In this document: piece by piece, positions 1 to 64,000 of the stretch
Position numbering within the stretch: the first letter of the stretch is position 1
Layout of the letters: every line of letters starts with the position of its first letter
Source: Oscillospiraceae bacterium
GTDB taxonomy: Bacteria; Bacillota; Clostridia; Oscillospirales; Oscillospiraceae
Assembly: GCA_910575695.1 (NCBI GenBank)
Contig: CAJTGJ010000003.1
Span: 62,001-126,000 of the forward strand
Length of the DNA: 64,000 bases
Direction of reading: 5' to 3'
Program-made: the position numbers and the translations under genes
The notes under the pieces: model-generated
What the model saw: only the letters and a program-made list of their open reading frames with translations
Told to the model about the DNA's origin: nothing
Database searches by the model: none

Positions 1-2
1 CC

Positions 3-1022
3 CTGGCCCTGTCCATGGCCGGCGTCGTGGCCGCCGCCCCCGTGCTGGCCAAGCTCCTCGGCCCCATCCTGACCCCCATCTACACCGCCATCGGCGCGGA
101 CCCCTCCATGTTTGCCACCACCATCCTGGCCTGTGACATGGGCGGCTACCCCCTGGCCATGGAGCTGGCGGAAGACCCCGCCATCGGCAACTTTGCCGGT
201 CTGATCCTGGGCACGATGATGGGCCCCACCATCGTGTTCACCATTCCCGTGGCCCTGGGCATCATCTCCAAGGAGGACCGTTCCTACCTGGGCGCGGGCG
301 TACTGGCCGGTCTGATCACCGTCCCCATCGGCTGCATTGTGGGCGGTCTGGTCATGAACATGACCCCCTACAAGGTGGGCATCGACACCATCCTCATTAA
401 CCTGATCCCCGTGATTATCATTGCCGGCCTCATCGTTGTGGGCCTGTGGTTCGCCCCCGCCGCCATGATCAAGGGCTTTAACGTGTTCGGCACCGGCGTG
501 ACCATCGTGATCACCGCGTTCACCGCCATCGCCGTGTTCCAGCAGATCACCGGCATCATGTTCCCCCTGTTCGACGTGATGTCCACCGTCGATCCCGACC
601 TGGGCTACACCCCGCTGGACAGCGGCCTGCTGACCTGCGGCCAGATCGGCATCGTGCTGATCGGCGCGTTCCCCATGGTGAAGTGGATCACCAAGACCTT
701 CGGCGGCGCTCTGGGCAAGATCGGCGGCGCGCTGGGCATGGACGAGAAGGGTTCCGCCGGTCTGGTGGCTACCCTGGCCAACAACATCGCCATGTTCAAC
801 ATCATGGGCGAGATGAACCCCAAGGGCAAGCTGCTGAACGTGGCCTTTGCCGTGTCCGCCGCTTTCGTGTTCGGCGACCACCTGGGCTTCACCGCCGGCA
901 ACGAGCCGGAGATGATCTTCCCCGTGATCGCGGGCAAGCTGGCCGCTGGTGTCACCGCTCTGATCCTGGCCAATGTCCTGGCCCCCAAGCTGCTGGCCAA
1001 GATCGACAGCACCAACGCCTAA
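3..1022 (+). CDS. eutH: Ethanolamine transporter EutH, 5' end outside window
   Basis: This is a polytopic inner-membrane protein of the EutH family, which brings ethanolamine into the cell for the eut pathway. The reading frame is open from base 3 upstream of the first in-window Met at 15, so the gene starts before the window; about 339 of roughly 400 family residues are present. Hydrophobic segments alternate with short Gly/Pro-rich loops, and the conserved stretch around residues 45-65 (DMGGYPLAMELAEDP) and the C-terminal HLGFTAGNEPEM motif are typical. It is followed 83 bases later by eutQ, so both form the end of one operon. Family assignment is confident; transport was not tested. Confidence 0.93.
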   Translation: MALSMAGVVAAAPVLAKLLGPILTPIYTAIGADPSMFATTILACDMGGYPLAMELAEDPAIGNFAGLILGTMMGPTIVFTIPVALGIISKEDRSYLGAGVLAGLITVPIGCIVGGLVMNMTPYKVGIDTILINLIPVIIIAGLIVVGLWFAPAAMIKGFNVFGTGVTIVITAFTAIAVFQQITGIMFPLFDVMSTVDPDLGYTPLDSGLLTCGQIGIVLIGAFPMVKWITKTFGGALGKIGGALGMDEKGSAGLVATLANNIAMFNIMGEMNPKGKLLNVAFAVSAAFVFGDHLGFTAGNEPEMIFPVIAGKLAAGVTALILANVLAPKLLAKIDSTNA

Positions 1023-1105
1023 GCGGTTTTAATCCCATACCCAGTCCGGGACCGGAGGGGTATCCCGCCGGTCCCGGTGAATGTAAGAAAGGTCAGGTGT
1101 GAACC

Positions 1106-1549
1106 ATGAATGTCAGCGAGCAGCTGATCCGTGAAATCGTCACCAAGGTGCTCCAGGAGGCGGGCGGTCTGACGGCCGGGCCCGGGTTTGAGAAGCACGT
1201 GGATCCCAGCGGCATCATCGGGATCAAGACCAGCACCGTTCCCCTCCAGCCCTTTGAGGGCAGGGAGGACGTGCGGCTGAACGATGTCACCACGCTGGAG
1301 GAGGCCCCCCGCATGGGCTGCGGCATTATGGAGCTGCGGGATGCCGCCAGCTTTGAGTGGACCCTCACCTATGACGAGTATGACATCGTGCTGGAGGGCG
1401 TCCTGGAGATCGAGATCGACGGGCGCATCGTCAGCGGGAACCCGGGGGACATCATCTATATCCCCAAGGGGAGCCACATCCATTTCCAGACCCCAAGCTA
1501 CGCCAAGTACGTCTATACGGTCTATCCCGCGAACTGGCAGGAGGGCTGA
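1106..1549 (+). CDS. eutQ: EutQ, ethanolamine utilisation cupin-like protein
   Basis: A 147-residue protein of the EutQ family. The C-terminal two thirds form the cupin-like beta barrel with the family signature around residues 70-135 (GIMELRD, LEGVLEIEIDGR, GDIIYIPKGSHIHF). EutQ proteins accompany the ethanolamine microcompartment and have been linked to acetate kinase activity in Salmonella; in this shorter Firmicutes form that activity is unproven. AAAGG precedes the ATG by about 15 bases, a rather long distance. It is the last gene of the eut operon in this window; a GC-rich hairpin follows directly. Confidence 0.9.
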   Translation: MNVSEQLIREIVTKVLQEAGGLTAGPGFEKHVDPSGIIGIKTSTVPLQPFEGREDVRLNDVTTLEEAPRMGCGIMELRDAASFEWTLTYDEYDIVLEGVLEIEIDGRIVSGNPGDIIYIPKGSHIHFQTPSYAKYVYTVYPANWQEG

Positions 1550-1557
1550 CAACGCGG

Positions 1558-1582
1558 GCCCGCCCCCTTCGGGGGCGGGGGC
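1558..1582 (+). terminator. GC-rich hairpin after eutQ
   Basis: GCCCGCCCCC pairs with GGGGGCGGGG across a TTC loop, nine bases after the eutQ stop. There is no T-run behind it, so it may be a weak terminator or an mRNA 3' stabiliser. Confidence 0.45.
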
Positions 1583-1637
1583 CCTGCGGAGCCGGACGGC
1601 GCGTTCTGAGAGATTTCCGCCAGGAACGGAATGGCTC

Positions 1638-1666
1638 TTGACAACAGGATGGGGGACGTCTATAAT
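1638..1666 (+). promoter_or_regulatory. Consensus sigma-A promoter for the B12-sensing RNA
   Basis: TTGACA at 1638-1643 and TATAAT at 1661-1666 are both perfect consensus boxes with the ideal 17-base spacer. Transcription would begin near 1673, about 27 bases before the riboswitch. This shows that the riboswitch RNA is independently transcribed rather than being read through from eutQ. Confidence 0.85.
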
Positions 1667-1699
1667 AGTTGGCGTAAGGCTGCAAAGTGAATAGAGTGG

Positions 1700-1864
1700 T
1701 ATACAGGTGTGTCCCGTTTGGGACAAGAACAGGGAAGCGGGTGCGAATCCCGAGCAATGCCGTTGCTGTGTTAGCGGAGTGTTTTCCATGACGCCACTGG
1801 GAGCTGATTCCTGGGAAGGCCGGAAAACACGTTTGACGCTTCAGCCAGAATACCTGCCTGTATA
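1700..1864 (+). ncRNA. Cobalamin (adenosylcobalamin-type) riboswitch
   Basis: The class signature is present: the closing P1 stem is formed by TATACAGG (1700-1707) and CCTGTATA (1857-1864); internal conserved pieces are AGGGAAGCGGGTGCGAATCC near 1731, GCCACTGGGA near 1793 and the 3' box AGCCAGAATACCTGCC near 1843. The element senses B12 coenzyme. The unusual point is its place: no B12 synthesis or transport gene follows; the next gene is asnS, 580 bases on. It stands directly behind the eut genes, whose ammonia-lyase needs adenosylcobalamin. Confidence 0.9.
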
Positions 1865-1878
1865 TGACGCACAAAAAA

Positions 1879-1960
1879 CCTCCTCGAGCATAGGAGGGTG
1901 CAGGCGCCGTTGCAGGTCAACGGCTGGTTTGCTGTACCCTCCTGGGGGTATGGCTTTTTT
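1879..1960 (+). terminator. Riboswitch expression platform with intrinsic terminator
   Basis: Three mutually exclusive pairings are visible: CCTCCT (1879-1884) with AGGAGG (1891-1896); AGGAGGGTGCAG (1891-1902) with CTGTACCCTCCT (1932-1943), enclosing a 7-bp hairpin at 1907-1925; and TACCC (1935-1939) with GGGTA (1946-1950), followed by TTTTTT at 1955-1960. Such competing stems are what a ligand-controlled terminator needs. Confidence 0.65.
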
Positions 1961-2249
1961 GTTTGCCTGCGGCCTTTCCACCCCTCTTGTGTGCTTGAGG
2001 TGCGGGGAACCCGTCTGCCAGCGCGGTTCCCCGCTTCCCCGGCAAAAATCCGGCGCTCCCGGTTGCAGATGTATGCGAAGCGAGGGCTGTGCTTCCAGAT
2101 CGAAGCTTTGCCTGTGAGGGGCAGCTGCGGCGCAGCGGCTGTCCCTCATAGGTATACGTTCCCGGCGGCTGATGTGTGCCGTTCAGGCAGGCCCTGTCGC
2201 GGCTTATATGACGGCTCCTGCCGTCCCAAAAGCCAAAGAAGCTGTCCAG

Positions 2250-2284
2250 GCCGCGCCGAGGCGTTTTTCCGGCGCGGCTTTTTT
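2250..2284 (+). terminator. Strong intrinsic terminator ending the B12-sensing RNA
   Basis: GCCGCGCCG (2250-2258) pairs with CGGCGCGGC (2270-2278), followed by TTTTTT at 2279-2284. It separates the eut/riboswitch unit from asnS. Confidence 0.85.
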
Positions 2285-2354
2285 CGCCTGGAACAGGCGG
2301 CGGAAGCCGAACTGTTTTTTAGGGCCTGGTCAGCGGGACATTACACGGCCCCCC

Positions 2355-2382
2355 TTGCAAAACCCGCAAAAAATGGTATACT
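2355..2382 (+). promoter_or_regulatory. Likely asnS promoter
   Basis: TTGCAA at 2355-2360 and TATACT at 2377-2382 with a 16-base spacer, 66 bases before the asnS start. No T-box specifier or GGGTGG box is visible between this promoter and asnS. Confidence 0.6.
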
Positions 2383-2447
2383 ATCCCTATGCTTTCTGCC
2401 CCGCCCCGGCTGAGGCGGGAGGAATACAAGGAATAGAGGGATTATCT

Positions 2448-3842
2448 ATGGAACGCATCACCATCGCCGCCGTCTTTGCCGACCGTGAGCGGCTGGACGG
2501 CCAGACCGTCACCGTCATGGGCTGGGCCCGCACCATCCGGGACATGAAAACCTTCGGCTTCATCGAGCTGAACGACGGCTCCTGCTTCAGGAACCTGCAG
2601 ATCGTCATGGACGCCGGCGCGCTGGACAACTACAAGGACATCGCCGGGCAGAACGTGGGCGCGGCCCTCATCGCCACCGGCACGGTGGTCCTCACCCCCG
2701 AGGCCAAACAGCCCCTGGAGATCAAAGCCGCGTCCATCGCGGTGGAGGGCCCGTCCTCCCCGGACTACCCCCTGCAAAAGAAGCGCCACAGCGTGGAGTA
2801 CCTGCGCACCATCCAGCACCTGCGGCCCCGCACCAACCTGTTTTCCGCCGCCTTCCGGGTGCGGAGCGCCGCCGCCCACGCCGTCCACTGCTTTTTCCAG
2901 GACCGGGGCTTTGTGTATATCCACACGCCCATCATCACCGCCAGCGACTGCGAGGGCGCGGGGGAGATGTTCCAGGTGACCACCCTGGACGTGAACGACC
3001 CGCCCCGCCGGTCGGACGGCAGTGTGGACTGGTCCAAGGACTTTTTCGGCAAGCGGGCGAACCTCACCGTGTCCGGCCAGCTCAACGCGGAGAACTTCGC
3101 CATGGCCTTTGGCAGCGTGTACACCTTCGGCCCCACCTTCCGGGCGGAAAACTCCAACACCCAGCGCCACGCCGCCGAATTCTGGATGATCGAGCCGGAG
3201 ATGGCGTTCTGTGACCTGGCCGGCGACATGGACGTGGCCGAGGCCATGATCAAGTATATCATCAACTATGTGATGGAGAAATGCCCCGACGAGATGGCCT
3301 TCTTCAACTCCTTCGTGGACAAGGGGCTGGTGGAGCGCTTACAGCACGTGGCGGGCTCCGACTTCGGCCGGGTGAGCTACACCGAGGCCGTCGAGATTTT
3401 GAAGAAGTACAACGACAAGTTCGACTACAAGGTGGAGTGGGGCTGCGATCTTCAGACCGAGCACGAGCGCTGCCTCACCGAGCAGGTGTTCAAAAAGCCG
3501 GTGTTCGTCACCGACTACCCCAAGGACATCAAGGCGTTCTATATGCGCCTGAACGACGACGGCAAAACCGTAGCCGCCGCCGACTGCCTGGTGCCGGGGA
3601 TCGGGGAGATCATCGGCGGGAGCCAGCGCGAGGAGCGCATTGATGTGCTGGAGGCCCGCATCAGGGAGCTGGGCATGAACCCCGAGGATTACTGGTGGTA
3701 CTGCGACCTGCGGCGGTACGGCTCCTGCCGCCACGCCGGGTTCGGGCTGGGCTTCGAGCGGATGGTGATGTACCTCACCGGCATCTCCAACATCCGGGAT
3801 GTGGAGCTCCATCCCCGCACCGTGGGCAACGCGGAATTTTAA
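2448..3842 (+). CDS. asnS: Asparaginyl-tRNA synthetase
   Basis: Charges tRNA-Asn with asparagine in the cytoplasm. The 464-residue length matches the family (about 460). An N-terminal OB-fold anticodon-binding domain covers roughly residues 15-105; the class II core follows, with motif 2 around [17 protein letters not shown] and motif 3 at [15 protein letters not shown] near the C terminus. The start ATG at 2448 was chosen because the protein then begins in register with the family; an upstream in-frame extension exists but is GC-rich noncoding sequence. Monocistronic: own promoter and a perfect terminator after the stop. Confidence 0.96.
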
Positions 3843-3848
3843 ACGAAA

Positions 3849-3879
3849 CGCCCCCTGCCGCCGGCAGGGGGCGTTTTTT
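3849..3879 (+). terminator. asnS terminator
   Basis: CGCCCCCTGCC pairs perfectly with GGCAGGGGGCG over a three-base loop and is followed by TTTTTT at 3874-3879. Confidence 0.92.
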
Positions 3880-3892
3880 CCGCGTACCGCCG

Positions 3893-4201
3893 CTATGTAT
3901 AATAGCGGATGGGATAGGCCCAGCCCAGAACCTCCCCGATGGGCAGCTGATACCTGCGCCTGCCATTGGGGGAATAGACAAACGCGCCGTCCTCATATTC
4001 AAACAGATCCATGTAAACCTGACGCAGTACGGGTACGGAGTACTTCACAAAAACACAGGTTCCCTCCACCGGGGGCGTTTTGGGGGAACGCCAGGGAAGG
4101 ATGGATACCTCGTCCATGCTTTGGATTCCAAGAATGTCCATCAATTCGGCCTCCCGGCTTTTGTCGTACAGCAGTTCATTGGAATGATCTAAAATTTTCA
4201 T
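3893..4201 (-). CDS. Small uncharacterised protein, divergent from XRE regulator
   Basis: A 102-residue soluble-looking protein that I do not recognise. The start at 4201 (MKILDHSNELLY) is preferred over an upstream alternative because GGAGGG lies 7-12 bases before it on the minus strand. The sequence is rich in aromatic and charged residues and has no signal peptide or membrane segment. It is transcribed away from the XRE gene across a short region carrying a perfect palindrome, so the two genes are probably co-regulated; together they may form a small regulatory or stress module. Function unknown. Confidence 0.7.
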   Translation of the reverse strand: MKILDHSNELLYDKSREAELMDILGIQSMDEVSILPWRSPKTPPVEGTCVFVKYSVPVLRQVYMDLFEYEDGAFVYSPNGRRRYQLPIGEVLGWAYPIRYYT

Positions 4202-4221
4202 TTTTGTTCCCTCCACGCAAA

Positions 4222-4249
4222 TTGACATTCAGTGAATGTCAAGTATAAC
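4222..4249 (+). promoter_or_regulatory. XRE-gene promoter with embedded perfect operator
   Basis: TTGACA (4222-4227) and TATAAC (4244-4249) are spaced 16 bases. The -35 box and spacer are themselves a perfect 9-3-9 inverted repeat at 4222-4242: TTGACATTC, spacer AGT, GAATGTCAA. A second half-site GAATGTCAA lies at 4287-4295, beside the XRE ribosome site. Binding of a dimer here would block the promoter, consistent with autorepression by the XRE protein; which protein binds is inference. Confidence 0.75.
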
Positions 4250-4306
4250 GGCATAATAACATAAACTTGCCCTGGTGACAATAACTGAATGTCAAGGGGT
4301 GGGGTT

Positions 4307-4552
4307 ATGTTCAAAAATAAAAATGCGGACGGAACGCTGAATCTATGCGGGAAAAACGTAACCCGCCTGCGGCTGGCCATGCGGCCCAAGCTGTCGCAGA
4401 AGGGCCTGGCCGACCGCTTGCAGGTGGCCGGGCTCGACCTGGAGAAAAACGCCGTCCAGAGGATTGAAAGCGGACAGCGGTTTGTGACCGATATCGAACT
4501 GCGCACCCTGGCGGAGGTGCTGAATGTCTCGGTGGACGAGCTGCTGGGGTGA
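4307..4552 (+). CDS. XRE-family helix-turn-helix regulator
   Basis: An 81-residue DNA-binding protein. The HTH_3 fold spans residues 12-78 with the usual helices (LAMRPKLSQKGLADRLQ, then NAVQRIESG, then LRTLAEVLNVSVDELL). The protein is essentially only this domain. The start at 4307 follows AAGGGGTGGGG; an ATG at 4289 lies inside the operator half-site and is less likely. It probably represses its own and the divergent gene's transcription through the palindrome upstream. Confidence 0.88.
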   Translation: MFKNKNADGTLNLCGKNVTRLRLAMRPKLSQKGLADRLQVAGLDLEKNAVQRIESGQRFVTDIELRTLAEVLNVSVDELLG

Positions 4553-4664
4553 AACGGAAAAATTCGGACATGGGGCGGTTTCCCTTGGCTTTTCCGGAGA
4601 AATATGATACACTGGAACCAAGGCAGGCTGTAAGGCCGGCAAATTACCAAGGAGGCGCCGTCTT

Positions 4665-5696
4665 ATGCAGTATGAGATCACAGAAGCCATCCCCCTGCTG
4701 GACGACAAAGGGGACCTGACCCGGGCGGGCTATGCCAAGCGGCTCCTGCCCGTGTACGACAGAAAGAAGGTCAAAGGCGGCGTCACCCGCCTGAAGGAGT
4801 GGGACTACTACTACATAGGAAATAACCAGTTCGGCGCGGCCCTCACCGTCGCCGACAACAGCTATATGGGACTTGATTCCATTTCGTTTTTATCCTTTGG
4901 GGATAAACCCTGGGAAATCACCAAAAGCCCCATGTCCCCCTTCCCCATGGGCAAAACCGCCCTGCCGGCCACCTCGGCCTCGGGCATCACCGCCAGCTCG
5001 GGCAAGCACCACGCCATCCTGTTCGCTGCGGCGGACGGCAAGCGCCAGCTCACCGCCCACATGGACAAATTCCGGGGGGACGACCCCATCGACATCCAGC
5101 TCACCCTCACCCGGGAGCCGGAGGAGTCCATGGTGATCTGCACCCCCTTCCCCAAGCCGGGGCACTTCTACTACAACCAGAAAATCAACTGTATGCGCGC
5201 CCGGGGCACCGTGCGCATCGGGGACGACTGGTACAGCTTCCGCCCCGACGATTCCTTCGCCGTGCTGGACTGGGGCCGGGGGGTGTGGACATACCACAAC
5301 ACCTGGTACTGGGGTTCCGCCTCCGGGCTGGTGGACGGGGCGGACTTCGGGTTCAACATCGGTTACGGCTTCGGGGACACCTCCGCCGCCACGGAAAATA
5401 TGCTGTTCTATCAGGGGAAAGCCCACAAGCTGTCCCAGGTGGATTTCGGCATCCCCCTGCGCAACGGGAAGGAATGCTATATGCGCACATGGCACATGAC
5501 CAGCGACGACGGGCGGTTCGAGATGGAGTTCACCCCGGTGCTGGACCGGGCGTCCTGCACCGATGTGAAGCTGATTAAAAGCGACCAGCATCAGGTGTTC
5601 GGGCGGTTCAGCGGCACGGCGGTGCTGGACGACGGCACGCGGCTGGAGGTCCGGGACCTGATGGGCTTTGCGGAAAAGGTGGAAAACAAATGGTAA
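4665..5696 (+). CDS. DUF2804 domain protein
   Basis: A 343-residue protein matching DUF2804 over nearly its whole length; telltale pieces are WDYYYIGNNQFGAALTVADN near residue 45 and GRGVWTYHNTWYWGSASG near residue 205. The family is common in Firmicutes and actinobacteria, has a lipocalin-like beta-rich fold by prediction, and no established activity. AGGAGG precedes the ATG by 10 bases. No signal peptide. It overlaps the DUF4230 gene by seven bases, so the two are translationally coupled and may work together. Confidence 0.85.
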   Translation: MQYEITEAIPLLDDKGDLTRAGYAKRLLPVYDRKKVKGGVTRLKEWDYYYIGNNQFGAALTVADNSYMGLDSISFLSFGDKPWEITKSPMSPFPMGKTALPATSASGITASSGKHHAILFAAADGKRQLTAHMDKFRGDDPIDIQLTLTREPEESMVICTPFPKPGHFYYNQKINCMRARGTVRIGDDWYSFRPDDSFAVLDWGRGVWTYHNTWYWGSASGLVDGADFGFNIGYGFGDTSAATENMLFYQGKAHKLSQVDFGIPLRNGKECYMRTWHMTSDDGRFEMEFTPVLDRASCTDVKLIKSDQHQVFGRFSGTAVLDDGTRLEVRDLMGFAEKVENKW

Positions 5697-6400
5697 AAGA
5701 GAAATCCTTCCTGCGCCGGTTTTGGAAGCCGATCCTCCTCGCGGCGCTGGTCCTTGCGCTGGTGCTCACTGCGGTGGGCCTGAACAGCTCCAGCCGGGAG
5801 GCCAAAAGCCTGCGGGAGCAGGTGGAGCGGCAGAATGAGCTGATCGCCGCGCTGAACGACGAGCGGGAAGCGGCAAAAGACAAGGAAATCAACGTGGTGG
5901 TCACCAGCGACACCATTGAGCAGCAGCTCAGCTCCATCCGGGAGCTGGTCACTCAGGAGTACGTCTACACCAACGCGGCAAAAAAGGAGAGCAGCGAATC
6001 CTGGCTGTGGGGGGTGGAGCGGCCCTTCAGCGGCAAGAGCATCCTCATCACCTACGACGGCGTGGTGAAGGCTGGGGTGGATCTGAGCAAGGCGGAGATT
6101 ACCGTCAATGAGCAGACCCGCACTGTCACCGTCACCCTGCCCCCCAGCGAGATCACGGAGAACAACATCCCCCAGGAGGCCATCACCGTGGTGGAGATCA
6201 AAAACGGGCTGTTCAACGACGTGACCATGGAAAATTACAACGAATTTGTGGCGGAGCAGAAGCCGGCGATGGAACAGAAGGCCATCGACCAGGGCATCCT
6301 CACCCGCGCGGACAAGGAGGCCAAGGCGCTGGTGCAGTCCATACTCTCCGTCCTGCCGGGGATGGACGGCTATACGCTGGTGGTGGAGCAGGGCAAATAA
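5690..6400 (+). CDS. Membrane-anchored DUF4230 protein
   Basis: A 236-residue protein with a positively charged N terminus, one transmembrane helix (about residues 13-31), a coiled-coil-like linker (40-65) and an extracytoplasmic DUF4230 domain from about 75 to 230. Its function is unknown. It overlaps the DUF2804 stop by seven bases, and an intrinsic terminator follows the stop, closing a two-gene operon. Confidence 0.85.
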   Translation: MVKEKSFLRRFWKPILLAALVLALVLTAVGLNSSSREAKSLREQVERQNELIAALNDEREAAKDKEINVVVTSDTIEQQLSSIRELVTQEYVYTNAAKKESSESWLWGVERPFSGKSILITYDGVVKAGVDLSKAEITVNEQTRTVTVTLPPSEITENNIPQEAITVVEIKNGLFNDVTMENYNEFVAEQKPAMEQKAIDQGILTRADKEAKALVQSILSVLPGMDGYTLVVEQGK

Positions 6401-6410
6401 CACGGGGAAA

Positions 6411-6442
6411 GCGCCTGGACGGGAGTGCGTCCGGGCGCTTTT
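6411..6442 (+). terminator. Terminator of the DUF2804-DUF4230 operon
   Basis: GCGCCTGGAC (6411-6420) pairs with GTCCGGGCGC (6429-6438), followed by TTTT. It lies directly upstream of the first leader-repeat promoter. Confidence 0.85.
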
Positions 6443-6446
6443 GCTC

Positions 6447-6475
6447 TTGCATTTATCCGGCGCACCTGTTATAAT
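6447..6475 (+). promoter_or_regulatory. Promoter of stalk-domain gene 1
   Basis: TTGCAT (6447-6452) and TATAAT (6470-6475) with a 17-base spacer. The start near 6482 gives a leader of almost 300 bases. Confidence 0.8.
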
Positions 6476-6481
6476 CAGGAT

Positions 6482-6775
6482 GAAAAACAAAAATGCGGCA
6501 GCTCACGGGTGTTACCAGCACCCGCAAGCCTGCACAGGTGCTTACCCACCTACACTGCGGCCCAAAGGCCGCGCCGCTTGGGATATTATACGACAATCCG
6601 GCCTTTCACGTAGGGGGCGGCTTTTGTTGTTGTCTGTTTTTGCGGCTGTGTGCATAAGGACTTCTGCCTCTTGCGCCGTGTAGGTCAATCCCTGTCCGGC
6701 GTTTTTGTTTTCACCCGGCGCTCGGGGACGCAAGCCCCCAGGGTGCTGCGGTGAATAAACAGAGGAGGAGAATCC
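6482..6775 (+). ncRNA. Long conserved leader RNA, copy 1
   Basis: A ~295-base untranslated leader with several hairpins, including GCGGCC/GGCCGC around 6555-6570 (loop differs between copies, stem does not) and GGGTG/CACCC around 6505-6521. I could not match it to a riboswitch class I know. It ends with AGAGGAGGAG before the ATG. A role as a structured regulatory leader is inferred from length and from conservation between copies. Confidence 0.45.
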
Positions 6776-7552
6776 ATGAACAAACTGCACTCAGTACGCA
6801 CTTTCCTGGCCGGCGTACCGGCCGCACTGCACAGGCCCTTCAAAATCACCATGCCTGCGTTCATCCTGGCGCTGCTCCTGACCGCCGGCCTGACGGCGGG
6901 GGCCAGCGCCGCCGCCAACCGGAAACAGATCGTGGCCTACGAGAACTACGCCATCGCCATCAAGCTGGACGGCGAGGTCCAGACCCCCACCGACGCCAAC
7001 GGCAAGCGGGTCTATCCCATCTCCTACCAGGGCACCACCTACCTGCCCATCCGGGCCGTGGCCAAGATGCTGGGCATCGGGGTGGACTGGGAGCAGGCCA
7101 CCCAGACCGTCCTGCTGGGCGACCCCGCCGAGGGCGTCGACCTGGTCGACAACTTCAAGCCCTATTACGCGGACGAGGATTGCCGCAACTACCAGACTGC
7201 GGACAAGAAGTCCTATGATATTTCCGGCAAGACCTACTCCCACTGGGCCGAGCTCGGTATGCCGTGGGCTGCTGCCATAGGCGCACTGCGCAATCTTTCC
7301 TACAACATCGATGGCAAGTATGACACGCTGACTTTCCAGTACTACTCGCCTACGGACGTCCTTCTGCGGGTGCTGGGCGACAACGACAGCGTGCTGGCGG
7401 AAGTCACTGTAAAGGGCGGCCAGGTGGCCAAGAGCATCACCGTGGACCTGCTCGGCACCAGCCAGCTGACCTTCCAGGGGGAATCACTCGTAAATCCCAA
7501 CAGTCCCTGGGGCGGCTATAGCATTTACATTCTGGACGCAAAGCTGAAGTAA
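6776..7552 (+). CDS. Secreted copper-amine-oxidase-N (stalk) domain protein 1
   Basis: A 258-residue exported protein. Residues 1-46 form a signal peptide with an unusually long basic n-region and a likely cut near ASA. Residues about 55-120 are a copper amine oxidase N-terminal ('stalk') domain: GTTYLPIRAVAKMLG followed by VDWEQATQTVLLG. The C-terminal ~120 residues (YDISGKTYSHW, YNIDGKYDTLTFQYY, LGDNDSVLAEV) resemble an NPCBM-type beta-sandwich carbohydrate-binding module. Despite the domain name, no oxidase activity is expected. It is the first of two tandem paralogues with near-identical leaders. Likely cell-surface or matrix binding; substrate unknown. Confidence 0.82.
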   Translation: MNKLHSVRTFLAGVPAALHRPFKITMPAFILALLLTAGLTAGASAAANRKQIVAYENYAIAIKLDGEVQTPTDANGKRVYPISYQGTTYLPIRAVAKMLGIGVDWEQATQTVLLGDPAEGVDLVDNFKPYYADEDCRNYQTADKKSYDISGKTYSHWAELGMPWAAAIGALRNLSYNIDGKYDTLTFQYYSPTDVLLRVLGDNDSVLAEVTVKGGQVAKSITVDLLGTSQLTFQGESLVNPNSPWGGYSIYILDAKLK

Positions 7553-7570
7553 TCCGCCGCGCAAGCAAAC

Positions 7571-7602
7571 GGGAGGCCCCGGCCGGGGGCCTCCCGCTTT
7601 TT
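7571..7602 (+). terminator. Terminator between the paralogues
   Basis: GGGAGGCCCC pairs with GGGGCCTCCC, followed by TTTTT. It isolates the first paralogue from the promoter of the second. Confidence 0.88.
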
Positions 7603-7605
7603 CTC

Positions 7606-7634
7606 TTGCATTTATCCGGCGCACCTGTTATAAT
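7606..7634 (+). promoter_or_regulatory. Promoter of stalk-domain gene 2
   Basis: TTGCAT (7606-7611), 17-base spacer, TATAAT (7629-7634); identical to the copy at 6447-6475. Confidence 0.8.
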
Positions 7635-7640
7635 CAGAGT

Positions 7641-7935
7641 GAAAAACAAAAATGCGGCAGCTCGCGGGTGTTACCAGCACCCGCAAGCCTGCACAGGTGC
7701 TTACCCACCTACACTGCGGCCAAAAGGCCGCGCCGCTTGGGATATTATACGACAATCCGGCCTTTCACGCAGGGGGCGGCTTTTGTTGTTGTCTGTTTTT
7801 GCGGCTGTGTGCATAAGGGCTTCTGCCTCTTGCGCCGTGTAGGTCAATCCCTGTCCGGCGTTTTTGTTTTCACCCGGCGCTCGGGGACGCAAGCCCCCCA
7901 GAGTGCTGCGGTGAATAAACAGAGGAGGAGATCCC
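7641..7935 (+). ncRNA. Long conserved leader RNA, copy 2
   Basis: Second copy of the leader at 6482-6775. Differences are few and mostly outside predicted stems, e.g. the loop of the GCGGCC/GGCCGC hairpin. Confidence 0.45.
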
Positions 7936-8682
7936 ATGAAAAAACTGCACTCAGTCCGCACTTTCCTGGCCGGCGTACCGGCCGCACTGCGCAAGCCCGT
8001 CAAAGTCCCCGCCTTTGCCCTGGCCCTGGTCCTTGTTGCCAGCCTGGTGGTGGGAGTGAGCGCTGTCAACGACAGCAAACAGATCACGGCCTATGAGCGC
8101 TATGACATTGCCATCAAGCTGGACGGCGAGGTACAGACACCCACTGACGCCAACGGCAAGCGGGTCTACCCCATCTCCTACCAGGGCACCACCTACCTGC
8201 CCATCCGGGCCGTGGGCAAGATGCTGGACATCGGGGTGGACTGGGACCCGGCCACCAAGACCGTCCTGCTGGGCGACCCCGCCGAGGGCGTTGACCTGAT
8301 CGACGCCTATAAAGCGTATTACATTAACGAATTCCAGCAGGTGCAGACCACGGACAAGCAGAAGCCCATAGATATTTCCGGCAAGACCTATTCCCACTGG
8401 ATTGGCCTGACCGGCGCTCCTCGGGAGAAAATTGGCACCATTTCCTTCAATATTGAGGGCAAGTACGATACTGTGACCTTCAAGTATTATGCCAGCACGG
8501 ATATCACCCTGCAAGTGGTCGGTGACAACGACTACGTGCTGGCGGAAATCCCCGTAAAGGGCGGCCAAGTGGCCCAGAGTATCACGGTGGATCTGCTGGG
8601 CACCAGCCAGCTGACCTTTAAAACGGTCGAAGACCTGGATACCCACCAGTGTGTGTACATCGTGAATGCGCTGCTGAAATAA
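7936..8682 (+). CDS. Secreted copper-amine-oxidase-N (stalk) domain protein 2
   Basis: A 248-residue paralogue of the preceding gene: signal peptide (residues 1-43), stalk domain (GTTYLPIRAVGKMLDIGVDW around residues 90-110) and NPCBM-like C-terminal module (FNIEGKYDTVTFKYY; VGDNDYVLAEI). The N-terminal two thirds are close to the first copy; the region between the two modules has drifted, suggesting different ligands. It has its own promoter, leader and terminator, so the two genes can be expressed separately. Confidence 0.82.
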   Translation: MKKLHSVRTFLAGVPAALRKPVKVPAFALALVLVASLVVGVSAVNDSKQITAYERYDIAIKLDGEVQTPTDANGKRVYPISYQGTTYLPIRAVGKMLDIGVDWDPATKTVLLGDPAEGVDLIDAYKAYYINEFQQVQTTDKQKPIDISGKTYSHWIGLTGAPREKIGTISFNIEGKYDTVTFKYYASTDITLQVVGDNDYVLAEIPVKGGQVAQSITVDLLGTSQLTFKTVEDLDTHQCVYIVNALLK

Positions 8683-8698
8683 ACAGCCATACGAGCAA

Positions 8699-8732
8699 GC
8701 GGGAGGCCCCAGCCGGGGGCCTCCCGCTTTTT
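8699..8732 (+). terminator. Terminator after stalk-domain gene 2
   Basis: GCGGGAGGCCCC pairs with GGGGCCTCCCGC and is followed by TTTTT. It may also act on transcripts arriving from the convergent kinase gene. Confidence 0.88.
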
Positions 8733-8762
8733 CTGTCCAAATCAAAGTCCAAACGCCCGCCC

Positions 8763-10457
8763 TCACGTGGCGGAGGACGACGCCTCGGGACGCTGCTTCC
8801 CCGTCAGGTCCTCAATGGTCTGAAGCAGCAGGGACAGGTCCATGGGCTTGTTCAGATGGACGTCGATGCCGCTCTCCCGGGAGCGCTGCTGGTCGCTCTC
8901 CAGCATATTGGCGGACAGGGCCACAATGGGAATTCTGGACAGCGCCGGGTCGGGCAGGGCCCGGATGGCTTTTGCCGCCGTCCAGCCGTCCATCACCGGC
9001 ATTTGCAGGTCCAGAAGCAGGAGGTCATAGTAGCCGGGGGCGGCGTAGGTCACCTTTTCCAGGGCCAGCTGCCCGTTTTCCACCGGGTCGATGAGGAAGC
9101 CCATCATGGTGAGCAGCTCCGTCTCGATCTCCCGGTTGATGTCGTTGTCCTCCGCCAGCAGGATGCGCTGTACGGCCCCGCCGGCGAGCAGCGTCCTGCT
9201 GCCCTCGGATGCCCCGGCCTGGACCCGCAGGGTGAGGGTGGCGCGGAAGGTGCTGCCCTTCCCCTCCTCGCTCTCTACCTCCAGGGAGCCGCCCATCATG
9301 TCCACCAGGTTCTTGGTGATGGTCAGCCCCAGGCCGATGCCGTGGATGCCGCTGAGGGTGGAGTTTTTCACCCGGGTGAAGGGTTCAAATATCTTTTCCA
9401 GAAATTCGGGGCTGATGCCGATGCCGTTGTCCGACACCACCACCCGGTATACCGCGTAATCGTGGGACAGCTTCTGCACCTCCTGGGCCACGATGGACAC
9501 ACAGCCGCCGGGATCGGTATAGGTCACGGCGTTGTTGGCCAGGTAGAGCACCAGCTGGTGGAGCTTTTCCCGGTCGGCGTACACGGCGGGGCGGCGCAGG
9601 CCCGAGCTGTCCATGGTGAACGTGATGTTTTTCTCCTCAGCCTGGGGCTGGAGGAAGTCGTACACCTCCTGAAGAATGTCCTTCAGGCTGCACTCCACCG
9701 CCTTGACGCCGGAGGAGCCGGACAGGGAGGATACCTCCAGCACCTTGTCGATCATGTCCAGGAGCTGGCGTCCGGCGGCCTCCACCCGCTCCAGGTAGTC
9801 CAGGGTCAGCTCCGGATCGGCAGTGTTGAGCTTGGCCAGGGAGGTGAGCCCGAACATGGCGTGGAGGGGCGTGCGCATATCGTGGGACATATTGGACAGG
9901 AACTCGTTTTTGCTGGCGATGGCCAGATTGGCCTTGGTCAGGGCGTCCGCCAGCAGATCCTGCTGTGCCTTCATCAGGTCGTCCTTTTCCTGGGCGCTCC
10001 GCTCCCGCTTTTCGGTGGCGTCCCCCAGGAACACGTAGAAAATGTCCCCCGCAACCTCGCTGTAGACGAAGTGGCCGTAGTTGTCCAGCCAGCCCGTGGT
10101 GCCGTCCCGGCGGATCATGCGGTGCTCCACGTAGTCCAGATCGTACTGGCTGGCGGCGATCTGCTCCCGGATGCTCTGCTCCACCTTCTCCAGGTCGTCC
10201 GGGTGGACGATGCCCCGGAAGGAGTTGCCGGTGTGCTCCCGGAACTGCTCCAGCGTGTCGCACCGGAACATCCTCAGCAGGGCCTGGTTGGCATAGATGA
10301 TTTCCTCGTCCTGGTTGGCGCAGTACACCAGAAAACCGCCAGGCATTTTATCCATGAACCGGAGAAAGGAATCAGATTCAAAATGAAGCGGGCCCTTCTC
10401 CCGGATCACCTGCAAAATACTCTTTCTCTCATGATTGTCGTTGTCATAGCTCGGCAT
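8763..10457 (-). CDS. Hybrid sensor histidine kinase (PAS-HisKA-HATPase-REC)
   Basis: A 564-residue cytoplasmic signalling protein without membrane segments. A PAS-type sensor covers about residues 35-150; the HisKA domain carries the phosphoacceptor His192 in NMSHDMRTPLHAM; the HATPase domain shows NNAVTYTDPGG, DNGIGI and GIGLGLTI; a C-terminal receiver domain (about 435-550) has the acceptor Asp in LLLLDLQMPVMDGW. The start at 10457 (MPSYD) follows GAGGGGAG; a TTG two codons upstream is less likely. It is monocistronic and has no output-domain partner next to it, so its downstream phosphotransfer partner and signal are unknown. Confidence 0.92.
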   Translation of the reverse strand: MPSYDNDNHERKSILQVIREKGPLHFESDSFLRFMDKMPGGFLVYCANQDEEIIYANQALLRMFRCDTLEQFREHTGNSFRGIVHPDDLEKVEQSIREQIAASQYDLDYVEHRMIRRDGTTGWLDNYGHFVYSEVAGDIFYVFLGDATEKRERSAQEKDDLMKAQQDLLADALTKANLAIASKNEFLSNMSHDMRTPLHAMFGLTSLAKLNTADPELTLDYLERVEAAGRQLLDMIDKVLEVSSLSGSSGVKAVECSLKDILQEVYDFLQPQAEEKNITFTMDSSGLRRPAVYADREKLHQLVLYLANNAVTYTDPGGCVSIVAQEVQKLSHDYAVYRVVVSDNGIGISPEFLEKIFEPFTRVKNSTLSGIHGIGLGLTITKNLVDMMGGSLEVESEEGKGSTFRATLTLRVQAGASEGSRTLLAGGAVQRILLAEDNDINREIETELLTMMGFLIDPVENGQLALEKVTYAAPGYYDLLLLDLQMPVMDGWTAAKAIRALPDPALSRIPIVALSANMLESDQQRSRESGIDVHLNKPMDLSLLLQTIEDLTGKQRPEASSSAT

Positions 10458-10501
10458 GGCCAAATCTCCCCTCTCGGGAACGAGTGTCCCTATGACCTCT
10501 T

Positions 10502-10530
10502 ATTGTATCATGTTATCATAAATTTGTCAT
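10502..10530 (-). promoter_or_regulatory. Likely promoter of the hybrid kinase
   Basis: On the minus strand ATGACA (10530-10525), 17-base spacer, TACAAT (10507-10502). The rest of 10458-10673 holds only the terminator of the neighbouring ABC operon. Confidence 0.55.
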
Positions 10531-10590
10531 TATTCTGCGAGAGGTTTTTCCCGTTGCGACGGAAACTTTTTTTTGCCCGGGAGAAAATGG

Positions 10591-10620
10591 GAGCAAGGGC
10601 CGCTTCTGCGGCCCTTGCTC
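10591..10620 (-). terminator. Hairpin ending the amino-acid ABC operon
   Basis: GAGCAAGGGCCGC and GCGGCCCTTGCTC form a perfect stem with an AGAA loop on the minus strand, followed by CCCATTTTC; the T-run is short. Confidence 0.6.
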
Positions 10621-10673
10621 CGGGGACGGCGTTCCGGAACGCGCCGCCAGACGGCTTGGATTTCCGGCCTGTT

Positions 10674-11537
10674 TTACTGGGCCTTGGAGATATCCGTGTT
10701 GAAATACTTCGTGGAAAGCCGGGTGAGGGTACCGTCCTCCGCCAGCTCAGCCAGCGCCTGATCGATGGCCTCCCGCAGGGCGTCGGACGCCTCCCCCTTG
10801 GGCATGGCGATGGCCACCTGGGTGGAATCGGGGTCGACGCAGGCGATCTTAACGGGGGCGTCGGGGTGGATATTCAGATAGTCGTAGAAGCTCACCTCGG
10901 CGTTGAGGGTGGCGTCGATGCGGCCCGAGGTCAGCAGTTCGATGGTCTGGATGAAGTCGTCCACCGGGGTGACGCTGGCGCCGTAGCCCTCGGCCACGTT
11001 GGCGTAGGTGCTGCTCATGGTGTTGGCGGTGGTCTTGCCGTCCAGGTCCTCCATGGACTGGATGGAATCGTCGTCGGCCCGGACGATCACCACGGTGCGG
11101 TTGTAGGCGTAGGGAGTGGAGAAGTCGTACTTCTGCCGGCGGTCCTCGTCCACATCCATGCCGTTGATCATCACATCGTACCGTCCGGCCTCCAGTCCGG
11201 CCAGCAGGCCGGACCACTCGCCCTCGGCAAACACCGGCTCCACCCCCAGCTTTTCCGCGATGGCCCGGCCGATCTCCACGTCATAGCCCACCAGCTGGCC
11301 GTCCTCGTCGTGATAGCCCCAGGGCGCCCACGTGCCCTCCAGGGCGATGGTGAGCTGGCCCTTGTCCTGGATCTGGGCCAGCAGGCCCGCCGTCCCACTG
11401 GCGGCGGGCGTCTCACTGGCGGGGCCGGAAGGGCTGCTGGCGGCGCCGGGATCGTCCTTGCTGGAACAGGACGTCAGAAGCAGCAGGCACACCACGGCAG
11501 CGGCGGAAACCGCTGCCAGAAAACGTTTGAACTCCAT
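10674..11537 (-). CDS. Amino-acid (cystine-like) ABC transporter binding lipoprotein
   Basis: A 287-residue solute-binding protein of the polar amino-acid family. Lipoprotein signal with lipobox LLTSC (Cys about residue 23) and a Gly/Ala/Ser-rich linker, then the SBP_bac_3 domain (LTIALEGTWAPWGYHDEDGQ, VGYDVEIGRAIAEKLG, SGLLAGLEAGRYDVMINGMD). AAGGAG stands 9 bases before the chosen ATG. It is the last gene of a three-gene operon (permease, ATPase, binding protein). The partner permease resembles the TcyB/YecS cystine type, so L-cystine is the best guess, but substrate cannot be proven from sequence. Confidence 0.88.
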   Translation of the reverse strand: MEFKRFLAAVSAAAVVCLLLLTSCSSKDDPGAASSPSGPASETPAASGTAGLLAQIQDKGQLTIALEGTWAPWGYHDEDGQLVGYDVEIGRAIAEKLGVEPVFAEGEWSGLLAGLEAGRYDVMINGMDVDEDRRQKYDFSTPYAYNRTVVIVRADDDSIQSMEDLDGKTTANTMSSTYANVAEGYGASVTPVDDFIQTIELLTSGRIDATLNAEVSFYDYLNIHPDAPVKIACVDPDSTQVAIAMPKGEASDALREAIDQALAELAEDGTLTRLSTKYFNTDISKAQ

Positions 11538-11588
11538 GGTCAATCACTCCTTGATACAGTTGCGGCTGTCCCCGCCTGGGGACGGGCG

Positions 11589-12332
11589 TCAGGGTTCGGT
11601 TCCGCCGGTTTGCAGGAACGCCCGGGTGCGTTCCTCCCGGGGACAGGTGAAAATCTCCCGGGACGGGCCCTCCTCCACCACCACGCCGTGCTCCATGAAC
11701 ACGGTGCGGCTGGATACGGTGCGGGCAAAGCCCAGCTCATGGGTGACCACGATCAGGGTCTGCCCCTCCTCGGCCAGCCGCCGCATGACGGCCAGCACCT
11801 CCCCGGTGAGCTCCGGGTCCAGGGCGGAGGCGGGCTCGTCAAAATAGATGACCTCCGGCTGGACGGCCATGGCCCGGGCGATGGCCACCCGCTGCTGCTG
11901 TCCGCCGGACAGCTGGCTGGGGTAGTGGTCCATCCGCCCGGCCATGCCCACTTTCTCCAGGGCCTGCCGCCCGATGTCCTCCGCCTCGGCTCGGGGCATT
12001 TTCCGGGCGGTGATCAGGCCCTCCGTCACGTTTTGCAGGGCGGTCTTGTTCAGGAACAGGTTATAGCTCTGAAAGACAAAGGCGGTCTTTTTCCGCAGGC
12101 GGGCGGCGTCCTTTTTGGAGATACGGGCCAGGGGGAACTGCTCCCCGTTGAAGGTGAGGGTCCCCTCGTCCGCCCGCTCCAGGAAATTCATGCACCGCAG
12201 AAGGGTGGTCTTGCCCGAGCCGCTGGGCCCCAGGACAGCCACCACGTCCCCGCGGCTCACGGACAGATCCACGCCCTTGAGCACCTCCAGCGAACCGAAG
12301 GACTTGTGAACGTTGTTGACACTTAGCAGCAT
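11589..12332 (-). CDS. Amino-acid ABC transporter ATPase
   Basis: A 247-residue ATP-binding subunit. Walker [10 protein letters not shown] (about residue 32), Q-loop VFQSYNLF, signature LSGGQQQ, Walker [14 protein letters not shown] and the switch His in VVTHELGFA are all present. The Walker B follow-up reads PASALD where PTSALD is more usual; this is conservative. The start at 12332 lies four bases after the permease stop; an upstream in-frame Met would overlap the permease. Energises the adjoining permease for amino-acid uptake. Confidence 0.93.
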
Positions 12333-12336
12333 GGCA

Positions 12337-13011
12337 TCACACCCCCCGGCTCTCATAGGCGCTCAGCTTTTTCTCTCCCGCCCGCTGGAGCCAGGTCAGC
12401 ACCGTGGAGAACAGCAGGTAGATCAGGCCCACCTCAATGTACAGCGCCAGCGGCTCATATACCCGGGCATTGATCTGCTGGGTGGTCCGGAACATCTCCA
12501 CCACCGTGATGTTGGCGGCCAGGGAGGTGTCCTTCACCATGGCGATCAGCGAGTTGGACAGGGGTGGAAACGCGGTGCGCATGGCCTGGGGCAGGACGAT
12601 CCGGCGCATGGTCTGCAAATAGCTCAGACCCGCGCAGTATCCCGCCTCCAGCTGTCCGGCGGGCACCGCCTCCAGCGCCGCCCGGACCGTCTCGGCGCAG
12701 TAGGCCCCCTCGTTGAGGGAGAACACGATCACCGCCGCCGGGAAGGGGGCGATGGCAGGGCCGATCTTCGGCATCCCGTAAAACACCACAAAGAGCTGGA
12801 CCAGCAGGGGCGTCCCCCGGAACACCCAGATGTAAAACCGGCACAGCTGGGTGGCGGCCGGCACGCGGGCAAACTGAGCCAGCGCCGCCGCCACGGCGAT
12901 GATCATGGCGAAGAAAAAGGAGATGGCGGTGAGGGGTATGGTGACGGCCAGCCCGGGCAGGAGCATTTTGGGGAAGGAATCCACCAGTATGTTCAGCAGG
13001 GTATCATTCAT
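12337..13011 (-). CDS. Amino-acid ABC transporter permease, TcyB/YecS-like
   Basis: A 224-residue membrane permease of the HisMQ type with about five transmembrane helices. The EAA cytoplasmic loop ([23 protein letters not shown]) is clear, and the C-terminal part ([20 protein letters not shown]) is close to cystine permeases. It is the first gene of the operon, downstream of a good sigma-A promoter. Probably works as a homodimer with the ATPase and binding protein that follow. Confidence 0.9.
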
Positions 13012-13095
13012 GGGGCCTCATCCTCCGGGGCCCGCAGGTGGTTGGCATGGGGTTCACTCCTTTTAAAATGAGGGACATTGGATATGCTGGTGGAT

Positions 13096-13124
13096 ATCAT
13101 ACCATTTTAGAAGGAAAAATGCAA
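13096..13124 (-). promoter_or_regulatory. Promoter of the cystine-like ABC operon
   Basis: On the minus strand TTGCAT (13124-13119), 17-base spacer, TATGAT (13101-13096), 85 bases upstream of the permease start. Confidence 0.7.
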
Positions 13125-13227
13125 TTCCTTCCGTGTAACATTTCTGCCAAAACCGGGGTCCGGGAGAATTTTTGGCTGAATGTTCAAAAATTCCCCTGCC
13201 GCAGAGGGAAAACCCGGCGGCATGATG

Positions 13228-13264
13228 CAAAGCACGCCCCCCGGCCTGCGCCGGGAGGCGTGCT
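13228..13264 (-). terminator. Terminator of the TrpXYZ-like operon
   Basis: On the minus strand GCACGCC (13263-13257) pairs with GGCGTGC (13238-13232) around a CCCGG/CCGGG inner stem, followed by TTTGC. Confidence 0.65.
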
Positions 13265-13285
13265 CTGTCCGTATCTTCGGGCCGC

Positions 13286-14086
13286 TCAGTCCGAAAGCAG
13301 GATCCTGTCGTTGTCCAGATCCCGGCCCGTCCCGGCGCGGAAGCGGCGGAGCAGGTCGTCCACCGTCATACCCGCCCGTTCCTGGCCCGAGACGTCCAGC
13401 ACGACGCGGCCGTCCGCCATCATCAGCGTGCGGCTGCCCAGCTCCAGCGCCTGCCTCATGTTGTGGGTGACCATCAGGCAGGTGATGTGGTTTTCCGCGA
13501 TGATGGCGCGGGTGAGCTCCAGCACCTTTTCCGCCGTGCCGGGGTCCAGGGCGGCGGTGTGCTCGTCCAGCAGCAGCAGCCTGGGGGTGACCAGCGTGGC
13601 CATCAGCAGGGTCAGCGCCTGCCGCTGCCCGCCGGACAGCAGGCCCACCGGCTGGCGCATCCGGTCCTCCAGCCCCATACCCAGGAGCTTTAACCGTTCC
13701 GCGAAAAACTCCTTGTCTTTTTTTGTGATCCGGCTGAAGGGGGCCTTGCCGTGGGCGGAGCGCAGGTAGGCCAGGGCGAGGTTTTCCTCAATGGTCATGG
13801 AGGGGGCGGTGCCCCTCAGCGGGTCCTGGAACAGACGGCCCACCACCTTGCTGCGCTTGTGGTCGGGGGTGAAGGTGATGTCCTGCCCGTCCAGGATGAT
13901 GGAGCCCTCGTCCACGTAAAAGCTGCCCGCCACCGCGTTGAGCAGGGTGGACTTGCCCGCGCCGTTGGAGCCGATGATGGCGGCAAAGTCGCCGGGAGCC
14001 AGATGGAGGGACAGCTCGGTCAGCGCTTTCTTTTCATTGACGGTGCCGGGGTTGAAGGTCTTGGAGATGTTGTTGAGCCTCAGCAT
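13286..14086 (-). CDS. TrpZ-like ABC transporter ATPase
   Basis: A 266-residue ATP-binding subunit of the ABC class paired with TrpX/DUF534-type binding proteins. Walker A GSNGAGKST, signature LSGGQRQ, Walker B LLLLDEHTAALDP and switch His in VTHNMRQALEL are visible. It starts one base after the permease stop, so it is translationally coupled. Third gene of an operon controlled by a Trp-specific T-box, making tryptophan (or a precursor such as indole compounds) the likely substrate. Confidence 0.88.
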   Translation of the reverse strand: MLRLNNISKTFNPGTVNEKKALTELSLHLAPGDFAAIIGSNGAGKSTLLNAVAGSFYVDEGSIILDGQDITFTPDHKRSKVVGRLFQDPLRGTAPSMTIEENLALAYLRSAHGKAPFSRITKKDKEFFAERLKLLGMGLEDRMRQPVGLLSGGQRQALTLLMATLVTPRLLLLDEHTAALDPGTAEKVLELTRAIIAENHITCLMVTHNMRQALELGSRTLMMADGRVVLDVSGQERAGMTVDDLLRRFRAGTGRDLDNDRILLSD

Positions 14087-14087
14087 T

Positions 14088-15005
14088 TCAGCGTTCCCCC
14101 TTCCGTCCTGCGGCCAGCCTGCGCCGCTGGAAGCCGATGCCCTCCCTGATGGAGGGGGCGGCGATGGCCAGCGCCACCACGATGGCGGTGAGCAGCTTCA
14201 GGCAGTCCACCGGCACCACCTTGGTGTAAAACACCACGGCGTAGATGAAGCGGTAGATGATGGAGCCCACCACCACCGCCGCTACGCCCCGGCCCACGCC
14301 CCGGCGGCCCGCCACGGTCTCCCCGATGATCAGGCAGGCCAGGCCGATTACCACGATGCCGGTGCCGGAATTCATGTCCACCGTGCGCTGGTACTGGCCC
14401 ACCACCGCGCCGGACAGTCCGGTGAGGGCGTTGGCGAAGCCCAGCCCCACCGTGACCGTGAAGGCCGTGTCCACCGACGAGGCCCGCACCATGTCCCGGT
14501 TGTCGCCGGTGGCCCGGATGGACAGCCCCAGCCGGGTGCCCAGAAACAGCCACAGCAGCACCCCGGCCAGGAGGGTGATGGCGGCGGACAGCAGCAGCTC
14601 GTGCCACTCGCCGCCCACACCCGCACTCCGGAAAAGGGTGAACACGGTGTCCGTGCGCATCAGGCTGGCGCTGGACTTCCAGCCCATGGCCATCAGGTTG
14701 ACGGTGTACAGCCCGGTGTTGGTGATGATGCCCGCCAGGATGGAGGGCACTCCCATGCGGGTCTGGAGGAAGGCGGTGACGAACCCGGCGCAGGCCCCCG
14801 CCAGCATGGCCGCCGGGATGGCCAGCACGGGGTGGCCCGCCGCCGTCACCGCCACCGACACCGCCGCCCCCAGCACGAAGCTGCCGTCGGTGGTCAGGTC
14901 GGCGATATCCAGGATGCGGTAGCTCAAAAACAGCGCCATGGCCACCAGGGCGTATTGAAAGCCCAGCTCCAGGGCGGTCTGTGAGATCAGCAGTATGGAA
15001 TTCAT
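14088..15005 (-). CDS. TrpY-like ABC transporter permease
   Basis: A 305-residue permease of the branched-chain/TrpY type with about nine hydrophobic segments; conserved features include LTTDGSFVLGAAV near the N terminus and GLANALTGLSGA-type loops (here GFANALTGLSGAVVGQYQ) in the middle. The start at 15005 follows GAGGAGAGGG. Middle gene of the T-box-controlled operon. Family members import aromatic amino acids or related solutes. Confidence 0.88.
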   Translation of the reverse strand: MNSILLISQTALELGFQYALVAMALFLSYRILDIADLTTDGSFVLGAAVSVAVTAAGHPVLAIPAAMLAGACAGFVTAFLQTRMGVPSILAGIITNTGLYTVNLMAMGWKSSASLMRTDTVFTLFRSAGVGGEWHELLLSAAITLLAGVLLWLFLGTRLGLSIRATGDNRDMVRASSVDTAFTVTVGLGFANALTGLSGAVVGQYQRTVDMNSGTGIVVIGLACLIIGETVAGRRGVGRGVAAVVVGSIIYRFIYAVVFYTKVVPVDCLKLLTAIVVALAIAAPSIREGIGFQRRRLAAGRKGER

Positions 15006-15027
15006 GGGATCCCTCTCCTCTCGTGAG

Positions 15028-15056
15028 CCCGCCCCCGGCACAGGCCGGGGGCGGGG
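15028..15056 (-). other. Intercistronic hairpin between binding protein and permease
   Basis: CCCGCCCCCGGC and GCCGGGGGCGGG form a strong stem in the 106-base gap. No T-run follows on the minus strand; it probably stabilises the upstream binding-protein mRNA, which is usually needed in excess. Confidence 0.5.
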
Positions 15057-15111
15057 ATGGTTTTTCGTCCGAGGCCCTTCATGGCCCCGTCCGCGCTTGC
15101 GGAAACGCGGG

Positions 15112-16176
15112 TCAGTCCTCGGTGGTGACCACCTCAGCCACGGTGCCCAGGCTGCTGAACGCGGAGTAGTCGGCATTCAGGGCGGCGGCGGTCTCGGTGT
15201 TGACGGTGATGATGCCGCCCTCCAGCAGGTAGTAATCCTCCATGCCGTCCATGCCCTTGGTGAGCACGTCGTAGGCCAGGCCGGCGGTCTGCTTGCCCAG
15301 CAGGGTGTAGTTCACGCCGCAGCCGGCGAAGGCGCCGTTGCGGGCGAAGGAGTCGGCCCCGCCGTAGTGGGGGATGCCCGCCTGGATGAAGCTCTCATAG
15401 ATGGCCAGCTCGGCGGACTGGATCACGTTGTCGGTGGGGGTGAACACCGCGTCCACGCCCTCGGCGATCAGGGCGGAGGCCGCCGCGATCACCTCATCGT
15501 TGCTGTTGCCGGTCTGCTCGGTGTAGGCGATCCCCTTGCTGTCCAGGTACTCCTTGGCCTCGGCGACGGGCCGGGCGGAGTTGTCCTCAGACAGGGAGTA
15601 CAGCAGGCCAACCTTGCTCAGATCCGGGTTCTGGAGCAGCATCAGGTCAATGATGGCCCGGGTGTTCAGCGCGTCGCTGGTGCCGGTGACGTAGTCGATC
15701 CCGGTGAGGGCCACGCTCTCATCGTCGGGGTAGGACACGGCGGCGAACACCACCGGGGTCTTGGTGTCCTCGGCGGACAGGGCGGCCACCTTGGCGGCGG
15801 CGGTGGCGATGGGGACGATCACGTCCGCCCCGTCGGCGATGGCCTGGTCGGCCAGCTGCTTCAGGGTGCTCTGGTCGTTCTGGCCGGAGGTGATCTCATA
15901 CTGGATGGTCACGCCGTTGTCCTTGGCCAGCTTCTCCAGCTCACTGCCCACGGCCTCGGCGATCTCGTCCAGGGAGGCGTGGTCCATCAGCTTGATGATC
16001 GCCACTTTATAGGTCTTGTCCCCGGCGGGCTGGGAGGGCTCGGCGGACCCGCCCGCCGTCACCGTGGGGCCGTCGGAGCTGGAGACCGTGCCGCTGCTGC
16101 AGGCGCACAGGGCCAGGGTCATGGCCACGGCGGCGGCGATGGCGAAGAATCTCTTGACAATGCTGCGGTTTTTCAT
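15112..16176 (-). CDS. TrpX-like ABC transporter substrate-binding lipoprotein
   Basis: A 354-residue lipoprotein (lipobox LALCAC at about residue 23) of the ABC_sub_bind/TrpX family. Hallmarks are MDHASLDEIAEAV, GADVIVPIATAAAKVA, GDSNDEV-type and VFTPTDNVIQSAE stretches. The ATG at 16176 follows GGAGG by 8 bases. It is the first gene of the operon behind the T-box. By context it binds tryptophan or a close relative at the outer face of the membrane. Confidence 0.88.
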   Translation of the reverse strand: MKNRSIVKRFFAIAAAVAMTLALCACSSGTVSSSDGPTVTAGGSAEPSQPAGDKTYKVAIIKLMDHASLDEIAEAVGSELEKLAKDNGVTIQYEITSGQNDQSTLKQLADQAIADGADVIVPIATAAAKVAALSAEDTKTPVVFAAVSYPDDESVALTGIDYVTGTSDALNTRAIIDLMLLQNPDLSKVGLLYSLSEDNSARPVAEAKEYLDSKGIAYTEQTGNSNDEVIAAASALIAEGVDAVFTPTDNVIQSAELAIYESFIQAGIPHYGGADSFARNGAFAGCGVNYTLLGKQTAGLAYDVLTKGMDGMEDYYLLEGGIITVNTETAAALNADYSAFSSLGTVAEVVTTED

Positions 16177-16241
16177 GGTGTTTTCCTCCATATCATTATT
16201 TTGGGCGGCAGATGACCCGGATCGTGCCGGGATCCGGGGAG

Positions 16242-16529
16242 GAAAAAGAAAACAGCCTTTGCCCCCACATGGGACAAAAGCCGCTGCTTCTGCGATACCA
16301 CCCAAATTGACGTTAAAAACGTCCGCTCGCTTACGCGTACCATCATACGCGCCCCGATGGATAACGGGTGGGATGCCCGTCGGTCCCTACTTGGCCCGCG
16401 CCGTTCGGTCCGCCCTCCGGAGTCCATTCGCCAGCCGCTCGCCGCCCCGTTCCCACCATCGGGGGCTCTCTGAAGGTCTGCCGCGCCGGGTACTTCTCTC
16501 CGTCACAGGTTTGTGCTGTTTGATTGTTA
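16242..16529 (-). ncRNA. T-box leader, tryptophan (UGG) specifier
   Basis: Read on the minus strand, a stem I begins with GGAGAGAAGTA, has the distal AGAGAG and GGTGGGAACGGGG elements, then the specifier context GAA-TGG-ACTCC with TGG at 16426-16424. The T-box sequence GGGTGGTATCGC is at 16302-16291. A terminator follows (GCTTTTGTCCC pairing with GGGGGCAAAGGC, then TTTTC TTTTT). Uncharged tRNA-Trp should prevent termination and switch on the TrpXYZ-like transporter. Confidence 0.9.
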
Positions 16530-16535
16530 TGGCTT

Positions 16536-16564
16536 ATTATACGGATGGTCCGGCGGTTTGTCAA
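16536..16564 (-). promoter_or_regulatory. Consensus promoter of the T-box operon
   Basis: On the minus strand TTGACA (16564-16559), 17-base spacer, TATAAT (16541-16536); both boxes perfect. Confidence 0.9.
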
Positions 16565-16615
16565 CCCTTTTTCGCAGAAAAATTTATCCAGTTAAAGCAA
16601 AAAGGGCGAAAGCCC

Positions 16616-16644
16616 TTGCGCCGGAAGGGTTGAGCGGCTATACT
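16616..16644 (+). promoter_or_regulatory. Promoter for the sigma/anti-sigma pair
   Basis: TTGCGC (16616-16621), 17-base spacer, TATACT (16639-16644), about 95 bases before the sigma gene. Whether the ECF sigma also drives its own promoter is not visible. Confidence 0.5.
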
Positions 16645-16739
16645 GCTTGGGGGAAAATTTTTTGCGTCCGGGATGCAATGTCCAGCCCCTGTTTTCCGTC
16701 TTTCAGGGTGAAGGGCCTTTCGGCAAAGGAGGAAGCAAC

Positions 16740-17315
16740 ATGGACGACCGAGAGATCATCGAGCTGTTCTGGCAGCGGGACCAGCGGGCCGTGGCAGAGG
16801 CGTCGGATAAATACGGCGGCTACTGCCGGGCCATTGCCGGACGAATCCTGCCCTCTCCAGAGGACGCGGAGGAGTGCGTCAACGACGCGCTGTACCGGGC
16901 GTGGGAGGCCATCCCGCCCCAGCGGCCCGGTTCGCTGTCCGCTTTTCTGGGCAGGCTCACCCGGAATCTGTCCCTGGACCGCTGGCGGCGGGACACCGCC
17001 CGGAAGCGGGGCGGCGGGCAGGCAGCGCTGGCCCTGTCCGAGCTGGATGAGTGTGTGCCCGCCCCCTCCGGGGTGGAGGAGGAGCTGGATGTCCGGCTGC
17101 TGGCGGACTGCGTGGAGCGGTTCGTCCGCACCCTGCCCGACACCCAGCGGCGGGTGTTCCTGCGCCGGTACTGGTATCTGTGCTCCGTTAAAGAGGTGGC
17201 GGCACAGTCCGGGATGAGCGTGAGCAGGACGTCGTCCATGCTGTTCCGCCTGCGGAAATCACTGAAACAATATTTGGAGAAAGAAGGGATCATGGTTTAT
17301 GAGCGCACAGAGTGA
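16740..17315 (+). CDS. ECF-type RNA polymerase sigma factor
   Basis: A 191-residue sigma-70 family protein. Region 2 lies at about residues 10-80 (YGGYCRAIAGRILPSPEDAEECVNDA; LGRLTRNLSLDRWRR) and region 4 at about 125-185 (LPDTQRRVFLRRYWYLCSVKEVAAQSGMS, a helix-turn-helix). AAGGAGG stands 6 bases before the ATG at 16740. It overlaps the downstream gene by 17 bases, the normal design for a sigma factor and its membrane anti-sigma partner. Confidence 0.9.
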   Translation: MDDREIIELFWQRDQRAVAEASDKYGGYCRAIAGRILPSPEDAEECVNDALYRAWEAIPPQRPGSLSAFLGRLTRNLSLDRWRRDTARKRGGGQAALALSELDECVPAPSGVEEELDVRLLADCVERFVRTLPDTQRRVFLRRYWYLCSVKEVAAQSGMSVSRTSSMLFRLRKSLKQYLEKEGIMVYERTE

Positions 17316-18357
17316 AAAGCTGCTACAGGCCATCGGGGAACTGGATGAGGAACTGGTGGAGGACGCCGCGCCGCTGGCGGCTGTGCCCAAAAAGAGGGGG
17401 CGGCGGTGGGCGCGGGGGATCATCGCGGCGGCGGTGGCGGCGGTGCTTCTGGTGGGGACGGCCTTCGCGGCGTCCCCCGGGCTGCGGGATATGCTGGCGG
17501 AGGTTCTGGGCAGCTTCGGGCCTTATGCCCAAAAGCAGGAGGACGCGATATATACCTGGAACGGGTTCGAGTTCCAGGTGATGGCGGCGCTGGCGGACGA
17601 AAACACGGTCCGGGTCTATGTCCAGGCCAGGGATACCCGGGGGAAGCACCGGCTGGATATGATGGGGCATTACGACGCATGGATGGACGGAGGGCCGGAT
17701 GCCCTCATCAATGTGCCGCAGACCAGCGTGGAGATCCGGGGTGGTAAGGCGAGTACCAGCTTCCTGCCCTATGACGCGGAGACGCAGACGGCCATACTGA
17801 CAGCAAGTATGTGGGGCCGGATCACGGACGACCTGACCGGGGCGGAGCTGTGCATTGATAACACTTACAACATATTTTCCCATCCCCTTGAGGCGGCGCT
17901 GAAGATCCCGCTGGATATTGAGGTCATGCCCAGCAGGACGCTGCTCCGATTCCAGGACCTGGTGCTGGACGATATGGAGATCGAGGAAATCCGGGTGTCC
18001 GCCCTGGGCATCACCGCCGTCGCGAAAAAGGAGATGCTCTATACCAGCGCATCGCTGGACACCACGTTCCGCGTCCAGCTCAAGGACGGCACGGAGATCA
18101 GGACGGAGAAGGACACAAACTCCGGCTATGGTATCTATATGGACGAGGCCGGAGACGAGCACCAGGCGTTTATCTGGAGCTTCGCCGACCCGCTGGAGCC
18201 AGACAGCATTGCCGGGGTGTATATCGGGGAGGGCTATTACCCCGTGGACGGGGCCGGGGAGCTGGTGCAGGAAGTCCTGCGGAAAGGTTCCCGTCCGAAC
18301 GACTGGAACAGCAGGCTGAAGGACAAAAACCAGCGGCCGCGGCCGCGCAATCCGTGA
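17299..18357 (+). CDS. Membrane anti-sigma factor, DUF4179-like
   Basis: A 352-residue protein with a short cytoplasmic N terminus (about 1-37), one transmembrane helix (about 38-60, GIIAAAVAAVLLVGTAFAAS) and a large extracytoplasmic domain of beta character, as in DUF4179/RsiV-like proteins coupled to ECF sigma factors. It begins inside the sigma gene, so the two are coupled. The inferred role is to hold the sigma factor until an envelope signal arrives; the signal is unknown. Confidence 0.75.
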   Translation: MSAQSEKLLQAIGELDEELVEDAAPLAAVPKKRGRRWARGIIAAAVAAVLLVGTAFAASPGLRDMLAEVLGSFGPYAQKQEDAIYTWNGFEFQVMAALADENTVRVYVQARDTRGKHRLDMMGHYDAWMDGGPDALINVPQTSVEIRGGKASTSFLPYDAETQTAILTASMWGRITDDLTGAELCIDNTYNIFSHPLEAALKIPLDIEVMPSRTLLRFQDLVLDDMEIEEIRVSALGITAVAKKEMLYTSASLDTTFRVQLKDGTEIRTEKDTNSGYGIYMDEAGDEHQAFIWSFADPLEPDSIAGVYIGEGYYPVDGAGELVQEVLRKGSRPNDWNSRLKDKNQRPRPRNP

Positions 18358-18386
18358 TCCGCCGGGGACCGCTGGCCGGATGGCCG

Positions 18387-18413
18387 GGCCCCGCCCAGAC
18401 GGGCGGGGCCTTT
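18387..18413 (+). terminator. Terminator after the anti-sigma gene
   Basis: GGCCCCGCCC and GGGCGGGGCC form a perfect 10-bp stem with an AGAC loop, followed by TTT and, a little further, a CTTTTTTCTCTTTT tract. Confidence 0.75.
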
Positions 18414-18467
18414 CCGCCGCGGTCCCGCTTTTTTCTCTTTTCGGTTCTTTTTTGTTTGGGGGGGGGA

Positions 18468-18496
18468 TTGACAAGCGGCGGCGTTTGTGGTATCAT
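18468..18496 (+). promoter_or_regulatory. Promoter of the tRNA operon
   Basis: TTGACA (18468-18473), 17-base spacer, TATCAT (18491-18496), about 33 bases before the first tRNA. Confidence 0.8.
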
Positions 18497-18528
18497 ACTC
18501 AAGCTGACATTTGCGGAGGCGTCCTCTT

Positions 18529-18602
18529 GCGGGTGTAGTTCAATGGTAGAATCCCAGCCTTCCAAGCTGGTCGCGTGGGTTCGATTCCCATCACCCGCTC
18601 CA
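18529..18602 (+). tRNA. tRNA-Gly (TCC)
   Basis: Acceptor stem GCGGGTG/CACCCGC, anticodon loop CTTCCAA giving TCC, T-arm GGTTCGATTCC, encoded CCA end. First of five tRNAs. Confidence 0.97.
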
Positions 18603-18605
18603 TAC

Positions 18606-18682
<77 letters not shown>

Positions 18683-18713
18683 GGCCACCGCAAATTGTCC
18701 TCAAACTGCATAT

Positions 18714-18790
18714 GGTGGGTATAGCTCAGCTGGCAGAGCACCGGATTGTGGTTCCGGGTGTCGTGGGTTCGAGCCCCATTACCCACCCCA
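18714..18790 (+). tRNA. tRNA-His (GTG)
   Basis: Anticodon loop TTGTGGT gives GTG. The extra G at position -1 (18714) opposite C73, characteristic of tRNA-His, is encoded. CCA encoded. Confidence 0.97.
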
Positions 18791-18844
18791 TACAATGGCT
18801 GAGGGCCGGAGCGTCCGCTCCGGCCCGTGCCGCACCTTTCATAT

Positions 18845-18919
18845 TGGGGTGTAGCCAAGTGGTAAGGCACGGGACTTTGACTCCCGCATTCGCTGGTTCG
18901 AGTCCAGCCATCCCAGCCA
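18845..18919 (+). tRNA. tRNA-Gln (TTG)
   Basis: Acceptor TGGGGTG/CATCCCA with G-U pair; anticodon loop CTTTGAC gives TTG; CCA encoded. Confidence 0.96.
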
Positions 18920-18924
18920 TATAT

Positions 18925-19000
18925 GACCCAGTAGCTCAGTTGGTAGAGCAACGCCCTTTTAAGGCGAAGGTCCGGGGTTCGAGTCCCCGCTGGGTCACCA
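18925..19000 (+). tRNA. tRNA-Lys (TTT)
   Basis: Acceptor GACCCAG/CTGGGTC, anticodon loop CTTTTAA gives TTT, discriminator A, CCA encoded. Last tRNA of the cluster; the sequence beyond it contains a gene remnant. Confidence 0.97.
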
Positions 19001-19057
19001 GCTATGGACGATGAAATCATTGTATCGCCCCCAAAGCCAGTGATTTCAACGTCTTAG

Positions 19058-19092
19058 CGGCCCTCGGACATGAAAATCCGAGGGCCGTTTGA
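19058..19092 (+). terminator. Terminator of the tRNA operon
   Basis: CGGCCCTCGGA (19058-19068) pairs with TCCGAGGGCCG (19077-19087), followed by TTTGATTTT. Confidence 0.85.
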
Positions 19093-19109
19093 TTTTGCCG
19101 TTTCAGCGC

Positions 19110-19190
19110 CATTTTTTCGGCAGGAGGGAGCTGAACCGGCTGGCAAGGCTGGTGGACGCCATGAATCAGCTGCAAAAGCAGAAGTCATGA
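19110..19190 (+). pseudogene. C-terminal remnant of an unidentified gene beside tRNA-Lys
   Basis: An open frame ending in a TGA at 19188-19190 reads GRRELNRLARLVDAMNQLQK then QKS. It has an amphipathic helical look of a real protein C terminus but no start codon or ribosome site, and the frame runs back into the tRNA terminator. A residue of an element once inserted beside the tRNA is possible. Identity unknown. Confidence 0.4.
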
Positions 19191-19200
19191 ACACATGAGA

Positions 19201-19240
19201 CGCCCGCCGATGAAGCTCAGGCTTCATCGGCGGGCGTTTT
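19201..19240 (+). terminator. Strong terminator hairpin
   Basis: CGCCCGCCGATGAAGC pairs perfectly (16 bp) with its complement at 19221-19236 over a TCAG loop, followed by TTTT on the plus strand. It closes the region of the remnant and faces the convergent minus-strand genes. Confidence 0.85.
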
Positions 19241-19279
19241 GCTTTGCGTAAAAGGGATCGAAAAAATAATGGGGGTTGT

Positions 19280-19551
19280 TTACCCACTGTCTCCCAGCTC
19301 ATAAAATCGAATACACAGCCCGTATTCATCCCGCAGCCCTTTGCCCACAAAGCGGTTGCGGTGGAGGAGCGGAGCCAACGCCTGGGAATCCGTGATGAAG
19401 GTGGGGACAGTCTTGAACGGTTTAGGCCGCGCGCCGTCTGTAAACCACCCGTTATTTTCCACATAAATGTGGCAGTCCCGGCCAGCGTGACGGTTCCCGC
19501 CGGGTCTGTCTCTATATGGATTTCCAAAATTGGCGTTAATTTGTGGTTCAT
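19280..19551 (-). pseudogene. Small gene after LysR, broken by a frameshift
   Basis: The frame starting MNHKLTPILEIHIETDPAG at 19551 shares the ATGA overlap with the LysR stop. Protein-like sequence then continues in the neighbouring frame near 19475 (CHIYVENNGWFTDGARPKPF ... GLRDEYGLCIRFYELGDSG), ending at 19280. A single-base change near a GGCCGGGAC run would restore about 90 residues. The start, the overlap and the natural-looking C terminus all argue for one broken gene (or a sequencing slip). Family not recognised. Confidence 0.6.
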
Positions 19552-20516
19552 AGCGGCCTCCTCATATCATCATTTGTCCCGAACCGTTCCGACGCGTATG
19601 TGAGAAAGGCTTTCACCGCGTGGGCGGTATAGTTCCGGTGGGGCAGCAGGGCGTAAAAGAGCCTGTCCACTGCGTTTGATTCAATCGCAAAGAAAACCAG
19701 GTTTTGCGACGGCGCCTTTTGCACAATCCGGTCGCTGACAAACGTGCTCCCCACCCCATTATCCGCGAAACGGTACGCCGTGACCAGCTGGGACAGCGCC
19801 AGCTTGACCTTGGGTGCAAAGTTCGCCTCGTCGAACATCCGCACACAGCGGTCGTAGAGGTTATTTCCCCTTTGCAGCAGAATGAATTCCAAATCCCGGA
19901 ACCGCTCCAGCGGAACCCGCGGCCAGGCGGGAGAAAGGTGGCGTCCGGCCTGGATGTCTCCAGCCGACATGGCGCATTGGGCCAGATCGCCGGGAATAGC
20001 CGCATTTGAGGGAACGGCCAGAAGAATGTGGTCATAAAAGGCGGGCTGATGTTCAAAGCGGTCAATCAGTTCCGGGTCACAACTGAAAATCAAATCCATT
20101 TCCCTCCGCTCCAGACGGCGGGCCAGCCGTACAGAGCTGTCCTCCGACACCTCCAGCTGGACGCCTGGATACTGTCGGGAAAATCCAGCCAGGAGCTCCG
20201 CCAGCAGGAAACAGTTCAGATAATGGGTGCCTCCCACATGGAGGCGGCCTGTGCGCACATCCTGCAGGTCATCCAGCTCCCGGCCCAAGTCGGCTTCCAG
20301 GTATTTTACCTGCTCAACGGCCCGGATATAGGCCTCTCCCTCCGGTGTCAGCGTCAATGGCCGTCTGCTGCGGTCAAACAGCGCTGCGCCCAGCCGCTTC
20401 TCCTCCTGCCGGACAGCCATACTCAGGGCGGGCTGGGTGAGGTAGAGCTTTTCCGCCGCCCTGGTAAAGCTGCCGTCCTGGTAGACCTGATAGATATACT
20501 GCATATTGATCTCCAT
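19548..20516 (-). CDS. LysR-family transcriptional regulator
   Basis: A 322-residue regulator. The N-terminal winged helix (about residues 1-62) shows FTRAAEKLYLTQPALSMAVRQEEKRLG; the effector-binding LysR_substrate domain follows. The ATG at 20516 follows AAGGGAGG by 8 bases; a longer frame upstream is noncoding. It is divergent from the UxaA-like lyase genes with a 125-base intergenic region and so probably controls the catabolic cluster at 20.6-26.2 kb; the inducer is unknown. Confidence 0.92.
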   Translation of the reverse strand: MEINMQYIYQVYQDGSFTRAAEKLYLTQPALSMAVRQEEKRLGAALFDRSRRPLTLTPEGEAYIRAVEQVKYLEADLGRELDDLQDVRTGRLHVGGTHYLNCFLLAELLAGFSRQYPGVQLEVSEDSSVRLARRLERREMDLIFSCDPELIDRFEHQPAFYDHILLAVPSNAAIPGDLAQCAMSAGDIQAGRHLSPAWPRVPLERFRDLEFILLQRGNNLYDRCVRMFDEANFAPKVKLALSQLVTAYRFADNGVGSTFVSDRIVQKAPSQNLVFFAIESNAVDRLFYALLPHRNYTAHAVKAFLTYASERFGTNDDMRRPL

Positions 20517-20641
20517 TATATAAGCCTCCCTTATACATATATAAAAATCATAAAATTGATTATACACCAATCTCGTGTTATTGTAAAGATACCACAAAAA
20601 ACAGACAGGAAGCAATTGAATTTTGAGGGAGGAGGACAACT

Positions 20642-20941
20642 ATGAACATCAACGCATTGTTGATGGACGAGCGGGACAACGTGGTGACCTGCGTGGCCGC
20701 CGTACCAAAGGGAGACCAGATCGTCTATCAGAAAAACGGGGAGATCTGTACGCTCACGGCCCAGGACGACATCCCCTGCTGCCACAAGGCGGCGCTGGAG
20801 GATCTGCCCCAGGTGGCTCAGGTTCTCAAATACGGAGAGATGATCGGGCAGGCCACTGCGCCCATCGCCAAGGGACACTGGGTGAGCCACGAGAACATTG
20901 TCAGCGTACCCCGGGACTATGAGAGCGAATTTATCCACTGA
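20642..20941 (+). CDS. UxaA-type lyase small (SAF-domain) subunit
   Basis: A 99-residue SAF-domain protein corresponding to the N-terminal part of altronate/galactarate dehydratases and to the small subunit of (2R)-sulfolactate sulfo-lyase (SuyA-like). Motifs: NVVTCVAAVPKGDQI, then the C-terminal GHWVSHENI. GAGGGAGGAGG precedes the ATG. The gene is followed after 16 bases by the large subunit, so the enzyme is split. The true substrate (sugar acid or sulfonate) cannot be decided from sequence. Confidence 0.82.
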   Translation: MNINALLMDERDNVVTCVAAVPKGDQIVYQKNGEICTLTAQDDIPCCHKAALEDLPQVAQVLKYGEMIGQATAPIAKGHWVSHENIVSVPRDYESEFIH

Positions 20942-20957
20942 GAGAGGAGCGGAAACC

Positions 20958-22118
20958 ATGGAATTTTGGGGCTATAAACGCAAAGAGGGCCGGGCGGGCA
21001 TCCGCAACCATGTGCTGATCCTGCCCACCTGCGCCTGCGGCAGCGAGAGCTGCCGGATCGCAGCCAGTCAGGTCCGGGGCGCGGTGAATATCGTGTTCAA
21101 CACCGGCTGCTCCGACGTAGCGGCCAACACCGAGATGTCGCAGAAGGTACTTGCCGGGTTTGCCTGCAATCCCAACGTCTACGGCGTGGTCATCATCGGT
21201 CTGGGCTGCGAGACCGTTCCCCACAACAAGCTGCGGGAAAAAATCCAGGCCATGACTTCCAAGCCGGTGGTGTCCTTCGGCATCCAGGACGAGGGCGGCA
21301 CCCTGAAAACCATTGAAAAAGCTGTCCGGGCCGCCAGGGATATGGCGGCGCAGGCGGCCATGCAGCAGAAGGAGCTGTGCGACATCTCGGAACTTCTGCT
21401 GGGCATCGAGTGCGGCGGCTCCGACGCCACCTCCGGCATCGCCAGCAATCCCGCTGTGGGCGAGCTCAGCGACCTGCTGGTGGACCTGGGGGCTTCCACC
21501 ATCATGAGCGAGTCCATCGAGTGGATCGGCGGGGAGCACGTGCTGGCCAAGCGGGCCGCCGCCCCGGAGATACATAACCAGATCATCCAGGTGTGCAAGG
21601 ATTACGAGGAGCATCTGAAAGCGGCGGGCCAGGACTGCCGCGCGGGCCAGCCCACCCCGGGCAACAAGGCGGGGGGCCTGTCCACTCTGGACGAAAAGAG
21701 CCTGGGCTGTATCCGCAAGGGCGGCACCCGCCCCATTGTGGAGGTGCTGGAGCAGGCCCAGCGGCCCGCAAAGACCGGGGCCATTGTGATGGACACCGCT
21801 GGCTACGATATTTCCTCCGTCACCTCTATGGTGGCGGGCGGCTGCAACGCCGTCATTTTCACCACTGGCCGGGGCACCCCCACGGGAAATGCCATCGTGC
21901 CTGTGCTGAAGGTCACGGCCAACGACCACACCTACCAGTGGATGGAGGACAATATGGATGTGGATCTCAGCCAGATCATTACCGGAGAAAAAACCTACCA
22001 GCAGTGTGGGAGGGAACTGCTGACGGTGATCGGCGAGGTTTGCAGCGGGAAGCTGACCAAGGCGGAGGCCTACGGCTTCTCCGACGTGGCGGTGGATCAC
22101 GTCTGCCGCTTCGTGTAA
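20958..22118 (+). CDS. UxaA-type lyase large subunit (altronate dehydratase / SuyB-like)
   Basis: A 386-residue protein of the UxaA C-terminal family (dehydratases of sugar acids; SuyB sulfo-lyases). Characteristic pieces are GIRNHVLILPTCACGSE at the N terminus, GIECGGSDATSGIASNPAVG around residue 155 and TGRGTPTGNAIVPVLKVT near 315. Cysteines in CACGSESC and GCGG-like positions could ligate iron as in the family. RBS GAGAGGAGCGG. It forms an operon with the SAF subunit, a permease fragment, an esterase and an ene-reductase. Confidence 0.85.
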   Translation: MEFWGYKRKEGRAGIRNHVLILPTCACGSESCRIAASQVRGAVNIVFNTGCSDVAANTEMSQKVLAGFACNPNVYGVVIIGLGCETVPHNKLREKIQAMTSKPVVSFGIQDEGGTLKTIEKAVRAARDMAAQAAMQQKELCDISELLLGIECGGSDATSGIASNPAVGELSDLLVDLGASTIMSESIEWIGGEHVLAKRAAAPEIHNQIIQVCKDYEEHLKAAGQDCRAGQPTPGNKAGGLSTLDEKSLGCIRKGGTRPIVEVLEQAQRPAKTGAIVMDTAGYDISSVTSMVAGGCNAVIFTTGRGTPTGNAIVPVLKVTANDHTYQWMEDNMDVDLSQIITGEKTYQQCGRELLTVIGEVCSGKLTKAEAYGFSDVAVDHVCRFV

Positions 22119-22155
22119 GGACGCATCAACGGGTTCGAGAAAGGAGATAAGAGAC

Positions 22156-22878
22156 ATGACACCATTAACGATCTGCCTGATCATCTGCGTGCTGACCATG
22201 GTCAGCTACGTGTGGGGCAAGATTCCCATGGGGCTCACGGCCCTGCTCAGCATGGCGGCCTTTATCCTCACCGGCTGCCTGAACCCCCAAACGGCACTGG
22301 GCTACTTCGGAAATGCCAACGGCGTAATGATCGTAGCCATGTTCGTGGTGGCCGCAGGCTTCACCCGCACCCAGTTCGTGAAGAAAGCCGCCGCCAGCGT
22401 GAACAAGATCGCCCATGGCTCTCTGATGATGGTCATGCTGGGCTACGTGCTGGTCACCGCCCTGCTGGCCCAGTTTATCCAGAGCTCCGTCATCGTGTTC
22501 GGCATCATGGCCCCCATGATGATCGCCACCTGTGAGGAGCTGAAGATCAGCCCGTCCAAGACCCTGTTCCCCCTGTCCATTGTCAGCATCGCCACCATTT
22601 CCGCCCTGCCCCTGGGCAGCGGCGCCACCCAGGCCGCCGAACTCAACGGCTATCTGGAGGCCAATGGCTACACGGACTTCGTGGTGGCCCTCACCGATCC
22701 CATGAAGGCCCGCCTGCCCATGCTCATCGCTGTGATGATCTACTGCATTTTCTTTGCCACAAAGTTCTCCCCCGATGCCCCTGTTGTTCAGACGACTGAG
22801 ATGAAAACCCGTCAGGACAATAAAGAGGCGCTGGAGGTTGTCATATGTTGGAGGTCAGACAGCTCCCCGGCGATATGA
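22156..22878 (+). pseudogene. SLC13-type permease, C-terminal half missing
   Basis: The frame begins as a normal SLC13/ArsB-like carboxylate permease (helix-rich; GKIPMGLTALLSMAAFILTG; SSVIVFGIMAPMMIA; SALPLGSGATQ) but stops after 240 residues where the family has 420 or more. The last ~25 residues (after FSPDAPVV) are hydrophilic and out of family and overlap the next gene by 34 bases. A deletion that fused the half-gene to the esterase start is the simplest explanation. Transport function is doubtful unless half-molecules dimerise. Confidence 0.7.
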
Positions 22879-23969
22879 GCGCTTTGGAGCTGGACCGTGC
22901 CGACCCCAAGCGCTGTCTTGTCGCCGGCCTTTTTGAGGAATCGGTAAAGGTTGGGGAGGCCCGGAGGCGGTTTTATACCTACATCGCGCCGGGACTGTGC
23001 CATAACCAGCCCTGTTTGGTTCTGGCCCCGCCAGAGGGCGTTCCTGTGCTGGAATTCCTGGAGCATGGCTTCTGGCTGAGCTTTGCCCGGGAGCGGCAGA
23101 TTTTCCTCCATATCCTGGAGCCGGAAAACGGAAAGTACCGCCTGGACGGTACCGACGCGGCCTATATGAACAAGGTCTATGTGGAGATCCAGTCCCGGAA
23201 GTACTACGTCACCATGCAGGACAACATCTACGCCGTGGGGATCGGCGGCGGCGCGGCTGTGGCCCAGCAGGCCGCCATGGAGATGGCCTCCGAGTGGTCG
23301 GGCCTTGCAGCCTTCGGCGAGATGGTTCCCGAGGCCGGCGTCTACCAGCAGCGTCCTGGCGGCCTGCGCAATGTCCTGCTGTGGAACGGTAATTATATGG
23401 GTGAGCCTCTGGATGATGTGCCCTTTGTGCTGGCTTTGATGGACGACATCAAGGGGCGGTATGTTGTCGATCCCTCCCGGGTGTATGCCTGCGGCCAGTC
23501 CGGCGGCGGCATGATGACCTCCCAGCTGGCCCTCCGGGCCCCCGGCGTGTTTGCGGCGGTGTCCCCCTGGTCCGCCATCGTAGATCCGGACCATGAGCTG
23601 GTGCTGCCGGAGAAAATCGACCCGGCTGTGCCCTGTCTGTTCCTCTTTGGCGACAGCGACTGGCTGTGTGTCGATCGGGAACACGGGGAATTGGAATACC
23701 ACGTGACTCACGACATTGCCGCCTTCCTCAAACACCTGATGAAGCTCTATCAGCTGGATGAAAATCCCCGGCGGTACACTTGTGGTGAAATCAGCTATAA
23801 TGTCTATCTCAACGCCAAGCGGGTGCCCATGCTGACAGTGGGCACTGTAAAGGGAATGTCCCACGCCAATTATCCCCGGGAGAGCTGGATCGCCTATGAC
23901 GAATTCCTGGGCAAGTTCTCCAAACGCGCAGACGGAACCCTGCTCTATATGGGTGAGGAAATCTTATAA
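22845..23969 (+). CDS. Alpha/beta-hydrolase, PHB-depolymerase-like esterase
   Basis: A 374-residue cytoplasmic protein. The nucleophile elbow GQSGGG (about residue 217-222) with preceding DPSRVYACGQSGGGMM is typical of PHB depolymerase/feruloyl-esterase-like hydrolases; FLFGDSDWLC carries a likely acid and KGMSHANYP a likely catalytic His. The N-terminal ~130 residues form an extra domain. Start follows GGAGG inside the truncated permease gene. Likely cleaves an ester in the substrate of this cluster; the substrate is not known. Confidence 0.78.
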   Translation: MLEVRQLPGDMSALELDRADPKRCLVAGLFEESVKVGEARRRFYTYIAPGLCHNQPCLVLAPPEGVPVLEFLEHGFWLSFARERQIFLHILEPENGKYRLDGTDAAYMNKVYVEIQSRKYYVTMQDNIYAVGIGGGAAVAQQAAMEMASEWSGLAAFGEMVPEAGVYQQRPGGLRNVLLWNGNYMGEPLDDVPFVLALMDDIKGRYVVDPSRVYACGQSGGGMMTSQLALRAPGVFAAVSPWSAIVDPDHELVLPEKIDPAVPCLFLFGDSDWLCVDREHGELEYHVTHDIAAFLKHLMKLYQLDENPRRYTCGEISYNVYLNAKRVPMLTVGTVKGMSHANYPRESWIAYDEFLGKFSKRADGTLLYMGEEIL

Positions 23970-24055
23970 TCAAAAAGAACCCATTCATGACGGCGCAGGT
24001 CAAGGCGGCAGAGGCTGCAATGGCCTGCGCCCTTTTATCAGGAGGAATGCATACT

Positions 24056-26215
24056 ATGGAACGTAAATACCCCCACCTGTGCGCCCCGATCACCCTGGGC
24101 CGCACCACCTTCCGCAATCGGATGTTCTCCGCCCCCATGGGCGGCGCCGACATCACCAACGACGGCTGCATCGGCCCCAAATCCACTGCCTTCTATGAGC
24201 TGCGCTCCAAAAGCGGCGCGGCGGCAGTCACCGTGTCCGAGCTGATGGTCCACCCGTCAACTGACGGCTCCCACGCCTGCCACCTGGACGAGTCCATCCT
24301 CAACTCCCTGGCCTGCGCCACCTACACCGCCGGCGCCATCCGCCGCCACGGGGCCATCCCCAGCATTGAGCTGTCCCACTCCGGGATGTACTCCGGCACC
24401 TACATGACCGACAAAAGCAAGCAGCACGGGATGGCCCAGTGGGGCCCCTCCGCCTGCGTCCGCCCCGACGGCGTGGAGGTTGGCGCGCTGACAAAGGACA
24501 TGATCGCCGGGATCGTGGCCGCTTACGGCCACGCGGCGGGTCTGGCCAGGCGGGCGGGCTTCGAGCTGCTGATGGTCCATGGGGGCCACGGCTGGCTCAT
24601 CAACCAGTTCCGGTCCCCCATGTTCAACCAGCGCACCGACGAATATGGCGGCTCCCTGGAGAACCGCTGCCGGTTCGCCATTGAGGTGCTGAAATCCGTC
24701 CGGGCGGCGGTGGGGCCCTTCTTCCCCATTGAGTTCCAGCTGTCCGGCGCGGAGTTTGTGGAGGAGGGCTACGGCCTGGAGGAGGGAATCCGCATCGCCC
24801 AGCAGATCGAGCCGTACATCGACCTGCTCCACGTCTCGGCGGGCACCTATCAGCGCACCTTCGGCATCACCCATCCCTCCATGTTCACCGAGCATGGGCG
24901 GAACGTTTACCTTGCGGCGGAAATCAGGAAACACGTCAAGGTCCCCGTGGCCACCATCGGAGGCTTGAATGATCCGGCGCAGATGGAGGAGATCATCGCG
25001 TCCGGCAAAGCGGATGTGGTGTACATGGCCCGGGCCCTGCTGGCCGACCCCTTCCTGCCCAACAAGGTAATGGCGAACAAAGATGAGGATATTGTGCGCT
25101 GTCTGCGCTGCTTCACCTGCATGGCCGAGCGGGCGGCAACCTCCACCCGCCGCTGTACCGTTAACCCGCTGATCGGCCGGGAGTGCGAGGGGGACGAGGT
25201 GGCCCCCGCCCCCGTGAAGAAGAACGTGCTGGTGGTGGGCGGAGGCCCCGGCGGGCTGTATGCCGCCTGGACCGCCGCACGGCGGGGGCACCATGTGGTG
25301 CTGTGTGAGAAGGAAAACGAGCTGGGCGGCATCCTGAAAAGCGAGCAGGCCCTGCCCTTCAAGTATGAGATGTACCAGCTGGCGGGCACCTACGCCAGGT
25401 TCTGCCGGGAGGCCGGGGTGGAAATCCGGCTGAACACCCCCGCAGACCGGGCCTACGTGGACGAAATGGCCCCGGACGCGGTGATTATCGCCGCGGGATC
25501 TTCCCCGCTGGTGCCCCCCATTCCCGGGCTGGACGGGGACAACGTGGTGGTGGTCAACAACTACTACAAGGAGAAGGAGAAGGTGGGCCGTGAGGTGGTA
25601 GTCATGGGCGGCGGCCTGGCGGGCTGCGAGTGCACCATCCATCTGGCCCAGGAGGGCAAAACTGTCCGGCTGGTGGAGATGCGGGACGAGTTGGCCCCCG
25701 ATGCCAACGTCCGCCATCGCCCCCTGATGCTGAGGCAGATGGAAGATCTTGGCGAACACCTGACCGTTTACACCGGGCACAAGGCGCTGAAGGCCACCGG
25801 CGAGGGTGTGGTATGCGAGGACAAGGGCGGCAAAGGGGTGCTGATCCCCGGCGCAAGCGTGATCTGCGCCCTGGGCCAGCGCTCCCGCACCGACGTGGTG
25901 GAGGCGCTGAACGGCAGCGCACCCTTTGCGCGGGTGATCGGGGACGCCGCCAAGGTGTCCACCATCACCAACGCCGTGTATTGGGGCTATCACGCCGCGC
26001 CGGAAAAGGCACTGGCCCCGACGGCCGACAGGGTTTGCCCTCCCAGGCGGAGGCACGGTCAGCGCCCCTCTCCCTGGCGGGCCGTATGTATGCCGCTCAA
26101 TCCTTCCGCTGGGCGATGGCCTTTTGTTCCTCGGGCAGATTTTTCTCCACCGTCCACAGGAAGACCAGCAGGGCGCAGACCGCATAGCCCACCGTCTCCA
26201 CCCAGATGTAGCTGA
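24056..26215 (+). CDS. Old-yellow-enzyme/2-enoate-reductase-type flavoprotein
   Basis: A 719-residue reading frame with an FMN-binding OYE barrel (about 1-345), a 4Fe-4S cluster motif (CLRCFTCMAERAATSTRRCT near 350) and FAD/NAD(P) Rossmann domains (VVGGGPGGLYAAWTAARRG; VVMGGGLAGCECTIHLAQEG). This is the layout of 2-enoate, 2,4-dienoyl-CoA and BaiCD-type reductases; anaerobic reduction of an activated C=C bond is likely. AGGAGG precedes the ATG. The last ~65 residues (after GYHAAPEKALAP) are Arg/Pro-rich, out of family, and run 119 bases into the convergent GPH gene, so the natural stop was probably lost by frameshift or rearrangement. Confidence 0.87.
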   Translation: MERKYPHLCAPITLGRTTFRNRMFSAPMGGADITNDGCIGPKSTAFYELRSKSGAAAVTVSELMVHPSTDGSHACHLDESILNSLACATYTAGAIRRHGAIPSIELSHSGMYSGTYMTDKSKQHGMAQWGPSACVRPDGVEVGALTKDMIAGIVAAYGHAAGLARRAGFELLMVHGGHGWLINQFRSPMFNQRTDEYGGSLENRCRFAIEVLKSVRAAVGPFFPIEFQLSGAEFVEEGYGLEEGIRIAQQIEPYIDLLHVSAGTYQRTFGITHPSMFTEHGRNVYLAAEIRKHVKVPVATIGGLNDPAQMEEIIASGKADVVYMARALLADPFLPNKVMANKDEDIVRCLRCFTCMAERAATSTRRCTVNPLIGRECEGDEVAPAPVKKNVLVVGGGPGGLYAAWTAARRGHHVVLCEKENELGGILKSEQALPFKYEMYQLAGTYARFCREAGVEIRLNTPADRAYVDEMAPDAVIIAAGSSPLVPPIPGLDGDNVVVVNNYYKEKEKVGREVVVMGGGLAGCECTIHLAQEGKTVRLVEMRDELAPDANVRHRPLMLRQMEDLGEHLTVYTGHKALKATGEGVVCEDKGGKGVLIPGASVICALGQRSRTDVVEALNGSAPFARVIGDAAKVSTITNAVYWGYHAAPEKALAPTADRVCPPRRRHGQRPSPWRAVCMPLNPSAGRWPFVPRADFSPPSTGRPAGRRPHSPPSPPRCS

Positions 26216-27575
26216 CGGAGATCGCCGTCCGGGCGGCGGCGCCCTGCCCCAGGATGTTCAGGGCCGCGTCCGCGTTCTGGTCGTAGCCGCTGGCCCCCAG
26301 GACAGCGCTGAAAATGGCGTTGCAGATCGGGGTGCCCGCCACCATCAGGGCGCTGTATACCGACATGGTCAGACCGTCCGTGCGGATATTGCTGGTGAAC
26401 TCAATGTGGTCAATCACATCGGCCAGCATAGCCAGGATGAGGTAGCACGCCGGGGCGGAGCCCAGACATTTGAGGGCCACGCCGATGGCCACGGGGACGA
26501 TCTGCCCATTGCCCAGCCCGGCGATGATTCCGCCAGCCACCCCCACGAGCATACCCGCAAAGGCGGTCTGCCGCTTGCCGAATCGATTGGCTAAGGGCAC
26601 CACCACCGCGGCGGCCAGCGCCATGGGGATGGCGCCCAGAATGGCCAGCAGGGACTGGGACATCCCCCAGGCGTCCCCCAGATTTTCCGCCATGCCCAGG
26701 TCGGTAAAAAAGCGGTTGTCCAGCACCCATTGACAAAAAAACGTCATAGAGCCGTTCTTCATTGCCCCGCTCCACTGGAAGCCGATATAGAACAGAATGA
26801 CCAGCCACCACATCTTTTCCCCAGCCACGGCTTTGAGCTGCTCCCCGATGGAGGCGGATGCCGTGCCGCTGTCCGTCTGGCCCGCGCTTTCTTCGGTCAC
26901 CCGCTCCCGAGTGAAGCGGAACTGGAGCAGGATGGTCAGGGCGGAGAACAAGGCCACAGCCAGCATGGCGATCAGCCACAGGTGCTGATCCTCCTTCAGC
27001 GCCATGGATACCAGCATGGGGAACACCATAGAACCCACGCCCATGACGCCCAGGCTGGCGATGTTCGTGAGGGAGGCCAGGGCCGAGCGCTGCCTGCTGT
27101 CCCGGGTGGAAACAGGCACCAGGGTGGAATTGGCGGTGTTGTAGATGGGAAAGCCCACGGCATAGTACAGATTGTAGGCGATGGCGATCCACGCCATTTT
27201 CGCCGCCTGGCTTTCAAAGGGGACAAGGAACATCAGCACGCTGGACACGCTCAGGGTCAGGGCTGACAGCAGAATCCAGGGCCGGGCCTTGCCCGCCATG
27301 GTGTGGGTGCGTTCAATGAACTGCCCCACCACCAGGTTTGCCGCCACAATCAAAATGGTGGAAAACAGCTGGAGGGCGGTCAGAAAGGCCAGGTCCAGCT
27401 TGAGCACATTGGTCAGGTAGTTTTGCAGCTGGCTGGTGAAGATTCCCGAGGCCAGCAGCGCCCCAAAGGGTCCGATCAGGTAGCCGATCAGCATTTCCGG
27501 CGGCTTCACATTGGGGGAATTGGCCTGGGAGCGGAGCAGCGGGCTGCCCCATATATCCTGTTTTTGTTCGTTCAT
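26097..27575 (-). CDS. GPH-family glycoside/glucuronide:cation symporter
   Basis: A 492-residue membrane protein of the glycoside-pentoside-hexuronide (MFS_2) family with twelve predicted helices; early motifs MLIGYLIGPFGALLASGIF and later FYIGFQWSGAMKNGS-type segments fit. The start at 27575 has GAAAGGA before it. Last gene of the minus-strand set GH2-esterase-symporter. It should import a glycoside or glucuronide that the intracellular GH2 enzyme then hydrolyses. Its 3' end is overlapped by the tail of the convergent flavoprotein frame. Confidence 0.88.
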   Translation of the reverse strand: MNEQKQDIWGSPLLRSQANSPNVKPPEMLIGYLIGPFGALLASGIFTSQLQNYLTNVLKLDLAFLTALQLFSTILIVAANLVVGQFIERTHTMAGKARPWILLSALTLSVSSVLMFLVPFESQAAKMAWIAIAYNLYYAVGFPIYNTANSTLVPVSTRDSRQRSALASLTNIASLGVMGVGSMVFPMLVSMALKEDQHLWLIAMLAVALFSALTILLQFRFTRERVTEESAGQTDSGTASASIGEQLKAVAGEKMWWLVILFYIGFQWSGAMKNGSMTFFCQWVLDNRFFTDLGMAENLGDAWGMSQSLLAILGAIPMALAAAVVVPLANRFGKRQTAFAGMLVGVAGGIIAGLGNGQIVPVAIGVALKCLGSAPACYLILAMLADVIDHIEFTSNIRTDGLTMSVYSALMVAGTPICNAIFSAVLGASGYDQNADAALNILGQGAAARTAISVSYIWVETVGYAVCALLVFLWTVEKNLPEEQKAIAQRKD

Positions 27576-27607
27576 ATCCGCGGTTCCTTTCTCAAGCGCT
27601 TCCTGTT

Positions 27608-28492
27608 TCACAGAAAGCTTCTAAAAAATGCGCATTCCTCGTCATTGCACCGCTGCGCGGCAGGGGATCTGACATCACAGTGGAACACATGGCCCAGCCG
27701 TTCCCGCGCGCTGCCATAGCAGCGATAAACGCAGGGCACGCCGTTTGCCTCCAACGCTCGGTACAGCGGCGGGGCCTGCCCCCGCAGAAAGTCCCCGTTG
27801 GAGGTCATGAGAAAAACAGGCGGAAACCGGCTGGTAATATGGGCCGCCACATCAATGCGTTCCAGTTCCCCTGCGCTGCCCCGCCCGGGCAGATAATCCC
27901 GGATGAGCAGCTGTCCCAGGGTGGAGGGCAGGCGTTTGCGCTCAATATGATACTGCCCGCAGTTCAGCGCGGCCGCCTTGGGCACAAAACCATCCGGACA
28001 CTGGAAGCCGTAACCGGCGGCATAGCCTGGGTCTGCGCAGGCGGCGCAGTACAGCCCCAAAATGTTTGCGCCCGCCGAGTCGCCCACGGCAAAAATATGC
28101 CTTGGGTCAAAACCATACCGGCCGGCGTGATCCAACACCCAGTGAAAGACAGTATTGGCGTCTTCCAGCGGGGCTGGAAATTTGTGTTCCGGCGCCAGAC
28201 GGTAGGAGAAGTTCACCACCGCGAACCCCCGCTGGGCAAGGCTCATGCAGTAAAACTGGTAGAGGCTTCTGTCGCCATATACCCAGCCGCCGCCGTGCAC
28301 GCTGACAATCACGGGGAGGGCTTCATCCTCCCCGCCGCGGGGGCGGTAAACGTCCAGCGCCTGCCACAGGGGATCTTCCCCATAGCGTATGCCGTCATAT
28401 CGGATCACATCGTCCGGCGTGGACAGCCCCGCGTCGCGAACTGCGTCACTCCGGGCAAACGACCATCTGAGCCAGCGGCTGGCAACAGACAT
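27608..28492 (-). CDS. HSL-family alpha/beta-hydrolase (esterase)
   Basis: A 294-residue esterase of the hormone-sensitive-lipase group: oxyanion motif VSVHGGGWVYG (near residue 65), nucleophile GDSAGAN (near 137), and C-terminal acid/His region (TSNGDFLRG, GHVFH). No signal peptide. AAAGGAGGGGG precedes the ATG. It lies between the GH2 enzyme and the symporter in the same orientation, suggesting deacylation of an imported acylated glycoside. Confidence 0.87.
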   Translation of the reverse strand: MSVASRWLRWSFARSDAVRDAGLSTPDDVIRYDGIRYGEDPLWQALDVYRPRGGEDEALPVIVSVHGGGWVYGDRSLYQFYCMSLAQRGFAVVNFSYRLAPEHKFPAPLEDANTVFHWVLDHAGRYGFDPRHIFAVGDSAGANILGLYCAACADPGYAAGYGFQCPDGFVPKAAALNCGQYHIERKRLPSTLGQLLIRDYLPGRGSAGELERIDVAAHITSRFPPVFLMTSNGDFLRGQAPPLYRALEANGVPCVYRCYGSARERLGHVFHCDVRSPAAQRCNDEECAFFRSFL

Positions 28493-28517
28493 GGCGTCCC
28501 CCTCCTTTGTACATCAG

Positions 28518-30914
28518 TCAGCCGATTTCCACCGAGGCCTTCCCGGTGCGGACGCTGTCGGTCACGCTCAGTTCAACCGCGCCGGTTTCCCCCGCCTGGA
28601 CCACGGCCAACGCCTCGCCGTAATAGGTATCCGTGCGGCTGGCCACGAATCCAATCTCGTTGTAGGGGCAGGCGCTGCCCAGGCCCAACAGCCTGCCGCC
28701 CTGGACCTCTACCGTCAGGACGCCCCGCTCCAACGGTTTCAGCGTGCCGTTTTCATCGGTGTATTGCAGACGGATATAGGCCAGGCCGCCCGGCTTCACG
28801 GCGCCAGCTTCGGGCACGGCCCGCAGCTGGGTTTCCGGTCCGGCGGTGCGCAGAGCGCAGCGGCCAATCTCCAGGCCGGCGGCATCATAGCTCACCGCCT
28901 CCACCGTGCCATCCTCATAGGTACAGCGGAATTTGGCGATACAGCCGTTTTTCAGTTCCTTCCGGCCCACGCATTTTCCGTTGACCAGCAGCTTCACGCT
29001 GTGGGCCCGGGCGTATACCTCCACATCGGCGGGCTTCCCCGCGCAGCCCCGCCAGCTCCAGGACGGCATGGCGTTGGACATCTTCCAGGCGGAGGGGGAG
29101 TGCTTTTCCCCGGTGTGGTTTGCCGGACACACGGCGAGGAAGGGGCCCTTCTCCTGTTCCAGCGCCACTCGGGTGTAGTACGCCTCGCCCAGGGGGCGGC
29201 CAATCAGGTCAATGCGGCCGGATCCGGCGGACACCCAGCCCGGACCGCCGCCAAACTGGGGGGCGTAGTCCTTGTACTCCCAGGAGCCGATGGACACCTC
29301 CCCCAGATAGTCCATCCCGGCCCAGACAAAGTCGCCGATGATACGGGGCTCCTGTTTCGCCTGCTCATAGAACCGATAGGCGTCGGAGCAGAAGGTCTCG
29401 CTGCCCAGGATCAGCCGGTCCGGGTATTTTTTCAGGTCGTGGGCGTAGCGGTTGATGCCGTAGTTGTAACCCGCGATGTCCATATTGGCAAAGGCGTCCC
29501 GGGTTCTCCAGTCGCAGGGTGGCAGGGTGGCCCCGAATTTCATGAAGCCGTCCCCCAGCAGGCCCGCCAGGTTGTTGAAGAACTCGCTGCCCACTGCCTT
29601 TTTCCGGACTGTTCCCCCCGCCGCCCTGGCCTTCTCCGCTTTCTCCGCCTCTTTTTTGGCCTTTGCGTCGCTGTACACGCCGAAGCCGATGGAGCTGAGG
29701 AAGTTGAAGAAGATATTTACCCCGCAGGTGACGGGCCGGGTGGGGTCCAGGCGGTGGAGGTGCTCCGTCAGCTCCCCGGTGAGCCTGATCCCCCGCTCCT
29801 GGGCGGTCTCGGATACCTCGTTGCCGGTGGAGTACATGATGACAGAGGGATGGTTGTAGTCCTTGTCCACCATGTCCGCCAGATCCTGCCGCCACCAGTC
29901 GGGGAAATATTCCACGTAGTCGTGTTCATTTTTATGGATGTACCAGTGGTCGATGTACTCGTCCAGCACCAGTACGCCCAAGTGGTCGCAGGCGTCCAGC
30001 AGGAACTTGGAGCAGGGGTTGTGCGCGGAACGGATGGCGTTGTAGCCGTTTTCCTTCAGCAGCCTGATCTTGCGCCACTCCGCGTCCTCGTAGCAGCAGG
30101 CGCCCAGCACGCCGTTGTCGTGGTGAATGCAGGCTCCTTTGATGATGGTGCGTTTGCCGTTGAGCAGCAGGCCGTGCCGGCCCCACTCCAGGGTGCGGAT
30201 GCCAAAGCTGGCCTCCGCGCTGTCGTCCCCGAAAATAGCGCGGCAGCGGTAGAGGCTGGGTTCCTCCAGGCTCCAGGGCCTTCCGTCCGGAATGGCGATC
30301 TGAAGGGTAGCTTTCCCATCGGACTGGGTCTGGCCGGAAGCGGCAGCCCCGTGCTCACCGCTGATCTGCACAAACACCTCCCCGCTGCCCTGGGTGAGTA
30401 TGGTAACCTCCACCACGGCGGGATCAACGCTTATGGCGCGCACCCGCAGGCCGTTTACAAGGATATGCTTTTGGGGGGCAGTCCACAGTGATACGGGCCG
30501 GTAAATCCCCGCGCCGGAGTACCACCGGGAGTTGGGCTGGTCGGCGTTGCGGGCGATGACTTCGATTGTGTTTTCCTCATTGGCCCGAAGCCTGCCCGTC
30601 AGGTCCACATAGAAGTTGGTGTACCCATAGGGCCGGAAGGCCAGCTTTTCCCCGTTCAGCCAGACCTCGGCGTTATGGTAAACCCCTTCAAACTCCAATA
30701 CAGCGCACTGGCCGGCCAGCACCCCGTCCGGAGTAAAGGTTTTGGTGTAGAGATAGTCGCGCCCCTCATACCACCCGGCGTTGATGCCGCTGGGGGCCAG
30801 CTCGGTACGGGGCTCGGACAGCATGGCGTCGTGGGGGATGGCGACGGGCGTGCCGGGACCGTCGTCCTCCAGACGCTTATAGCGCCAGTTGTCATGAAAG
30901 ATGACTTTGTTCAT
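28518..30914 (-). CDS. Glycoside hydrolase family 2 (beta-galactosidase/glucuronidase type)
   Basis: A 798-residue intracellular enzyme. Sugar-binding jelly roll (about 1-160), immunoglobulin-like domain (160-245), then the TIM barrel with acid/base Glu366 in STGNEVSE and likely nucleophile Glu506 in LGSETF; C-terminal beta domains follow from about 590, ending with a DUF4982/Ig-like segment. An unusual Lys/Ala/Glu-rich insertion (about 415-440) sits in the barrel. Specificity (galactoside, glucuronide or other) is not decidable. Probably co-transcribed with the esterase and GPH symporter. Confidence 0.88.
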   Translation of the reverse strand: MNKVIFHDNWRYKRLEDDGPGTPVAIPHDAMLSEPRTELAPSGINAGWYEGRDYLYTKTFTPDGVLAGQCAVLEFEGVYHNAEVWLNGEKLAFRPYGYTNFYVDLTGRLRANEENTIEVIARNADQPNSRWYSGAGIYRPVSLWTAPQKHILVNGLRVRAISVDPAVVEVTILTQGSGEVFVQISGEHGAAASGQTQSDGKATLQIAIPDGRPWSLEEPSLYRCRAIFGDDSAEASFGIRTLEWGRHGLLLNGKRTIIKGACIHHDNGVLGACCYEDAEWRKIRLLKENGYNAIRSAHNPCSKFLLDACDHLGVLVLDEYIDHWYIHKNEHDYVEYFPDWWRQDLADMVDKDYNHPSVIMYSTGNEVSETAQERGIRLTGELTEHLHRLDPTRPVTCGVNIFFNFLSSIGFGVYSDAKAKKEAEKAEKARAAGGTVRKKAVGSEFFNNLAGLLGDGFMKFGATLPPCDWRTRDAFANMDIAGYNYGINRYAHDLKKYPDRLILGSETFCSDAYRFYEQAKQEPRIIGDFVWAGMDYLGEVSIGSWEYKDYAPQFGGGPGWVSAGSGRIDLIGRPLGEAYYTRVALEQEKGPFLAVCPANHTGEKHSPSAWKMSNAMPSWSWRGCAGKPADVEVYARAHSVKLLVNGKCVGRKELKNGCIAKFRCTYEDGTVEAVSYDAAGLEIGRCALRTAGPETQLRAVPEAGAVKPGGLAYIRLQYTDENGTLKPLERGVLTVEVQGGRLLGLGSACPYNEIGFVASRTDTYYGEALAVVQAGETGAVELSVTDSVRTGKASVEIG

Positions 30915-30945
30915 GGGAATGCCTCGCTTTCCATCTGAAATAAGA

Positions 30946-30976
30946 GGGCCGTCCAGGGCAATGCCCCGGACGGCCC
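30946..30976 (-). terminator. Hairpin between GH3 unit and GH2
   Basis: GGGCCGTCC pairs with GGACGGCCC with an inner GGGC/GCCC stem; on the minus strand it is followed by TCTTATTTC. It probably limits read-through from the GH3 operon into the GH2 gene. Confidence 0.6.
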
Positions 30977-30999
30977 GTAAGCGCGGAGCCTATGGCTGG

Positions 31000-31392
31000 T
31001 TACCTGCTCTTTTTGGTGAAGCAGGTGAGGATCGCGGCGAGGATTGCCGCCAGGTTGACGCCGATGAGCACGTAATTCATCCCGGCCAGCTCGGGCTGGC
31101 CCACCATTTTGATGCCGTTGACGGCCTCGGCGATGTTCCAGATGCCGCCGGACAGGATGGTCATCATCGCATAGGCCAGCAGGACGGCGGCGATGATGCC
31201 GGTGAAATCGGTCCAGACCTTCTCGCCGAAAAACAGGGACGCTTCGCACAGGACGGCGGCTGCCAGGGCCGCGATCACCAGTGGGCCGACCTGCCCGCCC
31301 CGGCTCGCGTAGACAAGGGCTATCGCCAGGACCACGATAGTGAGTACCGCCGTGACACAGGCGGAGTAAAAACCGAATGCTTTATTTTTCAC
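31000..31392 (-). CDS. Small four-helix membrane protein after GH3
   Basis: A 130-residue hydrophobic protein with about four transmembrane segments. The start is a GTG at 31392 preceded by GAAAGGAGAG; no ATG is suitably placed. It stands 16 bases behind the membrane-anchored GH3 enzyme. I do not recognise a family; small integral proteins of this kind often accompany this sort of anchored GH3, so a role in its assembly or in transport is possible but inferred. Confidence 0.72.
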   Translation of the reverse strand: MKNKAFGFYSACVTAVLTIVVLAIALVYASRGGQVGPLVIAALAAAVLCEASLFFGEKVWTDFTGIIAAVLLAYAMMTILSGGIWNIAEAVNGIKMVGQPELAGMNYVLIGVNLAAILAAILTCFTKKSR

Positions 31393-31408
31393 AGTGCTCT
31401 CTCCTTTC

Positions 31409-34400
31409 TCAGTGCCCCGCGGGTTCCGCTTTTTTCGTCTTGCTGACCACCAGCAGGACAAAGCAGGCGGCGGTGAGGATGCCGGACGCGGCAATGGCGA
31501 CGGTGAGCGCGGTCTGCCACATGGGGGTGATGTGCTCGATCACCGCGTTGGCGGACACGCCGTTGGTGATGCCGGAACGGCTGATGGCGTACTCCCAGCT
31601 GATGGCCGCTTCAATGAGCAGCTCCAGCAGGTGGCCGTCATCGGTGTCCTTGGCCTTCTGGAGCACCCACTGGCCGTGTCCGCCCACGCCGTCCAGGCAC
31701 CACTCCTGGGTGCCGGCGTCCAGCACCTCGGCGGCGTGGTTCTTGTAGCCGCCGTCCACGTATTCCTCGAAGCAGGGGGCGGCGTCGGTGTCGATCGCGC
31801 CAGTCCAGCCCCACTCGCTGCGCAGCACGATGGTGTTCATGGCGTAGCTGGCGGAGGCCCATTTCAGGCCCATGCGGGCAAAAGACTGCATGATGCCGCC
31901 CGCTCCGCCCTTGCGCAGGGCCCCCTCGAAAGCCCGCAGGTTGCCCTCACGGAAGGCCTGTTCGCTGCTGAACACGGCCACGCCCTCGCGGTAGAACTCC
32001 TGGTCGTTGTTGCAGAAGTGCTTGGCGCCCATGTGGGAGCCGGCTGCCTCCATAGCGGCGGTCTCGGGGATGGAGGCCAGATAGGACATGATGGGGCACT
32101 CGCTCATGTACTCGTAGTTGCGGCCTCCGAAGGGGGTGCGGTGGAGGTTGCCGCCCAGGCTGTAGTTGATCATGAAGCCGCTCCACAGGCCCTCCTCGCC
32201 CATGAGCCTGCCGCGCTCGGCGTAGAGCTTGGTGTTCCAGGTGGCGGTGAGGATGGTTTTGGAGCAGTAGCGGGTGGTGGGGGGATTGACCTGCTCGCCG
32301 TTGAACTCTACGGTGTGGGGCAGGCTGCCGCCCACGCTGTCACAGCCGTCGCCCACCCCAAAGGCGGGGGAGATGTCGCCCACGGCGGGGCACTGGAAGC
32401 TCTCGGCGGTGGCGTTGGGCAGGTCCTCGGGCTGGAGCTGGTAAATAAACTTCTCCCAGGTCTCCCGGTCGGACAGGGACACATCCTTCATCAGGGCCAG
32501 GTTCAGCCCGGAATCCACTCCGAAATTGGCGGCAACAGAGGCATAGGAGGGGGCGTTCTCCGGCTTTTCGTACCACTCGCCGTCCAGAATGTCCAGCATC
32601 TCCTGCGTGGCCTCCACGGTGGTCTGCTCCACGGGGTAGGTGCCCGCCCAGTCGTTCCGGGACAGGTAGGTGCCCGCGCCCTCGGCCCAGTAGTTCAGGT
32701 CGCAGTCCTCAAACTGGTTGGAGACGGTTACGCCGTTGGCCCCGGTGCGGTACTTTTCGTCGTCGAAGCCCTGGTTCCACTTGTGGGCCTTGGCGGCGTC
32801 GCCGTCGGCGGTCATGCCATTGGAGGCGGCGTAGCCCTGGGCGGCCAGGACGTTGTTCAGCGCGTCGTGGCTGTCCTCGCCGATGGCCAGGTAGTAGTCG
32901 CCGTCGGACAGGATGTAGCCGCCCTCACCGTTGTGGGCCGTTACATCATAGCTTGCCAGCAGGTACTTGTCAACGGTGATGGTGACGGTTTCGGACGCGC
33001 CGGGCTCCAGCATCCCGGTCTTGGCGAAGCCAGCCAGCTGGATGGCGGACTTCTCCACCTTGTGCTCCTTCTCATAGTCGCCGTAGGGGGTCTGGGCGTA
33101 GGCCTGCACCACGGACTTGCCGGCCACGGCGCCGGTGTTGGTGACGGTGGCCTTCACGGTGATCTCGTCCGCGCCCACGTCCACGCTGTCCAGCTTCTGC
33201 TCGAAGGTGGTGTAGCTCAGGCCGAAGCCGAAGGGGAACTGCACCTCGTCGGCGTAGTTCCAGGAGGCTGCGCCCTCCAGCGCCCCGGCGGGGTCAGAAG
33301 CGTTGCCCTGGCCCATGACGGCGTCGGCGTAGCGGGTCTCGTAGTAGCGGTAGCCGATGTAGATGTTCTCCGCCTGGAAGGAGATGTACTCGGCAAATTC
33401 ATCCTGCCCGATGGCGGCATTGATCTGGTCCGCGTTGGCGAATTTGGGGGTGTCGGTGCCCGAGTTCACCGTGGCGGGGGCGGACAGGGAACTGGTGGCA
33501 TAGGTGTCCACCAGGCGGCCGGAGGGGTTGACCTCGCCCCGGAGGATGTCGGCCACGCCCACGAAGCCCTGGTGGCCGGGGGTGCTGATGAACAGCATGG
33601 CGTCGCAGTAGGGCAGGATCTCATGGACCTCCATCTGGTAGGGGCTGTTCAGCAGGACGATAACCTTGTCAAACTCCGCCCGGACCAGCTCCAGCAAATC
33701 CTTCTCGTTCTGGTGGAGGGCCAGGGAGCTGATGACAGTGACGCCGTCGTCATCCGTGTCCTTCATGAGCATATCCACACCCTCGGCGCCCTCCCGGGAC
33801 AGTACCACGATGGCGGCATCCTTGTAGCCGCTGGCCCAGGTGCTCTTTTGGCCCTCGTAGAAGGCTTTGTTCTCCTCGGTGTTGGCGGCGGAGCCAGTGG
33901 GCATCGCGCCACCGCCCCAGCCGCTCTCGCCGGTGGCCCGGGTGGTGGGCTGGGCCTTCAGCGCGTCCCACAAAGCGCCGTTCACCTCAAAGCCCTGGCC
34001 CTCCAGGGCGGTCTTGAGGTTGATTACGTTCAGCCCGCCGTCTGCCGCCTTGGTGCCGGCGGAGGAACCCTGGTACACAGGGTCCACGGCGGCGTGGCCG
34101 AACAGGGAGACCTGCTTTTCAGCGGCCAGGGGCAGTGCGCCGTTGTTGTAAAGCAGGACGGCGCCCTCCCGCATCTCGTTGATGTTCTGCTGGAAGGCGG
34201 CGTCCAGCAGCGCCTGCTGGGCGGCGGGGTCATCGAAATCTCCGAACGAGCTCTTGAAATAGGTGGTGTCGCCGGACTCGCCGGTCTGAACCACCTTGGT
34301 GGTGCTGACACCCAGCGCGCTGTTGATGTAGCTGGCGTTGGCCAGTGCCAGGCTCTGCCCAATGAGCGCAATGACAAGGACCACTGCGAACAATGAGGTG

Positions 34401-34450
34401 AGGCCGGACCAAAGCTTTGAGTTTCTCAACTTGAATTCCTCCTCTTTCAT
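31409..34450 (-). CDS. Membrane-anchored GH3 beta-glycosidase with inverted domain order
   Basis: A 1013-residue enzyme. A transmembrane segment lies at residues 17-38; the GH3 C-terminal (alpha/beta sandwich) domain comes first (LLYNNGALPL to FGFGLSYTTF), then a fibronectin-III-like domain, and only afterwards the (alpha/beta)8 catalytic domain, with KHFCNNDQE and the likely nucleophile Asp in GAIDTDAAP near residue 885. A second transmembrane helix closes the protein (about 975-1000). This circularly permuted order is known in some rumen/gut GH3 enzymes; anchoring at both ends is unusual. Substrate is probably a beta-glucoside or xyloside. Confidence 0.86.
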   Translation of the reverse strand: MKEEEFKLRNSKLWSGLTSLFAVVLVIALIGQSLALANASYINSALGVSTTKVVQTGESGDTTYFKSSFGDFDDPAAQQALLDAAFQQNINEMREGAVLLYNNGALPLAAEKQVSLFGHAAVDPVYQGSSAGTKAADGGLNVINLKTALEGQGFEVNGALWDALKAQPTTRATGESGWGGGAMPTGSAANTEENKAFYEGQKSTWASGYKDAAIVVLSREGAEGVDMLMKDTDDDGVTVISSLALHQNEKDLLELVRAEFDKVIVLLNSPYQMEVHEILPYCDAMLFISTPGHQGFVGVADILRGEVNPSGRLVDTYATSSLSAPATVNSGTDTPKFANADQINAAIGQDEFAEYISFQAENIYIGYRYYETRYADAVMGQGNASDPAGALEGAASWNYADEVQFPFGFGLSYTTFEQKLDSVDVGADEITVKATVTNTGAVAGKSVVQAYAQTPYGDYEKEHKVEKSAIQLAGFAKTGMLEPGASETVTITVDKYLLASYDVTAHNGEGGYILSDGDYYLAIGEDSHDALNNVLAAQGYAASNGMTADGDAAKAHKWNQGFDDEKYRTGANGVTVSNQFEDCDLNYWAEGAGTYLSRNDWAGTYPVEQTTVEATQEMLDILDGEWYEKPENAPSYASVAANFGVDSGLNLALMKDVSLSDRETWEKFIYQLQPEDLPNATAESFQCPAVGDISPAFGVGDGCDSVGGSLPHTVEFNGEQVNPPTTRYCSKTILTATWNTKLYAERGRLMGEEGLWSGFMINYSLGGNLHRTPFGGRNYEYMSECPIMSYLASIPETAAMEAAGSHMGAKHFCNNDQEFYREGVAVFSSEQAFREGNLRAFEGALRKGGAGGIMQSFARMGLKWASASYAMNTIVLRSEWGWTGAIDTDAAPCFEEYVDGGYKNHAAEVLDAGTQEWCLDGVGGHGQWVLQKAKDTDDGHLLELLIEAAISWEYAISRSGITNGVSANAVIEHITPMWQTALTVAIAASGILTAACFVLLVVSKTKKAEPAGH

Positions 34451-34706
34451 TCTTTCTTGCGCCCCGTTCTGAACGACAGGAACAGGTCTTGCTGGTTTTA
34501 TGATACCATGCCGTCCATGTACCCTGGCTTTTATTTCGCAGACGCCGCAAAATTTTTCGTAAGTGATGGCAAAACGCCGGAAACTGCCGTGCTCTTGTGA
34601 GTTGTTTTGTGCGGTTTGTAAAAATGCGCCCCGCGAATTTCGTGCAAAATCACGGTGCGCACAGGGGGATGCCAGGGCTTGCTTGGAGAAAACGGCAGAG
34701 GCGGAT

Positions 34707-34736
34707 TTGAATTCCTGCCGTTGGATATGTTACAAT
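34707..34736 (+). promoter_or_regulatory. Promoter of the first LytTR regulator/kinase pair
   Basis: TTGAAT (34707-34712), 18-base spacer, TACAAT (34731-34736). The rest of the 317-base gap 34451-34767 shows no gene; a TATCAT box for the divergent GH3 gene may lie at 34505-34500 on the minus strand. Confidence 0.55.
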
Positions 34737-34767
34737 ACGGGCAAGTAATCGAATGGAGGGGACGGGC

Positions 34768-35472
34768 ATGGTCAGAATTGTGATTGTAGAGGACGATCAG
34801 GGGGATTTGGCCCAACTGGCGGACTGTCTGCGGCGCTACGAGCAAGAGCATGGGGCTTGCTTCTCCATGAAGTCCTATGCCAACCCGGCGGATTTCCTGG
34901 ATGCCTACCGCTCAGACTGCGACCTGATTTTCATGGACATTGAGCTGCCCCTGTTTAACGGTGTGGATGTAGCGCGGCAGCTGCGGGAAATTGACTCCGT
35001 GGTCACGTTGGTGTTCATCACCAATATGGAGCAGTATGCTGTAAGCGGCTATGAGGTGGACGCCCTGGATTTCGTGGTAAAGCCCATCAACTACTACCGA
35101 TTTTCCTCCATGATGCGAAAAGCCCTGCGGGTCATCGCCCGCAGGGCTGAAAAGGAAGTGGTGGTCCGCACGGCCGGGGCCATCACCCGGCTGAGGATCT
35201 CCCAGATCTTTTATGTGGAGGTCCGGGACCATCTGCTGATCTACCACACGGATCAGGGCCGGTTTGAGTCCTGGGGCAAGCTGTCAGACGTGGAAGCTGA
35301 TTTGGCGGCCGACCATTTTGTGCGGAGCAGCACATCCCATCTGGTCAATCTTCGGCACGTCATGTCCGTAGAGGGAAGCAGCGTGAATGTGGCCGGAGAG
35401 AAGCTTTCCGTCAGCCAGCGCAGGCGCAAGGCGTTTTTTGCCAGCGTCACCAACTACCTCAGCGGGAAATAG
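34768..35472 (+). CDS. LytTR-family response regulator (AgrA-like), pair 1
   Basis: A 234-residue regulator: receiver domain (about 1-120) with acceptor Asp in DLIFMDIELPLF, and LytTR DNA-binding domain (about 140-232; FYVEVRDHLLIYHTD, FVRSSTSHLVNLRHV). GGAGGGG precedes the ATG. It is followed after 13 bases by a GHKL-type kinase. The pair resembles peptide-quorum-sensing AgrCA systems, but no agrB/agrD gene is visible nearby. Confidence 0.9.
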   Translation: MVRIVIVEDDQGDLAQLADCLRRYEQEHGACFSMKSYANPADFLDAYRSDCDLIFMDIELPLFNGVDVARQLREIDSVVTLVFITNMEQYAVSGYEVDALDFVVKPINYYRFSSMMRKALRVIARRAEKEVVVRTAGAITRLRISQIFYVEVRDHLLIYHTDQGRFESWGKLSDVEADLAADHFVRSSTSHLVNLRHVMSVEGSSVNVAGEKLSVSQRRRKAFFASVTNYLSGK

Positions 35473-35485
35473 GGGGAAGACGTAT

Positions 35486-36835
35486 ATGATATTGCCTGAA
35501 TCGGTGCAGGCATTCCTGGCACATTTTAAATTCCTGGATATTTTTACTTCGTTCCTACTGGCAACAATGCCTTTTATCTACTGCTGTAAACGGAGGCCGC
35601 GATTTTTCCTGCGTGTGGCCGGATCCCTCCTGTCCATGCGTGTGGTCTGCCTGGTGCTTGCCTATACCTACGACGGCACCCTTGCGATGGAAGTGCCCTA
35701 TTCCATGATTGTGATTACCCTTTTGATTCTGTGCCTCATGTTCTGCTATAATGAGAAGCTATGGAATGTGGTCTTTTATTTCGGCTCCGGCTTTATGACG
35801 TGGTACGTGACGGATCGGCTGTTTCTGGTCATTGCCTCCCTGTGCCGGCTGAGCAATACCCTGCGGCCCTATTTTGTGGAGGATACCGTCCCCCATATGC
35901 TGCTCTATGTGGGCTGTTTTGCCGTGGTATATCTGTTTATCTTTTTTACTGTGGGCAGAAAAATGCGGCGGCTGGGCGGCAGTGAGATCCCCATGCAGAA
36001 CGCCCTGCTGCTGTTTGCGTTGGTGTGCATCCTGACCCCGATTTTCTATTTTGAAAGCCAGATCATCGCGAACTACGACCTGTTTCTCTATAATCTTCTC
36101 AACATCGGCGAGATTATTTTCTATGTGTTCATGCTTATGATCCAGGTCCTTATGCTGGCGTCCGCCAAGGAACGCGCCGAGTTCCACACCATGCAGAAGC
36201 TGTGGCTGGAGGAACAGAAGCAGTACCGGCTGACGAAGGAGAACATCGAGGCCCTGAATATCAAATGCCACGACCTGAAGCACCAGATCCGCAGCCTGCG
36301 GGAGACCGGGCAGGTGGATCCCGCCTACCTGGACAGCCTGGAGCGCTCCGTCTCCATTTATAACAGCGCCATCCAGACGGGGAATGAGACGCTGGACATT
36401 GTGCTCACAGACAAGCGCCTGCACTGCGCCACCCACGGCATCCAGTTCACGTGTATCGCCGAGGGGAGCCGGATGGCATTCATGGAGGTGATGGATATTT
36501 TCTCCCTGTTCGGCAATATTTTGGACAATGCCATTGAATGCGAGACGAAGCTGCCGCCGGAGACCCGCTTTATCCATCTGTCTGTGCGGGCGGTAAACCA
36601 GCTGCTCCTCATTCACGTGGAAAACCACTTTGAAGGCGCGCTGGAGCTGCGGGACGGCATCCCCCTGACCACAAAGGACGATAAGGATTATCACGGCTAT
36701 GGGATGCTCAGCATCCGGCGCATTGTTGAAAAATGCGGCGGGAATTTTGAGATCTCCACAGAGGACCAGCTGTTCCAGATCGACATTATGCTCCCGATCC
36801 CGGCCGACGCGGCAGTGGGAGGCGGCAGGGAATGA
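35486..36835 (+). CDS. GHKL-domain sensor kinase (AgrC-like), pair 1
   Basis: A 449-residue sensor with six to seven N-terminal transmembrane helices (about 15-215), a helical region with the His-containing box NIKCHDLKHQIRSLRE (about residue 265), and a C-terminal GHKL ATPase domain (GNILDNAIEC; YHGYGMLSIRRIVEK). The architecture is that of AgrC/BlpH peptide receptors. The start follows AGGGGGAAG. The signal is unknown. Confidence 0.88.
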   Translation: MILPESVQAFLAHFKFLDIFTSFLLATMPFIYCCKRRPRFFLRVAGSLLSMRVVCLVLAYTYDGTLAMEVPYSMIVITLLILCLMFCYNEKLWNVVFYFGSGFMTWYVTDRLFLVIASLCRLSNTLRPYFVEDTVPHMLLYVGCFAVVYLFIFFTVGRKMRRLGGSEIPMQNALLLFALVCILTPIFYFESQIIANYDLFLYNLLNIGEIIFYVFMLMIQVLMLASAKERAEFHTMQKLWLEEQKQYRLTKENIEALNIKCHDLKHQIRSLRETGQVDPAYLDSLERSVSIYNSAIQTGNETLDIVLTDKRLHCATHGIQFTCIAEGSRMAFMEVMDIFSLFGNILDNAIECETKLPPETRFIHLSVRAVNQLLLIHVENHFEGALELRDGIPLTTKDDKDYHGYGMLSIRRIVEKCGGNFEISTEDQLFQIDIMLPIPADAAVGGGRE

Positions 36836-36863
36836 CGCGCCGGCGGTTTCCGCCGGACATCCT

Positions 36864-38138
36864 TCAAAACTCCGCCAGCGTCACCGTGCGGCCCCCGTCC
36901 CGCCTGGACGCCTCCGCGGCCAGGGCCATCACATGGCTCTCCACCGACGCGTCCACGCCGGTGAGCCCCTCGGTCCCCCCGGCGGCGATGAGCCTGCAAA
37001 AGCTGCGCATCAGCCCGAAATCGCCGCCGCCGTGGCCGGAAAACTCACCGTTCTCCTCCCGCAGGTCAATGACCCGCTCCGGCTGTCCGAAGCGGCGGAG
37101 GACCAGCTTTTCCTCCTCCATATCGCCTTCCACCTCGCCGCCGGTCCCCGTCACCTTGATGCTGCGGTGGCAGGACTGGGTGAAGGCCGTCATGGTAAAG
37201 GTGGCGTGAATGCTGCCGGAAAACTCCAGATTCACGGTCTGGTGGTCCACCACGTCGTTGTCGCAGTGGAACACGCACCGCCCGTAAGGGCCTGTGCGAA
37301 GCGCCTCCATCAGCGTTTCCTCAGTGGGCTCGCTGACCACCACGCCGCAGGGCCAGACCTTCCCCTTGCCCCGTATCCCGGTGCGGGGATCTGTGATGTA
37401 GATTTTCTCAGCGTCATAGGGGCAGTCTTTCTTGCGGGCGCACCCGTCCAGGCACCGCAGGGCCGCCCCCTCCGGCGCGCATTCCGGCCGGAAGCAGTCC
37501 AGCGCGCCGAAGCTCTGCACCCTCTGGCACTCTGCCCCCGCCAGCCAGCGCAGAATATCCATGTCATGACAGCTCTTGGCCAGGATCATGGGGCTGGTTT
37601 CATCGGACCGCCGCCAATTCCCCCGGACAAAGCTGTGGGCATAGTGCCAGTAGGCCACGTGCTCCACCGCGTCGATGGTCTCCACCTTGCCCACCGCCCC
37701 GCGGTCCAGCAGATCCTTCAGGGTGGAATAGAACCTGGTGTACCGCAGCACGTGGCACACGACCACCGCCCGGTTCGTCTCGCGGGCCTTTTTTTGCAGG
37801 GCGCGGCACTCCTCCAGGCTGGGGGAGATGGGCTTTTCCAGCAGCACGTGGTAGCCCTTGTCCAGCGCCAGCAGGGCGGCGGCGACGTGCTGGCGGTCCT
37901 GGGTGGCCACGATCATCACGTCTGCCAGCCGGGGCTGGGCCAGCAGCTCCAGGTCGGAGGCAAAGCAGCGCTCCTCCGGGACGCCATAGCGGCGGCGCAG
38001 CATGGCAAGCCGTTCCGGGCGGCAGTCCGCCCCCGCGACCACCTGCATCTCATCGGGATGCTTCTCCTGATAGGGGGCGTAGGCCTCCAGCCCCCGGGCT
38101 CCGCAGCCGCAGATGGCAAAAGTGACAGGATTTGACAT
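36864..38138 (-). CDS. Gfo/Idh/MocA-family oxidoreductase
   Basis: A 424-residue NAD(P)-dependent sugar or inositol dehydrogenase-like enzyme. The Rossmann motif is GCGARG (about residue 11), with EKPISPSLEEC around 100 for substrate/cofactor binding and HGGGDFGLMRSF near the C terminus. A Cys-rich insertion (CLDGCARKKDCPYD) typical of a subset of the family is present. AAAGGAG precedes the ATG at 38138. It stands alone and convergent with the kinase gene. Substrate unknown. Confidence 0.88.
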   Translation of the reverse strand: MSNPVTFAICGCGARGLEAYAPYQEKHPDEMQVVAGADCRPERLAMLRRRYGVPEERCFASDLELLAQPRLADVMIVATQDRQHVAAALLALDKGYHVLLEKPISPSLEECRALQKKARETNRAVVVCHVLRYTRFYSTLKDLLDRGAVGKVETIDAVEHVAYWHYAHSFVRGNWRRSDETSPMILAKSCHDMDILRWLAGAECQRVQSFGALDCFRPECAPEGAALRCLDGCARKKDCPYDAEKIYITDPRTGIRGKGKVWPCGVVVSEPTEETLMEALRTGPYGRCVFHCDNDVVDHQTVNLEFSGSIHATFTMTAFTQSCHRSIKVTGTGGEVEGDMEEEKLVLRRFGQPERVIDLREENGEFSGHGGGDFGLMRSFCRLIAAGGTEGLTGVDASVESHVMALAAEASRRDGGRTVTLAEF

Positions 38139-38339
38139 AATACCGTTCTCCTTTCTGTGCTGTGATCCTGCGTCCATTATAGCACATACGGCCCGTCGAG
38201 TCGAGGGCCTTGCCATACAGGCATAGGAATGGGTATAGTCAAAACACTCGAACATCGGCACCCGGTTTTCAAGGCGGGAAAAGAACGGCGTGTCCAATGG
38301 GCTGATTGCGGACAGATTCAATCCGGATTGGTTTTGTGG

Positions 38340-38368
38340 TTGCATTCGATTGGTTTTTGTACTATAAT
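38340..38368 (+). promoter_or_regulatory. Promoter of the chemoreceptor gene
   Basis: TTGCAT (38340-38345), 17-base spacer, TATAAT (38363-38368), giving an approximately 147-base leader. No sigma-D/sigma-28 type promoter was found here. On the minus strand TATAAT at 38181-38176 probably serves the oxidoreductase. Confidence 0.65.
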
Positions 38369-38521
38369 GTAAGCGTATATGTTCTGACATCCTAGCTCCG
38401 CGGGGCGGACCTGTCTGGAATCCCTGCCGGCCGTCTGCAATGAGGTGATAAATGCACTTGTATCAGTCCTTACAAGCCCCCCCGTCAAATTTAAAAAATT
38501 GAGAAGGAGGACCTATATCCT

Positions 38522-40192
38522 ATGGGTAACAGTATTAAACGGTCGGTCATGATCCGTGTTGTCTGCGCTTTGGTGGCGGTTATCTTGTTCAGCTTTGTGA
38601 CCACGTCCAATATCCTGCGCATCGAGCGCACTCAGGACAGGAGCATCCTGGCCAACGCCATGCTGAGCCAGGTCCAGCAGGCGGAAGCGGCCCACTATAA
38701 ATGGTCGGCCAACCTGAGCAACGCCATGTACGCGGGCACGGAGTTCACCGGAAGCCTGGACCACACCAGCTGCGTGCTGGGCAAGTGGCTGTACAGCACC
38801 CTGGAGCTGGAGGATGCGGAGATCGAAGCCCTGCGGGCCCAGATCGAGCCGCTCCACCAGGAGCTTCACGCCTCCGCAGGCGTGGCCCTGGAGCAGTATC
38901 AGAACAGCCATACCAGGGCGCAGCAGTATTATCAGGATACGATCCTGAGTACGCTGGCCAATCTGGTGAGCCTGCTGGACCAGGTGGTGGACCGGGGCGA
39001 GGTGCTGAGCACCGAGTGCTCCAACAGCATGAGGTCCACCATCACCATCATGCACATCACCACCACCGCGTGCCTGGTGCTGAATCTGGTGGCGCTGGTC
39101 AGCCTGGTGGTGTATGTGCTCCGGTCCGTCATCAAGCCGCTGCTGTACATCACCAGGCAGGTGAAGCCCCTCCAGGAGGGGCGCCTGGACCTGGAGATCA
39201 ACATCAGCTCCAAAAACGAGCTGGGCCGGCTGGCCGAGACCATCAAGCAGTCCATGGGCCGGGTGGAGGAGTACGTGGGCGACATCAGCCGGGTGATGGG
39301 CGAGCTGGCCCAGGGCAATTTCGACGTGCATACCTCCACCCAGTATATCGGCGACTTCCAGTCCATTGAGACGGCGCTGGATGTGTTTACCAACGCGGTG
39401 TCCGACGCCATGGGCAACATCGTCCAGGCCGAGCACCGGGTGAGCGACCACGCCGAGCAGCTGTCCAGCGGCGCCCAGGCCCTGGCCCAGGGGGCCACGG
39501 AGCAGGCCAGCGCGGTGGAGGAGCTGTATGCCACGGTGGACGACCTGTCCAAGAGCGCCTCCCGGAACGTGGAGGCCGCGGCCAACGCCCAGCGCAACGC
39601 CAAGCTCACCAGCGAGCAGGTGTCGCTGAGCAGCCAGCAGATGGAGGAAATGGTGGCCGCCATGAAGGACATCGCCGACGCCTCCGAGCAGATCAGCAAG
39701 ATCATTGCCACCATCGAGGACATCGCGTTCCAGACCAACATCCTGGCGCTGAACGCCGCCGTGGAGGCCGCCCGGGCCGGTTCGGCGGGCAAGGGCTTCG
39801 CCGTGGTGGCGGACGAGGTGCGCAGTCTGGCCTCCAAGTCCGACGAGGCGGCGAAGGCCACCAAGGACCTCATCGAGAACTCCGTCCAGGCCACCGGCCG
39901 GGGCAGCCGCATCGTGTCCGAGGTGTCCGATTCCCTGGGCCGGGCGCTGGAGCTGGTGGTGCAGTCGGACGACGCCATCCGCTCCATTACCGAGGCGGTC
40001 CACCAGGAGGCGGAATCCCTGTCCCAGGTGTCCGAGGGCATCGGGCAGATCTCCTCCGTGGTGCAGACCAACTCCGCCAGCAGCGAGGAATCCGCCGCCG
40101 TCAGCTCCGAGCTGTTCGAGCAGGTGCATCTGCTGGAGGATGAGACGAAGCGGTTCAAGCTGAAGGAAAGCCAGCAGGCAGTACGCCGCTGA
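38522..40192 (+). CDS. Methyl-accepting chemotaxis protein with extracytoplasmic CZB-like zinc motif
   Basis: A 556-residue chemoreceptor: TM1 about residues 9-30, sensor region 31-175, TM2 176-200, HAMP about 200-255, and signalling domain to the C terminus with the hairpin tip around [18 protein letters not shown]. The sensor carries the CZB zinc-site pattern His58, Cys84 (CVLGKW), His112 and His116, with spacings close to those of known CZB domains. CZB is normally cytoplasmic; here it lies between the two membrane helices. Probably a zinc or redox/chlorine-species sensor for swimming. AGAAGGAGG precedes the ATG. Confidence 0.9.
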
Positions 40193-40212
40193 AAGATCAG
40201 ATACAGAATGTG

Positions 40213-40254
40213 GAGCCGGGTGGCGCGCGCAAGCGGCGCCGCCCGGCTCTTTTT
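40213..40254 (+). terminator. Terminator after the chemoreceptor gene
   Basis: GAGCCGGG pairs with CCCGGCTC with an inner GGCG/CGCC stem, followed by TTTTT at 40250-40254, only 12 bases before the next start codon; expression of the following kinase may depend on read-through. Confidence 0.8.
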
Positions 40255-40266
40255 GAAGGAGTTGCA

Positions 40267-41607
40267 ATGATGTTTACGCTGGAGGATATTTTATTCGTAT
40301 TTACGGACACGCTCACCGGCTTCGCCGCCTTGGCGGCCTGCCTGTTCGCCATTATGGACGAGCGGAACCTGCGGCGGCTGAAAAAGCTGCCCGTCCTGGT
40401 GCTGGCGCCCCTGGCGGCCACGGCCCTGTCCGTTTGCCTGTATACGTTCATCCCGTGGCCCGACACGGTCCGCTACTGCGTATGCTCCTGCTTCAATCTG
40501 CTGGCCTGCACCCTCTGGGTCAAACAAGCGTGGCGGACCGGGTTCTGGCAGGCCCTTGCCGCCACGTGTATGGCGGGGGTGTTTCAGGTGGCCATATCCA
40601 CCTTGTCCTGGATGCTGCTCCAAACCATCCCGTTGGAACAGGTCTCCCGGTTCCTGGTGGCTGAGGCCGTCTTTGGGGCGGTAGTGCTGGCCATCGTGTT
40701 CCTGCTGTACCGCCTGCGCTTCGGACGCTGGTTCCGCCTGCTGATGGAGGACGGACCAGGCCGGCGGCGGACGGCCCTGCTCCTGCTTGCGCTGGAGTGC
40801 TCCATGGAGCTGCTGCTGATGATGCAGAGCGGCCTCCAGCCGGACTATCTGATTGCCTATTATCTTCTGGTGACCACCACGGCGGCGCTGATCGCGGGAC
40901 TGGTGGTCTACCTGGCCCAGCGGTTCGACTCCGCCCGGAAGCTGGAGGCCCAGCGGAACGTCATCGCCCAGCAGCAGCTCTATGAGCGGGATCTGGAGGC
41001 CATCCGCCGGGAGGTGCGTTCCTTCCGGCACGACTATAAAAACCTGCTGGCCGGTCTGTCGGAGCAGGCGGGTCAGGGAGAGATGGACGCCCTGCGGGCC
41101 ACCCTGTCGGAGCTGGACGCGGGCTTTGACCGGCGCATCGGGGAAAAGATCCGGGCGTCCACCCAGCTGGGCAATGTGCGGGCGCCCCAGGTGCGCAGCC
41201 TGCTGCTGTCCAAGCTGGCGGCGATGGGGGAGCGGGGCATCGACTGCCGCCTGGAGGTGCTTTACCCCGTGGAGGGGGTGGGGATGGACGTGTGGGACTT
41301 TGTCCGCTGTCTGGGGATTTTGCTGGACAACGCCGCCGAGGCCGCTGTGGAGACGGAAACGCCCTGGGTGGAGGTGGTTCTGCTGGCCCAGGGGGAGGGG
41401 GTGTCCCTGCGGGTGTCCAACCCCTACGCCGGAACAGTGGACCCGGATAAAATCTGGGCGGAGGGCGTTTCCACCAAGGGAGAAGGCCGGGGGCTTGGCC
41501 TGCCGGGGTATCAGCGGATTGTGGCGGAGCATCCCAACGCCGCCAGTTCCACCAGCTGGGCGGGAGGCGTGTTTGTCCAGGAGCTGACAGTGGAGGGAAC
41601 GGCATGA
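40267..41607 (+). CDS. GHKL-domain sensor kinase (AgrC-like), pair 2
   Basis: A 446-residue sensor with six N-terminal membrane helices (about 8-225), the His box VRSFRHDYKNLLAGLS near residue 255 and a GHKL ATPase domain (LGILLDNAAEAA; STKGEGRGLGLPGYQRI). AAGGAG precedes ATG by 5 bases. The stop overlaps the start of its response regulator (ATGA). Same class as pair 1 but not a close copy. Ligand unknown. Confidence 0.88.
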   Translation: MMFTLEDILFVFTDTLTGFAALAACLFAIMDERNLRRLKKLPVLVLAPLAATALSVCLYTFIPWPDTVRYCVCSCFNLLACTLWVKQAWRTGFWQALAATCMAGVFQVAISTLSWMLLQTIPLEQVSRFLVAEAVFGAVVLAIVFLLYRLRFGRWFRLLMEDGPGRRRTALLLLALECSMELLLMMQSGLQPDYLIAYYLLVTTTAALIAGLVVYLAQRFDSARKLEAQRNVIAQQQLYERDLEAIRREVRSFRHDYKNLLAGLSEQAGQGEMDALRATLSELDAGFDRRIGEKIRASTQLGNVRAPQVRSLLLSKLAAMGERGIDCRLEVLYPVEGVGMDVWDFVRCLGILLDNAAEAAVETETPWVEVVLLAQGEGVSLRVSNPYAGTVDPDKIWAEGVSTKGEGRGLGLPGYQRIVAEHPNAASSTSWAGGVFVQELTVEGTA

Positions 41608-42341
41608 TTCAGCTTTACTTGTGCGATGATGAGGAGGCCGTCCTCCACCAGATCAAGACCGCCCTGGAGTGGAAGATTTTCATAGAGGACTACGACATGG
41701 AGGTGGCCTGTGCCGCCGCCACAGCCCGGGAGCTGCTGGAAGCGGTGCGGGACGGGAGCCGGAGCGTCTACTTTCTGGACGTGGATCTGAAGGACAGGGC
41801 GTGGGACGGCTTCAAGCTGGGCCGGGAACTGCGGCGGCGGGACCCCCACGGCACCCTGGTCTACATCACCAGCTACGGCGATCTGGCCTGGAAAACCTTC
41901 CAGTATCACCTGGAGGCCTTTGACTACATCGTGAAGGAGCCGGAGCACACCGGGCCGTCCGCCGCCCGGTGCCTGGAGGCCGTCCACGCCCGTTTGCTGG
42001 ACGAGCGGCGGGACCCGGCGGAGGTGTTCTCCCTGCGGACGGGGGATGAGACGCGGCACGTGCCGCTGGGGGACATCCTGTTTTTTGAGACCGCCCCCAA
42101 GGCCCACCATGTATTTCTCCACACGGCGGACAGCCGGCTGGATTTCGTGGGCAGTCTGAACGAGCTGGAGCGGGAGCTGGGCGGGCGGTTCATCCGGGTC
42201 CACCGGGCCTATCTGGCGGCGGCGGACAAGATCGAGGCGGTGGACTGGAAGGGCAGCAGGGTCCGGGTGGGAGGCCGGGAATGCCTGCTGTCCCGGGCCG
42301 GGAAGGCGGCGCTGCGCAAAAAAACGGGCGGGAAGCCGTGA
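41604..42341 (+). CDS. LytTR-family response regulator (AgrA-like), pair 2
   Basis: A 245-residue regulator: receiver domain with acceptor Asp in SVYFLDVDLKD (about residue 57) and LytTR DNA-binding domain from about 140 (ILFFETAPKAHHVFLHT; GRFIRVHRAYLAAAD). Overlaps the kinase by four bases. Its promoter targets are not known; a small DUF6440 gene follows. Confidence 0.9.
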   Translation: MIQLYLCDDEEAVLHQIKTALEWKIFIEDYDMEVACAAATARELLEAVRDGSRSVYFLDVDLKDRAWDGFKLGRELRRRDPHGTLVYITSYGDLAWKTFQYHLEAFDYIVKEPEHTGPSAARCLEAVHARLLDERRDPAEVFSLRTGDETRHVPLGDILFFETAPKAHHVFLHTADSRLDFVGSLNELERELGGRFIRVHRAYLAAADKIEAVDWKGSRVRVGGRECLLSRAGKAALRKKTGGKP

Positions 42342-42462
42342 GGCCCCGCCCGTTTGCCGTTCAGGAACGATTCGCGCCGTTTGGGAAATCCGCCCCAGAA
42401 CGGGCCGGGATTGTGGTATTCTCCTTTTCGCAGACAGGCGGATCGGAAAGGAGGGAAACGAA

Positions 42463-42642
42463 ATGGCAAAGGATCGCTTTGTGGAAGTCTATAACCAGGG
42501 CCTTTTGAATGTGGTGAGGATTCTCGTGGATACAGAGACCGGCGTGAATTACGTGCTGGGCTCTCATAACAAGGCAAGTGGCACCGGGATGACCGTGCTG
42601 GTGGGCGCGGACGGCAAGCCCGTCGTCACGCCCATGAAATGA
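42463..42642 (+). CDS. DUF6440-type small protein
   Basis: A 59-residue protein (MAKDRFVEVYNQG start; VRILVDTETGVNYVLG; GMTVLVGADGKPVVTPMK end) that matches the pattern of DUF6440: a 'D-x-x-TGVxYL' hairpin and a 'LxxxDGKPV' end. AAGGAGGG stands 6 bases before the ATG. These proteins are frequent in gut Firmicutes and have no known role. Followed by a clear terminator, so it is a genuine short gene. Confidence 0.8.
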   Translation: MAKDRFVEVYNQGLLNVVRILVDTETGVNYVLGSHNKASGTGMTVLVGADGKPVVTPMK

Positions 42643-42714
42643 ATGGGAGCAAAAATGGGGAAGACAGGGATTTTTCCCGTCTGGCTGTGCAAAAGCAGCA
42701 AAAGTCTGAAACAG

Positions 42715-42750
42715 AAAAAGGGAGCGGAAGGATGTTCCGCTCCCTTTTTT
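42715..42750. terminator. Bidirectional terminator between DUF6440 and GH32 genes
   Basis: AAAAAGGGAGCGGAA pairs perfectly with TTCCGCTCCCTTTTT over a five-base loop; T-runs are available on both strands for the convergent genes. Confidence 0.9.
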
Positions 42751-42865
42751 GCGGCCTCCTCTGTGCCGGCGCCGGACAAAAGGCGTTCCGTGTACAGAGG
42801 AGGCTTGATTCAGCCCCGCAAAAGGGCATCGATATCCCAGCTGGATGGTTCGGGAACCGGACGGC

Positions 42866-44365
42866 TCAGCCCTCCCTGCCGCTGTCAAAATTCAGGTCAT
42901 ATTTCTCCACGTCGATCAAAACCTGCCCGTCCGCCTCAAAGGTGATGGCGTCCGCCTCCTGCCGGGTATAGATCACCGCGCTGGCCGCCGCCTCGCCGTC
43001 GTTGACAAACACCTCCACGCTGAACCGGTCCAGAATGACCCGGAGCCTGATTTCCCCGTCCCGGGGCTTCACCAGGAAGCTGCGGGTGTGGACGATGTCC
43101 CGGGGCAGGCCGCTGCGGCAGCGGTCCAGCTTCAGGATGCCCTCCTCCGGCTTGTAGCGGAGGATCGTGTCGTGCTGTCCGTCCTTGGCCAGGTGGAGCC
43201 GGAACCAGCGGTAGGAGCCATGGCCCACGGGGCGGACCGTGACGGTCATGTCCAGCATCCGGCCCTGGACGCCAGGCAGGTTGGCCTCGCCGCTGACCAG
43301 GATCTGGCGGTGGACCACCGGATCGCGCCGGTATGCCTCCAGCTCCCGCACGGGGCGCTGGTACAGCCGCCCATCCTCAATGGACAGCTCCCGGGGCAGG
43401 GTCATCTGGCCGAACCAGCGGCAGTGGGAGGGCTTGCCCCCCACGGTGTCCCAGTTCTGCATCCAGGCGATCATGATCCGCCGCCCGTCCGGGGCCTCCA
43501 GCGTCTGGGGGGCGTAGAAATCCAGGCCGTAGTCGATGGCCTGCACCCGCTCCCGGGCAAAGCCCGTTTCCGGGTCGTAACTGCCCATGAGGCACAGGGT
43601 TCCGTTGCCCGCGTGGAACTCCAGGCCGATGGGCTTCATGTCCTGGGGGCTGGTGAACAGCACCTGCTTCCCGTCCAAGAAGAAAAAGTCAGGGCACTCC
43701 CACATCCGGCCATACTGGTTATGGCTGCGGTCCAGCGTACGGACAAATTCGCCCCTCCAGTTCTCAACCCCCCGGTAGAGCAGGACCGCGCCGCTGCCAT
43801 CCTCCGTCCGGTTGCCGATGACGGCGTAAAAATTCCCGTCCGCCCCGCGCCAGACCTTGGGGTCGCGGAAATCGACGGCGCTGCCTCCCTCGGGCAGGTC
43901 TCTCGCGTCCAATATCGGGTTGAGCCCGTATTTTTCATAATCCATCCCGTCCCCAACGGCGACGCATTGGGTCTGGACATCCTGGAGGAAGCCGTCCTCA
44001 TTGCGGGCCCGCCGGACGCCGGTGTACATCAGCAGCTGCCGCCCGTCGGGCAGCTCCACCGCTCCGCCGGAGAAGCACCCGGCGGCATCGTATTCCTCGT
44101 CCGGGGCCAGGGCGCAGGGCAGGCGCTCCCAGCGGATGAAATCCCTGGTTTTGAGGTGCCCCCAGTGCATGGGGCCCCACTCGTTGGAATAGGGGTGGTA
44201 CTGGTAAAACAGGTGGTATTCCCCCTGGTACACGGAGAAGCCGTTAGGGTCGTTCATCCAGCCGATGGTGGGGGTGACGTGGAAGGCGGGGCGTTCGGCG
44301 CCGGGTATGTGGGGGCCGTACTGGGCTTCAAAGTCCCGGGCCTTTTGCAGGGTTTCACTGGTCAT
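42866..44365 (-). CDS. Glycoside hydrolase family 32 (sucrose/fructan hydrolase)
   Basis: A 499-residue intracellular enzyme. Catalytic signatures: nucleophile Asp in IGWMNDPNGF (about residue 37), transition-state stabiliser in VDFRDPKVW, acid/base Glu in WECPDFFFLDG; the C-terminal beta-sandwich domain covers about 355-495. No signal peptide, so it acts on imported sucrose, sucrose-phosphate or short fructans. AAGGAGG precedes the ATG at 44365. Belongs to the LacI-controlled locus with the ABC transporter upstream. Confidence 0.93.
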   Translation of the reverse strand: MTSETLQKARDFEAQYGPHIPGAERPAFHVTPTIGWMNDPNGFSVYQGEYHLFYQYHPYSNEWGPMHWGHLKTRDFIRWERLPCALAPDEEYDAAGCFSGGAVELPDGRQLLMYTGVRRARNEDGFLQDVQTQCVAVGDGMDYEKYGLNPILDARDLPEGGSAVDFRDPKVWRGADGNFYAVIGNRTEDGSGAVLLYRGVENWRGEFVRTLDRSHNQYGRMWECPDFFFLDGKQVLFTSPQDMKPIGLEFHAGNGTLCLMGSYDPETGFARERVQAIDYGLDFYAPQTLEAPDGRRIMIAWMQNWDTVGGKPSHCRWFGQMTLPRELSIEDGRLYQRPVRELEAYRRDPVVHRQILVSGEANLPGVQGRMLDMTVTVRPVGHGSYRWFRLHLAKDGQHDTILRYKPEEGILKLDRCRSGLPRDIVHTRSFLVKPRDGEIRLRVILDRFSVEVFVNDGEAAASAVIYTRQEADAITFEADGQVLIDVEKYDLNFDSGREG

Positions 44366-44433
44366 AGCGGCATCCTCCTTGGGTGTTCCATGCGGATAAT
44401 TTTGTGCCAGCCGGAATGGCGGCATCCGTTTTC

Positions 44434-44463
44434 AAAAAGGGGCGGCGTACAGCCGCCCCTTTT
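44434..44463. terminator. Bidirectional hairpin between ABC operon and GH32
   Basis: AAAAAGGGGCGGC pairs with GCCGCCCCTTTT over GTACA. On the minus strand it should reduce transcription entering the GH32 gene from the transporter genes. Confidence 0.8.
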
Positions 44464-44481
44464 CGCGGTCGGGCTCAGCGT

Positions 44482-46161
44482 TTATTCCGCCGCCGCGTAG
44501 CGCTCATAGGCGTCCTGATAGACCTGGAGCAGGTCGTCCATGCCGCACTTGACGGACAGGTATTCCTTGTATTTCTCCCACTCGGCGTCAGTGGGCCCGC
44601 CGTCCCGGAGCCACAGGCCCTCCTGCTCCTTGACGGCCGCTTCAAAGTCCGACTTGTGCCAGTCGATGGTCTCCATCTCCATCCCGGTGAACACGCAGTC
44701 CACGGGGTAGAAGGTGGTGTCCTTCACATAGGGCATCCAGAATTCATCCAGGTCGGTGAGGCGCTCGATGGCCCGGTCCTCCATATAGAAGACCTCGTTG
44801 TAATACTCGGCCAGGAGCAGCTTGGGGCCCATGGTTTCGTAGGCGTTGCGGACTTCGCCGGCACTCTTGCCGTACTTGGACTGGGCCTCCTCCTCGGTGA
44901 TGGACAGCCACATCCCCTTCTCGTCCTGTCCGGTGAAGAACACGCCGATGGGGCCGTATTGCAGCTGCATGGCGGTCTCGCCCACATACCACTGGTCGAA
45001 GAATTTCAGCAGATTGATGGGGCTCTGGCACTTGTTGGTGATATTAAGATGCCCGGAGGTAATGGGGGAGCCGGGGCGGATGGTGACGCCGCAGGTGTCC
45101 TCGTAGGGGGTGCCTTTCGGCCCGGTGAGGGGCGGCAGGAACACATAATCCTCGGCGTACTCCCCCATCAGCTCCTCGATGTACCACCAGGTGGACACGC
45201 CCACATAGCCCTGCTGGCACTTGGCGATGAGCTGGCTGTCGCTCTGGGAGAACATCTCCACGTCCATCAGCCCCTCGGCGTACCAGTCGTGGAAGTAGGT
45301 CAGGCAGTCCCGGTAGGCGTCGCTGGCGCAGACAAACTCCACGGCGCCGTCGCTTTTCAGGTGGATGTCGTTGATGACATCGTTGGGCCAGTTTGTGAAA
45401 CCGAACCCGGCATAGAAAATGTTCTGGCCCCAGCACCACTCGTCAAAGCCGGTGGTCATGGGCAGGGTGGAGCCGGGTGCGTTGCCGTAGTATTTCGCGG
45501 ACATATCGTTGTCCTTGAAGGCTTTCAGCGCGTCGTGAAGCTCATCCAGGGAGGTGGGCACCTCAAGCCCCAGATCGTCCAGCCACGCCTTGTTGATCAT
45601 GCTGTACTGGGGGACGGAGAAGATGGAGAATGCCTCGTCCATGGGTACGCCGATGCCCGCGGTGGTCATCTGCTCGCCGGAGGGCAGGCCGTAAATGCCG
45701 CCGTCCTCCATGGTAATCGCCGCCCGGATCTCCGGGTGGTCTTCCAAAATGGCGCACAGATTGGGCATGATGTCCGGGGTCAGGTAGGGGACCAGGTCCA
45801 GGAAGGTGCCGTCGTCGCCGTACCGGGCCAGATCGTAGTTGGAGAAGCCCACCCCCATAAAGGCGTCGGGGAGCTGTCCGCCGGTGATGCGGATGTTCAC
45901 CTGCTCCGCCAGGGAGTCGCTCATGGTCTCCCAGCTGATGGTAATGCCCGCGCTCTCCTGGAGGGCGGTGATGACCTCATTGTTTTCATAGCCGCTGGAC
46001 AGGGCGGAGATGCCGCCCATGATCTTGAACTCGGTCTGGCTCACGTTCTCGTTGACGGTGCCGTCGTTGACGTCGTTCACCAGCCCGTTGGAACAGCCGG
46101 ACAGCACGCCCGCCAGCATAGCGGCGCACAGAGCGCCGGAAACAATCTTTTTGACGTTCAT
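44482..46161 (-). CDS. LplA-type sugar ABC transporter binding lipoprotein
   Basis: A 559-residue extracellular solute-binding lipoprotein (lipobox LAGVLSGC, Cys about residue 23) of the large LplA/YtcQ group. AAAGGAG precedes the ATG at 46161. Third gene of the operon after permeases LplB- and LplC-like. With a GH32 enzyme next to it and a LacI regulator, fructo-oligosaccharide or sucrose uptake is the best guess. Confidence 0.88.
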   Translation of the reverse strand: MNVKKIVSGALCAAMLAGVLSGCSNGLVNDVNDGTVNENVSQTEFKIMGGISALSSGYENNEVITALQESAGITISWETMSDSLAEQVNIRITGGQLPDAFMGVGFSNYDLARYGDDGTFLDLVPYLTPDIMPNLCAILEDHPEIRAAITMEDGGIYGLPSGEQMTTAGIGVPMDEAFSIFSVPQYSMINKAWLDDLGLEVPTSLDELHDALKAFKDNDMSAKYYGNAPGSTLPMTTGFDEWCWGQNIFYAGFGFTNWPNDVINDIHLKSDGAVEFVCASDAYRDCLTYFHDWYAEGLMDVEMFSQSDSQLIAKCQQGYVGVSTWWYIEELMGEYAEDYVFLPPLTGPKGTPYEDTCGVTIRPGSPITSGHLNITNKCQSPINLLKFFDQWYVGETAMQLQYGPIGVFFTGQDEKGMWLSITEEEAQSKYGKSAGEVRNAYETMGPKLLLAEYYNEVFYMEDRAIERLTDLDEFWMPYVKDTTFYPVDCVFTGMEMETIDWHKSDFEAAVKEQEGLWLRDGGPTDAEWEKYKEYLSVKCGMDDLLQVYQDAYERYAAAE

Positions 46162-46178
46162 TTTCACGCGCTCCTTTC

Positions 46179-47066
46179 TCAGCCCTTCACGGCCCCGGCC
46201 ATGAAGCCCTTCTCGAAATACTTCTGCACGAAGGGGTAAATCACCAGCATGGGCAGCGCCGCCACGATCATGGAGCAGAATTTCAGCAGCTCGGTGAGCT
46301 TGTTCAGCTCGGCGTAGCCGCCGGAGATGGTAGCGGCCTGGCTGGCGGTGGCGGAGCTCTTGATGAGGATGTTCCGCATGACCAGGGGGAGGGGGGAGCC
46401 CTTGCCGCCCAGGTAGATCAGGGCGGTGAACCAGTCGTTCCAGTAGGCCACCATGGAGAACACCACCATAACGGCCAGGATGGGCATGGACAGGGGGATC
46501 ACCACGCTGAAGAAGGTGCGCAGCTTGGAACAGCCGTCGATCTCCGACGCCTCGATCAGATCCCGGGGGATGGAGTTCTGGAAGTAGTTGCGGACGATGA
46601 TCATATTCCCCACGCCCACGCCGCCGGGGAGGAACAGGGACCACATACTGCCCACCAGGCCGGTCTGCTTCACCACCAGGTAGGTGGGCACCAGCCCGCC
46701 CGCGAAATACATGGTGAACAGGAAGAAGATGCTCAGGGCCTTCCGCCCGGGCAGGCCCTTCTGGGCCAGGGGGTAGGCGGTGATGTACAGCATGACCACG
46801 GAGAAGATGGTGCCGATCACGGTGTACTTCACCGAGTTGAGGAAGCCGGAGACGATGCCCTCGTTGAGGAACACCCCTTTGTATCCGTCCAGCGTGAAGC
46901 CGCTGGGGAACAGGAAGGTTTTGCCCGCGTAGACCTCATAGGGGTCGGAGAAGGAGGCCACCACCACATAATACAGAGGGTAGGCCACGATAAACAGCAC
47001 GATGGCGCAGACGACGGTCAGGATGATATTGCTGGTGCGGTCGGACATACCGGAGGCTTTTTTCAT
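46179..47066 (-). CDS. LplC/YtcP-type sugar ABC transporter permease
   Basis: A 295-residue permease with six membrane helices; the EAA loop reads EASEIDGCSKLRTFFSVVIPLSMP (about residues 188-210). Starts 14 bases after the upstream permease stop. Family members serve complex carbohydrates. No ATPase is encoded here, as usual for this class, which shares a common MsmK-like ATPase encoded elsewhere. Confidence 0.9.
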   Translation of the reverse strand: MKKASGMSDRTSNIILTVVCAIVLFIVAYPLYYVVVASFSDPYEVYAGKTFLFPSGFTLDGYKGVFLNEGIVSGFLNSVKYTVIGTIFSVVMLYITAYPLAQKGLPGRKALSIFFLFTMYFAGGLVPTYLVVKQTGLVGSMWSLFLPGGVGVGNMIIVRNYFQNSIPRDLIEASEIDGCSKLRTFFSVVIPLSMPILAVMVVFSMVAYWNDWFTALIYLGGKGSPLPLVMRNILIKSSATASQAATISGGYAELNKLTELLKFCSMIVAALPMLVIYPFVQKYFEKGFMAGAVKG

Positions 47067-47080
47067 TTCCGCTCCCCCCT

Positions 47081-48025
47081 TTACACAAATTCCACGTCCG
47101 AGGCCTTGGACGCGATCTTATTGACGATGAGCAGCAGGGCGATGTTGACCACCGTATTGAACAGGCCCACGGCGGTGGAGTAGCTGTATTTGGCGTTCTG
47201 GATGCCCTGCTCGTAGACATACACGGCGATCACGTCGCTGGTGGCCTTGTTCAGATCGGTCTGGAGCAGCCACACCTTTTCAAAGCCCACGTTCATCAGG
47301 TTGCCCGCGGCCATAATCAGGTTGAGGATGGCCATGGGCAGCAGGGCGGGCAGGTCGATGTTGCGGATGCGCTGGAACACGGAGGCGCCGTCCACCTTGG
47401 CCGCCTCATACAGGACGGGGTCCACGTTGGCCAGGGTGGCCAGATAGATGATGCACCCCCACCCGGCGTCCTGCCAGATGCCGGAGGCCACATAGATGGT
47501 GCGGAAGGCGGAGGACTGGGTCAGGAAGTCCACGCTGGTGCCCAGGATCAGGTTGATCAGCCCGCCGGAGGGGCTGAGGAAGATGCGGATCATACCGCAG
47601 ATGACCATGACGGAGATAAAGTGGGGGGCGTAGAGGACGGTCTGCACCACCCGCTTGAACCGGGCGCTGCGCAGCTGGTTGATCATCAGGGACAGGATAA
47701 TGGGGACGGGGAAGCTCCACAGCAGGCTGTACAGGCTGATGAGCACCGTATTGACGATCATCCGGCTGAAGGTGGGGGCGCTGAAGAAGCGCTGGAACCA
47801 GTACAGCCCCACCCATTCGCTTCCCATGTAGCCCTGGCTGGCCTTGAAGTCCCGGAAGGCGATCTGGATGCCGTACATGGGGATGTACTTGTACACCACC
47901 GTCAGCACCACAGGGACCAGCAGCAGCGCGTAGAGCTGCCAGTTTTCCAAAATGCGCCGGCCCAGGCTTCTGCCCGGCCGGGCAGAAACGGCGGGGACCG
48001 CCGTTTTGGAGGTTCGGTTTGCCAT
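47081..48025 (-). CDS. LplB/YteP-type sugar ABC transporter permease
   Basis: A 314-residue permease with six membrane helices and the EAA loop EAAKVDGASVFQRIRNIDLPAL. First gene of the transport operon, read away from the LacI regulator. GGGAGT precedes the ATG. A LacI-type half-symmetric site lies just upstream. Confidence 0.9.
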   Translation of the reverse strand: MANRTSKTAVPAVSARPGRSLGRRILENWQLYALLLVPVVLTVVYKYIPMYGIQIAFRDFKASQGYMGSEWVGLYWFQRFFSAPTFSRMIVNTVLISLYSLLWSFPVPIILSLMINQLRSARFKRVVQTVLYAPHFISVMVICGMIRIFLSPSGGLINLILGTSVDFLTQSSAFRTIYVASGIWQDAGWGCIIYLATLANVDPVLYEAAKVDGASVFQRIRNIDLPALLPMAILNLIMAAGNLMNVGFEKVWLLQTDLNKATSDVIAVYVYEQGIQNAKYSYSTAVGLFNTVVNIALLLIVNKIASKASDVEFV

Positions 48026-48066
48026 TTAACTCACTCCCTATTTCGTTATGCGGCTTGCTTGCGATA

Positions 48067-48078
48067 TGAAACGTTACA
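48067..48078 (-). promoter_or_regulatory. LacI-type operator in front of the ABC operon
   Basis: TGAAACGTTACA, close to the palindrome TGAAAC-GTTTCA found in two other copies upstream of the regulator gene. It lies downstream of a probable minus-strand promoter (TTGACA 48122-48117; TATTAT 48101-48096, spacing 15), where a bound repressor would block elongation. Confidence 0.6.
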
Positions 48079-48221
48079 TATGCTGTGCTTTTATGATAAT
48101 ACAGGAAATTACAGGCTGTCAAGGCATTTCTTTCTCCCAAATGGCATTTTTCGCTTTTCCACAAAAAGGGCCGCTCCAATTTGTGCAGTTGGCCGATTTG
48201 TTCTTGATTTCAAAAAAACTA

Positions 48222-48272
48222 TTGCAAAATAACGTTTCATGAATATAATGAAATTAACGGTGAAACATTTCA
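48222..48272 (+). promoter_or_regulatory. LacI-gene promoter with two operator copies
   Basis: TTGCAA (48222-48227), 16-base spacer, TATAAT (48244-48249). One operator-like site (AATAACGTTTCA, 48228-48239) fills the spacer; a near-perfect palindrome TGAAACATTTCA lies at 48261-48272 in the leader. Autoregulation is the natural reading. Confidence 0.65.
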
Positions 48273-48292
48273 CGAATCGAGAGGTGAACCCC

Positions 48293-49282
48293 ATGAAGCG
48301 AAAAGAAAACGCCCCCACCATGAAGGATGTGGCCCGGGAGGCGGGGGTGGCGCTGGGCACGGTGTCCAAGGTGTTCAACAGCATCCCCGTGGGCGAGGAC
48401 TACCGCAGGCGGGTGGAGGAAGCCGCCCGGAAGCTGGGCTACCAGGTGAACAGCTACGCCCGGGGGCTGAAAACCAACAAGACCTGTTCCGCCGCCCTGA
48501 TCCTGCCCGACATCACCACCCCGTTCTTCTCCGCGCTGGCCCAGGCCGTCTGCCAGGAGCTGTCGGCCCGGCGGTACAAAACCATCCTGTCCCTGACCGC
48601 CTTCGACCCCCAGGCGGAGCAGCGGTGCATCCAGATGGTTCAGCAGAACAAGGTGGACGGCATCATCGGCCTGACTTACAACCCGGAACTGAAGGTAGAC
48701 CCCAACCTGCCCTATGTGAGCATCGACCGCCATTTCAGCCGGGACGTCCCCTGCGTGGCCTCGGACAACTTCGGCGGCGGACAGCTTGCCGCGGAAAAAC
48801 TGCTGGAGCTGGGCTGTACCCGGCCCCTGTTCCTGCGCAGCTGGGCCGAGGTGCCGGGGGAGACGGACAAACGCTGGGACGGCTTCGCCTCCGTCTGGCG
48901 GCAGAGGGGGATCGACTGCGCCTGCCTGCAACTGAATGACGCGGAGGGCCTCGCGCCCTTCCGGGACTTTCTGTCCAGCCATATGGACGGGGGGCGGCTG
49001 GCCTTCGACGGCATTTTCTGCGTCACCGACGCCCTGGCCGTCCGCATCCGGGCCATGCTGGAGGAGCTGGGGCCTCGTGTGCCGGAGGACGTCCAGCTCA
49101 TCGGCTTCGACGGCACCCGCCGCTTCGCCGGGGAGGGCTTTTACTGCTCCACCATCGTCCAGCCCATCACCCGGCTGGCGGAAACCAGCGTTGATCTCCT
49201 GCTCCAGGAGGACCGGAGCAGCCTGCCCAGTCTGGTGTGCCTCCCGGTGCAGTACGCGCCCGGCGGCACCACCCGGGAATAA
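48293..49282 (+). CDS. LacI-family repressor of the fructan/sucrose locus
   Basis: A 329-residue regulator: HTH at residues about 8-55 (TMKDVAREAGVALGTVSKVFN; hinge YARGLKTNK) and a periplasmic-binding-like effector domain. GAGGTG precedes the ATG at 48293. Divergent from the sugar ABC operon; three related operator sequences in the intergenic region indicate control of both directions. Inducer probably the transported sugar. Confidence 0.92.
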   Translation: MKRKENAPTMKDVAREAGVALGTVSKVFNSIPVGEDYRRRVEEAARKLGYQVNSYARGLKTNKTCSAALILPDITTPFFSALAQAVCQELSARRYKTILSLTAFDPQAEQRCIQMVQQNKVDGIIGLTYNPELKVDPNLPYVSIDRHFSRDVPCVASDNFGGGQLAAEKLLELGCTRPLFLRSWAEVPGETDKRWDGFASVWRQRGIDCACLQLNDAEGLAPFRDFLSSHMDGGRLAFDGIFCVTDALAVRIRAMLEELGPRVPEDVQLIGFDGTRRFAGEGFYCSTIVQPITRLAETSVDLLLQEDRSSLPSLVCLPVQYAPGGTTRE

Positions 49283-49294
49283 GGAGGAGCGGCT

Positions 49295-50014
49295 ATGGCC
49301 AGCGAATATTTAAAATGGAAGTACCGGGACGTAAAGCCCCGGGAGAAAAAGGAGCTCACACCGGCGGAAAAGCGGAAAACCTGGTGGTATTACCACAAAT
49401 GGCGCCTTGCCGCCGGCATCGTGCTGGTGCTGGCCGGGGCGGGCATCCTCCGCCAGGTGCTGGGGGTGGGCCGGGTGGAGCCGGATTTCCAGTTTGCCTA
49501 TGTGGGCGCATACACCCTGCCGGACGACACCATCGCCGCGCTGGAGGAAAACCTTTCCGCCCTCGGCGCAGACCAGAACGGCGACGGGCAGACGGCGGTG
49601 TCCATCCGCCAGTACCCCCTTTACAACCCGGACGCCCAGGCGGCCGCCGCCGCCCAGATCCAGCTGATGGCAGACCTGAACCAGTGCGACAGCACCTTCT
49701 TTTTGCTGGAGGACCCGGAACGGTTTCAGCAGGATTTCCACATCCTGTGCCGGCTGGACGGCTCCCTGCCGGAGGACGGCGGCAGCTCTGTTGAGGGCGT
49801 TTGCCTGCCGTGGGGACAGTGCCCCGTACTGGCGGGGATGGCGCTGGGGGATTATTCCTACAGCCTGATGGGCGAAACGGTCTCGGGCAGCAGCGGCGAG
49901 CTGGTATCCGGGCTGTACCTGGCCCGCCGGGGATTCTGGACAGAGAAAAACGCCCCGTACCCGGAGGGGTGCGAGGCGCTGTGGAACGAACTGGTGAAGG
50001 GGGCGGCGGAATGA
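49295..50014 (+). CDS. Uncharacterised membrane-anchored protein
   Basis: A 239-residue protein with a charged N-terminal region (about 1-37, including LKWKYRDVKPREKKELTPAE), one transmembrane helix (about 38-54) and an extracytoplasmic domain. The N-terminal 'KWKYRDVKP-x-PAEKRKNWWHYHKW'-like pattern recurs in small Oscillospiraceae envelope proteins, but I know no function. AAGGAGG precedes the ATG. The stop overlaps the following lipoprotein gene (ATGA). Confidence 0.7.
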   Translation: MASEYLKWKYRDVKPREKKELTPAEKRKTWWYYHKWRLAAGIVLVLAGAGILRQVLGVGRVEPDFQFAYVGAYTLPDDTIAALEENLSALGADQNGDGQTAVSIRQYPLYNPDAQAAAAAQIQLMADLNQCDSTFFLLEDPERFQQDFHILCRLDGSLPEDGGSSVEGVCLPWGQCPVLAGMALGDYSYSLMGETVSGSSGELVSGLYLARRGFWTEKNAPYPEGCEALWNELVKGAAE

Positions 50015-50604
50015 AACGGCCTGTGATTTGGTGTCTGGCGGCGGCGCTTTGCCTGTGCCTGACGGGCTGTGCCTCCGCCCCGCCCCCCGAGCGGGCGGCG
50101 GACGGCCTGGACTGGGACGAAAGCTGGGTCACCGTGGGCGGCAAGGTCGGGGTGGACACCCCGGAGGGGATGGACCCGAGGGAAAACAACGAGGCCCTGG
50201 CGGTCAATGGGCTGTACTACGCCACATGGTCCAAGGGCGAGGGCCGTCCCTACACCAACGAGGACGGAGAGGACGCGGAGCTGTACGACGCCCAGGTCTA
50301 TCTCCTGCTGGGCAGTTACCGGTCCGGCGGGGAGGCGGAAGACGCGCTGAACCAGTGGAAGGATATGGCCCTGGAGCAGTACGCGGACGTGTCCGTTGTG
50401 GAGGAAGTCCACAACGGCGTGGACTTCACCGTCATCACCTATTCCTTTGATTCCCAGGCCAACCCCTACGCCCGGGGCGCTTCCGCCTACGGCCGGTTCG
50501 GGAACTGCGCCGTCAGTGTGGAGGCCGCCTGCCGGGAGGAGTTTGACGGCGACGCCGCCCGGCTCCTGGCTGAATTTCTGGACAGCTGCCACTACGCCGC
50601 GTGA
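50011..50604 (+). CDS. Uncharacterised lipoprotein
   Basis: A 197-residue lipoprotein with lipobox LCLTGC (Cys about residue 18). The mature part is acidic with an alpha/beta look; no family recognised. Translationally coupled to the preceding membrane protein through a four-base overlap, and followed by a six-helix membrane protein, so the three genes form one operon concerned with the envelope. Confidence 0.7.
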   Translation: MKRPVIWCLAAALCLCLTGCASAPPPERAADGLDWDESWVTVGGKVGVDTPEGMDPRENNEALAVNGLYYATWSKGEGRPYTNEDGEDAELYDAQVYLLLGSYRSGGEAEDALNQWKDMALEQYADVSVVEEVHNGVDFTVITYSFDSQANPYARGASAYGRFGNCAVSVEAACREEFDGDAARLLAEFLDSCHYAA

Positions 50605-50618
50605 AGGAGGAAATTGTC

Positions 50619-51383
50619 ATGGGACTGTTCGTGCGGGAGGACCCCGGCTATCAGGAAAACATCCGTCAGACCGGCTTCAACCGTTATAAACAGCTGCTGT
50701 CCATCCGCTTTGGGCAGTGGTGGAAGGCGGGCATGATCACGCTGGCGGGCTTTGTCCCCCTGGCCGCCGGGATCGTCTGCGCCATCCAGATGTCCAGCGT
50801 GCTGGTGCTGATCCCCTGCTCCATCCTGGGCGGCATGATCGCGGGGCCGTTCCTGGCGGGGCTGTACGACGCCGTCCTCCGGGGCCTGCGGGACGACCCG
50901 CTCCCGTGGAAGGATGCCTGGGCCCGGGCCTGGAAGCAGAACTGGCGGGACAGCCTGCTGCCCGGGGCGGTGATGGGGCTGATGGCGGGACTGTACGCCT
51001 TTATGGCCATGCTGTTCTGGTGGGCGGAGGCGCCGCCCACGCCTGGGACAGCCGCGCTGTATCTGTTCAGCCTGCTGCTGGTGCTGGCGGCAGGGACCCT
51101 GCTCTGGCCCCAGGTGGTGCTGTTTGAGCAGAAGCCGCTGGCCCGCCTGCGCAACGCGGCGCTGTTTCTCCTCAAACGGTTTTGGCGGGTGATGGGCGCG
51201 GGGCTGGCTCAGCTGGCCTATCTCACGATTATGGTGCTGTTCGCGCCGTGGACGCTTCTGCTGCTGCCTGTCACCGGCATCTGGTATGTGGTGTTCCTGT
51301 CCCAGCTGCTGATCTATAAGCAGCTGGATGAGGATTTTCATATTGAGGAATCCATTCAAAAAGCAATGGCGGGGCCGCTATGA
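50619..51383 (+). CDS. YesL-like (DUF624) membrane protein
   Basis: A 254-residue protein with about six membrane helices and a cytoplasmic loop; the pattern (GPFLAGLYDAVLRGLRDD-PLPWKDAW, then WPQVVLFEQKPLARLRNAALFLLKR) resembles YesL/DUF624 proteins often found with sugar-uptake genes. AAGGAGG precedes the ATG at 50619. Third gene of the small operon. Role unknown. Confidence 0.72.
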   Translation: MGLFVREDPGYQENIRQTGFNRYKQLLSIRFGQWWKAGMITLAGFVPLAAGIVCAIQMSSVLVLIPCSILGGMIAGPFLAGLYDAVLRGLRDDPLPWKDAWARAWKQNWRDSLLPGAVMGLMAGLYAFMAMLFWWAEAPPTPGTAALYLFSLLLVLAAGTLLWPQVVLFEQKPLARLRNAALFLLKRFWRVMGAGLAQLAYLTIMVLFAPWTLLLLPVTGIWYVVFLSQLLIYKQLDEDFHIEESIQKAMAGPL

Positions 51384-51529
51384 AAATCCACCGCGCCCGA
51401 GCTGGCGGAATGCTTCGGGATGTCCCGGCGCACCATCAGCCGGGACATTGAAGCCTTCTCCCGGGCGGGCCATCCCCCAGACCGCCGCCCGGGGCTATGG
51501 GGGCGGCGGCGGGAGCGCTGCGGCTGAGG
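51384..51529 (+). pseudogene. Fragment of a YafY/WYL-type transcriptional regulator
   Basis: Directly after the YesL-like stop the frame reads STAPELAECFGMSRRTISR then DIEAFSRAG, the helix-turn-helix of HTH_11/WYL regulators, then shifts by one base near 51470 and continues IPQTAARGYGGGGS, the wing region of the same family. No start codon and no remaining WYL domain. A deletion fused the fragment to the upstream gene end. Confidence 0.7.
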
Positions 51530-51530
51530 T

Positions 51531-53483
51531 TCATTCCTCCGCCGCGCGGCTGGAAAAACCGCCTTCGGGCGGCTCCCGGTCCGCGTCCTTTTCCAGGGGC
51601 ATATCGTCCGGCCTGCTCCGGTCCCACGCGCCGTCCGTCATGCCGCCGTTTTCAGGCGGTTCGCCGTCCGCCGGGAATCCGCCTCCCTGGGGGCCGCCGC
51701 CCATGGTTCCGTCCGGCCTGCCTCCCATATTCCCGCCGCCCATAGCCCCCATCATGCCGGGGGTCCCGTAGGTGGTGATATAGTCCGAAAGGGTCAGCTC
51801 CGTCAGGTCAGTGCCGCCGGAATAGGTCCCGCCGGAGCAGATGCCATCCTCTGACTGACCGCTGTAATCGCCGCCCCAGGAGAGCGTATAGGCCGCGCCG
51901 CCCTCCAGCTCGGGAGAGGAAAACACGATGCTGCCGGCGTCAATGGGCAGTTCCCACACAAAGCTCTGATTTTCCCCCGCAAGGCTGACACAGGCGCCAG
52001 CGGGAAGGGCGCTGCCAAGGCCGAGGGAAACGACATACTGGCTGGCCTGGCTTGGGATCTGGGACATACCCCCGCTGCCCACGGCAAGAAGGGTCCCGCC
52101 GGACAGGGTGAAGGAGCCGTCGTAATCCAGCGCGCCGTCGCCCATGCCGGAGCTGAACACGATTACCGTGCCGCCGGACAGGACGGCGTTCCCATTGGAG
52201 TCCAGCCCGTCGCCGCCCGCCGCCACCACCAGATACCCGCCGGATATGTCAATGTAATGGTCTGAACTGCCGCCGAAGGGATTCCCGCCGTCGAAGCCGC
52301 CAAAGCCGCTGGCGTCCACGCCCCCCGCGGCGTTCACCCCGTCGTCGGAGGACGTGATGCGGACTGTCCCGCCGGTCATGGTAACGGAGACGCCCTCCAG
52401 GCCCTCGTAGGAGTCCAGCACATTGATGTCCCCGCCGGATACCGTCAGCGTTTCGCCGGCGTGGACGGCGTCGTCGCCGGTGGAGATGGTGTATTCCCCG
52501 CCGGAAATCACCACGTTCCCGTTGGAGTGGATGGCGTCGTCGGAGCAGTCCAGGTGATAGGCCCCGCTGGATATGGACAGCTCCGTCCCGGCCTTGAGGC
52601 CCTTGGCGCTGGCGTCATCGGCGGGCTGTACGCCGCTGCCGCCTCCGGAGGTGACCGTACAGCTGCCGCCGGACATGGTGAGGGACGTCTCCGCCTGGAT
52701 GCCGTCCTCCCCGGCGGTCAGGTCCAGGGCGGCGTTGGACACGCTGACCCAGCCCAGCGTCCCGTCGGCGTCGTTGGTGGAGCGGATGGCGTCGCCGCCG
52801 CAGGCCACGGTGATGTCCGCGCCGGCGATGGTGTTGGAATCCTTGCCGTTGATGCCGTGGCCAACCGCGTTGACCACGATGCCGCTGTTGTAAATTTGCA
52901 GGGTGTCCTTACTGGTGATGCCGTTGCCGCAGCTGGCCGTCACCGTCAGCGTTCCCCCGCCCTGGATCACCATATCCGCCTTGCTGTACAGGCAGGCGTT
53001 GGGCTCCCCGTCCGCCGCTGAGGAGTATTCGTCGTCATAAGTATAGACGGCCCCGTCCGTCAGGGTGTTTTCCGTCCCCTCCACAAGATGTACGGCGGCG
53101 GTACCAGCCTGATAGATGTACAGGGGGCTGCCGTAGGAGCAGGTGATGTCCGCGCCGTTCAGGGCCACTGTCACGTCCTCCCTGGGGGCGTTGACGACGA
53201 CGCGGCCCTCCTCCAGGGAGCCGCTGACCGCATAAACCCCGGCGGCGGTAATGGTGACCACGCCATCCTTCTCCCCGGCGCCTGCCCCGTCCACGGCAGC
53301 GCCGCCGGAGAGGGTGATGGTGGTGGCGTCCGCCAGGTCCAGGCCGGCGGGGGCCCCGGATTCTGCCGCGCCGGGCTCTGCGGACGATTGTACCTGGCCG
53401 CTGTCCGGCTGGCAGGCGGTGAGCGCGCCAAGCAAAACGGCGGCGCTGAGAAACAGCGCGGTCAATTTGAATGGATATTTCAT
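51531..53483 (-). CDS. DUF4353 carbohydrate-binding-domain lipoprotein
   Basis: A 650-residue exported lipoprotein (lipobox LGALTAC, Cys about residue 24). Most of the mature part is a long right-handed beta-solenoid: repeated motifs of the type 'SGGxxxVxSxxDGI' (for example SNAALDLTAGEDGIQAE, ISGGEYTISTGDDAVHAG). The C-terminal ~90 residues are a Gly/Met/Pro-rich low-complexity tail. The family usually accompanies VTC/DUF4956 or CotH genes at the cell surface. Divergent from the VTC gene with matched promoter architecture. Role at the envelope; ligand unknown. Confidence 0.85.
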   Translation of the reverse strand: MKYPFKLTALFLSAAVLLGALTACQPDSGQVQSSAEPGAAESGAPAGLDLADATTITLSGGAAVDGAGAGEKDGVVTITAAGVYAVSGSLEEGRVVVNAPREDVTVALNGADITCSYGSPLYIYQAGTAAVHLVEGTENTLTDGAVYTYDDEYSSAADGEPNACLYSKADMVIQGGGTLTVTASCGNGITSKDTLQIYNSGIVVNAVGHGINGKDSNTIAGADITVACGGDAIRSTNDADGTLGWVSVSNAALDLTAGEDGIQAETSLTMSGGSCTVTSGGGSGVQPADDASAKGLKAGTELSISSGAYHLDCSDDAIHSNGNVVISGGEYTISTGDDAVHAGETLTVSGGDINVLDSYEGLEGVSVTMTGGTVRITSSDDGVNAAGGVDASGFGGFDGGNPFGGSSDHYIDISGGYLVVAAGGDGLDSNGNAVLSGGTVIVFSSGMGDGALDYDGSFTLSGGTLLAVGSGGMSQIPSQASQYVVSLGLGSALPAGACVSLAGENQSFVWELPIDAGSIVFSSPELEGGAAYTLSWGGDYSGQSEDGICSGGTYSGGTDLTELTLSDYITTYGTPGMMGAMGGGNMGGRPDGTMGGGPQGGGFPADGEPPENGGMTDGAWDRSRPDDMPLEKDADREPPEGGFSSRAAEE

Positions 53484-53518
53484 AGTAGATGCCTCCAGTT
53501 CTATCGAAGTCTGGAACA

Positions 53519-53551
53519 GTTATATCCGGCAAACCTAAAGGGAACTTAAAG
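53519..53551 (-). promoter_or_regulatory. Activator-type promoter of the DUF4353 gene
   Basis: Read on the minus strand: CTTTAAG (53551-53545) and CTTTAGG (53540-53534) are direct repeats 11 bases apart, then nine bases, then TATAAC (53524-53519). Same layout as the VTC promoter on the other side. Confidence 0.65.
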
Positions 53552-53604
53552 CTTCGGGCGGGCCTGAGGGAGTTTGCAAAATAGTTACGCCTCCCGCGCC
53601 GGTT

Positions 53605-53637
53605 CTTTAGCTTCACTTTAGGAAAAGCCGTTATGCT
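53605..53637 (+). promoter_or_regulatory. Activator-type promoter of the VTC gene
   Basis: CTTTAGC (53605-53611) and CTTTAGG (53616-53622) are direct repeats 11 bases apart, followed by nine bases and TATGCT (53632-53637). The repeats replace a -35 box, as in OmpR-family class II activation. Confidence 0.65.
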
Positions 53638-53667
53638 GTCCCCAGAACACAGCAAGGAGGCATATTC

Positions 53668-54426
53668 ATGGCTGGAACAATACAGTTCAACTTCAAGCGG
53701 TATGAAAAAAAGTATATGCTGGCGCCGGACCAGCTGGCCCGGGTGCTGGCGGGCATGGAAAACCATGTGCGCGCCGACGGGTTCGGACGCTGCGCCATCT
53801 GCAGCATCTATTATGACACCGATGATTTCCGGCTGATCCGGGCGTCGCTGGAGAAGCCTGTCTATAAGGAAAAGCTGCGGATGCGCAGCTACGGCGTTCC
53901 CGGGGACGGGGACAAGGTGTTTGTGGAACTGAAGAAGAAATATGACGGCGTGGTCTACAAGCGCCGCACCGTCATGACTGCCGCGGACGCGGTGTCGTAC
54001 CTCCACCACGGGGCCGGGCCGGCGGAGAAAAACCAGGTCTGCCGTGAGATCGACTGGTTCATGCGGAGCTGCCGCCCCGCGCCCAGGGTGTTCATCGCCT
54101 ATGACCGGACGGCCTTCGCGGGGGTGGAGGACCCGGACCTGCGGATCACCTTTGACACCAGCCTGCGGTGGCGGGACAGGGAGCTGGACCTGCGGGCCGG
54201 GGACTATGGGGAGGCGCTCCTCTCCCCGGGACATATTTTGATGGAGGTCAAGATCCCCGGCGCCGCCCCCGTCTGGCTGGCCCATCTGCTTAGCGAGACC
54301 GGCGCGTTCCATACATCCTTTTCCAAATACGGCGCCTGGTACACCCGGAACATCCTGGGCCGCCGCCTGCCCGAACCCGCCAAGCGCTCCGAGGCCGCAG
54401 GAAAGGGGGTGCGCACCTGTGCTTGA
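53668..54426 (+). CDS. VTC-domain (polyphosphate polymerase) protein
   Basis: A 252-residue protein made of a VTC domain, the tunnel fold that makes polyphosphate in yeast. The N-terminal FKRYEKKYML motif (basic tunnel residues), VFVELKKKYDGVVYKRR around residue 90 and ILMEVKIPG near 192 are present. No membrane segment. AAGGAGG precedes the ATG. It overlaps DUF4956 by 8 bases, the usual partner. Polyphosphate synthesis in these bacteria is inferred from homology. Confidence 0.88.
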   Translation: MAGTIQFNFKRYEKKYMLAPDQLARVLAGMENHVRADGFGRCAICSIYYDTDDFRLIRASLEKPVYKEKLRMRSYGVPGDGDKVFVELKKKYDGVVYKRRTVMTAADAVSYLHHGAGPAEKNQVCREIDWFMRSCRPAPRVFIAYDRTAFAGVEDPDLRITFDTSLRWRDRELDLRAGDYGEALLSPGHILMEVKIPGAAPVWLAHLLSETGAFHTSFSKYGAWYTRNILGRRLPEPAKRSEAAGKGVRTCA

Positions 54427-55084
54427 TTCCATTATCCCGGGGAGTGAAATTACCCTGAGCGTGTTCCTGATCTGCACCGGGGCCTCCCTGCTGCTGGGGC
54501 TGGGGATCGCCTGGCTTTGTATGTACAAGAGCAGCTATACCCAGAGCTTTGTCATCACGCTGGCCATGCTTCCCGCTGTGGTGCAGGCCATCATCATGCT
54601 GGTCAACGGCAATATCGGCACCGGCGTGGCCGTGGCGGGCGCCTTCGGGCTGGTCCGGTTCCGCTCCGCCCCCGGCACCGCCAAGGAGATCGGCATGATC
54701 TTTCTGTGCATGACCATCGGTCTGGCCACGGGCATGGGCTATGTACTGCTGGCGGGCCTGTTCTTCGTGGTGATGGCCCTGTTTGTGCTGGCGCTCTCCC
54801 GGCTGCGCTTCGGCGGCGGCGACATGAACCAGCGGGAGCTGAAGATCACCATCCCGGAAAACCTGGACTACGACGGCCTGTTCGACGACCTGTTCCAGCG
54901 GTACACCCGCTCAGCGCGGCTGGACCGGGTCAGGACCAGCAGCATGGGCACCCTGTATGAGCTGGAATACCGGGTGGTGCTGAAGGACGCGGAAGCCCCC
55001 AAGGCGTTTCTGGACGAGCTGCGGTGCAGGAACGGGAATCTGAACATCATCTGCGGCAGGACGGCCTCCCGGGAGGCGCTGTAG
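54419..55084 (+). CDS. DUF4956 membrane protein
   Basis: A 221-residue protein starting at a GTG inside the VTC gene end. Four membrane helices (about 12-125) with GNIGTGVAVAGAFGLVRFRSAPGTA, the family signature, then a soluble C-terminal domain. It almost always accompanies VTC proteins and probably anchors the polymerase at, or moves product across, the membrane. Confidence 0.88.
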   Translation: MLDSIIPGSEITLSVFLICTGASLLLGLGIAWLCMYKSSYTQSFVITLAMLPAVVQAIIMLVNGNIGTGVAVAGAFGLVRFRSAPGTAKEIGMIFLCMTIGLATGMGYVLLAGLFFVVMALFVLALSRLRFGGGDMNQRELKITIPENLDYDGLFDDLFQRYTRSARLDRVRTSSMGTLYELEYRVVLKDAEAPKAFLDELRCRNGNLNIICGRTASREAL

Positions 55085-55091
55085 CGCACAT

Positions 55092-55136
55092 GGCAGACGG
55101 CGGGAAACAGCTGCGGTTCTCCGCCGTCTGCCTTAT
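55092..55136 (+). terminator. Hairpin after DUF4956
   Basis: GGCAGACGGCGG pairs with CCGCCGTCTGCC (55121-55132), followed by TTATAG; a weak T-run. Confidence 0.6.
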
Positions 55137-55228
55137 AGGGCCAAAACACTTGAAGCTCGGCAGCCGGGTTTCAGGTGTTTTACCATCAAGCCCACCGCAG
55201 GCCGCTTCGCGGACTGCAAAAGATGGGA

Positions 55229-55258
55229 TTGACTTCTTTTGAGAGCGGTGACTATACT
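55229..55258 (+). promoter_or_regulatory. Promoter of the OmpR/kinase pair
   Basis: TTGACT (55229-55234), 18-base spacer, TATACT (55253-55258). No CTTTAGG repeats here, so the pair may not be under its own control. Confidence 0.6.
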
Positions 55259-55290
55259 ACCCATAGGAACAGGAAACGGAGGGGATCACG

Positions 55291-55965
55291 TTGCGTCTTT
55301 TGATCGCGGAGGACGACCTGGATCTGGCGGAAGCGCTGGCCGTCTTTTTGGAGAAGCACCAATACACCGTGGACGCGGTCCACGATGGAAGCGCCGCCCT
55401 GGATTACGCCGGGACGGGGGACTATGACGCCGTTATCCTGGACATCATGATGCCCAAGCTGGACGGGCTTCAGGTGCTGGCCCGCCTGCGGGACAGCGGC
55501 GTCTCCACCCCCGTCATGCTGCTCACCGCCAAGGGGGAGAAGGACGACAGGGTGGCGGGCTTCAACTCCGGCGCGGACGACTATCTGCCCAAGCCCTTTG
55601 CCCCGGACGAGCTGCTGGCCCGGGTGCGGGCCATGCTGCGGCGGGCGGGGGACTACAAGCCCGCCGTTCTGCGCTTCGGGGACCTGGAGCTGGACTGCGG
55701 AAGCGGCGCCATCCGGCGCGGCGGGCGGTCGGAGCGGCTCAGCGGCCGGGAGTTCCAGGTGATGGAGCTGTTTATGCGCTCCCCCCGGGTGATCCTGCCG
55801 GCGGAGCGGATCATGGAGCGGGTGTGGGGCTGGGACGCGGAGGCGGAGATCAACGTGGTCTGGGTCCACATATCCAACCTGCGGAAAAAGCTGGCGGGCG
55901 TGGGGTCCTCCGTCACCATCCGCGCCAGCCGGGGGCTGGGGTATTCCCTGGAGGACAGGGGATGA
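55291..55965 (+). CDS. OmpR-family response regulator
   Basis: A 224-residue regulator starting at TTG (GGAGGGG nearby). Receiver domain with acceptor Asp in AVILDIMMPKLDG (about residue 51) and Lys in YLPKPF; winged-helix DNA-binding domain from about 125. Its gene overlaps the kinase gene (ATGA). Because it follows the VTC-DUF4956 operon, it is the obvious candidate for binding the 11-base-spaced CTTTAGG repeats at 53.5-53.6 kb. Confidence 0.92.
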   Translation: MRLLIAEDDLDLAEALAVFLEKHQYTVDAVHDGSAALDYAGTGDYDAVILDIMMPKLDGLQVLARLRDSGVSTPVMLLTAKGEKDDRVAGFNSGADDYLPKPFAPDELLARVRAMLRRAGDYKPAVLRFGDLELDCGSGAIRRGGRSERLSGREFQVMELFMRSPRVILPAERIMERVWGWDAEAEINVVWVHISNLRKKLAGVGSSVTIRASRGLGYSLEDRG

Positions 55966-57191
55966 TCAACAGACTGCGCCGTCAGTTCATCGCCATCGCC
56001 ATGACCTCCGTCACCCTGGTACTGCTTCTGATGGCGGCGGCCATCAATGTGTTCAATTTCCTGTCCACGGACGGGGCGCTGGGCGATACCCTGCGGATGA
56101 TCTATGAAAACCAGGGGATGATCCCCCAGTTCCCCGGCGGCAGGCCGGAAAAGCCGCCCGGAGGGCAGTTCACCCCGGAGACTCCCTACTCCACCCGGTA
56201 CTTTGTGCTGTATTACAGCGGGGACGGCACGCTGGACATGGCCGATTTGAAGCACATCGCCGCTGTGACAGAGGAGGACGCGGACCGCTTTCTGTCCACC
56301 GCCATAGACCGGGGGGAGGGCATGGGCTACACAGGGCAGTATAAATACTATGTGGTCCGCGTTGGCCAGGACCGGTATATGGCCATCTTCCTGGACTGCC
56401 AGCGGGAGCTGTACTCCGTGCGGACCTTTGCGGTCATTTCCCTTCTGGTGGCGGCGGCCTGCGCGGCCCTGGTCTATCTGCTGATCTGGTTTTTCTCCAA
56501 AAAGGCCATCGAGCCCACGATAAAAAGCGTGGAAAAGCAGAAGCAGTTCATCACCGACGCCAGCCATGAGCTGAAAACGCCGCTGACGGTGATCGCCACC
56601 AGCCTGAAGGTGCTGGAGCTGGAAGTGGGCCGGCAGAAGTGGATCGACAAGGCCCAGGCGCAGACAGAAAAGCTGTCGGAGCTGGTGAACGATCTGGTCT
56701 TGCTGGCCCGGCTGGACGAGGAAAAGCCGCCGCTGCGGTTTGCCAGATTCGACATCAGCGCCGTGGCGTTGGAGACAGCGGAATCCTTCCGGGACTTCGC
56801 CGCCGCCAGGGGGCACGTGCTGGAGGTGGAGGCCCCGCCCGGCCTGTTCTGCTTCGGGGACGAATACGCGGTGCGTCAGCTGGTGTCCATTCTGCTGGAT
56901 AACGCCGTCAAATACGCGGACGACGGCAGTACAATCCGCCTTGGGCTGGAGAAGTCCAAAAAGGGGGCGGAGCTGCGGACGTCCAATTTCTGCGCCGGAC
57001 TGGACGGAGCGGAGCTGGACAAGCTTTTTGACCGGTTTTACCGGCCGGACCGCTCCCGGTCCAAGCAGACGGGGGGCTTTGGAGTGGGTCTGTCCATTGC
57101 CCGGGGCATTGTGGAGGCCCATAAGGGCTCCATCCGGGCGGAGTGTCCGGAGGAGGGCGTGATTCAATTTGTGGTAACGCTGCGGGAGTAA
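55962..57191 (+). CDS. Sensor histidine kinase partner
   Basis: A 409-residue kinase with TM1 (about 12-32), an extracytoplasmic sensor (33-145), TM2 (about 150-172), then HisKA with His in ITDASHELKTPLTVIATS and HATPase with DNAVKYA, GFGVGLSIA. Start overlaps the regulator stop. The input signal is unknown; envelope stress or phosphate are natural guesses given the neighbouring polyphosphate genes. Confidence 0.92.
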   Translation: MINRLRRQFIAIAMTSVTLVLLLMAAAINVFNFLSTDGALGDTLRMIYENQGMIPQFPGGRPEKPPGGQFTPETPYSTRYFVLYYSGDGTLDMADLKHIAAVTEEDADRFLSTAIDRGEGMGYTGQYKYYVVRVGQDRYMAIFLDCQRELYSVRTFAVISLLVAAACAALVYLLIWFFSKKAIEPTIKSVEKQKQFITDASHELKTPLTVIATSLKVLELEVGRQKWIDKAQAQTEKLSELVNDLVLLARLDEEKPPLRFARFDISAVALETAESFRDFAAARGHVLEVEAPPGLFCFGDEYAVRQLVSILLDNAVKYADDGSTIRLGLEKSKKGAELRTSNFCAGLDGAELDKLFDRFYRPDRSRSKQTGGFGVGLSIARGIVEAHKGSIRAECPEEGVIQFVVTLRE

Positions 57192-57208
57192 GCAGAACGC
57201 TCCCGGGA

Positions 57209-57235
57209 GATGCCCGCGCCGGCGGCGCGGGCATC
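57209..57235 (+). terminator. Hairpin after the kinase gene
   Basis: GATGCCCGCGCC pairs perfectly with GGCGCGGGCATC over GGC; no T-run follows. Confidence 0.45.
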
Positions 57236-57302
57236 TGGCAGGCGGACGCAGGGCCGGCAGAAGCAGCCCGTAAACAGGCTGAATCAGATTTCGTTCCAGC
57301 AC

Positions 57303-57331
57303 TTGCAATATGCGGCGAAGTGTGCTATATT
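57303..57331 (+). promoter_or_regulatory. yebC promoter
   Basis: TTGCAA (57303-57308), 17-base spacer, TATATT (57326-57331), 60 bases before the yebC start. Confidence 0.7.
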
Positions 57332-57391
57332 GTTAAATAAATTTTCTGCCCAACCAGGGCTTAACCTTACAACGAAGGGAACGATACTACC

Positions 57392-58120
57392 ATGTCAGGA
57401 CATTCCAAGTGGCATAATATTCAAAAGACCAAGGGCGCGGCGGACGCCAAGCGGTCCCAGACCTTCACCAAAATCGCCCGTGAGATCATCGTGGCCGTCA
57501 AGACCGGCGGCTCCGGCGACCCCAACAATAACTCCCGTCTGGCAACCGTCATCGCCAAGGCCCGGGCCGCCAATATGCCCAACGACAACATCAAGCGCAC
57601 CATCGACAAGGCCGTGGGCTCCGGCAACGCCAACGACTACGAGTCCATTACCTACGAGGGCTACGGCCCCGGCGGCGTGGCCGTCATTGTGGAGACCCTC
57701 ACCGACAACCGCAACCGCACCGCCTCCGACGTGCGCCACTGCTTTGACAAGTTTGGCGGCAACCTGGGCGCCACCGGCTGTGTGTCCTGGTCCTTCGACC
57801 AGAAGGGCGTACTGGTCATTGAGCGGGAGGACCTGGATGAGGAGACTGTCATGATGGACGCCCTGGACTGCGGCGGGTTGGACTTTGAGGCGGATGAGGA
57901 CTGCTTCACCGTCTACACCGCCCCGGACGATTTCGCCGCCGTGGTGTCCGCCATGGAGGAAAAGGGCTACGTTTTTGCCTCCGCCCGGGTGGAGATGGTG
58001 CCCCAGAACTATGTCACGCTGTCCGGCGAAAAGGACATCAAGAACATGGAAAAGCTCATCGACACCATGGAGGACAACGACGACGTGCAGAACGTCTGGC
58101 ATAACTGGGAACAGGAGTAA
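57392..58120 (+). CDS. yebC: YebC/PmpR (TACO1) family protein
   Basis: A 242-residue conserved protein: N-terminal MSGHSKWHNIQKTKGAAD, then the three-domain YebC fold (NMPNDNIKRTIDKAVG; YEGYGPGGVAVIVETLTDN; GGNLGATGCVSWSFDQKG). Known roles in the family are transcription regulation (PmpR) and relief of ribosome stalling on difficult motifs. Single gene. GAAGGGA precedes the ATG. Confidence 0.95.
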   Translation: MSGHSKWHNIQKTKGAADAKRSQTFTKIAREIIVAVKTGGSGDPNNNSRLATVIAKARAANMPNDNIKRTIDKAVGSGNANDYESITYEGYGPGGVAVIVETLTDNRNRTASDVRHCFDKFGGNLGATGCVSWSFDQKGVLVIEREDLDEETVMMDALDCGGLDFEADEDCFTVYTAPDDFAAVVSAMEEKGYVFASARVEMVPQNYVTLSGEKDIKNMEKLIDTMEDNDDVQNVWHNWEQE

Positions 58121-58305
58121 TTCGATTCAAAAGTCCCTGTTTTAACTTGGCTTTTTGAAAATTTTGCGACTTATTTTGATGGCTGGTTTAACCAGATAAA
58201 GCAAAAAATCCGGTGAGCGACGCGATGCATCAGACCTGCTGTTGTGCTGTACATGGGGGCTGATGTGATGCGTCTTTCGGCGGCTGTACAAGACTATTCT
58301 GATAG

Positions 58306-58363
58306 AGATCGAGGTTAGGAAGTACACCCATAAGGGGTATCATACTAACCTTGGTCTCTTTTT
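58306..58363 (+). terminator. Long intrinsic terminator upstream of the TnpB-like gene
   Basis: A 13-bp stem with two G-U pairs (58306-58318 with 58345-58357) encloses an ACCC/GGGT hairpin and is followed by TTTTT at 58359-58363. Upstream, 58219-58305 also contains pairing segments (CATCAG/CTGATG, TTGTGCTGTACA/TGTACAA), so a short structured RNA ending here is possible. Otherwise the 568-base gap 58121-58688 shows no convincing gene. Confidence 0.7.
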
Positions 58364-58487
58364 GTGTTTTTGTGAGGAAATAGCCGGAATGCGTCGAAAG
58401 GACCCGCACAGTGTGGGCTGGGGGAAAAGTCCGATGTGATTGCATTGGAGACGTACCGATCAGCGTCATTCTGCGGGTGGCGGCAAG

Positions 58488-58533
58488 AAAAAACCTTGGA
58501 CGGAGTAGTATACTACTCCGTCCAAGGTTTTTT
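58488..58533. repeat. Perfect 46-bp palindrome P1
   Basis: Each arm is 23 bases without a mismatch, centred on GTATAC: AAAAAACC TTGGACGG AGTAG TA and its complement. With T6 at the right end it can act as a terminator hairpin in both directions, or as an operator. It shares its design with P2 at 58609-58642. Confidence 0.9.
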
Positions 58534-58608
58534 GAACTTTTAACTTCCTCGTTCTGTTCTATTTGTCGGCACTCTTTCGGAAGAATTAAGACTTTTCCGA
58601 AAAAATTT

Positions 58609-58642
58609 TTTTGGACGGTATTGTATACAATACCGTCCAAAA
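58609..58642. repeat. Perfect 34-bp palindrome P2
   Basis: Arms of 17 bases, TTTTGGACGGTATTGTA and its exact complement, again centred on GTATAC, 46 bases upstream of the TnpB-like start. Between P1 and P2 a further hairpin TTTCGGAA/TTCCGAAA lies at 58575-58602. Confidence 0.9.
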
Positions 58643-58688
58643 TTTTGAGGCATGGCCTGGCCGAACAGGCACGAGGGGGGGTACGGAC

Positions 58689-59870
58689 ATGGCGTGGAAA
58701 AAGCGCGGCGTCGCGGATGGAGAAGCGGTCCAGTACACCACCATCAAAGCGCGTCTTTATCCCGATGAAGCCCAGGCGGAGCTGTTCGAGAACACCTTCG
58801 GCTGCTGCCGGTACATCTGGAACCGGATGCTGGCGGACCAGCAGAGGTTCTACCTGGAAACCGACCAGCACTTCATTCCCACCCCGGCCAAGTACAAAAA
58901 AGAAGCGCCGTTTCTGAAAGAAGTGGACAATCAGGCGCTGATCCAGGAGCACAACAAGCTCTCTCAGGCATTCCGCGTGTTTTTCAAAAATCCGGAATCC
59001 TTCGGCCGCCCCAAATTCAAAAAGAAAAAAACCGACCGGGATTCCTTCACCGCCTGCAGCCATGAATTTGAATCCGGTCCCACCATCTACATCACGAAAA
59101 ACGGCCTGCGCCTGACCAAAGCCGGAATTGTCCGGGCAAAATTCCCCCGCCGTCCCCGGAACGGCTGGAAGCTGAAGCGTGTCACGGTGGAAAAAACAAA
59201 AACGGGCAAATTTTACGCCTGCATCCTTTATGAGTACGCCGTCAAGGCGCCGGAACCCGTTGTCCCCACGCCGGAAACCACGCTGGGCCTGAAATACTCC
59301 ATGGCCCGCTTCTACGCGGCGGACGACGGCTCTGCCGCCGACGCCCCCCACTGGCTCAGGCAGTCCCAGGAAAAGCTGGCAAAGCTCCAGCGCCGGCTGA
59401 GCCGGATGGAACCCGGTTCCAGAAACTACCGGGAAGCCGTCCAAAAATACCGCTTGCTCCACGAGCACATCGCCAACCAGCGCCGCGACTTCATCCACAA
59501 GGAATCCAGCCGGATAGCCAACGGCTGGAACGCTGTGTGCATGAGAGGCGATTCCATGCAGGAAGTGTCGAAAAAGAAAGTCCTGCCTGGAAACGCGCTG
59601 GATTCCGGGTTCGGGATGTTCCGGGAGTGCCTGCGCTACAAGCTGGAGCGGCAGGGCAAGCCGTTGATTCTGGTGGACCGCTTCACCCCCACCACCCGCA
59701 TCTGTTCCGCCTGCGGGGAGCTGCGGGGCTGCGGCCTGCACCGGCGGGCCGTCTGGGTCTGCGCCAAATGCGGCGCGAAACACCAGCGCGAGGCCAACGC
59801 CGCGAAAAACATCAAGGCCCAGGGCCTTGCCCAATATTTCAACCGTCAGGAATTGCGCGAAAGCGCCTGA
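58689..59870 (+). CDS. tldR: Nuclease-dead TnpB homologue (TldR-type RNA-guided repressor)
   Basis: A 393-residue TnpB/OrfB-family protein: N-terminal wedge and REC regions (TIKARLYPDEAQAELFENTF; CRYIWNRMLADQQ), RuvC domain and zinc finger (Cys339, Cys342, Cys358, Cys361). All three catalytic acids are gone: the GIDLG position reads GLKYS (Lys202), the 'VEDL' Glu position reads CMRGDS (Arg286), and the HDRD Asp reads HQRE (Gln366). The flanking family motifs (QRRDFIHK, VDRFTPTTRICSACG, NAAKNI) are intact, so the fold is under selection without cleavage. No tnpA or element ends seen. Lies just before csrA and flagellin. GAGGGGG precedes the ATG. RNA-guided repression is inferred from TldR precedent. 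Confidence 0.85.
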   Translation: MAWKKRGVADGEAVQYTTIKARLYPDEAQAELFENTFGCCRYIWNRMLADQQRFYLETDQHFIPTPAKYKKEAPFLKEVDNQALIQEHNKLSQAFRVFFKNPESFGRPKFKKKKTDRDSFTACSHEFESGPTIYITKNGLRLTKAGIVRAKFPRRPRNGWKLKRVTVEKTKTGKFYACILYEYAVKAPEPVVPTPETTLGLKYSMARFYAADDGSAADAPHWLRQSQEKLAKLQRRLSRMEPGSRNYREAVQKYRLLHEHIANQRRDFIHKESSRIANGWNAVCMRGDSMQEVSKKKVLPGNALDSGFGMFRECLRYKLERQGKPLILVDRFTPTTRICSACGELRGCGLHRRAVWVCAKCGAKHQREANAAKNIKAQGLAQYFNRQELRESA

Positions 59871-60010
59871 ATACAACCCCAGCTATACCGCCCGGGACAG
59901 CGGTGAACGCCCATGGTTCCGGCTGGGAGCGTTGAGTGAAGCGAAATTGCCCCGCAATCCCGTTTCACTCAGGGTTTTCCAGGCCGTTAAGTGGGAAACG
60001 AGAGGGTATC
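59871..60010 (+). ncRNA. Candidate guide (omega-type) RNA 3' of the TnpB-like gene
   Basis: The intergenic stretch after the stop, where TnpB guide RNAs normally end, is highly structured: ACCGC/GCGGT (59887-59904) inside CCCAGC/GCTGGG (59878-59927), then GAGTGAA/TTCACTC (59934-59970) enclosing ATTGC/GCAAT. The scaffold may extend back into the coding region. The guide would start after about 59970. Within it, GCCGTTAA (59983-59990) differs by one base from a sigma-28 -10 box. Exact ends cannot be set by eye. Confidence 0.5.
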
Positions 60011-60073
60011 TTTTCTTCGGAAATCGTGCCTGAAGCCCTCCGGGGCGTCCACAATATTATGACGATGAAACAT

Positions 60074-60091
60074 GGCCCAAAGGATTGGGCC
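60074..60091 (+). promoter_or_regulatory. GGA-loop hairpin in csrA leader (CsrA site)
   Basis: GGCCCAA pairs with TTGGGCC leaving the tetraloop AGGA, the geometry CsrA proteins prefer. A second GGA lies in the ribosome site AAAGGAG (60100-60106). Together they suggest csrA autorepression. Confidence 0.6.
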
Positions 60092-60112
60092 GCAGGCGAA
60101 AGGAGTTTGCCC

Positions 60113-60361
60113 ATGCTGTTTTTGCAGTTGAAAGACAAGGAATACCTGACCATCGGCGACGACATCGTTATCCAGGTATTCACCAATTCCACCATCCGGG
60201 TATCGGTCCAGGCCCCCAGGGAGCTGGCGGTCCTCCGGGGCGAGGTGCTGGAGCGCAATGGAAGCCAGCGGCCCCGGGCGGTGTTCGGCAAAAGCCCGGA
60301 ACAGGTGAAAAAAGAGCAAAAACGTCAGAAAACCAACCAGAATCCGGTTTCAAACGGCTGA
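60113..60361 (+). CDS. csrA: CsrA translational regulator
   Basis: An 82-residue RNA-binding protein: the 60-residue CsrA core (MLFLQLKDKEYLTIGDDIVI, then IRVSVQAPRELAVLRGEVLER, with the RNA-contacting Arg in the last strand) plus a basic ~25-residue tail. It dimerises and binds GGA-containing hairpins near ribosome sites; in Bacillus it represses flagellin and is antagonised by FliW, which is not in this window. The ATG at 60113 is set by AAAGGAG and the family N terminus. It sits between the TnpB-like gene and flagellin. Confidence 0.9.
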   Translation: MLFLQLKDKEYLTIGDDIVIQVFTNSTIRVSVQAPRELAVLRGEVLERNGSQRPRAVFGKSPEQVKKEQKRQKTNQNPVSNG

Positions 60362-60447
60362 CGAGCCGGTTGGAATACAGCCCCGTACCGACAGGCAGGG
60401 CCGCTGGCGCGCACAGCGGATCGCTGAACGGTACTCCACCCAGCGGC

Positions 60448-60463
60448 GGGACACGGACGTCCC
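60448..60463 (+). promoter_or_regulatory. GGA-loop hairpin in flagellin leader (CsrA site)
   Basis: GGGAC and GTCCC form a stem with the hexaloop ACGGAC, matching the CsrA consensus loop. A second GGA overlaps the flagellin ribosome site GAGAGGAAG (60503-60511). This two-site arrangement parallels the Bacillus hag leader. Confidence 0.65.
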
Positions 60464-60520
60464 TCCGCGCCGGAACCGCGAAACCCCAAAATCATTTTAT
60501 TTGAGAGGAAGATTTATAAA

Positions 60521-62584
60521 ATGAGGATCCAACACAACATCATGGCCATGTCCGCGTATCGCAACTACACCAACAATGTGTCTGCGATGAAGAAGAACCT
60601 GGAGAAGCTCTCCAGCGGCTACAAGATCAACCGCGCGGGCGACGACGCCGCCGGTCTGGCGATTTCTGAGAAGATGCGCGCCCAGATCACCGGCCTGGAG
60701 ACCGCCCAGAAGAACGCCAAGGACGGCATCAGCCTGGTGCAGACCGCCGAGGGCGCTCTGACCGAGGTCCACGATATGCTCAACCGTATGGTGGAGCTGG
60801 CCACCCAGTCCGCCAACGGCACCTACGACAACACCACCGACCGCGCTCAGATGCAGAAGGAGGTCAACCAGCTGCTGGAGGAAATCGACCGCATCGCCGA
60901 CTCCTCCAACTTCAACGGCATCAATCTGCTGGACGGCTCTCTGGGCCTGAATACCGACGCGTTCGAGGTGGGCGGCGTTGCGGCAGGCGTGGCCGCTGTG
61001 CCGGGCACGCCCATTACTGGCGCTGCTTCGGCAGGTGCTTCGACCGACGCCGATACCCACGTTAGCGCAACTGCCGCTGGTCAGAACCCCTCCTTCTCCG
61101 TGGACGTAGCCGACCTGGAAATCACTGTCACCGGCTCCACGGCTCAGAATGCAACCTTTACGATTGGCACCAAGACGGTCCAGGTTTCGCTGGCGGGCGG
61201 CACGAAGGCTACCTCTGTGACAAAGTACACCGCCAGCGACATTGCCGATAAGATCGTTGCGGCCTTCAACAGCGGCACGAACGCCGCCGGAACCGCGAAC
61301 TCTGCCGGCGCTGTCAAGGGACTGATGTTCAGCGCAGCAGTGGGCAGCGATGGCCATACCATCAACTTTACCTATGAGGGCGTGGCCAACGCAGGTGGTA
61401 CCGCAGTGGATGGGAGCGCCACGCTGGGTAGCACAGCGGCCAGTGCTTTCAATGCCCTCTACGGCGGCGGTTTCTCAGCTGCCGCTTCTGTGACCGGTAA
61501 GCTGGAGATCACCTCTGGTCGTGTCAACTGTGACATCCTGAACGCCAAGGAAGCTGTTGCTGCGGGCGACACTCAGCGCGGCGGCATCTCCTTTACCCTG
61601 GCAAGCAGTGCGATTGCCGATGGCAACAAAATCACCATTGATGGCAAGGAGTTCACCATCAGGACCACCGGCACCGGCACGTTTGGCAGCGATGTCATCG
61701 ACCTGCGCGGCGTTGCCTCCGACGAGTTGCTGCGCCAGACCGTCCTCCAGCTGTCCAACAAGACCACCGACAACTTCACCATCCACACTGCCAGTGCGGA
61801 CGGCGGCAAAATCCACCTGGAGCAGACTGCGGAGAGTTTCAATGGCGGCAATGGCAAGCTGTATGGCTACGATGAGCTGAGCAAGCTGGTTTCTGTCACG
61901 GGCGGCGGCACTCCCGCCAAGGGCGCGGGCACCATTCTGGACGTCACCGCCGCCAACGTCAAGGCGGGCAACGTGCTGAAGATCGGCGATGGCAGCAACG
62001 CTGTCGAGATCAAGTTTGGCGCGAGCGACACCACCGCCACCGCTATCAAGGCCAAGATTGAGGCCGCCGGATTCACTGTGGACATTGCTACCGGTACTGC
62101 CGCCAGTGGTGTTGCCTCCGGCGCTACCCGGTTCATCATCCGCTCCAACGACCTCACCGCCACCAAGGGTCCCCAGATCCTGGGCAAGGGCCTGACCCTC
62201 CAGATCGGCGACACCAGCGACGATTTCAACCAGCTGAACGTGGCCGTGCAGGATATGCACGCCGAAAACCTGGGCATCGGCAACCTGGACATTTCCACCG
62301 AGGAAGCCGCCCAGGCCGCGATCAAGAAGATCAAGGACGCCATCAACACCGTGTCCGATGTCCGCGGCACCCTGGGCGCTACCCAGAACCGTCTGGACCA
62401 CACCATCAACAACCTGTCCGTCATGACCGAGAACATCCAGGACGCCGAGAGCACCATCCGCGACGTGGACGTGGCCGAGGAAATGATGGCTTACACCAAG
62501 AACAACATCCTGATCCAGTCCGCCCAGGCCATGCTGGCCCAGGCCAATCAGGTGCCCCAGGGCGTGCTCCAGCTCCTCCAGTAA
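60521..62584 (+). CDS. fliC: Flagellin
   Basis: A 687-residue filament subunit. The conserved N-terminal D0/D1 region (about 1-145; LEKLSSGYKINRAGDDAAGL, VQTAEGALTEVHDMLNRM) and C-terminal region (about 585-687; STIRDVDVAEEMMAYTKNN and ANQVPQGVLQLLQ) are intact; the middle ~430 residues are Ala/Gly/Thr-rich and surface exposed. Longer than the minimal ~270-residue flagellins. The leader carries CsrA-type sites. No clear sigma-28 promoter was found immediately upstream, so it may be read from the csrA side. Confidence 0.95.
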   Translation: MRIQHNIMAMSAYRNYTNNVSAMKKNLEKLSSGYKINRAGDDAAGLAISEKMRAQITGLETAQKNAKDGISLVQTAEGALTEVHDMLNRMVELATQSANGTYDNTTDRAQMQKEVNQLLEEIDRIADSSNFNGINLLDGSLGLNTDAFEVGGVAAGVAAVPGTPITGAASAGASTDADTHVSATAAGQNPSFSVDVADLEITVTGSTAQNATFTIGTKTVQVSLAGGTKATSVTKYTASDIADKIVAAFNSGTNAAGTANSAGAVKGLMFSAAVGSDGHTINFTYEGVANAGGTAVDGSATLGSTAASAFNALYGGGFSAAASVTGKLEITSGRVNCDILNAKEAVAAGDTQRGGISFTLASSAIADGNKITIDGKEFTIRTTGTGTFGSDVIDLRGVASDELLRQTVLQLSNKTTDNFTIHTASADGGKIHLEQTAESFNGGNGKLYGYDELSKLVSVTGGGTPAKGAGTILDVTAANVKAGNVLKIGDGSNAVEIKFGASDTTATAIKAKIEAAGFTVDIATGTAASGVASGATRFIIRSNDLTATKGPQILGKGLTLQIGDTSDDFNQLNVAVQDMHAENLGIGNLDISTEEAAQAAIKKIKDAINTVSDVRGTLGATQNRLDHTINNLSVMTENIQDAESTIRDVDVAEEMMAYTKNNILIQSAQAMLAQANQVPQGVLQLLQ

Positions 62585-62599
62585 TTGGACGCACCCAAG

Positions 62600-62865
62600 C
62601 CCTCCCCCCACAGGGGGGAGGGTGCCCCCGAAGGGGGCGGGTGAGGGGGCGCACGTACAGCCGCACCCTCATCCGTCACGGCTTCGCCGTGCCACCTTCC
62701 CCCTGGAAGGGGGAAGGCATAAGGGCACGTTCTTGGAACAACCGCACAGACCAACGGGGGGCGGGCGCAAGCCCGCCCCCGCTTCTGTAGGGGAGGGGCT
62801 TGCCCCTCCCGGGTACCGTACCCGCACCGGGCGGGAGGGGCAGCCCCCTCCCCTACACCACCGAA
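62600..62865. repeat. Cluster of intergenic palindromic repeats
   Basis: At least six strong hairpins follow one another: CCCTCCCCCC/GGGGGGAGGG (62600-62622), GCCCCC/GGGGGC, CACGGC/GCCGTG, CCTTCCCCC/GGGGGAAGG, GGGGGCGGGC/GCCCGCCCCC and GGGGAGGGGC/GCCCCTCCC. The first serves as flagellin terminator-like hairpin. The style (CTGTAGGGGAGGGGCTTGCCCCTCCCG) resembles high-copy REP/MITE-like elements of Oscillospiraceae genomes; copy number cannot be checked here. Confidence 0.7.
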
Positions 62866-62878
62866 AGGATTTGAAGCC

Positions 62879-64000
62879 ATGACCGCAATCGAGATCGCCC
62901 GCCAGCTCGCCGCCCTGGGCCAGGCAGAGGGGGCCATCAAGGCCTACGGGCTTGCCATCCATCAGGCCCAGGACCCCGCCGAACAGCTGGAGGCCGCGCT
63001 GTACATCCTGCAAAACGGCGGGGACTACAAAGTGTCATACAGCACATTCGTGGACCTGCACCGGCAGGGCCAATTCCAGGAGGACTGCCTGTCCATCATG
63101 ACCCAGGCCTTTTACGAGCCCAATGTAAAGCTGCTGAAAACCCGGTACGAGAACAACTGCAAGCTGCTTGCGAAGTATCCCTATCTGTTCCGCAAGGATT
63201 TTCTTGACTTTGAATTTTTGCCCCTGCGCTTCTACCCCTATGACGACAACCGCTTTGTGCCGTTCCATGTGGGGGAGGGGCGCTTCGGGGAGTACATAGA
63301 TTTCAAGCTGCCCCGGGTGACCCGGAACTTTTTCAAGGATCTGGAACAGCCCATCCTGGCGGAAAACGTCTTTTCCCAGTATGAGCTGGAATATCTCAAC
63401 GACAACGTGCGCAAAAGCGAGTACATCGGGAGGGAGAACCACATCTACCTCCATTACCCGGACTGGCCCGCATTCTGCGCCTATTTACAGTGCCTGAATA
63501 TGCGCCCCCTGCTGGAGAGCGGGAAGATCGTGTTCCTCATCGGGGACGAGATCGGGCAGTACCCCATCGATTTCAAGGCCCGCTTCGGGATCGACTACAG
63601 CCAGAACCCGGTGAAGCCCGTGGGGCTGGGGGAGATCAACAAGATCATCTGGCACACCCAGCTGTCCACCCACAACGGCGGCGACTTTTTCAACGAAATT
63701 TTTGACGCCCACCCCAACCTGCTGCCCCTGCCGTCCATCATGATGGACAACGTGGAGGAGAGCGTGAAAAACTGGAAGGAGGCGCTGAACAGCGCCAAGG
63801 GCTCCAAGGAGGCCAAGCAGGAGTTCCTGCGCCAGAAGGGGGCCAACACCTGGGTGATCCAGGAGCTGTGCGGCATCCAGGATCCGTCAGACAAGGATAT
63901 TTTCGCGGCCATCTACCTGAGCAATAAGACCATCACGAAATTTCTGGACCCTACCGCGCGGATTGCCCCCGCCGTGTTCTTCCAGCCCCACTTTCCCAAC
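62879..64000 (+). CDS. Uncharacterised protein downstream of flagellin, 3' end outside window
   Basis: An open frame of 374 codons from the ATG at 62879 (MTAIEIARQLAALGQAEGAI) running off the window. The first ~60 residues look helical and repeat-like (TPR style); later parts are alpha/beta with many aromatic residues (LRFYPYDDNRFVPFHVGEG; IVFLIGDEIGQYPIDFKARFG). I do not recognise a family. Directly behind flagellin, flagellin-modifying enzymes (glycosyl- or other transferases) are common, so a role in flagellin modification is a contextual guess. Confidence 0.7.
   Translation, partial: MTAIEIARQLAALGQAEGAIKAYGLAIHQAQDPAEQLEAALYILQNGGDYKVSYSTFVDLHRQGQFQEDCLSIMTQAFYEPNVKLLKTRYENNCKLLAKYPYLFRKDFLDFEFLPLRFYPYDDNRFVPFHVGEGRFGEYIDFKLPRVTRNFFKDLEQPILAENVFSQYELEYLNDNVRKSEYIGRENHIYLHYPDWPAFCAYLQCLNMRPLLESGKIVFLIGDEIGQYPIDFKARFGIDYSQNPVKPVGLGEINKIIWHTQLSTHNGGDFFNEIFDAHPNLLPLPSIMMDNVEESVKNWKEALNSAKGSKEAKQEFLRQKGANTWVIQELCGIQDPSDKDIFAAIYLSNKTITKFLDPTARIAPAVFFQPHFPN

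Follow-up and report, generated by a model that had tools for sequence, protein, structure and literature searches.

Near the end of the window, as we call the whole stretch of 64,000 nucleotides of Oscillospiraceae bacterium DNA that was analysed, lies what is very probably a csrA-associated TldR locus, in which a nuclease-dead TnpB homologue is predicted to be guided to the beginning of the coding sequence of a remote flagellin gene, on contig C16, while sparing the flagellin gene next door. A separate exaptation, as proposed from the sequence alone, can no longer be claimed because csrA-associated TldRs of gut commensals have already been described, together with RIP-seq and ChIP-seq data on these relatives in which the guides are aimed at alternative flagellin open reading frames (PMC13418256, 2026). 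The new part is the self-sparing signature: most differences between the neighbouring flagellin gene and the guide are synonymous. The main text of PMC13418256 contains no wording for such synonymous self-sparing.

The locus comprises the following features (window coordinates):

58488-58533, no strand: left palindromic site of a putative inverton, a perfect palindrome of 2 x 23 bp
58564-58588, minus strand: FliA/SigD-like promoter directed away from tldR, the predicted OFF orientation, TAAT-N14-GCCGACA, from a loose consensus scan
58609-58642, no strand: right palindromic site of the putative inverton, a perfect palindrome of 2 x 17 bp
58689-59870, plus strand: tldR, encoding a TnpB homologue with K202, R286 and Q366 (profile matches and alignment with ISDra2 TnpB)
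59884-60052, plus strand: predicted guide RNA scaffold with a 23-bp helix, ending in GTCCAC (RNAalifold, 40 loci)
60053 on (shown to 60068), plus strand: predicted guide AATATTATGACGATGA, matching codons 6-10 of the C16 flagellin
60113-60361, plus strand: csrA paralog linked to tldR (Pfam CsrA, 47.2 bits, cut-off 27)
60521-62584, plus strand: adjacent flagellin of 687 amino acids, predicted to be spared (NCBIfam flagellin models)

The three genes thus share one strand, with csrA and fliC starting 246 and 654 bases past the end of the tldR match, both within the 3 kb allowed for a linked csrA or fliC, and the predicted guide RNA is encoded in the 242-nt gap that separates tldR from csrA. The NCBIfam csrA models match the csrA product below their own cut-offs.

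The 393 amino acid product of tldR is homologous to TnpB over its full length, scoring 228 bits against NF040570 (cut-off 100) and matching the Pfam families HTH_OrfB_IS605, OrfB_IS605 and Cas12f1-like_TNB. K202, R286 and Q366 align to D191, E278 and D361 of ISDra2 TnpB (8h1j), which we take to be the catalytic acids, and the four cysteines of the zinc finger are present in every one of 14 orthologues. The sequence-only reading had recognized a nuclease-dead TnpB homologue followed by csrA and flagellin, and this observation is confirmed; the loss of all three acids holds for the window protein but not clade-wide, given that the first two are lost in 63/63 clade members and the third is lost in 46, the remaining 17 keeping D. 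In a FastTree phylogeny of 70 proteins, with an outgroup of 7 distant TnpBs only and published TldR accessions absent, the 63 TldR-like tips including the window protein form one group with support 1.0; the 60 tips without L174, L175 and L177 have support 0.74. A structure model of moderate confidence (mean pLDDT 65.9, pTM 0.55) best matches TnpB, ISDra2 TnpB (8h1j, 8bf8) being its best solved match and one of the top three sequence matches; the model adds little.

The gene order extends well beyond this genome. Our collection of 80 loci consists of 78 that were fetched and two from the genome itself, the second being on contig C9. Of the 71 loci whose best aligned segment is at least 50% identical, 56 show the order tldR-csrA-fliC, 5 have fliC but no csrA was detected, and 10 have neither, several of these lying at contig ends or having a truncated tldR. 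Both csrA and fliC are absent from all 9 remaining loci, which are TnpB-like with up to 38% identity. The association exceeds chance. Neither close relatives with intact acids nor scattered neighbourhoods, which had been named beforehand as evidence against the proposal, were found, and the assignment as a domesticated, TldR-like protein is upheld, with a predicted guide RNA, a conserved csrA and flagellin link, and a clade of its own.

The predicted scaffold that follows tldR covaries. The alignment comprised 40 of 58 scaffolds (those of at most 171 nt, minus L132, L140, L160 and L167), and RNAalifold found two-sided changes at 25 of 41 predicted pairs; the structure contains a conserved 23-bp helix. 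Two-sided-change cells numbered 153, compared with 47.1 in shuffles; on four of the five measures, 0/500 shuffles reached the observed value, and on the remaining one 5/500 did, where the shuffles, like our Fisher tests, take no account of common descent among the loci. No Rfam match was obtained within 58000-60700. An alternative guide start, after GGGAAACGAGAGGG (TATCTTTTCTTCGGAA in the window, CGTGTGCGCACGCCTG in the C9 locus), was rejected: it gave no flagellin match, and this stretch forms a scaffold hairpin in the alignment of relatives.

These data bear on the reading of the locus as a decaying or stranded IS605 remnant, without function, beside csrA and flagellin. Such a remnant would fit the lost catalytic acids, the truncated tldR fragment, 98% identical, on contig C5, and the lack in the window of the hin gene that many relatives have nearby. 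It is at odds with the NG86 estimates for tldR (dN 0.14-0.18 versus dS 0.70-1.05 in 7 pairwise comparisons), the covariation of the RNA scaffold and the gene order kept in 56/71 loci, and we consider it extremely improbable.

The guide of the window matches codons 6-10 of the C16 flagellin at 9/9 leading bases and 13/15 bases overall, one mismatch being at position 12. When up to 3 mismatches over 20 nt were allowed, three places were found in the genome, namely, the guide itself, the guide of the C9 locus and the start of the C16 flagellin, a host gene away from any transposon. The C9 guide also matches C16 at 9/9 leading bases, whereas the adjacent flagellins mismatch their own guides at 2/9 (window) and 1/9 (C9). 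In the window, the corresponding site of the adjacent gene reads CAC AAC ATC ATG GCC, with two mismatches in the first six guide bases, both synonymous. Because this draft genome is in 296 contigs and its contamination is estimated at 6%, more than one strain could be the source of the three flagellin loci. Promoter silencing, as originally envisaged, is not supported, the match lying inside the coding sequence of another flagellin; the guide fits this distant gene and not the adjacent one. In published relatives, target sites similarly lie inside fliC open reading frames, and with the Enterobacter-type TldR, 6-nt guides were enough for repression (PMC13418256).

We mapped 67 loci, leaving 13 of the 78 fetched ones unmapped, and 58 guides were found by the scaffold-end pattern. 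The pattern yielded no guide in L153, L165, L174-L178, L181 and L183, among which L153 has the usual guide when inspected by eye, and the guides of L174, L175 and L177 stand in a different register. Of 127 listed flagellin starts, 125 were used after omission of one in G040:C7 (not flagellin-like) and one in G455:C60 (a stop in the start). The 9-nt guide core is perfectly matched by the adjacent flagellin in 4/57 cases versus 31/47 for a non-adjacent flagellin, the best non-adjacent gene lacking a perfect match in 16/47. In 46 paired comparisons, the own flagellin was the worse match in 38, equal in 8 and better in 0; the adjacent gene matches the first six guide bases in 7/57. Position 10 of the guide mismatches the target in 44/47 cases (A in 43 and T in 1 of the guides, G in all targets).

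Guide and target also vary together. A first covariation test, which took the best of several non-adjacent flagellins (30/47 agreeing at position 12), was biased at that position and was set aside, so covariation was assessed again in genomes with one distinct non-adjacent start. There, position 12 agrees with the non-adjacent wobble base in 18/32 cases versus 10.5 in shuffles (p 0.0007) and, with one case per genome, in 14/27 versus 8.75 (p 0.006); agreement with the adjacent flagellin is 10/31 versus 13.0 in shuffles. Position 3 shows no covariation with the target (p 1.0), and position 6 is hardly variable. In L168 and L192, the guide reads AATATTTTG, as does the non-adjacent flagellin (AATATTTTG), whereas the adjacent gene reads AATATTCTG. 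The sequence CACAATATTATG occurs in 13/46 flagellin starts from 26 family genomes without a TldR hit, where at most 4 candidates were scored per genome and a TldR may have been missed, and so the target sequence is not confined to genomes with a TldR.

Could the guide-like segment instead be a csrA mRNA leader (translated or CsrA-binding) with no more than a likeness to a flagellin start, and with a TldR that acts elsewhere or is inactive? The segment is located directly 5' of csrA, and the window has an open frame (59936-60361) that passes through it and on into csrA; furthermore, most loci retain ATGAC where flagellins have ATGGC. However, the segment begins exactly at the end of the conserved scaffold, position 12 tracks the wobble base of the non-adjacent and not of the adjacent flagellin, and the guides of L168 and L192 have changed in step with the Leu codon of the target. 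Moreover, in three deep-branch loci, the guide that follows GTCCAC is a different one and matches a different part of a flagellin start. We regard a csrA leader as very unlikely.

Another conceivable role of the guide is to silence mainly incoming or phage-borne flagellins with the same start, the match within the own genome being incidental. The guide core is indeed conserved across species, and the published Enterobacter TldRs are prophage-borne (PMC13418256). Against this, matched flagellins are present in the same genomes and covary with the guides; furthermore, the one close match in a viral scan, L198 (72%), is likely host DNA because it contains tldR-csrA-fliC and a guide RNA region like that of L133, and the other 21 matches are at most 40%. 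A role of this kind appears distinctly improbable.

The guide appears to distinguish flagellin genes that encode nearly the same protein start. MRIQHNIMAM begins 45/57 adjacent and 57/64 non-adjacent flagellins, and as most spared and targeted flagellins have these 10 residues in common, the distinction falls mostly on silent bases. At codon 7 of the adjacent flagellins, Ile is encoded by ATA in 14/58 cases, whereas at codon 13 and beyond in these genes, ATA accounts for 15 of 1908 Ile codons (0.8%); among non-adjacent starts, it occurs in 2/64. On balance, we favour the possibility that adjacent flagellins have been selected to dodge their own guide synonymously, including through ATA at the seed, while the guide tracks the wobble bases of its target, a form of codon-level immunity. 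Repressors derived from transposon nucleases need a means of not silencing the gene that travels with them. With a distinction on silent bases, the coevolution of guide and target could be read from genomes and probed by recoding two codons, and one could predict from sequence which flagellin goes silent when the switch is on.

Beside tldR, the sequence-only reading had noted neither a transposase nor element ends. No transposase was recognized on reading the ORF lists by eye, but the two palindromes upstream of tldR resemble recombination sites of an invertible promoter. Their centres are 115 bp apart, and between them is a site found in the loose scan with what we take to be the FliA/SigD consensus. 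We consider 58488-58642 a putative Hin-type invertible promoter, currently facing away from tldR. The promoter-like site has the same orientation in the window, the C9 copy and L129, whereas the corresponding segments of L147 and L151 are in opposite orientations; in L129, a similar palindrome occurs shortly 3' of the hin gene end. There is no hin beside the tldR of the window or of C9; contig C17 encodes a Hin relative with 81% identity to the Hin linked to tldR in L129, and C45 encodes another with 62% identity. Among the 80 loci, 44 have a hin match of more than 50% identity in the fetched stretch, in L150 as short pieces only. Because hin is described as lying immediately 5' in most, not all, published csrA-associated TldR loci (PMC13418256), its presence beside tldR is not a strict criterion.

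We propose the following scheme. TldR, with its three catalytic acids gone, would bind the guide RNA predicted directly 3' of its own gene, and the complex, on the coding start of the C16 flagellin, would likely block transcription, while the adjacent flagellin, by its synonymous differences from the guide, would escape silencing. In addition, flagellin mRNA is probably repressed at the level of translation by the linked CsrA, an effect published for a relative. The FliA-type promoter in the Hin-type invertible segment would drive the tldR, csrA and flagellin genes, such that, should inversion in this strain turn it on, the adjacent flagellin would be made and the other silenced, by a logic like that of the Salmonella Hin/FljBA switch. 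With respect to possible CsrA targets, ANGGA overlaps the ribosome-binding region in 11/11 standalone and 46/61 adjacent flagellins (not in that of the window), and a hairpin ANGGA was scored in 8/11 and 42/61, respectively (including that of the window); these counts have no chance control and do not tell targets from spared genes, and so we draw no conclusion from them.

The closest known systems are the csrA-TldRs of Oscillibacter and Flavonifractor plautii, which likewise combine a TnpB-like protein free of nuclease acids, a nearby csrA and fliC, and guides directed at alternative flagellin open reading frames (PMC13418256). They also have a long guide RNA stem-loop, expanded in the published clade and cut by RNase III, to which the predicted 23-bp helix would correspond, and an invertible FliA promoter located 5', in a published segment of about 120 bp, to which the putative inverton of the window would correspond; they differ in that the genome analysed here has no hin beside either tldR locus. 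In the best aligned segments, the window TldR is 66% identical to a locus of F. plautii ATCC 29863 and 75% and 70% identical to two loci of Oscillibacter sp. 1-3, which are perhaps not the loci tested in that work. The Enterobacter prophage TldR with FliCP shares RNA-guided silencing of one flagellin, supply of another and a short seed, but it is prophage-encoded, and a guide RNA tested there addresses the fliC promoter region, in contrast to the coding site predicted here (PMC13418256). ISDra2 TnpB has the same fold and zinc finger but is the RNA-guided DNA endonuclease of a transposon, and its three acids are replaced in the window protein. In Salmonella hin-fljBA, an invertible promoter drives a second flagellin plus the repressor of the first, the same arrangement that is predicted here; the repressor there is FljA, whereas here it would be an RNA-guided protein.

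Behind the tldR gene of the window lie csrA and a flagellin gene, in the order given by the earlier sequence-only reading:

58689-59870, + strand, tldR, full-length TnpB homologue (open reading frame and family matches)
60113-60361, + strand, csrA, downstream of tldR
60521-62584, + strand, flagellin of 687 residues (fliC), downstream of csrA

The claim that this TnpB homologue lacks its three acids was borne out by alignment: D191, E278 and D361 of ISDra2 TnpB, which we take to be the catalytic residues, correspond to K202, R286 and Q366 in the window protein. Among 63 sequences of more than 50% identity, including that of the window, the first acid (K in 56, N in 4, Q in 2 and C in 1) and the second acid (R in 60, K in 2 and Q in 1) are gone throughout, and D is still present at the third place in 17. 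Comparison of the window gene with seven relatives gave dN of 0.14-0.18 and dS of 0.70-1.05 (NG86), and therefore points to purifying selection on the TldR protein.

Scanning 84,980 species genomes, we obtained 78 loci, with record titles naming Oscillospiraceae, Oscillibacter, Flavonifractor, Flintibacter, Pseudoflavonifractor, Lawsonibacter, Agathobaculum and others. Together with two loci of the genome under study, these make 80, of which 71 show at least 50% identity over the best aligned segment. The expectation that relatives lie beside csrA and fliC holds for 56 of the 71, which carry both genes behind tldR, but not for 5 that have fliC without detected csrA or for 10 that have neither, several of these being at contig ends or having a truncated tldR. 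The 9 remaining TnpB-like loci likewise have neither csrA nor fliC. Within the same genus, a match was found in 13 of 42 genomes, among them G029 at only 35% identity. In a TnpB tree of 70 proteins, an analysis of the kind that the sequence-only reading had proposed, all 63 TldR-like tips cluster together with support 1.0.

Several additional loci were observed. The same genome harbors a second complete tldR-csrA-fliC locus (L031, C9:47794-50001) and a shortened tldR copy (L033, C5:20471-21079) that shares 98% identity with the window gene across 584 nt; the latter match stops short of the scaffold, and the surrounding 8 kb gave no match to csrA or flagellin. A third csrA (L034, C2:224108-224257), the nearest of the three to the Pfam model, adjoins a gene that by eye resembles fliW. 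The deep-branch relatives L174, L175 and L177 (51-55% identity) have fliC, with csrA not detected. A contig from the viral collection IMG/VR (L198), which is likely host DNA, carries tldR-csrA-fliC and a gRNA region resembling that of locus L133.

The 242-nt gap between tldR and csrA contains the predicted guide-RNA scaffold (59884-60052), followed by the predicted guide. Across 40 aligned loci, 25 of the 41 pairs of the consensus structure show two-sided changes, and 153 cells are changed on both sides, compared to 47.1 in shuffled alignments. Pairing is retained in 95.8% of the cells, compared to 87.0% after shuffling and 36-48% with the partners slid, although the consensus structure is favored over the slid versions, having been derived from the same alignment. 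A 23-bp helix of this predicted scaffold may be the counterpart of the RNase III-cut stem in a published relative. The scaffold ends with GTCCAC in the window and with GTCCAA or GTTCAC in many other loci, and the usual guide starts AATATTATGAC. In L174, L175 and L177, the same scaffold end precedes guides in a different register, which supports the scaffold/guide boundary; the first base of these guides corresponds to the G of a flagellin start codon, and the target register has therefore shifted in evolution.

The guide is predicted to target a flagellin gene elsewhere in the genome and to spare the adjacent one. A search of the genome across 20 nt, with at most 3 mismatches allowed, yielded three matches to the guide stretch, namely, the guide itself, that of the C9 locus, and the start of a flagellin gene on contig C16, whose 12-kb stretch contains no tldR match. 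The C16 start (CAC AAT ATT ATG GCA ATG) fits 9 of the 9 leading guide bases and 13 of 15 overall, whereas the adjacent flagellin start (CAC AAC ATC ATG GCC) is mismatched at guide positions 3 and 6. The C9 guide also fits C16, and its own flagellin is mismatched at position 6.

This pattern recurs in a comparison of 58 guides with 125 flagellin starts from 56 genomes. The 9-nt guide core fits the adjacent flagellin perfectly in 4 of 57 cases and a non-adjacent one in 31 of 47, and CACAATATTATG is present in 3 of 61 adjacent vs 42 of 64 non-adjacent starts. In 46 paired cases, each using the best among one or more non-adjacent flagellins, the adjacent flagellin fits worse in 38, equally in 8 and better in 0; averaged over all non-adjacent flagellins, mismatches number 0.55, compared to 1.85 for the adjacent one. 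The protein start MRIQHNIMAM is shared by 45 of 57 adjacent flagellin starts and by 57 of the 64 non-adjacent ones; hence most of the differences between the two are silent. The adjacent flagellin fits the first six guide bases in 7 of 57 cases, of which three (L162, L168 and L192) differ at guide position 7, three (L158, L163 and L169) carry CAT instead of CAC directly before the site, and one (L146, where csrA was not found) is a plain self-match. Counts of CsrA sites did not separate target from spared flagellin genes.

Two further observations concern the guides. Position 10 (window 60062 and the corresponding places) is mismatched to the target in 44 of 47 guides, with a nearly fixed A (43; T in 1) opposite a target G. 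In L180 (genome G037), tldR is split in two frames and the guide is retained, with 9 of its 9 leading bases fitting a flagellin of the same genome.

Covariation was assessed where a genome has a single distinct non-adjacent start. Facing a wobble base, guide position 12 agrees with this start in 18 of 32 cases vs 10.5 in shuffled data (p 0.0007), or 14 of 27 vs 8.75 with one case per genome (p 0.006), these p values being too small because the loci share ancestry. Agreement with the adjacent flagellin is 10 of 31 vs 13.0. Where the target has the Leu codon TTG, so does the guide (L168 and L192). Position 7 covaries with the adjacent and the non-adjacent flagellin alike, since each of these follows Met or Leu, and position 3 shows no covariation in these genomes. 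The rare Ile codon ATA occupies codon 7 of the adjacent flagellin in 14 of 58 cases vs 2 of 64 non-adjacent starts; in the same adjacent genes, none of 60 codons at Ile codon 3 is ATA, and beyond codon 12 it is used for 15 of 1908 Ile residues. ATC being the preferred codon, codon preference offers no ready explanation for this excess. In family genomes that gave no TldR hit, CACAATATTATG also occurs in 13 of 46 flagellin starts, so the change may have run in either direction.

Upstream of tldR, two palindromes (58488-58533 and 58609-58642), with centers 115 bp apart, flank a minus-strand FliA-like promoter and delimit a putative invertible promoter. Under a loose consensus, a FliA-like site faces away from tldR in 21 of 66 loci and toward it, within 260 bases, in 7. 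L147 and L151 agree in all of the 313 bases before and the 39 after a middle part of 114 bases, which stands in opposite orientations in the two; this shows that segments of this kind do invert in nature. In the fetched stretches, a hin match of more than 50% identity was found in 44 of the 80 loci, with none beside the window or C9 tldR copies. Contig C17 encodes a relative of Hin that has 81% identity to the linked Hin of L129 and could act in trans. Just before the invertible segment, the window and the C9 locus share 92% identity over about 100 nt (58388-58490), with no further match among the loci compared and none in Rfam; in L129, hin ends at about the corresponding place.

The sequence-only reading had proposed a TldR-like repressor acting together with CsrA on flagellin as a separate exaptation. 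In outline this proposal is not new, because the same kind of system has already been described (PMC13418256; Nat Microbiol 2026). Among the papers listed by the literature search, one other mentions TldR, a single time. The main text of PMC13418256 does not use the vocabulary of synonymous change, self-targeting, escape or coevolution; its figures or supplements may show the self-sparing. As described there, alternative flagellin genes are targeted by guides within open reading frames, according to RIP-seq and ChIP-seq; CsrA binds the 5' UTR of the target flagellin; the gRNA is two-part and RNase III-dependent; the seed of the Enterobacter-type TldR is 6 nt; most loci have hin genes upstream; and, in F. 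plautii, inversions of about 120 bp carry a FliA promoter.
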